DNA from: Aquabacterium sp.
GTDB lineage: Bacteria; Pseudomonadota; Gammaproteobacteria; Burkholderiales; Burkholderiaceae_C
Reading direction: 5' to 3'
NCBI RefSeq assembly: GCF_014378415.1
Contig: NZ_JACMNS010000006.1
Span: 1-40,949 of the forward strand
DNA: 40,949 bases
In this document: positions 1 to 40,949 of the stretch, piece by piece
Layout of the letters: each line of letters opens with the position of its first letter
Position numbering within the stretch: the first letter of the stretch is position 1
Notes under the pieces: generated by a model
Databases searched by the model: none
What the model was told of the DNA's origin: nothing
The model's input: only the letters and a program-made list of their open reading frames with translations
Position numbers and translations under genes: made by a program

Positions 1-262
1 ACACAAAAGCGATCAGGCTGCCAATCACGATCGATGCGCCAAAGGCCAGCAAGGTGATCTTCAAGGTCACCAGCAAAGCGGCACCCAGCAGCGCCCAGTC
101 GGCCACCAGCGTCTGGCCGATCAACCAGGGTGAGGGCACCAAGTAGGTGGGCACGTCAAAGTAGGTGACCCAGGCTTGCCATGAACTCAGCAGTGCTGCG
201 GCGGCCAACACCGGCAAAGCCAGGCGCAGTAGCGATTCTTGGCGATTGGTTGATGAAGTCAT
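1..262 (-). CDS. ABC transporter permease, N-terminal part (3' end outside window)
   Basis: This is the inner-membrane permease subunit of the NMT1/THI5-type (nitrate/sulfonate/thiamine-precursor class) importer encoded by the next two genes. Only about 87 residues are in the window. A short N-terminus rich in Gln and Arg is followed by a hydrophobic segment (LALPVLAAAALLSSW), a loop with the family-typical VPSP motif, and the start of a second membrane segment (LLVTLKITLLAFGASI), as in SsuC/TauC-type permeases. The ATG overlaps the stop codon of the ATPase gene by four bases (ATGA), which fixes the start and implies translational coupling. Substrate unknown. Confidence 0.85.
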   Translation of the reverse strand, partial: MTSSTNRQESLLRLALPVLAAAALLSSWQAWVTYFDVPTYLVPSPWLIGQTLVADWALLGAALLVTLKITLLAFGASIVIGSLIAFV

Positions 263-1008
263 GCGGTGGCCCCGGAGGCATCGCTCAGGCATTGGCGCAG
301 GTGCCGCTCTAGCGTGTGAAAGGCCGTGCTGCTGCGCCAATCATCGCCGCGAGGGTAGGGCGTGCCAATGCTGATCTCGTCCACGATGCGGCCTGGCTGC
401 GCCGCCATGACGACCACGCGCTGCGATAAGTAAACCGCCTCGCTGATCGAGTGGGTCACGAACACCACGGTCAAGCCTTGGGCCTGCCAAAGCTTCAACA
501 GCTCATCGTCCAGCCCTTGGCGCGTGATCTCGTCCAGGGCGCCAAAGGGTTCATCCATCAGCAGAATCTGTGGATCGGTCACCAGGCTGCGGGCAATGGA
601 CACGCGCATCTGCATGCCGCCCGACAGCTCACGCGGCCTCTGCCGGGCGGCACCGTGCAAGCCCACCAGTGCCAAGGCCCGAGCCACGCGTACTTCGGCC
701 TGCGACCTGGGAACGTGGGCCAGGTCCAGTGGCAGGCGCACATTGGCCTGCACGCTGGCCCAGGGCATCAAGGTGGCTTCCTGGAACACGAAGGACAAGC
801 GCTTGCCCTGCACAACGATCCCCCCCTGCGTGGGCAGCAGCAAGCCCGCCATCATGCGCAGCAAGGTGCTTTTGCCACAACCCGAGGGGCCCAGCAAGGT
901 GACGAATTCGCCCTTGGCCACCGACAGGCACACCGGCTGCAGCGCCTGCGTGCCATTGGGGTAGACCTGCGTGGCCCCTTGTACTTCAATGGATGATTGC
1001 ATGCTCAA
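259..1008 (-). CDS. ABC transporter ATP-binding protein, NitT/TauT family
   Basis: This 249-residue ATPase powers the importer formed with the flanking binding protein and permease. Walker A (GPSGCGKST, about residues 41-49), the Q-loop (FVFQEATLMPW), the ABC signature (LSGGMQMRVSIARSL) and Walker B (ILLMDEPFGALD) are all intact, followed by the H-loop His in VTHSISEA. The EATLMPW Q-loop and the length are typical of the SsuB/TauB/ThiZ group. The gene lies 18 bp after the binding-protein gene and overlaps the permease gene by 4 bp, so the three form one operon. Met1 and Met3 are both possible starts. Substrate cannot be read from the sequence. Confidence 0.9.
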   Translation of the reverse strand: MSMQSSIEVQGATQVYPNGTQALQPVCLSVAKGEFVTLLGPSGCGKSTLLRMMAGLLLPTQGGIVVQGKRLSFVFQEATLMPWASVQANVRLPLDLAHVPRSQAEVRVARALALVGLHGAARQRPRELSGGMQMRVSIARSLVTDPQILLMDEPFGALDEITRQGLDDELLKLWQAQGLTVVFVTHSISEAVYLSQRVVVMAAQPGRIVDEISIGTPYPRGDDWRSSTAFHTLERHLRQCLSDASGATA

Positions 1009-1026
1009 ACTGGCGGGCTCCTGCGC

Positions 1027-2025
1027 TCAGGGCATGACTTTGGCCGGGGCGATGAAATCGGTCCGGTAGGTCTGCTTGAGCGACACCTTGGCCGGGTCCA
1101 CCAGCTTGTGCTTGACCAGCATGTCGTAGGTCTGCTTCATGCGCTCATCCGTGATGATGCCGATGCCCAGCTTGGCCGCGTCGCCCCCCATCACCGTGCC
1201 GGTGTCTTTCAGGGTGGCAATGCCATAGGCCAATTGCTCATCGGTCATGTTGGGGTTGTCTTTTCTGATCAGCGCATTGGCGGGTGAAGGGTCTCCCGTC
1301 AGGTAGCTTTTCCAGCCCTCCATGGAGGCCTTGACGAAAGCCGCCACCGCCTTGGGCCGCTCCTTCAAAGTCTTGTCCATGCAGACCACGGCCGTGGCAT
1401 AGGGCGGCCAGCCCTCGTCGGCCAGCATGAAGACGCTGGGCTTGAGCTTGCCCTCCTTCTGGATGGCAAAAGGCTCAGACGCCAGATAGCCTTGCTGCGC
1501 GATGCCCTTGTCGGCCAGAAAGGGCTGGATGTTGAAGGTGTAGGGCCGCATCTGGCTGTCGGTGAAACCGTATTTGGCCTTGAGCCAGGGCCAGTAGGTG
1601 ACCATGCCGGCACTGCCAATCAGCAAGGTGCGGCTTTTCAGCTCGGGCAGTTGCTTGACATCGGGGTGGGCAATCAACACCACCGGGTCTTTCTGGAAGG
1701 CGGCGGCCACGGTCACGGCCTTGATGCCTTGCTCCCAGGCCTGGATGGTCTGCACGTCGTAGCCCATCACGCAATCGGCCTGGCCGGCCAGCATCAATTG
1801 CATGATGTTGATTTGGGGCCCGCCCATTTTCAGGGTCACGTCCAGGCCGGCTTTGGCATACAGGCCCGTGGCCTGTGCTTGGTAGAAGCCGCCATGCTCG
1901 GCTTGCGCGTACCAGTTGGTCACGTAAACGAATTTTTCGGCGGCGTGGCTCAGGGGGGTGCACAGCAAGGCCAGCGCAGCCACGCACAGGGGGTGCCGGG
2001 ATTTTGTGCTCAAGGGGGCGGCCAT
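1027..2025 (-). CDS. NMT1/THI5-like ABC transporter substrate-binding protein
   Basis: This is a 332-residue periplasmic binding protein. Residues 1-29 form a Sec signal peptide (basic start, hydrophobic ALALLCTPLS, cleavage near SHA-A). The mature part begins with the family pattern in which a Trp-Tyr-rich strand (VTNWYAQAEHGGFYQAQATG) leads into a Gly-rich turn. This is the NMT1/THI5 fold used for thiamine-pyrimidine precursors, riboflavin, sulfonates and similar small ligands. It is the first structural gene after the LysR gene (66 bp gap) and precedes the ATPase and permease genes. A pyrimidine or related heterocycle is plausible but unproven. No THI-box riboswitch is recognisable in the 66-bp leader. 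Confidence 0.88.
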   Translation of the reverse strand: MAAPLSTKSRHPLCVAALALLCTPLSHAAEKFVYVTNWYAQAEHGGFYQAQATGLYAKAGLDVTLKMGGPQINIMQLMLAGQADCVMGYDVQTIQAWEQGIKAVTVAAAFQKDPVVLIAHPDVKQLPELKSRTLLIGSAGMVTYWPWLKAKYGFTDSQMRPYTFNIQPFLADKGIAQQGYLASEPFAIQKEGKLKPSVFMLADEGWPPYATAVVCMDKTLKERPKAVAAFVKASMEGWKSYLTGDPSPANALIRKDNPNMTDEQLAYGIATLKDTGTVMGGDAAKLGIGIITDERMKQTYDMLVKHKLVDPAKVSLKQTYRTDFIAPAKVMP

Positions 2026-2091
2026 CTTTTGCTCCAGGATCTGTGATGCGTGCCTAGTGTAGTGTTGATGCCAGCCGGGCTTGATGGCAGG

Positions 2092-3000
2092 TCAGGAACT
2101 CCGAAGGCTGGATTGCGCATACCGGCCCAGGGCCTCGCTCAGGAAGCGGAACAAGCCCATCACCCGTTTGTTGGACTTCAGGCCCGAATGCGTCACCAGC
2201 CACATGTCCAGGCTGAACACCATCACGTCGGGCAGCACCGGCACCAAGGCAGGGTCACGCCGGGCCACGCCCATCTGGCAGCCGCCGATGCCCATGCCGG
2301 CCCGCAGCGCGGCCAACTGCGCCAGATCGCTGTCGGTGCGAAAGGCAAAGTCATCGCGCGACACCGGCAGGCCAATCTGCTGTGCCAGTGCCCCGATGGT
2401 GGGGTCCAGGTCTGAGCCGATCAGGGTGTGATGGCGCAAGTCCTGCAGGCTTTTGGGCAGGCCGTGGGTTTTGACGTAGCGCTGGTGCGCATACATGCCA
2501 ATGTCGACCCGGCCCAGGCGCTTGGCCAGCAAGGCCTGCTGAGTGGGGCGAATCATGCGCACGGCGATGTCGGCCTCGCGCTTGAGCAGGTCTTCGCTTT
2601 TGTTGGTCAGCACCAGTTCAATGGTGACCTGGGGATGCTGCTCGCGGTACTGGGTCAACAGCGCGGGCAGCACCTCGCCCCCCATCATCTGGCTGGCGGT
2701 GACGCGCACAGTGCCTCGTTCGTCTTCCCGGCTACCGGAGGCCACGCGCGCGGCTTGCTGCACGGCGGCGGCCATGGCCTCGACCGAGTCCAGCATTTCG
2801 GTGGCCACGAGCGTGGGCGTGAGCCCGCCCTGGGCACGGATGAACAAGGTCACGCCCAGGGTCTGCTCCAGGGCGTCCATGTGACGGCCGATGCTCGGTT
2901 GCGTCATGCCCAAGGCACGCGCGGCCGCCGACAAGCTGCCCTCGCGCATCACGGCCAGGAAGGAGCGGTACAAGCTCCAGTCGATGTGTTGGCTTCTCAT
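2092..3000 (-). CDS. LysR-family transcriptional regulator
   Basis: This 302-residue regulator has an N-terminal winged helix-turn-helix (SLSAAARALGMTQPSIGRHM, about residues 22-41) and a C-terminal periplasmic-binding-like effector domain from about residue 90. It lies just upstream of, and co-directional with, the NMT1-type transporter operon, and divergent from a broken epimerase gene across a 97-bp AT-rich spacer. It may control either neighbour. Because the divergent gene is now a pseudogene, its original target may be gone. The start is the ATG whose complement ends at 3000; the reading frame agrees with the usual LysR N-terminus (IDWSLYRSFLAV). Confidence 0.92.
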   Translation of the reverse strand: MRSQHIDWSLYRSFLAVMREGSLSAAARALGMTQPSIGRHMDALEQTLGVTLFIRAQGGLTPTLVATEMLDSVEAMAAAVQQAARVASGSREDERGTVRVTASQMMGGEVLPALLTQYREQHPQVTIELVLTNKSEDLLKREADIAVRMIRPTQQALLAKRLGRVDIGMYAHQRYVKTHGLPKSLQDLRHHTLIGSDLDPTIGALAQQIGLPVSRDDFAFRTDSDLAQLAALRAGMGIGGCQMGVARRDPALVPVLPDVMVFSLDMWLVTHSGLKSNKRVMGLFRFLSEALGRYAQSSLRSS

Positions 3001-3097
3001 GCAAAAATGTATATCAGATTAACGTAAATAGCCAATTGCCGTTTAGATTGAGGCTGCCTACCATCCAGGTCATCGCAACCACCGACAGGTGATCCAG
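3001..3097. promoter_or_regulatory. divergent AT-rich promoter region between LysR gene and epimerase pseudogene
   Basis: The spacer is clearly more AT-rich than its surroundings (for example 3001-3045), as expected for a divergent LysR-type control region. No convincing T-N11-A dyad could be singled out, so no exact operator is claimed. Confidence 0.35.
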
Positions 3098-3890
3098 ATG
3101 ACTCAAACCGTTTTGTTGATTGGTGCCACGGGTGGCCTTGGTGGCGCGGTGGCCCAAGCATTTCTGGCCCAGGGTTGGCAGGTGCTGGCCTTGACCCGCC
3201 AGCCGCCGGCCGCCGCGCAACTGCAGCCTGCTCAAGCCGGATTGAACGGCGTCGAGTGGTGGGTCGGTGATGCCATGAACTAAGCCGATGTGGTCAAGGC
3301 GGCCCAAGGCGTCGATTGCATCTTTCACGGCGCCAACCCACCGAGATACACCCGTTGGCGCGAGCTGGCCTTGCCCATGCTGGCCCATTCGATCGAAGCG
3401 GCTCGCAGCAGTGGCGCGCGCATGATCTTCCCGGGCAACGTCTATAACTTCGGGCCCGACGCCGGGTCCGTGGTCAATGAGGAGTCACCACAGCATCCAA
3501 AAACGCGCAAAGGGATTGTGCGGGTGGAGATGGAGCAGATGCTGCACCGCGCGGCTGAGACACAAGGCGTTCAAGCCGAAGCAGCCCTTGCGATCGGTGA
3601 CTTACCCCGGCAGCGCCGAGGTGGGTCATGCCTGGGCCTACCTGCCCGATCTGGCCTTGACCATCGTGCGCCTGGCCAAGCTGCAGTCCACTTTGCCCAC
3701 GTTCGATACTTTTCACTTTGCAGGGCATTGGACACCGCGTGGTGCCGAGATGGCCGAGTCGATCCGCCGGGTTTCGGGCAACCCCGGTTTGCCGATCAAG
3801 GCCATGCCCTGGTGGTTGATTAACCTGGGCGCACCTTGGGTGACCTTGCTGCACGAGATCGTCGAAATGCGCTACTTGTGGCAAGTGCCT
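3098..3890 (+). pseudogene. broken NAD(P)-dependent epimerase/dehydrogenase (extended SDR type)
   Basis: The N-terminus has a Rossmann nucleotide-binding motif (LLIGATGGLGGAVAQAFL). A TAA at 3281-3283 interrupts the frame after VGDAMN. The same frame continues at once with family-typical sequence (VDCIFHGANPP, MIFPGNVYNFGP). Near 3568-3580 the frame jumps: downstream homology (PLRSVTYPGSAEVGHAWAY) is in frame +1, and the roughly 25 residues expected between ETQGVQ and KPKQPLR are missing, so an out-of-frame internal deletion is likely. Homology stops at MRYLW near 3885, about 30 codons short of a usual end, where it runs into the remnant of the convergent kinase gene. The ancestral product probably reduced or epimerised a small NAD(P)-linked substrate; the present locus cannot make it. 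Confidence 0.85.
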
Positions 3891-3945
3891 TGTCCAGCAG
3901 CACCAGGTCAAACGCCTCGCGCTCCGGGCGGCCCGTGCCGAATGA

Positions 3946-5946
3946 TCAAAGACCAGCCTGATCTGCGTTACGCAGTACCAGCATGGCAGTCATGGTGTCG
4001 CTGTTGGTCTGGCGATCTTCCACGCACAGCACCTTGCGTTGATCTGAGTTGGCGTCTGGGGTGGGCGCGTTGAGCTTGTGCTGCACTTTGGCGGAACCCG
4101 CGGCGGGCAATGTGAATTTGAACTCGCTGCCTTCCTTCTCGATGGAGCGCACGCTCAGGCTGCTGCCCATCAACTCCAGCAGCCGCTTGCAAATCACCAG
4201 CCCAATGCCCGTGCCGGGTATTGAGGTGTTTTCACGCCCCAGCCGGTTGAAGGGTTCGAACAGGTGTTCGACCTGTTCCCGCGTCATGCCCAGGCCGGTG
4301 TCCCTGACTCGAAAGGTCAATTGCCCTTCATTTTCTTGCAGGATCAGGCTGACCTGGCCGCCAGGCCGGTTGTACTTCACAGCGTTGCCGAGCAGGTTCA
4401 GCAACACCTGTTTGAGCCGGGTGCGGTCTGCGCATACCTGCGCAATGCCGTCCTGCGTGATGACGTCCAGGTGCACGTCGGCCGAGCGAGCCTGAGTGGT
4501 CAGCATTTGCTGGCAGTCGCGCGTCAGGGCACGCACGTCCACGTCCTCGATGAACAAATTGACGGAGTCGCTTTCGATCTTCGTCACGTCCAGCACGTCA
4601 GAGATCATCGCCAGCAGGTGCAGTCCGGATGCTTCAATCTGATTGACCATGCCCAATTGCCGGGTGCTGAGCGGATCGGCCGTGTTCATCTTGAGCACCT
4701 GCGCAAAGCCCAGCACAGCGTTCAAGGGGGTGCGCAACTCATGGCTCATGCGCGACAGGAAATCGGTTTTTGCCTGATTGGCGGCTTCGGCGGCGGCCTT
4801 GGCCCGAAGCTCCTGTTCGTGCTGGCGCAGGCGCTCGCCCATTTCCAGAAAACCTTGTTCCAGCGCCACGAACTCGCGGCTGCCCATGGCATTAGAGGGT
4901 GGGCCTGGGTCTGCGCCCCGAGACAGGCTGCCCATGCGGGCCAGCAGGCGATGTACCGGGTACGCCACCTTGGCCAGCGCCAGCCGCCATGCCAACCACA
5001 TGGCGGCCACCGACAACAGCGTGTTGACGATCAGCAGCATGATCAAGTTCTCGTTCAGGCCGGCATCCAGCCCGGCTTTGGGCACCCCGACCGCCACGCT
5101 CCAGTTTGAAACGCTGGAGCGGCTGAAGGCAGTGATCACCGGGATGCCTTCCAGGGTGGTGGTCTCGAGCACGCCTTCCCGCTGTTTTTGCAGCATGCGG
5201 ACCAGGTCGGGCACGGCAGGCTTGCCCTGAAAGCTAGTCAACTCACGCGTGCGGGTGATCACTTTGCCCTGGCCGTCAAGCACGACGCCAATCCAGTCGG
5301 GGGGTAGCCGCTGTGCCAGCAGAAGTTTGGCCAAGCGGTCCGGAAATATCCCGGCATTGAGGCCGTAGATGACGTGGCCGTCGCGCGTGACTGGCACGCC
5401 AATGGCCAGGATTGGTTTGCCCGTGGCGGGCCCGATGAACAAGTCTGTCAGCACGGTGGTGCCGGTGGTGAACACGCTTTGCAGTTGCGCTGGCCCAACT
5501 TTGGTCGGCAGGGGTGCCTCTGGCGGCAAGATGGTGTTGACCCGCTGCCGTCCGCTGGCGTCAATCAAAATGTAGTTGGTGATGCTCTGAAATGGCAGCG
5601 CCTGCTTGGCTTCGCGATAAAAAGCGGGCAGGTCATGGGTGCCCAGCGCGGCGGATTTGGCCAACACGTGCAGCCCCGATTCGATGCTGGCGATGTCGTG
5701 GTCCAGGCTGGTCGTGGCGGCCCGTGCCGTGGCGATGGCATCCTGGACCGCGCGCGCTTTTTGCTGACGATAGCCCGACACGATGAAGTAGGTGGACATC
5801 AGGACGCCAGGCAGGATGCAAGCCATGGCCAGCAAAGCAAGGTTGCTGCGGATGCTCCAGGTGGCCGGCTGGTTTGACAAGCCGGCGGCGCGCTTGAAAA
5901 CCCAGGTTTTTCGTGGGCCGATACTTCGTAGCACGAAGTTGATCAT
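3946..5946 (-). CDS. membrane sensor histidine kinase with truncated receiver domain
   Basis: As read here this is a 666-residue inner-membrane kinase. TM1 lies near residues 35-55 (ALLAMACILPGVLMSTYFIV), followed by a periplasmic dCACHE-like sensor, TM2 (LIMLLIVNTLLSVAAMWLAW) and a coiled coil. Then come HisKA (FLSRMSHELRTPLNAVLGF) and HATPase_c with intact N (NLLGNAVKYN), G1 (DTGLGM) and G2 (GTGIGL) boxes. A receiver domain begins (KVLCVEDRQTNSD), but a TGA at 3946-3948 ends it about 30 residues in. Receiver-like sequence (REAFDLVLLDK) continues beyond the stop in the same frame to about 3888, then is lost. The kinase core looks usable, while phosphotransfer to its own receiver does not. 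An upstream in-frame ATG at 6021 exists; the one at 5946 fits the membrane topology better. Confidence 0.8.
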   Translation of the reverse strand: MINFVLRSIGPRKTWVFKRAAGLSNQPATWSIRSNLALLAMACILPGVLMSTYFIVSGYRQQKARAVQDAIATARAATTSLDHDIASIESGLHVLAKSAALGTHDLPAFYREAKQALPFQSITNYILIDASGRQRVNTILPPEAPLPTKVGPAQLQSVFTTGTTVLTDLFIGPATGKPILAIGVPVTRDGHVIYGLNAGIFPDRLAKLLLAQRLPPDWIGVVLDGQGKVITRTRELTSFQGKPAVPDLVRMLQKQREGVLETTTLEGIPVITAFSRSSVSNWSVAVGVPKAGLDAGLNENLIMLLIVNTLLSVAAMWLAWRLALAKVAYPVHRLLARMGSLSRGADPGPPSNAMGSREFVALEQGFLEMGERLRQHEQELRAKAAAEAANQAKTDFLSRMSHELRTPLNAVLGFAQVLKMNTADPLSTRQLGMVNQIEASGLHLLAMISDVLDVTKIESDSVNLFIEDVDVRALTRDCQQMLTTQARSADVHLDVITQDGIAQVCADRTRLKQVLLNLLGNAVKYNRPGGQVSLILQENEGQLTFRVRDTGLGMTREQVEHLFEPFNRLGRENTSIPGTGIGLVICKRLLELMGSSLSVRSIEKEGSEFKFTLPAAGSAKVQHKLNAPTPDANSDQRKVLCVEDRQTNSDTMTAMLVLRNADQAGL

Positions 5947-6074
5947 GGCGTGAATCCAGAGGCATGGATGTCTTGAACACGGGCTGCCTGTGGACGAGGC
6001 AGCAGCGGGCACAACCATCAATACAACTGTCCACTTTGTGAGTAGACCACAAGCCCGCGGAGGAATGTTTGGAT

Positions 6075-6650
6075 TCAGCGCCTCTGGCTGGCCACGAAAC
6101 CGGCAAAGGCTGCTAGCAGCGGTTCAAACTGGACCGATGGGCCTTTTTGCAGCTGCTGCAGTGCCAGGCAGGTGGCCTCCAGCGTGGACAACTGGTCTGG
6201 GCGATGCGCTTTGCGAATCAAGTACCTGGAAGGCGGTGGTGCCTGCAGCGCCAGGCGAGGCAGCTGGCGCAGGGCCGGGTTCAGGTGCAGCATCTTGCGG
6301 CTTTTGCGCCAAGTGCCGTCCAGCACGACCAGGCGGATTTGGCTGGGCTCAGTCGGCAAGGGGTCTGGATGGCAGCCTTCTGCATCACCTGGGTACAGCA
6401 GCAGGTTGACGCGGTGGTCGGTGTCCAGAAGGTTTTGCAGCGCCAACGGGTCAAAGGCCTCGCCGGTGACCAGGCGGCTGCCTGACAAGCTCAGGTGCAG
6501 CAAGCGGGCGCTGCCCTTGGCCTGGTGCACTTCCAGTGGGTGCTGCAGGATCAGCACGTCTGCCTCCGTCAAGGTGGGGGTGATCCAACGACAGATGCAG
6601 TTGCTTTCAGGGCGCAAGCACCGTGTGCACTGAAGGCGGCCTGGCGTCAC
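6075..6650 (-). CDS. DTW-domain protein, probable tRNA-uridine aminocarboxypropyltransferase
   Basis: This 191-residue protein has the DTW-family layout: an N-terminal Cys cluster (CTRCLRPESNCIC, probably metal binding) and the hallmark motif in VVLDGTWRKSRKM. Bacterial members (E. coli TapT/YfiP) transfer the aminocarboxypropyl group of SAM to uridine-47 of tRNA (acp3U). The open frame extends upstream to 6842, but that part only shadows neighbouring coding sequence. The GTG at 6650 is chosen because it overlaps the TGA of the preceding pepD remnant as GTGA and sits just before the Cys cluster. The overlap suggests an ancestral pepD-DTW operon whose first gene has been lost. Confidence 0.85.
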   Translation of the reverse strand: MTPGRLQCTRCLRPESNCICRWITPTLTEADVLILQHPLEVHQAKGSARLLHLSLSGSRLVTGEAFDPLALQNLLDTDHRVNLLLYPGDAEGCHPDPLPTEPSQIRLVVLDGTWRKSRKMLHLNPALRQLPRLALQAPPPSRYLIRKAHRPDQLSTLEATCLALQQLQKGPSVQFEPLLAAFAGFVASQRR

Positions 6651-6874
6651 GCGTGTGCCGCCACGACCGCGATCAGCAATGGCCCGGTGCGCGCCACCGA
6701 GGCCACGTCCACCGATTCGCCGGGGGCATGCGGGCCCCGGATGGTGGGCCCGAAAGACACGATGTCCATGCCCGGGTACTTGGCCGCGATGATCCCGCAT
6801 TTCAGGCCGTTGTCGGCCCCCAGCGTGGCGAAGTGGGCCCACACGGCGCTTGGTTGCAACTCACTCACCATCAC
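6647..6874 (-). pseudogene. C-terminal remnant of aminoacyl-histidine dipeptidase (PepD-like)
   Basis: This 75-codon frame opens with GTG three bases after the stop of the M20 gene. It contains GLKCGII, YPGMDIVSFGPTIRGPH and ESVDVASV, matching the extreme C-terminus of PepD-type dipeptidases (usual length near 480 residues). The active-site and metal-binding N-terminal domain is absent, so it cannot be a functional peptidase. It ends in a GTGA overlap with the DTW-domain gene. The likely history is deletion of the 5' 85% of an intact pepD. A short translated peptide serving only for coupling to the downstream gene cannot be excluded. Confidence 0.75.
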
Positions 6875-6877
6875 AAG

Positions 6878-8128
6878 TCACCTCAGCAGGTCCAGCAAAG
6901 TCCTGGCGACCACCTTGGTGGCTTTGCGCAGGTCTTCCAGCACCAGGTGCTCGTCGGCGCGCTTGGCGTTCGACTCGAACACCGTGCGCGGCCCGGCGCC
7001 ATAGATCACGGCCGGAATGCCTTGCGCACAGTACAGCCGCACGTCGGTGTACAACGGCGTGCCCATGTTGGGGATGGCCTGGCCAAACACGGTTTGCCCG
7101 TGCTTTTGAATGGCCTCCACCAAAGGCGCGTTGCCGGGCAGGGGCTGCAGTGATTTGGCCAGCAACAGGCGCTTCACGTCCACGGTGATGCCCGGGCAGG
7201 TGGCGGCGGCCTCCATGATCACGCGGCGGATGTCGGCCTCCACCGCCACGGGGTCTTCTTCCGGGATCATTCGGCGGTCTAGCTTCAGCACCACCTTGCC
7301 GGGGACCACATTGGTGTTGGTGCCGCCTTCAATGCGGCCCACGTTCAGGTAGGGGTGTGTGATGCCCGGCACTTTGGACGTGATGGCTTTGTAGGCCGTG
7401 TTCTGCGCGTACAGGGCGTTGAGGATGACGACCGCGCCTTGCAAGGCGTCGATGCCAGTGTGGGGGATGGCGGCGTGCGCCATCAGGCCGTGCACGGTCA
7501 CTTCCATCTGCAGGCAGCCGTTGTGGGCGGTGACCACTTCGTAACTGAAGCCTGCGGCGATCAGCAGGTCGGGCTTGGTCAGGCCCTGGCGCAGCAGCCA
7601 GCCGGGGCCCATCTCGCCACCGAATTCTTCGTCGTAGGTGAAGTGCAGTTCGACCCCGCCTTTGATGGCGGGCGCCTCGGCCTGGGCCGCCAGGGCTTCC
7701 AGCGCGCGCAGGGCAAAGCTGAAGGTGGCGAAGTCGCTCTTGCTGACGGCGCTGGCGCGGCCGTACAGCTTGCCATCGACCACCTCGCCGCCATAGGGAT
7801 CATGGGTCCAGCCTTCGCCGGGCGGTACCACGTCGCCATGGGCATTGAGGGCCACGGTGAGGCCGCCTGCGGCAAAGCGGCGGCGCACGATCAGGTTGGT
7901 CAGGCTGGTGAGGCCATGGTCGCGCACCTCGGCTTCGGGCACGGCATGCTGCTCGGCCTGCCAGCCAAAGCCTTGCAGCAACTCGGCGGTGCGTTGCGCG
8001 TGGGGCGCGTTGTTGCCGGGCGGGGTGTCGGTGGGCACCTGCACCAGCGCCTGCAGAAAGCGCACCTCTTCGTCAAAGTGGGCGTCGATCCAGGCGTCCA
8101 GGGCCTGGTAGTCGGATGAGGTCGTCAT
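6878..8128 (-). CDS. M20-family metallohydrolase with altered metal-site residues
   Basis: This 416-residue protein has the peptidase M20/ArgE-DapE-ACY1 layout: NAHGDVVPPGEGW (His97, Asp99), the catalytic Glu pair in YDEEFGGEMGP (Glu167/168), and a dimerisation domain containing VHGLMAHAAIPH. By eye, the Asp expected in GRGxxDxK is Val128 (GRASAVSK, with an Asp four residues later), and the His expected in AHxxDE is Lys389 (AKRADEH, with a His five residues later). Its ATG overlaps the stop of UraD-AAH (ATGA), so it belongs to the allantoin operon. From context it may act on ureidoglycine, ureidoglycolate or another carbamoyl/amide product of the pathway; this is inference. An unrelated peptidase or deacylase role is possible. 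Confidence 0.8.
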   Translation of the reverse strand: MTTSSDYQALDAWIDAHFDEEVRFLQALVQVPTDTPPGNNAPHAQRTAELLQGFGWQAEQHAVPEAEVRDHGLTSLTNLIVRRRFAAGGLTVALNAHGDVVPPGEGWTHDPYGGEVVDGKLYGRASAVSKSDFATFSFALRALEALAAQAEAPAIKGGVELHFTYDEEFGGEMGPGWLLRQGLTKPDLLIAAGFSYEVVTAHNGCLQMEVTVHGLMAHAAIPHTGIDALQGAVVILNALYAQNTAYKAITSKVPGITHPYLNVGRIEGGTNTNVVPGKVVLKLDRRMIPEEDPVAVEADIRRVIMEAAATCPGITVDVKRLLLAKSLQPLPGNAPLVEAIQKHGQTVFGQAIPNMGTPLYTDVRLYCAQGIPAVIYGAGPRTVFESNAKRADEHLVLEDLRKATKVVARTLLDLLR

Positions 8129-9906
8129 AGATTTTCAAGCAGCTGCATGAAGGCGTCCACGCACAGTTGGGCGTCGTCGCTGGTGATGGTCTCTAAGGGG
8201 TTGTGGCTGATGCCGGCGTTGCCGCCCCGCACAAAAAGCATGGCTTGCGGCATGACCTGGTGCAGCTTCATCGCGTCGTGACCAGCGCCACTGGGCAAGG
8301 AGTAGACGGGCAGGCCAATGGCTTGAACGGCCTGGACCCAGCGTGTTTGCCACGCGGGGTCGCTGGGCGCGGCGGCGGCAGTCATGGTGCGTTCCAGTTT
8401 GTAGTGCACCCCGCGGCGCTGGCAGATGGCTTGCAGGGCGCCTTCCACGTCGGCGGCCAAGGCGTCGCGCTGTTCGTTGTTGGGCGCACGCAGGTCCAGC
8501 GTGAATTGGCAGCGGCCGGGGACCACGTTGATCGAGCCCTGCGGCACGTTCAGCACGCCGACGGTGCCCACCGAGGGGCCATGGGGGCTGCTCAGGTCCA
8601 AGCCCGCCCGTCGCTCCACGTACAGCAACAGCTTGGCCACGGCGGCGGCCGCGTCCTTGCGGCGGTCCATGGGCGTGGTGCCGGCGTGGCTGGCCATGCC
8701 CACCACTTCGCCGCTGTAGCGCGCGCTGCCGTTGATGGACGTGACCACGCCCAGCGGCATGTCGATTTCGTCCAGCACGGGGCCTTGCTCAATGTGCACT
8801 TCGACGAAAGCCTTGTATTGGCCTGGGTCGCGCTTCAAGGCCCTGATGGCGTCCAGTTTGCCGGGCAGTCCAGCGTCCACCATGGCCTGGCGCACGGTGA
8901 TGCCATCGGCATCGGCCAGGTCCAGCCAGGCGGGGTTGAAGTCGCCAGTCAGCGCGCCTGATCCCAAAAAGGTGGCCTTGTAGCGCTGGCCTTCTTCTTC
9001 GGCAAAGCCCACCACCTCGATGCCGAAGGGCAGGCGCTGGCCACGCTGGTGCAACTGGCGCACGCAGGCCATGGGCGCGAAGATGCCCAGGCGTCCGTCG
9101 TACTTGCCGCCATTGCGAACGGTGTCGAAGTGTGAGCCGGTCAACAGCCAGGGCTCGTCGGGGTCGGTGCCCTTGTAGCGGCCCACCACATTGCCCACGG
9201 CGTCCTGGGTGACTTCGTCAAAGCCGCAGTCTTGCATCCAGGTTTGCAACAGCTTGGCGCAGGCCTGGTGGGCGGGGGTCAGGTAGGTCACCGTCAGCTG
9301 GCCGGCGGTGTCGCCGATGCCTTCGCTGTGCTGTGCCAAGGCTTCGCACCAATCCCACACCAATTCGCCATCAAGGTTGCTCACGGCGAACTTGTCGTTC
9401 AGGCGGATTTCGGCGATGCGGTGGATGTTGCGCAGGCACTCGGCCAGTTCAAAGTCCGGGTGGTTGTCCAGGCGGCGCTGGAAGGTGGCGATGATGGCCG
9501 GGCGGCTCAGGCCCAGGCCACGCGGGCCTCGCACGGCCATGATGAAGGGCCAGCCGAAGCGCGCGTTGTAGTCCTGATTGAGTTGCTGCAGCAGCGTGAA
9601 CTCTTCGGCCGTGCAGTGGGTCAGCCCGGCCTTGCTTTGCTCATGGCTTGATTCGGCCGTGAGCTGGCCCGCCACGGCGGCCTTGCCCGCCAGCTCGGGG
9701 TGAACGCGGATCAGGCCCAGTTGTGCTTGCGGCGGGGCTTGCCTCACGACCTGCGCCAAGGCGTACTTCAGGTGGGTCAGGGACTTGAAGGGGCGCTGTG
9801 CCCAGGCCTGCTCGGCAATCCAGGGCGAGTGTTCGTAGATGCCATCCAGCAAGGCGGTGAAGCCAGCCTGGTCGGTGCTGTTGAGTTGGTCGAGAGTGAG
9901 GCTCAT
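8125..9906 (-). CDS. bifunctional OHCU decarboxylase / allantoate amidohydrolase (UraD-AAH fusion)
   Basis: One 593-residue chain carries two purine-catabolic enzymes. Residues 1-170 are UraD, which decarboxylates 2-oxo-4-hydroxy-4-carboxy-5-ureidoimidazoline to S-allantoin; the motifs IRVHPELAGKAA (catalytic His69) and FGWPFIMAVRG are present. Residues from about 180 onward form a full-length M20-type allantoate amidohydrolase, with ligands in GSHFDTV (His259), GGKYDG (Asp270), AEEEGQR (Glu303-305), EVHIEQGP and a C-terminal NAGISHNP His. It hydrolyses allantoate toward ureidoglycine, CO2 and ammonia. The open frame extends to 10167 within puuE, but the ATG at 9906 overlaps the puuE stop (ATGA) and starts exactly at UraD homology. 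No stop or frameshift separates the domains. Confidence 0.93.
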   Translation of the reverse strand: MSLTLDQLNSTDQAGFTALLDGIYEHSPWIAEQAWAQRPFKSLTHLKYALAQVVRQAPPQAQLGLIRVHPELAGKAAVAGQLTAESSHEQSKAGLTHCTAEEFTLLQQLNQDYNARFGWPFIMAVRGPRGLGLSRPAIIATFQRRLDNHPDFELAECLRNIHRIAEIRLNDKFAVSNLDGELVWDWCEALAQHSEGIGDTAGQLTVTYLTPAHQACAKLLQTWMQDCGFDEVTQDAVGNVVGRYKGTDPDEPWLLTGSHFDTVRNGGKYDGRLGIFAPMACVRQLHQRGQRLPFGIEVVGFAEEEGQRYKATFLGSGALTGDFNPAWLDLADADGITVRQAMVDAGLPGKLDAIRALKRDPGQYKAFVEVHIEQGPVLDEIDMPLGVVTSINGSARYSGEVVGMASHAGTTPMDRRKDAAAAVAKLLLYVERRAGLDLSSPHGPSVGTVGVLNVPQGSINVVPGRCQFTLDLRAPNNEQRDALAADVEGALQAICQRRGVHYKLERTMTAAAAPSDPAWQTRWVQAVQAIGLPVYSLPSGAGHDAMKLHQVMPQAMLFVRGGNAGISHNPLETITSDDAQLCVDAFMQLLENL

Positions 9907-10841
9907 GATGGGTGCACCGCTTTCCAGTGGCGCGCGATGTCCAGGCGGCGGCAAACCCAGACCTTGTCGTGCGCTTCCAGGTGGTCCAGAAAACGTTGCA
10001 GTGCGCGGATGCGGCCTGGCCGGCCCAGCAGGCGGCAGTGCATGCCCACGCTCATCATCTTGGGTGAGTTGGCGCCGTTGGGGTCGCCCTCGGCATAGAG
10101 CACGTCGAAGGTGTCGCGCAGGTAGGTGAAAAAGTCGTCGGCCTGCGAATAGCCTTGCGGCAGGCAAAAGCGCATGTCGTTCACATCGAGCGTGTAGGGC
10201 ACGATCAACTGCGACACGGCTTCGCCGTTGGTTTTGGTCACCGGCATCCAGAAGGGCAGGTCGTCGCCATAGTGGTCGCTGTCGTATTCAAAGCCGCCGT
10301 AGTCGGCCACCAGGCGGTGTGTGTTGGGGCTGTCGCGGCCGGTGTACCAGCCCAGGGCACGCTGGCCGGTCAGTTGCTCGATGGCCCGCATGCCCAGCGC
10401 CATGTGCTCGCGCTCGGTGGCCTCGTCCATGTTCTGGTAGCTGATCCAGCGCCAGCCGTGGCAGGCGATTTCGTGGCCCAACTCGACGAAGGCCTGTGTC
10501 AGTTCCGGGTGGCGTTGCAGGGCCATGCCCACGCCGAACACGGTGAGCGGCAGTTGGCGTTGCTCGAACTCGCGCAGCAGGCGCCACACACCCACGCGAG
10601 ATCCGTATTCGTAGATCGACTCCATGCTCATGTGCCGGTCCGGGAAGGTGGGCGGGTTGAACATTTCGCTGAGGAACTGCTCGCTGCCCGGGTCGCCGTG
10701 CAGCACGCTGTTCTCGCTGCCTTCTTCGTAGTTCAGCGCGAACTGCACGGCGATGCGTGCACCGCCCGGCCATTGGGCGTGCGGCGGTTTGCGGCCATGG
10801 CCGACCAGATCGCGAGGGTAGGGGGCACGGTTCAATGTCAT
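9903..10841 (-). CDS. puuE: allantoinase, polysaccharide-deacetylase type
   Basis: PuuE hydrolyses S-allantoin to allantoate and is unrelated to the amidohydrolase-type AllB. The 312-residue protein shows the typical start (YPRDLVGHGRKPP), the signature segment FALNYEEGSENSVLHGD, the ESIYEYGSRVGVWR stretch and the HGWRW motif of the metal-independent branch of the NodB fold. Length matches the family. It overlaps both the GntR gene upstream and the UraD-AAH gene downstream by 4 bp, so the enzyme acting between the two fused activities is made from the adjacent coupled frame. Confidence 0.95.
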   Translation of the reverse strand: MTLNRAPYPRDLVGHGRKPPHAQWPGGARIAVQFALNYEEGSENSVLHGDPGSEQFLSEMFNPPTFPDRHMSMESIYEYGSRVGVWRLLREFEQRQLPLTVFGVGMALQRHPELTQAFVELGHEIACHGWRWISYQNMDEATEREHMALGMRAIEQLTGQRALGWYTGRDSPNTHRLVADYGGFEYDSDHYGDDLPFWMPVTKTNGEAVSQLIVPYTLDVNDMRFCLPQGYSQADDFFTYLRDTFDVLYAEGDPNGANSPKMMSVGMHCRLLGRPGRIRALQRFLDHLEAHDKVWVCRRLDIARHWKAVHPS

Positions 10842-11590
10842 GGTCGCAGGGCATCGGCCAACGTGAGTTGGGGGACGCGGGGGTGTTCGGTCAATTGGTG
10901 TTCGACGGTGTTCAGGTGTTCGTCCAACAAGCGGATGGCCTCGTCGGCATCGCGCGCCTCGATGGCCCGCAGGATGTCGACGTGCTCTGCGTTGGAGGCC
11001 CCCGCGTCGTCGGACGACTGGTACATCAGGGTGATCAGCGAGCAGCGCGACACCAGCTCCTGGATCAGCTCGATCAGGACCTGGTTGCCCAGCACCTCGG
11101 CCAGGCGCACGTGAAAATCGAACAACAGCTTGGTGCGCGTGGCCACGTCAATGCGGCGCACTGCATCACGCTCGGCTTTCAAATGCGCCTTCAGCCGTTT
11201 GATGTCAATCGGGCGGGCCTTGTCGACCAGCTCGCGCAGCATCTGACTTTCGACCATGCGGCGCACGGCGAAAACCTCGCGTGCCTCAATGATCGACGGC
11301 TTGGCCACGAAGGCGCCCCGCGCCGGTTCCAACCGCACCAGCTTGAGCTGCGACAAGCGGATCAGCGCCTGCCTCACGATGGTGCGCGACACGCCAAAGC
11401 GGTCGCCGATGGTTTGCTCGACCAGCTTGGCGCCGGGCTGCAGGCGGTGTTCCACGATGGCACGCGTGACCGCCGCCACGATGACTTCGGTGCTGGACGA
11501 CTCGCCCTCGTCCACGCAGGCCTGGTCCACGGTCGGCAGGGCGTCTGCATCGACCTTGGTCAGTCGGAGGTTCTTGCGTGAAGCGCTCAT
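10838..11590 (-). CDS. GntR-family (FadR/FCD type) transcriptional regulator
   Basis: This 250-residue regulator has an N-terminal winged helix (KLVEQTIGDRFGVSRTIVRQ, about residues 60-80) and a C-terminal all-helical FCD effector domain with the usual Asp/His metal-site pattern (FHVRLAEVLGN; AEHVDILRAIEARD). It is the first gene of the minus-strand allantoin operon, overlaps puuE by ATGA and is divergent from uraH. This makes it the likely local repressor, responding to a purine breakdown product; the ligand is not known. The frame opens at 11629, but ATG 11590 is preferred because the earlier codons would cover the operator-like palindrome at 11602-11609. Confidence 0.9.
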   Translation of the reverse strand: MSASRKNLRLTKVDADALPTVDQACVDEGESSSTEVIVAAVTRAIVEHRLQPGAKLVEQTIGDRFGVSRTIVRQALIRLSQLKLVRLEPARGAFVAKPSIIEAREVFAVRRMVESQMLRELVDKARPIDIKRLKAHLKAERDAVRRIDVATRTKLLFDFHVRLAEVLGNQVLIELIQELVSRCSLITLMYQSSDDAGASNAEHVDILRAIEARDADEAIRLLDEHLNTVEHQLTEHPRVPQLTLADALRP

Positions 11591-11601
11591 CGTGGTTAAA
11601 G

Positions 11602-11609
11602 TGTATACA
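11602..11609. promoter_or_regulatory. putative GntR/FadR-type operator
   Basis: TGTATACA is a perfect 8-bp palindrome with the TA-rich centre common to FadR-subfamily operators. It lies 12 bp upstream of the GntR start and about 100 bp upstream of uraH, in the only sizeable divergent gap of this block. Autoregulation and control of both transcripts would follow. Assignment rests on sequence and position only. Confidence 0.45.
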
Positions 11610-11712
11610 GTTTTATGCGCTGTCGGCAAGCCCGAGGCGGCCTTTCATGGTCGGCCCGCGACTTGCATCGCTCCTCTTTGAATGCACATGCCGTGCCAGG
11701 ACACCCAGATCC

Positions 11713-12099
11713 ATGACCGACCCCAATCCCCCCATCGCCTCTGCGCCGTCAGGGCGCCTGACCACCCATGTGCTCGATACCGTCCATGGCCATCCCGCCG
11801 CCGGCATGTCGGTGGCCTTGTACGTGATGCAGGGTGAGTGGGCCTTGATCAAGCAGGCGCGCACCAACGCCGACGGCCGCCTGGACGCTCCGCTGTTGGC
11901 TGGTCACGACCTGGTGCCGGGTCGCTACCGCCTGGTGTTTGACGTGGAAGCGTATTTCCGCCACATGGGCGTCGACCTGCCCAAGCCCGCCTTTTTGGGC
12001 CAGGTGCCGCTGGACTTCGGCATCGCAGATGGCACCGTGCATTACCACGTGCCCCTGTTGGTCAGCCCCTGGGCCTATTCCACCTACCGAGGCAGTTGA
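11713..12099 (+). CDS. uraH: 5-hydroxyisourate hydrolase
   Basis: This 128-residue transthyretin-like enzyme opens the ring of 5-hydroxyisourate to OHCU, the step between PuuD and UraD. The diagnostic features are the LTTHVLDT motif (His19), the Arg in KQARTNADGR (Arg50), the HYHVPLLVSPW strand (His112) and the C-terminal tetrapeptide YRGS, which distinguishes HIU hydrolases from true transthyretins. The frame runs back to 11578, but the extra 45 codons lack homology and cross the operator region, so ATG 11713 is chosen. The next gene, puuD, starts 3 bp after the stop. Confidence 0.95.
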   Translation: MTDPNPPIASAPSGRLTTHVLDTVHGHPAAGMSVALYVMQGEWALIKQARTNADGRLDAPLLAGHDLVPGRYRLVFDVEAYFRHMGVDLPKPAFLGQVPLDFGIADGTVHYHVPLLVSPWAYSTYRGS

Positions 12100-12102
12100 T
12101 CG

Positions 12103-13350
12103 ATGTTTGCAGAATTGGCACCCTGGCTGAACTACGCCCTGGATTGGGTCAACCTCTTGCTGCGATGGGCCCACGTGGTCGTGGCCATCGCCTGGATTGG
12201 TTCGTCGTTTTACTTCGTGTGGCTGGACAACAGCCTGACCCCGCCGCCCGATCAGGCCCTGCAAGACAAGGGCGTGGGTGGTGAGCTGTGGGCGGTGCAC
12301 GGCGGTGGTTTTTACAACCCGCAGAAGTACCTGGGCGCGCCCAAGGCCGTGCCTGCGCACCTGCATTGGTTTTATTGGGAAAGCTACTCCACCTGGCTGA
12401 CGGGCTTTGCCTTGTTCACGGTGCTGTACCTGTTCAATGCGGGCACCTTCTTGATCGACAAGTCGGTCTTCAACTGGACGCCGATGGCCGCCGTGACCAC
12501 GGCCTTGTCATTCCTGGTGGGCTTTTGGGCGATCTACGACGTGATCTGCCGCACCGTGGGCCGCAAACCCGAGGGCAACGCCCTGGTCGGTGCGTTGGTG
12601 TTTGGCGTGGTAGTGGTGGCCGCTTGGGCTGCGGCACAGTTGTTCGCGGGCCGGGCGGCCTTCCTGTTGGTGGGCGCCATGATGGCCACCACCATGAGCG
12701 CCAATGTTTTCTTCTGGATCATCCCCGGGCAGCGCACGGTGGTTGAGTCCATCAAGGCGGGTCAGCCGGTGGACCCGGTGCACGGCCAGCGCGGCAAGCA
12801 GCGCAGCGTGCACAACACTTATTTCACGATGCCGGTGTTGATTGCCATGCTGAGCAACCACTACAGCTGGGTCTACAGCCATGCGCACAACTGGTTGGCG
12901 CTGGTGCTGCTGATGTTGGCCGGCGCCTTGATCCGTCACTTTTTCGTGGCGCGCCACAAGACCGAGGTCGCCGGTACGCCCGCGCCCTGGCGCTGGGTCG
13001 TGGGTGGCTGCCTGGTGTTGGTGGGGGCCGTGGTCTGGCTGGCACCCGCACCGCAGCCGGCCGCTGTGGCCAAGCCGGCGGAGGCGTCATCGGCCCCCAT
13101 GGCCATTGCCCCGATGGACCCACTGTTGTCCCAGGTCAGTGGCATCGTTCAGCAGCGTTGCGTGATGTGCCATAACGCAGGTCTGGCCAACAAAGGTGTG
13201 ATGTTGCACAATCCCGAGCTGATCAAACAACACAGGCAACAGATCTACCAGCAGGTGGTGATGTTGCGGGCCATGCCGATGAACAACGCCACTCGGATCA
13301 CCGAGGACGAGCGCGGCGTGCTGGCCAAGTGGTACGAAGCCGGGCAGTGA
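12103..13350 (+). CDS. puuD: membrane-bound urate oxidase with cytochrome c domain
   Basis: PuuD oxidises urate to 5-hydroxyisourate and, unlike soluble uricase, is an integral membrane protein with a cytochrome c tail that is thought to pass electrons to the respiratory chain rather than to O2 as H2O2. The 415-residue protein has about eight hydrophobic helices in residues 1-320 with family-specific segments (AWIGSSFYFVWLDN, HLHWFYWESYSTWLTG, FFWIIPGQ). A Pro/Ala-rich linker leads to a periplasmic haem c domain with CVMCH (Cys353, Cys356, His357) and a Met-rich stretch (MLRAMPMNN) for the sixth ligand. It is coupled to uraH by a 3-bp gap. Confidence 0.95.
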   Translation: MFAELAPWLNYALDWVNLLLRWAHVVVAIAWIGSSFYFVWLDNSLTPPPDQALQDKGVGGELWAVHGGGFYNPQKYLGAPKAVPAHLHWFYWESYSTWLTGFALFTVLYLFNAGTFLIDKSVFNWTPMAAVTTALSFLVGFWAIYDVICRTVGRKPEGNALVGALVFGVVVVAAWAAAQLFAGRAAFLLVGAMMATTMSANVFFWIIPGQRTVVESIKAGQPVDPVHGQRGKQRSVHNTYFTMPVLIAMLSNHYSWVYSHAHNWLALVLLMLAGALIRHFFVARHKTEVAGTPAPWRWVVGGCLVLVGAVVWLAPAPQPAAVAKPAEASSAPMAIAPMDPLLSQVSGIVQQRCVMCHNAGLANKGVMLHNPELIKQHRQQIYQQVVMLRAMPMNNATRITEDERGVLAKWYEAGQ

Positions 13351-13377
13351 TGCCGACGTGCTTACCGTGCGCTGGCC

Positions 13378-16300
13378 TCAAACCAGTTCGGCGGCAAGCC
13401 TTTTCATCAAGGTTTTCAGCTCGCCGTTCAACCGCGCACCTTGCTGACCCAGTGCTGCGGCGTCTTCGCTTTGCGTCAATGCTGCTTCAAACGACTTGAG
13501 TGCCTGCGCCAAGGCAATGGCGCCCAATGTGCCGCAAGCACCTCGCACTGAGTGGCAGGCTTCCATGCATTGCGCGCGCTCTTGGGCCGAGCCCGTCAGT
13601 GTCAACGCGGGCACGCCTGCCTGGTAGGTTCGGGTGAGGTGATGCAGCATCCTCTCCAGAATCGCGACCTGGTTTCCGACGTTGTAAAGCCCCGCATCAA
13701 TGTCCATGCCTTCGATGGCGGCCAGTCGTTCTATCAAAGGTGCTCTGCTTGGCGCATGGGCCACGGTGGAGTCCAGCGATGGCGTGACGGCTTCTGGCAG
13801 GGCGACTGGCTTTGGCAGCCAGCGCAGTAGCGTGGCATACAAAGTGGCCGGGTCCACCGGCTTGGCCACGTGGTCATTCATGCCGACCGCCAGGCATGCA
13901 GCGCGGTCCTCGCCAAAGGCGTTGGCCGTCATCGCCACGATGGGAAGGTCAGACCCAAATTTTTCACGAATCGCCAGAGTCGCGGCCAACCCGTCCATGA
14001 CGGGCATCTGCATGTCCATGAGGATCAGGTCAAAGTGACGGGCCAGGGCCATTTGGACCGCTTGCGCGCCATCCTGTGCCGTCGCGACCTGCAAGCCCGC
14101 GTTGCGCAGCAGTTCGCTGGCCACCTCTTGGTTGATGGGGTTGTCTTCGACCAGCAAAATCTGCTGACCGGCGTGCGCTTGTTGCAGCATGAGCTCATGC
14201 TCGCCAGATGTGAGCTCGTTGCTGATGGCGATTTCAGCCGGGTGGCCCAGCAGTTGTACCAGCTTGTCGTGCAGGGCCGAGGCGGTGATCGGCTTGAGCA
14301 ACACAGCATCAAATCCCGCGACGCGTGCCTGCTGTTGAAGTTCAGGTTCGTCAAAGGCCGTCACCAGGATGCTTGGCGGCATGCCGTCGCCCAGCAGCTT
14401 TCGCAGTTCGCTGTGCGTCTCAATGCCATCCATCGGCGCCATTCGCCAATCGATCAGGATCACGTCGTAAGGCTTGCCCGCGATCATTTCCTGGCGCATG
14501 CGCTGCAATGCCTCAGGGCCGTTGCTCAGGGCATCGACGTGCAGCCCGAAGGTTCTCAAGCGGTCTTCGAGTGTAGCTAGGGATTCGGGCAGGTCATCGA
14601 TGAGCAGGGCGCGTTGTCCCTCCATGGGCGTTGCTGCAAGAGGTCTCTTCAACTCGGTTCCGTGCTTTAGCCAGGCGGTGAACCAGAAGGTGCTGCCCTT
14701 GCCCAGCCTGCTGGTCACGCCCGCTTCGCCACCCATCATCCGGGCAAAATGGCGAGTCAAGGCCAGCCCCAGGCCGGTGCCGCCATGCTGGCGCGTGGTC
14801 GAGGTGTCAGCCTGCTCAAAGGCGTCGAACAGTCTGCCTTGCTGGTCGGGGGCGATGCCCTCGCCGGTGTCAGTCACTTCAAAGCGCAACTGCAGACCCC
14901 GCTCTTGGTCAGACTGACATTGCACCTGCAAGCGCACCCAGCCCTGCGGGGTGAAATTCACGGCGTTGGTCAGCAAATTGATCATGGCCTGCGACAGTCG
15001 GGTTGGGTCGCCGCGCAGGCGGTCGGGCACGTGGTCGGTGTCCAGCACCAGTTCCAGGCCCTTCTCCTGGGCGCGGGTGGTGACCATGTCGAGCGCGCTT
15101 TTGCTCAGGCTATCGAGCGAAAAATCGACCTCCTCCAAGGTCATTTTGCCGGCGTCGATTTTCGACAAATCGAGGATGTCGTTCAGAATTTGCAGCAAGT
15201 GTTTGGCGGCACCGTCCACTTTGCTCAGGCGTTCGCGCTGCAGCGTGTCACGCGTATCGCGCTTCATCAAATGTGTGAGGCCGATCACCGCGTTGATGGG
15301 CGTCCGGATCTCGTGGCTCATGTTAGCCAAAAAATCCGCTTTGGACCGCGTTGCGCTTTCGGCCGCCAATCGCGCCTTGGCCAGTTGCAGCTTTTCGCGC
15401 GCGATGCGCCATGACAGGCCTGCAATCAAGGCCAGCACGAGCGATGACAGGGCGGCAGACATCCAGGCCACTCGCGCTTGGCTTGCGCGCAGCGCAGCCT
15501 CTGGTCGGTGCGTTATCACGAACCAGGGGGTGGCGTTGATGCGGTTAACTGGTGGGCCGGCGTCGGGTGTGGGGTCCAGCGTGCGCCAAGCCCATACCGC
15601 ACCGTTGGCCACCATGGTGCCAGAGTCGAGTTCGGCCATTTTGGCCCACACCTGTGGCGCACGCTGAGCCATCGTCACCGTTCTCTTGAACATGAAGGCG
15701 AACTCGTCTTGGGCCGACAGCCCGCGCAGGAAATCACCCCGCCGGTTGACGAGCAGGCGCTGCGTGCCCGGGTCGTCTTGCGTGTAGTCCAGCGCTTTCA
15801 GGATGTCCCGACCTTCTACGTTCACCACGATCACGCCTCGTGAGTGTCCGCAAGACGCGCCTACTCGGATCACGGCCCTGAACATGGGGTGGGGCGGCTG
15901 CTCAATTTGGCCTTGCTCGACGTTCAGATCAAGCTCGGACACGTAAATGGAGTCTGGCGGCAAGACCAGCGCATCGCGGACGAAATAGCGGTCGCCCTTG
16001 TTCTGCAATTGGTTATCCGGGCTTCTGCGCGGCCCATCTGGCGCGGCATAAATGCGAACACGCTCCAGGCCATGGTCGTCGATCCAGCGTACTTGCGCAT
16101 AAGAGGGATTGCGCTGCAAGAGTAAGACAAACGCATTGGCCATGCCGTTGAGCTTGGTGGCCGTGGGCGCGTCAATCGCAGCGCAGATCGGCGCTTCGTG
16201 GGCCAAGGATCGGAGGTGCCGCATCACCGGTGCCAGTGACAGAGCCACCGACGTGGCGGCAACCTCGGCCGCGTTGTTCTGGAGGGCCATCTCGCGGTTG

Positions 16301-16455
16301 GCCTCGGCGCCCATGCCTTTCCAGGCCAGCAAGGACCCCAGGGTGACGACCAGGACTGCCAACGGCAGAAACGGTTTGAAAAACTCTCGCATCACAGGTG
16401 CCCACTTACTGAGCGCCCGGAACCTCCGGGCATGGCTGCTGGCGAACATTTCCAC
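13378..16455 (-). CDS. hybrid sensor histidine kinase (dCACHE-HisKA-HATPase-REC-REC-Hpt)
   Basis: A complete phosphorelay is carried in one 1025-residue inner-membrane protein. TM1 is near residues 26-46, a periplasmic dCACHE-like sensor spans about 50-325, and TM2 is near 331-351. HisKA follows with His381 (NMSHEIRTP), then HATPase_c with NLLTNAVNF, DTGEGI and GGTGLGL. REC1 has Asp669 (VILIDWRMAPMDG), REC2 has Asp814 (LILMDMQMPVMDG), and a C-terminal Hpt has His968 (CHSVRGACGTLGA). No partner response regulator is adjacent, so the output protein is elsewhere. It converges on puuD with a 27-bp gap. ATG 16392 (before REFFKPFL) is an alternative start that would trim a basic N-terminus. Confidence 0.93.
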   Translation of the reverse strand: MEMFASSHARRFRALSKWAPVMREFFKPFLPLAVLVVTLGSLLAWKGMGAEANREMALQNNAAEVAATSVALSLAPVMRHLRSLAHEAPICAAIDAPTATKLNGMANAFVLLLQRNPSYAQVRWIDDHGLERVRIYAAPDGPRRSPDNQLQNKGDRYFVRDALVLPPDSIYVSELDLNVEQGQIEQPPHPMFRAVIRVGASCGHSRGVIVVNVEGRDILKALDYTQDDPGTQRLLVNRRGDFLRGLSAQDEFAFMFKRTVTMAQRAPQVWAKMAELDSGTMVANGAVWAWRTLDPTPDAGPPVNRINATPWFVITHRPEAALRASQARVAWMSAALSSLVLALIAGLSWRIAREKLQLAKARLAAESATRSKADFLANMSHEIRTPINAVIGLTHLMKRDTRDTLQRERLSKVDGAAKHLLQILNDILDLSKIDAGKMTLEEVDFSLDSLSKSALDMVTTRAQEKGLELVLDTDHVPDRLRGDPTRLSQAMINLLTNAVNFTPQGWVRLQVQCQSDQERGLQLRFEVTDTGEGIAPDQQGRLFDAFEQADTSTTRQHGGTGLGLALTRHFARMMGGEAGVTSRLGKGSTFWFTAWLKHGTELKRPLAATPMEGQRALLIDDLPESLATLEDRLRTFGLHVDALSNGPEALQRMRQEMIAGKPYDVILIDWRMAPMDGIETHSELRKLLGDGMPPSILVTAFDEPELQQQARVAGFDAVLLKPITASALHDKLVQLLGHPAEIAISNELTSGEHELMLQQAHAGQQILLVEDNPINQEVASELLRNAGLQVATAQDGAQAVQMALARHFDLILMDMQMPVMDGLAATLAIREKFGSDLPIVAMTANAFGEDRAACLAVGMNDHVAKPVDPATLYATLLRWLPKPVALPEAVTPSLDSTVAHAPSRAPLIERLAAIEGMDIDAGLYNVGNQVAILERMLHHLTRTYQAGVPALTLTGSAQERAQCMEACHSVRGACGTLGAIALAQALKSFEAALTQSEDAAALGQQGARLNGELKTLMKRLAAELV

Positions 16456-19189
<2,734 letters not shown>

Positions 19190-19217
19190 GATCGGCGTGC
19201 GCCGGTGTGGCGCGGCG

Positions 19218-19247
19218 CTCACCCCGAATTGGGCTTGGCGGGGTGGG
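19218..19247 (+). terminator. hairpin downstream of katG, possible terminator
   Basis: CTCACCCCG (19218-19226) pairs with CGGGGTGGG (19239-19247) as a 9-bp stem with one G-T wobble and a 12-base loop, 28 bp after the katG stop. No T-run follows, so termination strength is doubtful. Confidence 0.35.
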
Positions 19248-19277
19248 CGAATGCATCCGGTCATTCGTGAAAATGTC

Positions 19278-19972
19278 ATGGCTGCTCCGTTTCACGGCAC
19301 GGCTTACGCGCACCTGAGTCGACCTGTCTCGTTAAACTTCGTCATCAAGGGTTTTGGACAGGTACTGGCTCGGTATCTGCAAGACAAGGAATCGGAACGG
19401 CTACGCCAGATCCGCCTTGCGGCCATCCTCATCCTTGCCTTGAACTGCGTGCTGCTGTTGGCTGACTGGTACATGGTGCCCGATCAGTTTCAAGTGGCGC
19501 TTGGCTTGCGCCTGCTGGTTCAAGCCCCACTGACCATCGTGGGTTTGCTGTGCCTCAAGGGTGCTCACCGATCCGTGCGCGAGTTGCTGGCCTTGGTATT
19601 GGGCTTGGTGACAGCGGGCATCACCTGCTATGTGTCTGTGACCAGCCAAGACCCGCTGGCGCCGGACTATCTGGTGGCCTTGTTCATGATCTTGCTGTTC
19701 AGCAGCTACCGCAGTGAGCACGAAGAACGCGCCAACTGGTTGATATCGCAGCATCAACAGCTTTAGCGCGAGGAGGTGGAGCACAGCAACCGACAACTGA
19801 ATCGCCTGTCGCGCTTCGATCCGCTGACCGACATGGCCAATCGACGGCACTTCGACGAATTTTTGCAGCAGGTCTGGTCACGTGCGCGGGCCGATGGTGA
19901 CGAAGTGGCCGCCGCACTCAAGGGCCATCTGCGTCAACCTGACGACCTGATCGCACGCTATGGGGGCGATCC
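19278..19972 (+). pseudogene. broken membrane diguanylate cyclase (GGDEF) gene
   Basis: The N-terminal part encodes four or five hydrophobic helices (LAAILILALNCVLLLADW, ALGLRLLVQAPLTIVGLL, ALVLGLVTAGITCYVSV, LVALFMILLFSSY), a membrane sensor module. A TAG at 19764-19766 breaks the frame. The same frame then continues with GGDEF-domain N-terminal sequence (LSRFDPLTDMANRRHFDEF). After ARADGDEVA about 35-40 residues are missing, and the text resumes with LKGHLRQPDDLIARYGGD in the same frame. Homology stops inside the GGDEF signature itself (GGD, then unrelated residues), where SDR sequence begins. The product cannot make c-di-GMP; a truncated membrane peptide could still be produced from 19278. 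Confidence 0.85.
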
Positions 19973-20550
19973 ACACCTACCTGTGCGATGTGAGCGACAA
20001 AGCCTCGGTGGTGGCCTTTGTGGCTTTGGTGTCCGCAGCCTTCCTTGACATCAAGTTGTTGGTCAGCAACGCGGGCCGATTGCGCGAGCTGGACTTCACG
20101 CAAGCCGATTTGTTGCAGCAGGATCTGACGCAAGAGATCCGCGCCAACCTGGAGGGCAGCATTCACATCACGGCAGGATTTTTGCCTGCCTTACGCGCAT
20201 CTACCCCATCTCGCATCATCATGGTGAGCTCGGGCTTTGGCTTGTTACCCGCCACGCGCGCACCGATTTACTCGGCGTCCAAGGCGGGCTTGCAAAGTTT
20301 CACCAAGGCGCTTCGGCGCCAACTGGACGGGCAGGGCATCACCATCACCGACGTGGCCTCGCCTTCGGTGGACACCCCCGCCACGGCACATTACCAAGCC
20401 AACAAGATCTCGCCGGAGCAGGTGGTGGCGTTGACCTTGGCCGCCGCCTGGCGGGGCCAAGCAGAGGTCTACCCGGGCATGGCGCGTTGGCTGCCTTTGA
20501 TGATGCGATTGGCGCCTGGTCTGATCGCGCGCATCGTGGCCAAAGGCTGA
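19960..20550 (+). pseudogene. short-chain dehydrogenase lacking its N-terminal NAD-binding motif
   Basis: This 196-residue frame starts at an ATG that is actually part of the GGDEF RYGGD codons. SDR homology begins at about residue 4 with CDVSDKASV, continuing through LVSNAGRLRELDF (NAG motif), the catalytic Ser in IIMVSSGFG, the YxxxK pair (YSASKAGLQSF) and a C-terminal tail typical of SDRs acting on hydrophobic substrates. The first 50 or so residues, including the TGxxxGxG cofactor loop, are missing. The downstream body is otherwise undamaged, consistent with one recent deletion that joined it to the GGDEF stump. Cofactor binding, and so activity, is very unlikely. Confidence 0.82.
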
Positions 20551-20699
20551 GTCAGCTTGTTGTTTGTCGTTAAATGGCAAGTCACCGGGTAAGTCCGCAC
20601 CCACAAAGCCAATGATTGGCCGCTTCAGCCCATGCGGCCATGGACCCATGGGCCTAGCATCTGGGCAACTCCAATCTGCCCGCGCACGCCAGGTCCACC

Positions 20700-21575
20700 A
20701 TGAACATCTATCGCCAATTTCTCTGTGCCTTGACGCTCGCCGCTTGTGCCCTGGTGGCCACGCAAGCGCAGGCCGCCGACCATGAACGCGGCCCAGACCC
20801 CACGGCTGCGCTGCTGAATGCGACAGGGCTTTATGCGGTAAGCGCCTTCAAGATCTCGAAGGCCGATGCCAAAAGCCACAACTATGGTGGCGCCACCGTG
20901 TACTACCCGAATGCACCAGGAGAAACCTTCGGCGTGGTGGCCATGACGCCCGGCTTCCTCGCCTTCCAGGCGGTCTATGAAACGCTGGTGAAGAAGGTGG
21001 CGTCTCACGGATTTGTGGTGATCAACCTGGACAGCGTGGCAAGCCTTGACCAGCCTGATACGCGCGCCGTTGCCGTGGCCGGCGCTTTGCAGCATGTGGT
21101 TGATCTTGCCCAGGTGGGGCAAGTGCCCTATGCCATCGTGACCGATGTGAGGCGCCGCGCCGTGATGGGCAACTCCATGGGGGGCGGGGCGGTGCTGAGC
21201 GCGGCGGTGGCCGACAACACGCTCAAGGCAGTTGTCGCCCTTCAACCCTGGCACACCACCAAGAGCTTTGCAGGCGACACGGTTCCGACGTTGATCGTGG
21301 CTTGTGAGAAAGACACCATCGCACCGAACAAGACGCACTCGGATCAGTTTTATGCCAGCTTGAATCCCTTGCTGCCACGCGCCGAAATCGAGGTCATAGG
21401 TGCCAGCCACTTGTGCTCCACCTTCCTCGCCAGCAAGGCGCAGTTGGCCACTGCGGGCAAGGCCTCGGTGGCCTGGCTCAAGCGCTTCCTGGACGACGAC
21501 ATGCGTTACGACGCCATGGTCAAGGGGGGCATCAACGAAGGTGAGTTCAGCCGCTTCGTGGTCGAAGGGTTCTAA
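20700..21575 (+). CDS. secreted PETase-like polyester hydrolase (alpha/beta hydrolase)
   Basis: This 291-residue serine hydrolase is similar to Ideonella sakaiensis PETase along most of its length: RGPDPTAALLNA, TVYYP, ASHGFVVINLDS, LDQP, MGGG, VPTLIVACEKDTIAP, VAWLKRFLDDDMRY. The triad is Ser159 (GNSMGGG), Asp205 and His237 (GASHLC). Cys202 and Cys239 match the PETase-type disulfide beside the active site (C203-C239). Met160 and Trp184 match M161 and W185. Departures are Phe86 for Y87, Asn158 for W159, Leu238 for S238, and the cutinase-like pair His213/Phe217 where PETase has S214/I218. The C-terminal disulfide of PETase is absent. A signal peptide ends near AQA-A (residues 24-26); LAAC at 13-16 could also be read as a lipobox. 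PET activity is not implied by sequence alone. Confidence 0.9.
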   Translation: MNIYRQFLCALTLAACALVATQAQAADHERGPDPTAALLNATGLYAVSAFKISKADAKSHNYGGATVYYPNAPGETFGVVAMTPGFLAFQAVYETLVKKVASHGFVVINLDSVASLDQPDTRAVAVAGALQHVVDLAQVGQVPYAIVTDVRRRAVMGNSMGGGAVLSAAVADNTLKAVVALQPWHTTKSFAGDTVPTLIVACEKDTIAPNKTHSDQFYASLNPLLPRAEIEVIGASHLCSTFLASKAQLATAGKASVAWLKRFLDDDMRYDAMVKGGINEGEFSRFVVEGF

Positions 21576-21593
21576 GACAGCCCCCTGTTCTGT

Positions 21594-21629
21594 GGGCGTG
21601 TTTCCCCTCGCTTCAGAGGGAAAACGCCC
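21594..21629 (+). terminator. hairpin between PETase-like and lipase genes
   Basis: GGGCGT-G-TTTCCC (21594-21606) pairs with GGGAAAACGCCC (21618-21629): 12 bp with a single bulged G and an 11-base loop. It sits 19 bp after the PETase-like stop codon. Only a short, interrupted T-run follows. It probably separates the two hydrolase genes into independent transcripts. Confidence 0.5.
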
Positions 21630-21684
21630 AACTATTTGAATTGCACCTGACCTTCCAATTGATTTAAACCCGCTAAGGAACAAC

Positions 21685-22908
21685 ATGAATCGAACCGTGA
21701 ACCGCCTGACCACCATCGCCGGCCTCGCCTGCGCTGGTGCCTTGTCCATGACGACGCTTGTCCAGGCCCAACAGGTCTATCCCACAGTCGACGCCAAACT
21801 CAAGCCCACCGCCGACGCCTTCTACACCTCGCCCACCAGCGGCGAGCTGGCCGCCGAGGTCCCCGGCAACGTGCTGCGCTACCGCGCACTGCCAGCCGCT
21901 TCGCTGGGCACCAGCCTCAAAGAAGGCTGGCAGGTGATGTACCGCTCGACGAACACCAAGAACCAGCCCGTGGCCATGGTCACGACCGTTCTGATCCCCA
22001 AGGCTGCCCCTGCAACCGGTCGCAAGCTGCTGTCTTACCAATCCTTCTACGACAGCCTCACGCTGGACTGCTCACCTTCTGGTCAGGCCACGTCCAACAC
22101 GCTGCTGGAAAAGACTTTCTTCCAATCGGCGCTGAACAAGGGTTACATCGTGACCATGGCCGACTATGAAGGCCTGGAATCACAATGGATCGTCGCCAAG
22201 AACAGCGGCCAGGGCGTGCTCGACGGCATCCGCGCCACACTGAGGTTCAGCAACAGCGGTCTGAATGCATTGACGCCCGTGGGCATGTTGGGCTACTCCG
22301 GCGGCGGCTTTGCCACGGCCTGGGCCGCTGAGCTGGCGGCGGGCTACGCGCCTGAGCTGAAGATCATCGGCGCTGCGCAAGGCGGCTTGCCCGTCAACCC
22401 CATCAATGTGGCCAAGAAGGTCGATGGCGGTTTCTGGGCGGGTGCCTACCTGGGTGCGGTGGTGGGCTTGTCGCGCGCTTATCCCGAGCTCAAGGTCGAG
22501 GACTACGCCACGCCCGAAGGCATTGTGGCCATCAAGGACATCGGCACACGCTGCCTGACAGGTTCGCCCAATCTGCTGACGGCCTATGCCTACAAGAAGG
22601 GCTCTGACCTGTTGAAGGATCCCAACTTCCTGAACCTGCCCGAGATGCAAGCCATCAACCGCGAAAACACCATGGGCCAGAACACGCCCAAGATCCCGCT
22701 CCAAATCTTTCAAAGCATTGGTGATCAAGTGATGCCCATCGCTGACGTGGACAGCCTGGCGGCCTACTACTGCGCCAACAACGCCACGCTGGAATACAAG
22801 CCAGTCGCCGGCACAGACCACGTTCTGGGCGCCATGGGCTTGAGTGGTGGTTTGACCTACCTGCTGAACCGTTTCGACGGCAAGGTGGCGCCGAACAACT
22901 GCAAGTAA
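21685..22908 (+). CDS. secreted lipase/esterase of the secretory lipase (LIP) family
   Basis: This 407-residue exported hydrolase has a Sec signal peptide (hydrophobic IAGLACAGALSMTTLVQA, cleavage near VQA-Q, residue 28). The mature protein follows the secretory-lipase pattern: an N-terminal lid-like region, the nucleophile elbow GYSGGG (Ser205), acid Asp347 in SIGDQVMP and His379 in GTDHVLG. Four or more Cys residues allow disulfides. A good ribosome binding site (AAGGA) precedes the ATG. It follows the PETase-like gene after a hairpin. Likely substrates are lipid or polyester esters; the family also contains carboxylesterases of unknown specificity. Confidence 0.87.
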   Translation: MNRTVNRLTTIAGLACAGALSMTTLVQAQQVYPTVDAKLKPTADAFYTSPTSGELAAEVPGNVLRYRALPAASLGTSLKEGWQVMYRSTNTKNQPVAMVTTVLIPKAAPATGRKLLSYQSFYDSLTLDCSPSGQATSNTLLEKTFFQSALNKGYIVTMADYEGLESQWIVAKNSGQGVLDGIRATLRFSNSGLNALTPVGMLGYSGGGFATAWAAELAAGYAPELKIIGAAQGGLPVNPINVAKKVDGGFWAGAYLGAVVGLSRAYPELKVEDYATPEGIVAIKDIGTRCLTGSPNLLTAYAYKKGSDLLKDPNFLNLPEMQAINRENTMGQNTPKIPLQIFQSIGDQVMPIADVDSLAAYYCANNATLEYKPVAGTDHVLGAMGLSGGLTYLLNRFDGKVAPNNCK

Positions 22909-22932
22909 GGTTGAAGCGAAACATGTGTCAAA

Positions 22933-22959
22933 CTTCCTGAAACCCCAAGTTTCAGGAGG
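22933..22959 (+). promoter_or_regulatory. hairpin that would mask the ribosome binding site of the GFA gene
   Basis: CTTCCTGAAAC (22933-22943) pairs with GTTTCAGGAGG (22949-22959), 11 bp with one G-T wobble and a 5-base loop. The 3' arm contains the whole Shine-Dalgarno sequence AGGAGG (22954-22959), which is 6 bases from the GFA start codon. In RNA the fold would block ribosome access. It could also slow transcription leaving the lipase gene, although no T-run follows. Confidence 0.55.
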
Positions 22960-22965
22960 GCGGTC

Positions 22966-23376
22966 ATGCACCGTGGCAGCTGCCTCTGCGGAGGCGTTAC
23001 CTTCACCGTGTCCGGCGATCTGCCGCCGATCCAGGTCTGCCACTGCGGCCAATGCCGCCGTGCGCAGGGCACGCCTTTCGTCACCAACATCCCGTTGGAC
23101 GAATCGCAGGTGGATTGGCTTTCTGGCATCAGCCTGATCCAGCGGTACGAGTCATCACCTGGCAAGTACCGCTGCTTTTGCAAGACCTGCGGCTCGCCCT
23201 TGTTCAGCCAGCGCAGCTCACTGCCGGGTGTGTTGCGCCTGCGGGTGGGCACGCTTCAAGGGCATGTCAAATCCAAAGTTGGCATCCACATTCACGATGC
23301 ATCCAGGGCCAATTGGTGGACGCCACAAGATGACGCCCACGCGCCCAGGCATGACGAGAATGGCCCAGCCGCATGA
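22966..23376 (+). CDS. GFA-family (CENP-V/GFA domain) zinc protein
   Basis: This 136-residue protein has the GFA fold's Zn-binding Cys pattern: SCLCGGVTF near the start, CHCGQCRRAQG around residue 25 and CFCKTCGSPLF near residue 70. The family is named for glutathione-dependent formaldehyde-activating enzyme, but most bacterial members have no proven reaction. The C-terminus (DASRANWW) is also typical of the family. The gene has a strong ribosome binding site that lies inside a predicted hairpin. It may be read through from the lipase gene 57 bp upstream; a functional link to the esterases is not evident. Confidence 0.88.
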   Translation: MHRGSCLCGGVTFTVSGDLPPIQVCHCGQCRRAQGTPFVTNIPLDESQVDWLSGISLIQRYESSPGKYRCFCKTCGSPLFSQRSSLPGVLRLRVGTLQGHVKSKVGIHIHDASRANWWTPQDDAHAPRHDENGPAA

Positions 23377-23399
23377 AATATCGCTTGGCCCCGGATCCT

Positions 23400-23930
23400 C
23401 CAACATGATCCGGCCGTCTACCACCTAGGCATCCGCCAGTTGCCTGGCCATGATCCGCCACCTCGCGCCCATTCACGATGGTCCATGCTGTCGTCTGGCC
23501 ATGGCACATCAGCAGCGAGGTCACCGGGTCGTGTACGGCGCTACTGGCCATGCCCAAGGTGCGCAGGATGTGGTTTCGCGCTCGACCAGGTGGTCGGGTG
23601 GCAGACCGCCAGCGCTCTCGCCCACGCTCATGCTGCCCCGGCTGGCCATGAAGCGGATGCCGATCTCTTGCGCGGCGGCGATGCTGTCGTCCAGCCTGAC
23701 GCCGTTGGGGTAGAGCGTACGCAGCCAGCCAAACAGCTCGGCGTTCTGCGCGGCGGGGATGGCCCGCGTCAGGCTTTGGACCATGTGGTGGGGCGGGTTC
23801 ACCAAGCCTGGGATGACGATGTGGCCACGTGCGTCGATGGTCTGGGTGGCCTGGGCGAGCAATTCGGGCGGAAGGTCGGCCGTGGGGCCGGCGGCCACGA
23901 TCTCGCTGCCTTTGAGCAGCACGGCGTCAG
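23400..23930 (-). pseudogene. relic of an 8-oxoguanine-deaminase-like amidohydrolase
   Basis: Three separated pieces of one amidohydrolase follow xdhC. Piece 1 (about 23930-23710) has DAVLLKGSEIVAAGPTADLP and GHIVIPGLVN with the metal-site HH pair, but lacks the first 25 or so residues. Piece 2 (about 23710-23575), in the same frame, has PNGVRLDDSIAAAQEIGIRF and RGSMSVGESAGGLPPDHLVE; some 30 residues are missing at the LYP join. Piece 3 (about 23560-23400), in another frame, is the C-terminal tail (HDPVTSLLMCHGQTTAW, IVNGREVADHGQ); the catalytic centre between pieces 2 and 3 is gone. The family deaminates 8-oxoguanine to urate, and related members act on s-triazines. Its place after xdhC fits a former purine gene. 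Confidence 0.85.
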
Positions 23931-24799
23931 TCCTGTGGTGATGTTGAGGTGTGTTGCAACAGCTGCGCGAGCACGGCGATGGCAATGACGGCGGGCTCTT
24001 TGCCAATCACGCCGGGCAGGCCGATGGGGCAGGTCAGGCGGGCCAGCGTTTCAGGTGTGATGCCTTGCTCAGCCAGGCGGTGCAGGAACTTGGCGCGTTT
24101 GGTCTGCGAGCCGATCAGACCGGCGAAGCGGAAGTCGCCGCGGCGCAGTACGGCATCGATGATGCGCAGGTCCAGGTCGTGGCGGTGGGTCAGCACCAGG
24201 TGGCAGGCCTTGGTTGGCGCGTCGTGCACCTCATGCTCTGCGGCCTCGGTGGCCATCCACTGGATGTGCGGCGGCAGGCTGGCCAGCATCTCAAGGGTGG
24301 GCAGGCCGGGTTGCTCGGCGTTGGGCAGGCTGGCATCTTCAGCGCGCTCATCGATCCAGCGCACGGTGCAGTCCAGGTCCACCAGCAGGCGCACGATGGC
24401 CTGGCCCACGTGGCCGGCGCCGTGCAGTTCCAGGTGAAAGCGGGGTGGGGGCAGGGCCCAGTTGGCCAGCGTGGCTTCGTTCAAAGGTGCAAAGCGCAGT
24501 GTCACCACGCCACCACAGCATTGGCCCAGCGTGGGGCCCAGCGCAAAGGTGCGGGTCCACGGGGCCGTGGGCTGGGTGTTCTCTTGCAAGGCATGGCGCG
24601 CCAGGTCAATGGCCTGCCATTCCAGGTGGCCGCCGCCGATGGTGCCGTCAACCTGATCCGTGGACACCAGCATGCGCGTGCCAGTGCCGCGTGGGGTCGA
24701 GCCTTTGATCTCGTCCACCGAGATGACCAAGGCATGGCGCTGGGCCGCCCACCATTGCTTGGCGGTGCGTCGCAGGGCCCGTGCGCTCAGGCTGCTCAT
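23927..24799 (-). CDS. xdhC: xanthine dehydrogenase accessory protein XdhC
   Basis: XdhC binds molybdenum cofactor, promotes its sulfuration and inserts it into XdhB. The 290-residue protein shows the N-terminal XdhC domain (ISVDEIKGSTPRGTGTRMLV, GTIGGGHLE, LGQCCGG) and a C-terminal Rossmann domain (LHGAGHVGQAIVRLL; LIGSQTKRAKF; CPIGLPGVIGKEPAVIA). Length and both ends match the family. It follows xdhB by 5 bp in the order A-B-C. Its last codons abut the 5' stump of the deaminase relic, which lies in a different frame. Confidence 0.95.
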   Translation of the reverse strand: MSSLSARALRRTAKQWWAAQRHALVISVDEIKGSTPRGTGTRMLVSTDQVDGTIGGGHLEWQAIDLARHALQENTQPTAPWTRTFALGPTLGQCCGGVVTLRFAPLNEATLANWALPPPRFHLELHGAGHVGQAIVRLLVDLDCTVRWIDERAEDASLPNAEQPGLPTLEMLASLPPHIQWMATEAAEHEVHDAPTKACHLVLTHRHDLDLRIIDAVLRRGDFRFAGLIGSQTKRAKFLHRLAEQGITPETLARLTCPIGLPGVIGKEPAVIAIAVLAQLLQHTSTSPQD

Positions 24800-24804
24800 G
24801 GTGA

Positions 24805-27129
24805 TCAGGCCCGTGCGGCCTTGACGGCATCGACCGCGTCGAGGATGGCCTCGGGCGTGGCGGGTGCGCGCAAAGGTGGGTCGATGTCATGGCCGCCTAC
24901 GCTCGACACCGCATCGCGGATTGCCAAAAACACCGAGAAGGGCAGCAGCAAGGGCGGCTCGCCCACGGCTTTGGACCGGTGGATGGTGTCTTCCACGTTG
25001 ATGTTGTCGAACAGCTTGACACGGAAGTCGGCCGGGCAGTCGCTGGCGGTGGGGATCTTGTAGGTCGAGGGTGCGTGCGTCATCAGTCGGCCCGACTCAG
25101 GGTGCCAGTACAGCTCTTCGCTGGTGAGCCAGCCCATGCCCTGGATGAAGCCACCTTCGATTTGGCCGATGTCCACGGCCGGGTTGATGGACTGGCCCGC
25201 GTCGTGCAGCACTTCGGCGCGCAACAGCCTCCACTCGCCGGTCAGCGTGTCCACCAGCACTTCGCTCACAGCCGCGCCATAGGCGAAGTAGAAGAAGGGT
25301 CGGCCCTGCATGGTGGTGCGGTCCCAGTGCAGTTTGGGCGTGGTGTAGAAGCCGTCGGACCACAGTTGGATGCGGGCAAAGTAGGCTTCGCTGATGACCT
25401 GTTCGAAGGACAGTTTCTGCGAGCCGATTTCCACCTGGTCGTCCACGAAGCGCACGGCATCCTCTGGCACCTGTTCGCGGTCGGCCAGGAACTTCGTCAG
25501 CCGCTCAATGATCTGCCGCGCTGCATCGGCGGCGGCCTTGCCGTTCAGGTCGGATCCTGTGGACGCGGCCGTGGCCGAGGTGTTGACCACCTTGGCTGTG
25601 TCGGTGGCGGTGACGCGCACGCGGGCCATGCTGACGCCCAGGGTGTGCGCCACCATTTGCGCCACTTTAGTGTTCAGGCCTTGCCCCATCTCGGTGCCGC
25701 CGTGGTTCACCAGCACGCTGCCATCGGTGTAGATGTGCACCAGGGCGCCAGCCTGGTTCAGGTGCACCACATTGAATGAGATGCCGAACTTGAGCGGCGT
25801 CAGGGCCAGACCTTTTTTCAACACCGGGCTGCAGGCGTTGAATGCTTCTAAAGACTGGCGGCGCGCTCGGTAATCGCTGCTGGCCACCAACTCATCAATC
25901 AAAGGGCGCAGCACATTGTCTTCAACCGTCTGGCCATAGGGCGTGACGTTGTTCTCTTGCAAGCCATAGAGGTTGGCCAGGCGCACGTCCAGCGCATCCA
26001 GCTTGAGCTTGCGGGCGATGCTGTCCAGTGCCACCTCCACCGCCAGCGCGCCTTGGGGCCCGCCAAAGCCACGGAAGGCGGTGTTGCTTTGCGTGTTGGT
26101 GCGCGCGCAGTAGCCGTGCATGCTCACGTTCGGCAGCCAGTAGGCGTTGTCGAAGTGGCACAGGGCGCGCGTCATCACCGGGGGCGACAGGTCGGCCGAC
26201 CAACCTGCGCGCGAGACCATGTTCACCTCGGCGGCCAGGATGCGGCCCTGGTCATCGTGGCCGATCTCATAGTCGTGGATGAAGCAATGGCGCCTGCCCG
26301 TGATCATGAAATCGTCGTCGCGGTCCACGCGCAGCTTGACCGGCCGCTTGAGCTTTCGGGCTGCGATGGCCGCGATGCAGGCGAACACGGCCGATTGCGA
26401 TTCCTTGCCGCCAAAGCCGCCACCCATGCGCCGGCATTCGACCTGGATGTGGTGCGAGTGCAGGCCCAGCGCGTGCGCGATGTGGTGCTGCATCTCGCTG
26501 GGGTGTTGCGTGGAGCAGTGCACCAGCATGCCGTTGTTCTCGCGCGGGATGGCGTACGAGATCTGGCCTTCCAGGTAGAACTGCTCTTGCCCACCCAGGT
26601 AGAAGCGATCCTTCAAACGGTGCGGTGCCTGGGCCATCGCGCCGGCAGCATCGCCGCGCTTGAGGTGCATGGGCGGCACCACGTAGGACTCGGCGGCGTG
26701 GGCCGCTTCGATGGTCAGCAGCGAAGGCAGGGCTTCGACCTGGATGACGTCCTTGGCGCGGGCCGCAGCACGGCGCGCCGATTCACGGTCAGTGGCGATG
26801 ACGGCGAACACCGGGTGGCCCAGGAAGTGCACTTCGCCATCGGCCAGGATGGGCTCGTCGTGGATGATGGCGCCGCAGTCGTTCTTGCCGGGCACATCCT
26901 GGGCAGTCAGCACCGCGACCACGCCGGGCATGGCTTTGATGGTGGCCACGTCAACGCCAAGCAATCGTCCATGTGCCACGGGCGACAGGCCCAGGGCACA
27001 GTGCAGGGTGCCTGCCAGCTCGGGCAGGTCGTCGATGTACGGGGCGGCACCCGCCACGTGCAGGTGGGCGGACTCGTGCGGCAGGGATTGGCCAGCTGCC
27101 GTGGCGGTCTTCATCGTCAGGCGGTCCAT
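24805..27129 (-). CDS. xdhB: xanthine dehydrogenase large subunit (molybdopterin-binding)
   Basis: This 774-residue catalytic subunit hydroxylates hypoxanthine and xanthine to urate at a Mo centre. It starts with the usual HESAHLHVAGAAPYIDD segment and contains the QEQFYLEGQ loop, the GGGFGGKE molybdopterin loop, the GRRHCFIHDYEIGHD stretch and FRGFGGPQG. Near the C-terminus, AVGEPPLLLPF contains the catalytic Glu. It overlaps xdhA by 13 bp if ATG 27129 is used; ATG 27114, 2 bp after the xdhA stop, is an equally possible start that removes five residues. It works with XdhA as an (alpha-beta)2 heterotetramer in the cytoplasm. Confidence 0.96.
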   Translation of the reverse strand: MDRLTMKTATAAGQSLPHESAHLHVAGAAPYIDDLPELAGTLHCALGLSPVAHGRLLGVDVATIKAMPGVVAVLTAQDVPGKNDCGAIIHDEPILADGEVHFLGHPVFAVIATDRESARRAAARAKDVIQVEALPSLLTIEAAHAAESYVVPPMHLKRGDAAGAMAQAPHRLKDRFYLGGQEQFYLEGQISYAIPRENNGMLVHCSTQHPSEMQHHIAHALGLHSHHIQVECRRMGGGFGGKESQSAVFACIAAIAARKLKRPVKLRVDRDDDFMITGRRHCFIHDYEIGHDDQGRILAAEVNMVSRAGWSADLSPPVMTRALCHFDNAYWLPNVSMHGYCARTNTQSNTAFRGFGGPQGALAVEVALDSIARKLKLDALDVRLANLYGLQENNVTPYGQTVEDNVLRPLIDELVASSDYRARRQSLEAFNACSPVLKKGLALTPLKFGISFNVVHLNQAGALVHIYTDGSVLVNHGGTEMGQGLNTKVAQMVAHTLGVSMARVRVTATDTAKVVNTSATAASTGSDLNGKAAADAARQIIERLTKFLADREQVPEDAVRFVDDQVEIGSQKLSFEQVISEAYFARIQLWSDGFYTTPKLHWDRTTMQGRPFFYFAYGAAVSEVLVDTLTGEWRLLRAEVLHDAGQSINPAVDIGQIEGGFIQGMGWLTSEELYWHPESGRLMTHAPSTYKIPTASDCPADFRVKLFDNINVEDTIHRSKAVGEPPLLLPFSVFLAIRDAVSSVGGHDIDPPLRAPATPEAILDAVDAVKAARA

Positions 27130-28616
27130 ACCTGCACCTTTTCAGCGGCGAGCGCGTGCTCCGTGCGGGTTTCAAGCCAGAAACGTTCCAGCAGGTTGAC
27201 GGCCACGCGCGAGCGGTAACTTTGGCTGGCGCGCAGATCGGTCATGGGCTTGAAATCTTGGGCCAGCGCAGCCTGAGCGCCGCGCAAGGTGGCCTCGGTC
27301 CAGGGCTGGCCAATCAGCGCGGCTTCGGTCAAGGCCGCACGTTTGGCCGTGGCCGCCATGCCGCCCCAGGCCAGGCGCGCCTCGGCGATCACGTCGCCGT
27401 CCAGCCGCAGCATCAGGCCGGCGCACACGGCCGAGATGTCGCTGTCGCGGCGCTTGGAAATCTTGTAGCCGCGCACGATGTCGTCCTGCTGGGGCAAGGG
27501 AATGTGCATGGACTGCAGGAACTCGCCGGGCTCCAGCGCGTTCTTCATGTAGTCCAGGTAGAAGCTTGACAAGGGCAGGGTGCGCTGCCAGTCGCCTTTG
27601 CGCAAGGTGACCTCGGCATTGAGGGCCAGCAGCATGGGCGCGCTGTCCCCGATGGGCGAGCCATTGGCGATGTTGCCGCCCAGGGTGCCAGCGTGGCGCA
27701 CTGGCGGCGAGGCGAAGCGCAGCCAGATCTCGCGCAGGGCAGGCACGTGCTGCACGATGGCGGCCCAGGCGTCTTCCAGCGAGGCGGCGGCGCCAATGGT
27801 CAGGCCGGTGCTGGTGGCGGTGATGGCCTTGAGTTCTTTGACGCGGCCCAGGTAGAGGATGTCGCCCAGAGGCTTCATTTGCTTGGTGACCCATAGGCCC
27901 ACGTCGGTGCTGCCGGCCAGCAGGCGTGCTTGCGGCATCTGCTGACGCCAGCGGGCCAACTCGCTCAAGGTGGCGGGGGCGACGAAGCGGGTGCGCTTGG
28001 CGGGGTTGGTGGCCTCGGGCGCCTCGTGGATGAAGGTCTGGTCAGTGGCGTCCAGCGCTTTCAACGCGTTCAACGCTGGGGTCGGGTCGAAGACCACGCG
28101 GGGTGCCTCGAACATTTTTTGTCCGGCGTCCAGGATAGGGCGGTAACCCGTGCAGCGGCACAGGTTGCCCGACAGCGCATCGGCCAAGTCTTGCCTTGGC
28201 AATGCCTGCACCTGGTCTTCATAAACCTGCCACAAGGACATCACGAAGCCCGGCGTGCAGAAGCCACATTGCGAGCCGTGGCAATCGACCATGGCCTGCT
28301 GGCAGGGGTGCAGTGCGCCGCCGTTCATGCCCTGCAGGTCTTCAACCGTGAACAGGGCTCGCCCATCAAGCGTGGGCAAAAACTGGATACAAGCATTGAC
28401 GGTGGTCTTGGTGAGTGCCTGCCCTGACTCATCGACCTCGCCGACGACCACGGTGCAAGCGCCGCAATCACCTTCGGCGCAGCCTTCTTTGGTGCCGGTG
28501 CAATGCGCCTGCTCGCGCAGCCATTGCAGCACGGTGGTGGTGGGCGGCAGGCCCTCTACGGTGTGGATCTGCCCTTGGTGAAAGAAGCGAATCGGACGGG
28601 GTGTCGGGTCGCTCAT
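27117..28616 (-). CDS. xdhA: xanthine dehydrogenase small subunit ([2Fe-2S]/FAD)
   Basis: This 499-residue electron-transfer subunit has a plant-type [2Fe-2S] domain (Cys46, Cys51, Cys54 in GCAEGDCGAC; Cys76 in NACIQFL). A second all-helical [2Fe-2S] domain follows (QCGFCTPGF and LCRCTGYRP), then after a linker the FAD domain (LLAGSTDVGLWV, LGGNIANGSPIGDSAPML). Electrons flow from the Mo centre in XdhB to NAD+ here. It is the first gene of xdhABC and is divergent from a LysR gene across a 131-bp gap that contains a perfect T-N11-A dyad. The start codon follows an AGACTCCTGG-like leader without a strong Shine-Dalgarno sequence. Confidence 0.96.
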   Translation of the reverse strand: MSDPTPRPIRFFHQGQIHTVEGLPPTTTVLQWLREQAHCTGTKEGCAEGDCGACTVVVGEVDESGQALTKTTVNACIQFLPTLDGRALFTVEDLQGMNGGALHPCQQAMVDCHGSQCGFCTPGFVMSLWQVYEDQVQALPRQDLADALSGNLCRCTGYRPILDAGQKMFEAPRVVFDPTPALNALKALDATDQTFIHEAPEATNPAKRTRFVAPATLSELARWRQQMPQARLLAGSTDVGLWVTKQMKPLGDILYLGRVKELKAITATSTGLTIGAAASLEDAWAAIVQHVPALREIWLRFASPPVRHAGTLGGNIANGSPIGDSAPMLLALNAEVTLRKGDWQRTLPLSSFYLDYMKNALEPGEFLQSMHIPLPQQDDIVRGYKISKRRDSDISAVCAGLMLRLDGDVIAEARLAWGGMAATAKRAALTEAALIGQPWTEATLRGAQAALAQDFKPMTDLRASQSYRSRVAVNLLERFWLETRTEHALAAEKVQVWTA

Positions 28617-28711
28617 GGTCAGACTCCTGGATCAGCGACAAGCATTGAATGGCACACCCCACTCAATGGGGATCCCACCTCAGAGGGTACTGCGATTGGG
28701 GTTTGCCGCTA

Positions 28712-28724
28712 TACCATCATGGTA
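28712..28724. promoter_or_regulatory. LysR-type binding box between xdhA and its LysR gene
   Basis: TACCAT-C-ATGGTA is a perfect inverted repeat that also satisfies T-N11-A exactly (T at 28712, A at 28724), the LysR core motif. It lies 24 bp upstream of the LysR start and 96 bp upstream of xdhA, where it could serve autoregulation and control of both divergent transcripts. Confidence 0.6.
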
Positions 28725-28747
28725 ATAATAACTATCTGCTGTTGCAC

Positions 28748-29761
28748 ATGAGCAAGGACGCTGTTTTCGACAAGATCGACATTTCCCTCATCCGGGTTTT
28801 ACACACCGTGATTACCGAGTGCAGCGTCTCCAAGGCGGCCCTTCGCCTTCAATCCAGCCAGCCCGCCGTCAGCACCCAGCTGAAGCGCCTGCGCGAGATC
28901 ACGGGCGACCCGCTTTTGGTGCGCTGTGGCCAGACCATGGCGCCCACCGATGTGGCGCTGAGTCTGCTGGAGCCCGCCTCGGCCATCCTGCAGCACGCGC
29001 AGAGCATGTTTGGCCACAAGAACTCGGTGCGCGACTTCGACCCGGCCAGCACCACGCTCACTTTCCGGATTGCCGCCACCGATTACCTCGATCCTTTCTT
29101 CCTGCCTGAACTCACCCTGAGGCTACGCCGACTGGCGCCCAACATCAAGGTCGAGGTCGTTCAATTGACCGCCGAACTCGACCACCGCCGCAGCCTGGCG
29201 CGTGGCGAGGTCGACCTGGTGATCGGCAACTGGCTGGAGCCCTCTGACGAGCTGCACTTGGGCCGCCTGCTGACCGACGAGGTGGTGTGTCTCGTCTCTG
29301 AAGACCACCCTGCTGCGCGCCTGCCCAAGGAAGGCAAACGCGCCTGGTCGATCGAGCAATACCTGGCGGCCGAGCACGTGTCGCCACCGGCTTTGCACCC
29401 GGGCGCCGTGGGCGTGATTGACGAGCGCCTGGCCATGCAGGGCTTGCGCCGAAACATTGTGGTGCGCAACCCGCACTTTGCCCAGCTGCCCTACATGGTG
29501 GCAGGCTCCTTGCTGGTGTTGACCACGGGGCGCCGCTTCTGTGAGCGTTACGCGCAACAGTTGCGCGTCAAGATCATCCGATGCCCCGTGCCATTCCCGG
29601 CCATGAACTACTATCAGTTGTGGCACGATCTCACGCACCATTCAGCGGCCAGCCGCTGGTTGCGCGAGCAAGTGCGCGACGTGGTTCGTGGTCTGCACCA
29701 GGTTCGCCCTCCTTTGCGCGCCGAGTCCTTGCCCGTGCTGGGTTCTTCGGCCAAACAGTGA
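28748..29761 (+). CDS. LysR-family transcriptional regulator of the purine block
   Basis: This 337-residue LysR protein has an N-terminal helix-turn-helix (CSVSKAALRLQSSQPAVSTQ, about residues 25-44) of the subgroup that begins with a D-x-x-L-I-R-V-L helix, and an effector domain from about residue 95. The frame extends to 28649, but ATG 28748 starts right at the homology and leaves the dyad at 28712-28724 outside the gene. It is divergent from xdhABC and 6 bp upstream of guanine deaminase, so it heads the uptake/deamination operon it may regulate. The ligand is probably a purine or urate; this is inference. Confidence 0.92.
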   Translation: MSKDAVFDKIDISLIRVLHTVITECSVSKAALRLQSSQPAVSTQLKRLREITGDPLLVRCGQTMAPTDVALSLLEPASAILQHAQSMFGHKNSVRDFDPASTTLTFRIAATDYLDPFFLPELTLRLRRLAPNIKVEVVQLTAELDHRRSLARGEVDLVIGNWLEPSDELHLGRLLTDEVVCLVSEDHPAARLPKEGKRAWSIEQYLAAEHVSPPALHPGAVGVIDERLAMQGLRRNIVVRNPHFAQLPYMVAGSLLVLTTGRRFCERYAQQLRVKIIRCPVPFPAMNYYQLWHDLTHHSAASRWLREQVRDVVRGLHQVRPPLRAESLPVLGSSAKQ

Positions 29762-29767
29762 GCTTTC

Positions 29768-31168
29768 ATGCCTGATCCCCGATTGAATCCCGTCAACGGC
29801 CCAGCTGTCCAGACTCGGCGGGTGCTGCGCGGCGACCTGCTGGATTTCACCGCCGACCCAGGCTTTGCGCTGCCCGCCGAAGCGCCGGGTGTGCGCTGGC
29901 GCCCCGACCATGTCCTGCTGATCGACGGTGAGCGCATCGCGGCCATCCATCCGGCCGGCGATCCCTTGCCACAGGACTGGGCCGATGTGCCGGTGACCGA
30001 CCACCGTGGTCAGTTGATCATGCCGGGCTTCATCGACACCCACGTGCATTGCCCGCAGTTGGACGTCATCGCCAGCTATGGCGCCGAGCTGCTCGATTGG
30101 CTCAACACCTACACCTTCCCGGCCGAGCGCCGCTACGTGGACCCGCTGGTGGCCCGCGAAGGCGCCGAGCGTTTTCTCCACGCCCTGTGGGCCCATGGCA
30201 CGACCAGCGCGGTGGTGTTCCCCACGGTGCACAAGGTCAGCGCCGAAGCCTTGTTCGACATGGCCAGCGCGCACCACATGCGCTTGATCACCGGCAAGGT
30301 TCTGATGGACCGACACGCGCCCGAGGGTCTGCTGGACGACGTGGACCAGGCTGAGAAAGATTGCATCGACCTGATCGACCGCTTCCATGGAAAAGCCAGG
30401 CAGTCGTTCGCGGTCACCGTGCGTTTTGCCCCCACCAGCACCCCTGAGCAACTGACCATGGCCGGCCGCCTGTGCCAAACCTACGCTGGCACCTACATGC
30501 AGACCCACGTGGCCGAGAACCGCGACGAAGTGCGCTGGGTGGCCGAGCTGTTCCCCACCGCGCGCAGCTACCTGGACGTGTACGACCGCGACGGCCTGAT
30601 CGGCCCGCGCGCGGTGCTGGCCCACGGCATCTGGTTGGACGCCAACGACCGCGCCGTGTTGAAGGCGCATGGCGCGCAGATCGCCCACAGCCCTTCGTCC
30701 AACCTCTTCCTGGGCAGCGGTTTGTTCAACTGGCTTGAAGCCGAGCGTGAAGGTGTGAACGTGAGCTTGGCCAGTGACGTGGGCGGCGGCACCAGCCTGT
30801 CCATGCTGCGCAACATTGCCGATGCCTACAAGATCCAGGCGCTGCAAGGCGTGCGCCTGTCGGCTTGGAAGGCCCTGTACACCTGCACCTTGGGCGCCGC
30901 CAGCCACCTGGGTTTGGCCGATGAGATTGGACGCCTGGAGCCGGACTGCATGGCCGACCTGGCGGTGTGGAGCATGGCGCAGGGCCCAGTGGCCGAGCAT
31001 CGGGATCGGGTCGCTCAGCAACGCCTGGCCCGCGTTTTGCAAGAGCATTTGCACGAGCGCATCTTTGCCTGGGTGACCATGGGCGATGAACGCAATCTGG
31101 TGAGCACCTACGTGGCTGGCCAATGCGTTCATTCGGCCTCGTCGCTTGTTCAGGCCGCAGTCCAATAA
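29768..31168 (+). CDS. guaD: guanine deaminase
   Basis: GuaD converts guanine to xanthine and ammonia, feeding XdhABC. The 466-residue amidohydrolase has the zinc-binding PGFIDTHVHCPQLDVI near residue 85, the TYTFPAERRY stretch characteristic of guanine deaminases, His in QTHVAENRDE, His in LAHGIWL, SPSSNLFLGSG, and the metal Asp in SDVGGGTSLSM. Length is slightly above the usual 430-450 residues because of a longer N-terminus. It follows the LysR gene by 6 bp and precedes the ABC transporter genes. Confidence 0.96.
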   Translation: MPDPRLNPVNGPAVQTRRVLRGDLLDFTADPGFALPAEAPGVRWRPDHVLLIDGERIAAIHPAGDPLPQDWADVPVTDHRGQLIMPGFIDTHVHCPQLDVIASYGAELLDWLNTYTFPAERRYVDPLVAREGAERFLHALWAHGTTSAVVFPTVHKVSAEALFDMASAHHMRLITGKVLMDRHAPEGLLDDVDQAEKDCIDLIDRFHGKARQSFAVTVRFAPTSTPEQLTMAGRLCQTYAGTYMQTHVAENRDEVRWVAELFPTARSYLDVYDRDGLIGPRAVLAHGIWLDANDRAVLKAHGAQIAHSPSSNLFLGSGLFNWLEAEREGVNVSLASDVGGGTSLSMLRNIADAYKIQALQGVRLSAWKALYTCTLGAASHLGLADEIGRLEPDCMADLAVWSMAQGPVAEHRDRVAQQRLARVLQEHLHERIFAWVTMGDERNLVSTYVAGQCVHSASSLVQAAVQ

Positions 31169-31169
31169 C

Positions 31170-31186
31170 GCGCCCAGGCGCTTTTT
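31170..31186 (+). terminator. small hairpin with T-run just before the ABC ATPase start
   Basis: GCGC (31170-31173) pairs with GCGC (31178-31181) around a CCAG loop, and five T residues lead straight into the ATG at 31187. The stem is short, so termination would be weak or partial. No Shine-Dalgarno sequence precedes this ATG, so the element may instead set how much transporter is made relative to GuaD. Confidence 0.3.
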
Positions 31187-32698
31187 ATGTCGTATCGCCT
31201 AGAACTCCGCAATATCACCAAGCAGTACCCTGCGGTGCGGGCCAATGACGATGTCAGCCTGCACGTCCTGCCGGGCGAAATCCACGCTGTGCTGGGCGAG
31301 AACGGCGCCGGCAAATCCACCTTGATGAAGATCATCTTCGGCGCGGTCAAACCCGACGCCGGCGAGATCTACTTCAACGATGCCTTGGTGCAGGTGCGTT
31401 CGCCGCAAGAGGCCCGAGCGCTGGGCATCAGCATGGTGTTCCAGCACTTCTCCTTGTTTGACACCCTCACCGCCGCCGAAAACGTGTGGCTGGGCCTGGA
31501 CAAGAAATGGACGCTGCCCGAGGTAATCGAGCGCATCCAGGCCGTCTCAAGCGACTATGGGTTGGAGGTTGATCCCTGGCGCCCTGTGCACACCTTGAGC
31601 GTGGGCGAGCGCCAGCGGGTCGAGATCGTGCGCGCCTTGCTGACGAACCCGCAATTGTTGATCCTGGATGAGCCTACCTCGGTGCTGACGCCGCAAGCCG
31701 TTGACAAGCTCTTCGTGACCTTGCGCCAATTGGCCGAGCGTGGTTGTTCCATCCTTTACATCAGCCACAAGCTGGACGAGATCCGCGCCTTGTGCCACCG
31801 CTGCACCGTGCTACGCGGAGGCAAGGTCACGGGCGAGGTCGATCCGCGCCAAGAGACCAATGCCAGCTTGTCCCGCTTGATGATTGGCTCCGAGCCGCCG
31901 CAGCTCAAGCGCGTGGCGCCGGTGCTGGGCGCCATGGCCTTGGTGGTCAAAAACTTGAACCTGGCCAAGCAAGACACCTTTGGCGTGAACTTGCAAGACA
32001 TCTGCCTGCAGGTGCAGGCCGGCGAGATCGTCGGCATCGCGGGCGTGTCGGGCAATGGGCAGCAAGCCCTGATGGCGGCTTTGAGCGGTGAAGACCCGCG
32101 CACCACGCCCGGCATGGTCACCTTGTTTGGTCGGGATGTCAGCCAGTCGTCTCCGCGCGAACGTCGAAGCCAGGGGCTGCACAGCGTGCCCGAAGAGCGC
32201 CTGGGCCGGGGCGCTGTTCCCAGCATGTCGCTGGCGCAAAACACCTTGCTGACCCGCACCAATGCCGTCGGCCCTGGCGGCTGGCTTCGCATTCAGGGCA
32301 CCCACGGCATGGCATCCGATTTGATCAGCCGCTTCAAGGTCAAGGCCGTGGGCTCGAACGCGGCGGCCAAGAGTCTGTCTGGCGGCAATCTGCAAAAGTT
32401 CATCATGGGCCGCGAGATCGATGCCTCGCCCAAGTTGTTGCTGGTGTCCCAGCCCACCTGGGGCGTGGACGTGGGCGCGGCCGCGCAGATCCGTGGCGAA
32501 TTGTTGAAACTGCGTGACGCCGGTTGCGCGGTGCTGGTCGTTAGCGAGGAGTTGGACGAATTGTTTGCAGTCAGCGATCGATTGATGGTGATGGCGCAAG
32601 GGCGCTTGTCGCCCAGCATTGACGCCAGCCAGGCCACGGCCCCGCAGATCGGCATCTGGATGAGCGGCTTGTGGGAGGCCGCCCATGTTCAAGCTTGA
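31187..32698 (+). CDS. ABC transporter ATP-binding protein, BMP/nucleoside type (double ATPase)
   Basis: This 503-residue protein has two fused ATPase domains, as in importers using BMP/PnrA-type binding proteins. Domain 1 is complete: GENGAGKST, FQHFSLFDTL, LSVGERQRVEI and LLILDEPTSVLTP. Domain 2 starts near residue 250; its P-loop is degenerate (GIAGVSGNGQQAL), as is usual in this class, and its signature is LSGGNLQKFIMGRE. In the second Walker B the usual Asp-Glu pair reads LLLVSQPTWGVD, again normal for the class. Position beside guaD, xdh and adenine deaminase points to a purine nucleobase or nucleoside as the substrate. The 3' end overlaps the first permease gene by 14 bp. Confidence 0.93.
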   Translation: MSYRLELRNITKQYPAVRANDDVSLHVLPGEIHAVLGENGAGKSTLMKIIFGAVKPDAGEIYFNDALVQVRSPQEARALGISMVFQHFSLFDTLTAAENVWLGLDKKWTLPEVIERIQAVSSDYGLEVDPWRPVHTLSVGERQRVEIVRALLTNPQLLILDEPTSVLTPQAVDKLFVTLRQLAERGCSILYISHKLDEIRALCHRCTVLRGGKVTGEVDPRQETNASLSRLMIGSEPPQLKRVAPVLGAMALVVKNLNLAKQDTFGVNLQDICLQVQAGEIVGIAGVSGNGQQALMAALSGEDPRTTPGMVTLFGRDVSQSSPRERRSQGLHSVPEERLGRGAVPSMSLAQNTLLTRTNAVGPGGWLRIQGTHGMASDLISRFKVKAVGSNAAAKSLSGGNLQKFIMGREIDASPKLLLVSQPTWGVDVGAAAQIRGELLKLRDAGCAVLVVSEELDELFAVSDRLMVMAQGRLSPSIDASQATAPQIGIWMSGLWEAAHVQA

Positions 32699-33743
32699 AA
32701 CACGTGCCGAGCCGTCCAAACTGCTGATGGTGGGCTCGCCCGTCATCGCCTTGCTGATCACGGTGCTGGTGGGTTCGTTCCTGTTCGTGGTCTTGGGCAA
32801 GAACCCCGTCGATGGCCTGCGGATGTTCTTCTACGAGCCGGTTAAAAGCGTTTATTCGCTGACCGAATTGACCATCAAGGCCACGCCCCTGGTGCTGATC
32901 GCGCTGGGGTTGGCCGTGTGCTTTCGCGCCAACCTGTGGAACATCGGGGCGGAAGGGCAGTTCGTGCTGGGCGCCATTTGCGGCGGTTGGGTGGCCATGC
33001 AGGCCACGCCCGACACCGGCCGCTGGATCGTCGCCGCTGTGCTGATCGCCGGCATGCTCGGCGGCATGGCCTGGGCGGGCATCGTGGCCCTGCTGCGCGA
33101 CCGCTTCAACGCCAGCGAAATCCTGGTCAGCCTGATGCTGGTCTACGTGGCCGAGATGTTGCTGAGTTACCTGGTCTACGGCCCCTGGAGGGATCCTCAG
33201 GGCTATAACTTTCCGCAAACGATCACCTTCCTGGACGCGGCCCGCATCCCCAAGATCGTCAGCGGCTTCCGCATGAACATCGGTGTCTACATCGCCTTGG
33301 CGGCGGTGGCATGTTTCACGATCTTCCTGGCGCGCACCTATGCCGGTTTCCAGTTGCAGGTGGGCGGCCTGGCTCCGGCGGCGGCGCGTTATGCGGGCTT
33401 TTCGTCACGCCGGGCGCTTTGGACCGGGCTGTTGATTTCGGGTGGCATGGCTGGATTGGCAGGCGCGCTGGAAGCGGCCGGGCCACAAGGGCAGCTCACG
33501 CCTTTCGTGCCCATGGGCTATGGCTTCGCCGCCATCATCGTGGCCTTCGTGGGGCGGCTCAATCCCATTGGCATCGTGTTCTCAGCCTTGTTGATGAGCA
33601 TGTTCTACATTGGCGGCGAACTGGCCCAGTCGCGTCTGGGCCTGCCCAAGGCGCTGACCGGCGTCTTCCAGGGTTTGTTGCTGTTCTGCCTGCTGGCCTG
33701 CGACACCTTCATCCATCAACGCTTGCGCTGGGTTTCCAAATGA
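32685..33743 (+). CDS. ABC transporter permease 1, BMP/nucleoside type
   Basis: This 352-residue inner-membrane permease of the BPD_transp_2 (RbsC/NupP-like) family has about ten hydrophobic helices. Family segments include FRANLWNIGAEGQFVLGAI, RDRFNASEILVSLMLVYVAE and the late RLNPIGIVFSALLMS. It starts inside the ATPase gene (14-bp overlap) and its TGA overlaps the ATG of permease 2 (ATGA). The two form the heterodimeric channel of the predicted purine importer. Confidence 0.93.
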   Translation: MFKLETRAEPSKLLMVGSPVIALLITVLVGSFLFVVLGKNPVDGLRMFFYEPVKSVYSLTELTIKATPLVLIALGLAVCFRANLWNIGAEGQFVLGAICGGWVAMQATPDTGRWIVAAVLIAGMLGGMAWAGIVALLRDRFNASEILVSLMLVYVAEMLLSYLVYGPWRDPQGYNFPQTITFLDAARIPKIVSGFRMNIGVYIALAAVACFTIFLARTYAGFQLQVGGLAPAAARYAGFSSRRALWTGLLISGGMAGLAGALEAAGPQGQLTPFVPMGYGFAAIIVAFVGRLNPIGIVFSALLMSMFYIGGELAQSRLGLPKALTGVFQGLLLFCLLACDTFIHQRLRWVSK

Positions 33744-34675
33744 GCGTCTTCACCGCCGATTCGCTGGCCTTGCTGCTGGCCGCCACGCTGAACGCGGGCA
33801 CCGTGCTGGGGCTGGCAGCGATGGGCCTGCTGATCAACGAGCGCTCCGGTGTGGTCAACCTGGGGGCCGAGGGCCTGATGCTGGTGGCCGCCATCGCCGG
33901 TTTTGCCACGGGCGTGACCACGGGCAGCGACACCCTGGCCTTCATGGCCGGTGCGGCTGCAGGGGCCTTGCTGGCCGCCGTGTTCGGGGTGCTGGTGATC
34001 TGGCTCAACACCAATCAGTACGCCACGGGTTTGGCGCTCAGCCTGTTCGGGGCTGGGCTGTCGGCCTTTGCCGGCATCCGCTACACGCAAGAGAAACTGC
34101 CTGAGCGGCCCAACTTCGCCGTCCCCTACCTGTCAGACATCCCGTTCGTGGGGCCCGCCTTGTTCAAACAACACCCGCTGGTGTACCTGGCCATCGCCTT
34201 CACGGCGGCCCTGGCCTGGTTTTTGTACCGTTCACGGGCCGGTTTGATCTTGCGGGCGGTGGGCGAATCGCCAGAGTCGGCGCACGCCTTGGGCTACCCG
34301 GTGCGCCAAATTCGCTTGATGGCTGTGATGGCTGGCGGCGCCCTGTGCGGTTTGGCGGGGGCTTATCTGTCGGTGGTCTACACCCCGCTTTGGGTCGAGG
34401 GCATGGTGGCTGGCAAAGGCTGGATCGCCCTGGCGCTGACCACCTTCGCCACTTGGCGCCCGGCCCGCGTCTTGCTAGGTGCTTACCTGTTCGGCGGCGT
34501 GACCATGCTGCAGTTCCAGCTGCAAGGGCAGGGCATTCAGATTCCCAGCCAGTTGCTGACGATGCTGCCTTACCTGGCCACCATCGTGGTGCTGGTGCTG
34601 ATCTCCCGCAATCCGACGTGGATTCGCGTCAACATGCCCGCGTCGTTGGGCAAGCCCTTCCATCCCGGCAGCTGA
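33740..34675 (+). CDS. ABC transporter permease 2, BMP/nucleoside type
   Basis: This 311-residue inner-membrane partner of permease 1 (NupQ-like) has about nine helices. The typical sequence near residue 35 (INERSGVVNLGAEGLMLV) and the loop AVGESPESAHALGYPV, which contacts the ATPase, are both present. The open frame runs back to 33311 but shadows permease 1; the ATG at 33740 in the ATGA overlap starts exactly at the family N-terminus. It is followed after 62 bp by the binding-protein gene. Confidence 0.93.
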   Translation: MSVFTADSLALLLAATLNAGTVLGLAAMGLLINERSGVVNLGAEGLMLVAAIAGFATGVTTGSDTLAFMAGAAAGALLAAVFGVLVIWLNTNQYATGLALSLFGAGLSAFAGIRYTQEKLPERPNFAVPYLSDIPFVGPALFKQHPLVYLAIAFTAALAWFLYRSRAGLILRAVGESPESAHALGYPVRQIRLMAVMAGGALCGLAGAYLSVVYTPLWVEGMVAGKGWIALALTTFATWRPARVLLGAYLFGGVTMLQFQLQGQGIQIPSQLLTMLPYLATIVVLVLISRNPTWIRVNMPASLGKPFHPGS

Positions 34676-34737
34676 CGAGGCATCATCGCCCCTGGCTGTC
34701 TGTTTCAGTGTTCTGATTTTTCCACCCTGGAGATGAC

Positions 34738-36956
<2,219 letters not shown>

Positions 36957-36960
36957 TGTT

Positions 36961-37731
36961 TCATTCGGTGAGCTTGCTCGGTCGTTGCGGCACGAACTGC
37001 ACCGATGACAGCAGCGCCAATACCAGTGCCAGCGGCACGGTGGACACATAGCCCAGGTGTTTGAAGCCCAGCGCGCCCACCACGCTGCCGACCATGAATG
37101 CCCCGGTCAAAGCCAGCAGGATGCGCAGCTTTCGCGTGTTGACCTGGACCTTGCCCAGCGCATGGTTGGGCGCTGAGTTGTTCCAGTAAACCAGTTTGCC
37201 CAACTCGATCCCGATGTCGGTGACCAGGCCGGTGACGTGCGTGGTTCGGATCTCGGCATTCGACACCTTGGTCACCATGGCGTTCTGCAGCCCCATCACG
37301 AAACACAGCAGGGCAATGGTCAAGGACACCTCCAGCGTCATGGACAGGCTGAGCCGTTCACCCATCAGGCCAAAGACCAGCAACAAGCCCGCCTCGATCA
37401 TCAGGGGCAGGGCATATTCGCTGCGACCTCCGCGCCGCCGCGCCCAGTTGATGAGGATGGCCGAGGTGGCCGCCCCCAGCAAAAAGGCCAGCAAGGCCTC
37501 CAACCCGGCCATGACGAGGTCGAAGTTGCCCAGCGCCAGGTGATCGGCCATGCCCGAGACCACGCCGGTCATGTGCGAGGTGTATTGCCCGATCGCCAGA
37601 AAGCCACCGGCGTTGATGGCGCCCGCCACGAAGGCCAATGAAACACCCAGGTGAAGGTTGCTCTGCTGCGTGCGTTCCGGGGCGGTGAGACCTTGCAAAT
37701 ACTTGATCGGCATGACAGGGGGCGTGGGCAT
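36961..37731 (-). CDS. DUF1275 (YoaK-type) membrane protein
   Basis: This 256-residue inner-membrane protein of the DUF1275 family has six or more helices. The conserved N-terminal segment VAGAINAGGFLAIGQYTSHMTG and the mid-protein VMGLQNAMVTKVSNAEIRTTHVTG, including the repeated HxTG signature, are both clear. The function of the family is unknown. It converges on the adenine deaminase gene with only 4 bp between the stops and is divergent from the FtsX-type permease gene. Met7 (PIKYLQG) is an alternative start. Confidence 0.9.
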   Translation of the reverse strand: MPTPPVMPIKYLQGLTAPERTQQSNLHLGVSLAFVAGAINAGGFLAIGQYTSHMTGVVSGMADHLALGNFDLVMAGLEALLAFLLGAATSAILINWARRRGGRSEYALPLMIEAGLLLVFGLMGERLSLSMTLEVSLTIALLCFVMGLQNAMVTKVSNAEIRTTHVTGLVTDIGIELGKLVYWNNSAPNHALGKVQVNTRKLRILLALTGAFMVGSVVGALGFKHLGYVSTVPLALVLALLSSVQFVPQRPSKLTE

Positions 37732-37781
37732 TCGGCTTGGGTTCTAATGATCCTTCAGTTTTGAGAATAAAGCGGAGTTTC

Positions 37782-40403
37782 ATGGCGATCAATTCAGCGG
37801 TGTCGTCGGTGCCAGCCTGGCGCTGGGCCCTCAAGCAAACTTGGCGCGACATGCGATCAGGCAGCCTCAGGTTGCTGCTGGTGGCCGTGGTGCTGGCCGT
37901 CACGGCTTTGTCTGCCGTGGGTTTTTTCGCCGATCGCATTGAGCAAGGCCTGGTGCGCGATGCTGCCCAACTGCTGGCCGCCGACGCCTTGGTGGTGGCC
38001 GACCAACCCATGCCGGCTGCATTGGCCGGCGAGGCGCAAAAGCTGGGTCTGAGGCAGGCCAACACGGCGGCCTTTCCCAGCATGGCCCGCGCACCGGATG
38101 AGCGTGGCGGCGACAGCAAGCTGGTGGCCCTGAAGGCCGTCAGCGAAGCCTACCCATTGCGCGGCCAGATCACCTTGGGCCGTTTGCGTGCCGACGGCAT
38201 GGTTGAACCTTCGGGCAAAGCACCAATGGGAGGCCCTCCTGCCGGTCAGGCCTGGGTGGATGCGTCCTTGCTGCCCGTGCTTAACCTGCGGGTGGGCGAT
38301 CAGCTCTGGTTAGGCGACATGTCCTTCCTCATCGCCTCGGTCATCGCCATCGAGCCTGACCGGGGCGCCGGTTTCATGAGTTTTTCACCCCGCGTGATGA
38401 TCCGCCAATCCGACCTGGCGGCCACACAACTGGTGCAACCCGCCAGCCGCGTTACTTACCGATTGCTGGTGGCCGGGCCTGCCCGCGCTGGCGATGCTGG
38501 CGTTGGGCTCGGCAAAGACAAGCCCGCCGCGGCCACCAATGCCTCCACCAAGGCGGTGCAATCCTTCGTCGTAGCCGCCGAGCAGCAATCCAAAACCACC
38601 CGAGGTCTGCGCGTGGAAACGCTTGACCAAGGCCGCCCCGAAATGCGTGCCACACTGGACCGCGCAGGCCTTTTCCTGCGCCTGGTGGCCCTGTTGGCCG
38701 CCTTGCTGTCGGCTGTGGCCGTCGCCCTGGTCTCGCGCGACTTTGCCCAGCGGCGCCTGGACGATTGCGCCATGCTGCGCGTTTTGGGCGTGCCGCAAAA
38801 TCAGATGGCCCTGACCTACGGGCTTCAGTTCCTCATTGTTGGCTTGGTGGCCAGCATCATTGGCCTTGCCTTAGGTTGGGGCTTTCACCAAGTGTTCGTG
38901 GCACTGCTGTCAGAGCTGGTGCCCGTGGCCTTGCCCGCACCCAGCATCTGGCCCGTGGTGTTGGGCTTGGGTGTTGGCGTGGTGCTCACCTTGGGCTTCG
39001 GCCTGCCGCCGGTGTTGCAACTGGCCCGCGTGCCACCGTTGCGCGTGCTGCGCCGCGATGTGGGCGAACTCAAAGGCGCGTCCGTGCTGGCCGTGGGCGT
39101 GGGTGGCCTGGCGCTGCTGGCCTTGCTGATGATGGTGGCGCGTGACATCAAGCTGGGCGCGATCGCCCTGGGCGGTGTCGCCGTGGCGGTGCTGGCCTTT
39201 GCCGCCCTCAGTGCCCTGGCGGTGTTCATCCTGCAGCGGCTGCTGAACAAACTCAGCGGCGTGGCCCCGCCCTGGCTGGTGCTGGCCACTCGGCAACTCA
39301 CCGCCCAGCCGGGCCAGACCGTGGTGCAGGTGTGCGCGCTGGCCATCGGCCTGCTGGCGCTGGTGTTGCTCGTCTTGCTTCGCACCGACCTGATCGCCAG
39401 TTGGCGGGCGGCCACACCGGTCGATGCGCCCAACCGCTTTGTCATCAACATTCAGCCGGACCAGACCGAGGCCTTCAAGGCGCAACTGCAGAAAGCCGGT
39501 GTCAAACAGTTCGACTGGTACCCCATGATCCGTGGCCGCCTAGTGGCGATCAACGGCAAAACCGTCAAGCCCGAGGACTACACCGACGACCGGGCCCAAC
39601 GCCTGGCCGATCGCGAGTTCAACCTCAGTTACTCAGACAAGCAGCCCGCCTACAACCCCGTGGTGGCGGGCCGTTACCAGCCCAACGAAAAGGGCGCCTT
39701 CAGCGTCGAAGAAGGCCTGGCCAAGACCCTGGGCCTGCACCTGAACGACCAACTCACCTTCGACATCGGGGGCGTTCAGCATGCGGCCCGCATCACCAGC
39801 CTGCGCAAGGTCGACTGGGCGTCAATGCGCGTCAATTTCTTCGTGATGGCGCCCATGGCGTCGATGCCCGAATGGCCGGCCACGTTCATCACCTCGTTTC
39901 GCGCGCCGCCTGGTGGCCAGCTAGACCGCATCCTGGTGCAGTCCTTCCCAAGCGTCACCGTGGTGGACGTGTCGGCCACCCTGGCGCAGATCAACCGGAT
40001 CATGGACCAGGTCATCGCGGCGGTTGAGTTCCTGTTCGCTTTCACCTTGGCGGCGGGTTTGATCGTGTTGATGGCGGGCCTGCTGACCTCGCGCGAGCGC
40101 CGGGCCAGGGATTGGGCTGTGCTCAAGGCCCTGGGGGCGTCTCAACGCATGCTGGCCAAGGTGCAGCTGGTGGAGCTGCTGGGCGTGGGGGCGCTGGCAG
40201 GCGCGCTGGCTTCCACGGCGGCGCTGTGCGTCGGCTGGGCGCTGGCCCGCTGGGTGTTCGAGTTCGATTGGAGTGCACCGCTGTGGTGGCCCTTGATGGG
40301 CGCGGCGGTGGGCGCGGTGCTGGCGTCACTGGCAGGCTGGTGGAGCCTGCGGGGGGTGCTGGAGCAATCCGTCGTCAATACCTTGCGACGGGCGGCTCAG
40401 TGA
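37782..40403 (+). CDS. large FtsX/MacB-type ABC permease (YbbP-like)
   Basis: This 873-residue inner-membrane protein has the duplicated FtsX layout. TM1 (LLLVAVVLAVTALSAVGFF, about residues 32-50) is followed by a large periplasmic domain, then three helices (about 310-420) and a central pair of hydrophobic segments. A second periplasmic domain (VINIQPDQTEAF to about 745) and a final three-helix FtsX domain with the coupling motif RERRARDWAVLKALGAS complete it. YbbP-type proteins usually work with a YbbA-type ATPase encoded next door; no such gene is present here. The role is probably export or mechanotransmission at the envelope. ATG 37782 has a GCGGAG ribosome binding site; the frame is open from 37737. 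Confidence 0.9.
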   Translation: MAINSAVSSVPAWRWALKQTWRDMRSGSLRLLLVAVVLAVTALSAVGFFADRIEQGLVRDAAQLLAADALVVADQPMPAALAGEAQKLGLRQANTAAFPSMARAPDERGGDSKLVALKAVSEAYPLRGQITLGRLRADGMVEPSGKAPMGGPPAGQAWVDASLLPVLNLRVGDQLWLGDMSFLIASVIAIEPDRGAGFMSFSPRVMIRQSDLAATQLVQPASRVTYRLLVAGPARAGDAGVGLGKDKPAAATNASTKAVQSFVVAAEQQSKTTRGLRVETLDQGRPEMRATLDRAGLFLRLVALLAALLSAVAVALVSRDFAQRRLDDCAMLRVLGVPQNQMALTYGLQFLIVGLVASIIGLALGWGFHQVFVALLSELVPVALPAPSIWPVVLGLGVGVVLTLGFGLPPVLQLARVPPLRVLRRDVGELKGASVLAVGVGGLALLALLMMVARDIKLGAIALGGVAVAVLAFAALSALAVFILQRLLNKLSGVAPPWLVLATRQLTAQPGQTVVQVCALAIGLLALVLLVLLRTDLIASWRAATPVDAPNRFVINIQPDQTEAFKAQLQKAGVKQFDWYPMIRGRLVAINGKTVKPEDYTDDRAQRLADREFNLSYSDKQPAYNPVVAGRYQPNEKGAFSVEEGLAKTLGLHLNDQLTFDIGGVQHAARITSLRKVDWASMRVNFFVMAPMASMPEWPATFITSFRAPPGGQLDRILVQSFPSVTVVDVSATLAQINRIMDQVIAAVEFLFAFTLAAGLIVLMAGLLTSRERRARDWAVLKALGASQRMLAKVQLVELLGVGALAGALASTAALCVGWALARWVFEFDWSAPLWWPLMGAAVGAVLASLAGWWSLRGVLEQSVVNTLRRAAQ

Positions 40404-40409
40404 CCAACA

Positions 40410-40922
40410 TCAAGGCGTCAGGTTGCTGATCAGGCCCATCTCGGAGCTGCTCATCAGCGACTCGATGTCCATCAAAATCAGCAGGCGCTCATTGATGTTG
40501 GCGATGCCGGTGATGTAGGTCGTGTCGACCATGGCGGCGCTCATTTCAGGCGCGGGTTTGATCATCTGGTCGGTCAGCTGGATCACGTCGCTGACCGAAT
40601 CGACCACGGCGCCAACCACGCGGCCGCGCACGTTCAGCACGATCACCACAGTGAAGTCGTTGATGTCGCCTTCGCCCTGGGCGTTCAGGCAGTTGAACTT
40701 CACGCGCAGGTCAACGATGGGCACGATCACGCCGCGCAGGTTCACCACCCCTTTGAGGTAGGACGGTGCGTTGGCGATCTTGGTGGGCGGCTCGTACGAG
40801 CGGATCTCCTGAACCTTCAGGATGTCGATGCCGTACTCTTCCGTGCCCAGGCGAAACGTGAGGAATTCACGGCCAGATACCGCATGCTGAATTTGACGGG
40901 CTGGATTGCCCCGGCTGGACAA
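40410..40922 (-). CDS. cheW: chemotaxis coupling protein CheW (start uncertain)
   Basis: CheW links chemoreceptors to the CheA kinase at the inner membrane. The 170-residue reading shows [51 protein letters not shown] and the C-terminal [12 protein letters not shown], all standard CheW. The frame's start is a TTG at 40922 with no clear ribosome binding site, and the frame stays open to the window edge, so the true start may lie beyond 40949. It converges with the FtsX-type gene with a 6-bp gap. It may belong to a chemotaxis cluster outside the window. Confidence 0.92.
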
Positions 40923-40949
40923 ACTACCGGGCGCGCCGGGCCGTACCGC

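Follow-up and report, generated by a model that had tools for sequence, protein, structure and literature searches.

The window, that is, the whole 40,949-nucleotide stretch of Aquabacterium DNA analysed here, carries a PETase-like gene (20700..21575, + strand) whose product is for the most part a typical member of its family, belongs to an Aquabacterium-only branch, fits no named type and has an unusual residue before its nucleophile. The assignment of this 291-residue protein (the query) to the PETase/cutinase-like serine ester hydrolases is near certain. Judged from its sequence, what is distinctive in it is Asn158, an active-site cysteine pair without the C-terminal pair, and a set of substitutions at the second substrate site. 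The reading frame has no internal stops, and on translation the frame and every residue number of the preliminary description proved correct (F86, N158, S159, M160, W184, C202, D205, H213, F217, H237, L238 and C239). The host genome is 3.83 Mb in 211 contigs and 92.5% complete.

Membership of the polyesterase family, as had been proposed, is borne out by a profile match, an aligned S159/D205/H237 triad and a predicted alpha/beta-hydrolase fold. The PF12740 'PETase' profile matches residues 23-281 with 236.7 bits (3.9e-70; cut-off 28), a resemblance far beyond chance. The NCBIfam model for the BHET hydrolase BdeA (NF051441) gives the query 221.1 bits, under its cut-off of 520, and identity with the BdeA equivalog was therefore rejected. 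A phmmer search against solved structures ranks PHL7 first, followed by other PET hydrolases and cutinases. Likewise, the AlphaFold2 model (pLDDT 91.6, pTM 0.88) has target-normalised Foldseek TM scores of 0.94 to PHL7 (7nei), 0.91 to IsPETase (6eqd) and 0.90 to TfCut (4cg1), and its structure alignment with 6eqd has an rmsd of 1.7 over 266 columns at 38% identity. The IsPETase reference sequence used here is identical to PDB chain 6qgc over 290/290 residues.

The protein begins with a probable Sec signal peptide, read by eye, comprising residues 1-25 with AQA before A26 (20700..20774, +); the predicted model has pLDDT below 50 at residues 1-3 and 5-24. By analogy with its homologues the hydrolase is probably secreted. 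Its only cysteines besides the active-site pair are residues 9 and 16, both in the signal region; residues 13-16 read LAAC, or LSAC in its two nearest relatives, and resemble a lipobox, so that a lipoprotein is possible. The remaining features, all on the + strand, were placed by alignment with IsPETase or read from the sequence. Phe86 (20955..20957), at the oxyanion/clamp position, falls on Y87; Asn158 (21171..21173, codon AAC) falls on W159 and precedes the nucleophile Ser159 (21174..21176) in the motif GNSMGGG. Trp184 (21249..21251) is the mobile Trp of subsite I, and beside it His213 to Phe217 (21336..21350) take the place of S214/I218. Cys202 (21303..21305) and Cys239 fall on C203 and C239, Asp205 (21312..21314) and His237 complete the triad, and Leu238 falls on S238, with His237, Leu238 and Cys239 contiguous at 21408..21416. 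The extended loop region (STFLASKAQLATAGK, 21417..21461) was recognised by comparison of loop length: H237 through WLKR spans 26 residues in the query, whereas IsPETase has 24 and both LCC and PHL7 have 21. The tail (21510..21572) has no Cys and ends in SRFxVxGF, the positions of which are invariant in 10/10 subfamily members.

The preliminary description had taken the PETase-type disulfide together with a cutinase-type Trp pocket for a mixture of two active sites. Residues were counted in a 93-row alignment, 92 rows of which have the five required positions (one contig-edge fragment among the 92). The combination turned out to be the common state, found in 19 of the 29 double-Cys homologues outside the subfamily, the others having FY (4), SI (3), HM (2) or HI (1); it is therefore not to be read as a hybrid. 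Within the subfamily, His/Phe occurs in 9/10 members and GY in one. Ser/Ile is confined to 3/93 rows, which are IsPETase and its near-copies L148 and L158. A published account agrees: in the accessible part of PMC10080609, His/Phe is described as strictly conserved in PET hydrolases except IsPETase, and BurPL has it together with the active-site disulfide. Two further residues had been singled out, of which the positions stand and the specialness does not: Phe occupies position 86 in 71/92 rows and Leu occupies position 238 in 24/92, and PHL7 has both equivalents.

Cys202 and Cys239 do lie, by alignment, at the type II disulfide position, and both are present at the aligned positions in 10/10 subfamily members; a C202-C239 bond in the query may be presumed from its homologues. 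Across the 92 rows, 39 have both cysteines, 47 have neither, six have C239 only and none has C202 only. The six C239-only rows form a related group in which position 202 is Asp and the loop contains another Cys, which a rewired bond would fit. Because the data hold only three independent pairs, the co-occurrence of the two cysteines is not significant (sign test, p 0.25-0.5). The C-terminal disulfide is indeed lacking, as the tail of the query has no Cys pair. This bond is given for IsPETase, BurPL, TfCut and LCC in the accessible part of PMC10080609, and one disulfide is marked as common to all six compared enzymes in the available portion of Joo et al. An active-site pair without the C-terminal pair occurs in 15 of the 39 double-Cys rows, all inside the 28-row clade that encloses the subfamily.

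Other Aquabacterium paralogues vary at the same sites. For example, group B (L002, L015, L018, L035, L036 and L037) has Asp at 202, retains Cys239 and has a new Cys nine residues past it (HLCGIQISAxKC), making a rewired disulfide possible; L002 is encoded in the window's own genome. In group C (L014, L016, L017 and L034), the nucleophile motif is GHSAGGG, both active-site cysteines are present, and the aromatic clamp is lost because Ala replaces the mobile Trp.

Asn158 had been called distinctive, and the wider sampling agrees. It occurs in 7/92 rows, all in this subfamily, and requires one change on the tree; likewise, among 87 proteins from the best 80 of 150 relatives' loci, the six with Asn before the nucleophile all belong to the subfamily. 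The three other subfamily members have His158, with codons CAC/CAT versus AAC/AAT, a single-base difference. The Asn158 clade also shares residues that are rare elsewhere, among them F89, V92, V97, A164, Q182, F242 and L243, and several of its specific residues map onto subsite II of IsPETase or next to it in the alignment. Searches of the open PMC literature found nothing on W159N with PETase or on the GNSMGGG motif, which does not imply their absence from print.

The subfamily comprises the query and nine sequences, 58-89% identical, from 9/42 genus genomes (its own included), while PETase-family matches, many of them divergent paralogues, occur in 28/42 Aquabacterium genomes. In both trees the 10-member subfamily is supported at 100/99 and its seven Asn158 members at 100/100; the enclosing 28-row clade consists of Aquabacterium rows only and has support of 100/98 in the first tree and 100/99 in the second. 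The trees draw on 55 distinct genus proteins, apart from the partial L005 and L023 and from L027, L028 and L053, which have no Ser motif, and on the named loci (the 80 best out of 150 relatives, with 87 proteins); 18 rows from 13 of these loci entered the first tree, and the structure alignment covers 44/80. The second tree has 20 added rows, two of which are contig-edge fragments of genes already in. Neither tree includes PET12, Dh5-7, the Acidovorax depolymerase or any characterised type IIa enzyme. Constrained trees joining the subfamily to type IIb rows (p-AU 0.00025) or to type I rows (p-AU 0.00010) were rejected; these groups were defined once the tree was known and come from our own sample, which has no characterised type IIa enzymes. 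Hence, the query, previously suggested to be an intermediate, is placed in a derived Aquabacterium-only clade apart from the sampled type I and IIb enzymes, and is a derived branch as far as present sampling goes. For the family and class searches, 399 and 369 genomes respectively were sampled out of larger sets, with at most six candidates scored per listed genome; in the former, E values of 1e-60 or better arose only in G000 and G009, both Aquabacterium, whereas the remotest member of the subfamily scores 7.6e-95. A plasmid search returned five records, all below 60% identity to the query.

Two observations concern other proteins of the genus. L003, encoded in the query's own genome (G000:C86), has Ser238, both Cys pairs and His/Phe, and its best solved matches are 7dzt and 7cwq (BurPL); its features bring it closer to type IIb than those of the query do, but it has His before Ser, and the tree places it in the Aquabacterium clade. 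L027, L028 and L053 are PETase-like regions in open frames of 534, 534 and 451 aa with the motifs GHGTG, GHGAG or GQGAG in place of a Ser-containing one, and are possible pseudoenzyme domains.

Directly after the PETase-like gene lies a secretory lipase gene (21685..22908, +; profile match to PF03583, LIP), which is about 91% identical and likewise adjacent in the two closest relatives; tblastn did not find it in the seven remaining subfamily loci that were fetched, each 16-19 kb long. Upstream of 2/3 His158 members there is an alpha/beta hydrolase gene, directly adjacent in L058 and about 1 kb away in L061, where an overlapping predicted ORF stands in between. The lipase aside, the window's neighbours do not recur beside other subfamily members in the fetched loci, and so hint only weakly at lipid or polyester use. 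The pair stands within a purine-breakdown setting (12103-35913) with urate oxidase, xanthine dehydrogenase subunits and XdhC, as well as an amidohydrolase, an ABC transporter ATPase and a PnrA-like (Bmp) binding protein.

The surroundings of the gene differ from those in the related genome G031. In the window the PETase-like gene directly follows part of a short-chain dehydrogenase gene; in G031 the corresponding stretches are separated by about 8 kb (L054:458-8491), encoding two beta-lactamase-fold proteins, an amidohydrolase, TetR, PhyH, a strictosidine-synthase-like protein and further products. On the window side the two matches share 7 bases (20553-20559), and the difference would be a deletion in the window, an insertion in G031 or a misassembly. 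Positions 19776-20550 hold overlapping fragments, namely a 90 aa ORF with the beginning of a GGDEF domain, and a dehydrogenase without its N-terminal part. The DNA at 22930-23923 resembles the relative's amidohydrolase gene (L054:11383-12780) in pieces only, so this gene looks broken in the window.

The PETase-like gene itself is maintained: compared with its two nearest relatives it gives dN/dS values of 0.10 and 0.16, purifying selection acts on the subfamily, and S159, M160, W184, C202, D205, H237 and C239 are invariant in 10/10 members. The same ratios and the confident model point to a working enzyme. By homology, the Ser159-His237-Asp205 triad would carry out the attack on the ester. The oxyanion hole would consist of the F86 and M160 backbone amides, F86 and W184 would clamp the acyl group, and H213/F217 would keep W184 in position. 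More speculatively, the second substrate site of the Asn158 clade may have been rebuilt towards a less polar groove at L or Q87, F89, V92, N158, Q182, L238, T241, F242 and L243, which would favour aliphatic polyesters or lipid-like esters and leave the enzyme weak on PET and BHET.

That the query prefers aliphatic polyesters or lipid-like esters in this way is about as likely as not. In the accessible part of the mutagenesis literature, Ala at W159 leaves IsPETase with 8% of its BHET activity and Ala at N241 with 18%; both positions are changed in the query, a point in favour of its having only weak IsPETase-like activity. Aliphatic chains would be well accommodated by a second site of lower polarity. 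Over nine positions picked after the differences had been seen, the query shares first place in hydropathy with five subfamily members, but over the 12 subsite II positions of Joo et al. it ranks 11th of 73 (14th for the 5-position core and 9th for the whole domain), which weakens the claim of an exceptionally non-polar subsite II, and Asn158 is itself polar. The weak-PET expectation is also countered by Dh5, which has Leu at the presumed position 238 and an extended loop and degrades PET powder well, according to the available part of PMC10547765. A capable PET hydrolase is thus an alternative, and an unlikely one. It would draw on the retained clamp, extended loop and active-site Cys pair, with F86, M160, W184 and I207 kept in the alignment and F86/L238 matching PHL7, the L210 of which is named in partially available text as the main contributor to high activity, with F63 in the clamp. 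Both PHL7 and Dh5, however, have His rather than Asn before Ser, and the crippling of IsPETase on BHET by W159A and N241A speaks against it. PF07519, the tannase family that includes MHETase, had no match in the query's own genome nor in any of 14 controls, so that this result is uninformative on absence.

Another possibility, somewhat doubtful, is an esterase acting in vivo on small esters or lipids, for which polyesters would be no more than side substrates. Hydrolase or lipase genes lie near at least 5/10 members (the neighbours of the rest were scanned in part), and the many divergent paralogues, with matches in 28 of the 42 genus genomes, would suit such a role; against it, the groove is, by homology, open as in polyesterases. 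The notion of an evolutionary intermediate mixing cutinase and PETase active sites has become very improbable: the residues are as described and the top phmmer match is a type I enzyme, but the pairing is widespread and the trees separate the query from the two reference groups sampled. That the gene is a decaying, functionless paralogue is scarcely credible, for the deletions or broken genes next door are outweighed by the intact triad and the low dN/dS.

The PET hydrolases known so far occupy only a narrow part of sequence space. A clade confined to one genus, with subgroups that differ in Cys layout and in the residues around the nucleophile, is a natural test set for identifying the second-site residues that determine the choice of polyester. 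Together with its sister groups in Aquabacterium, the subfamily might, as a tentative reading, constitute a further structural class of polyesterases specialised on an unnamed natural or synthetic polyester, in which the active-site disulfide is kept or rewired, the C-terminal one is lost, and Asn precedes the nucleophile in one clade. A caution for similar annotations is that a disulfide plus His/Phe is not evidence of a hybrid.

Compared with the named types, the query fits none. Full assignment to type II fails, since the extended loop is present but the C-terminal disulfide, which belongs to the definition in the accessible part of Joo (2018), is missing. Leu238 stands where type IIa has Phe or Tyr in partially available descriptions, and type IIb was rejected because the query has Leu238, Asn158, Thr241 and Phe242, whereas that type has Ser238 together with conserved residues in subsite II and the loop. 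Type I does not suit a protein with the Cys pair, the extended loop and Asn rather than His before Ser. Type III, represented by HaloPETase1, has a GHSQG box and no aromatic clamp in the available parts of PMC12442448 and PMC13396203, as against GNSMG and F86/W184 here. Among individual enzymes, IsPETase (type IIb) shares the fold, triad, active-site Cys pair and the Met and Trp of subsite I, and differs in S214/I218, W159, S238 and the C-terminal disulfide. PHL7 (type I), among the best structural matches, has the clamp Phe, Leu at 238 and His/Phe, but lacks the active-site Cys pair and extended loop and has His before Ser. The type IIb enzymes BurPL (7cwq) and RgPETase (which we take 7dzv to be) resemble the query in the active-site Cys pair, His/Phe and extended loop, unlike it having Trp before Ser, Ser238 and a C-terminal Cys pair. 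Dh5 (MBI3384080.1), from Aquabacterium sp. and thus of the query's genus, also has an extended loop; in the accessible part of PMC10547765 its authors place it outside types I/IIa/IIb and report degradation of PCL and PET powder. L040 (G019) has the same five subsite II residues as are listed for Dh5 in that part (T, A, H, L, M), and it differs from the query in lying outside the 28-row clade, with His before Ser, both Cys pairs and about 40% identity.
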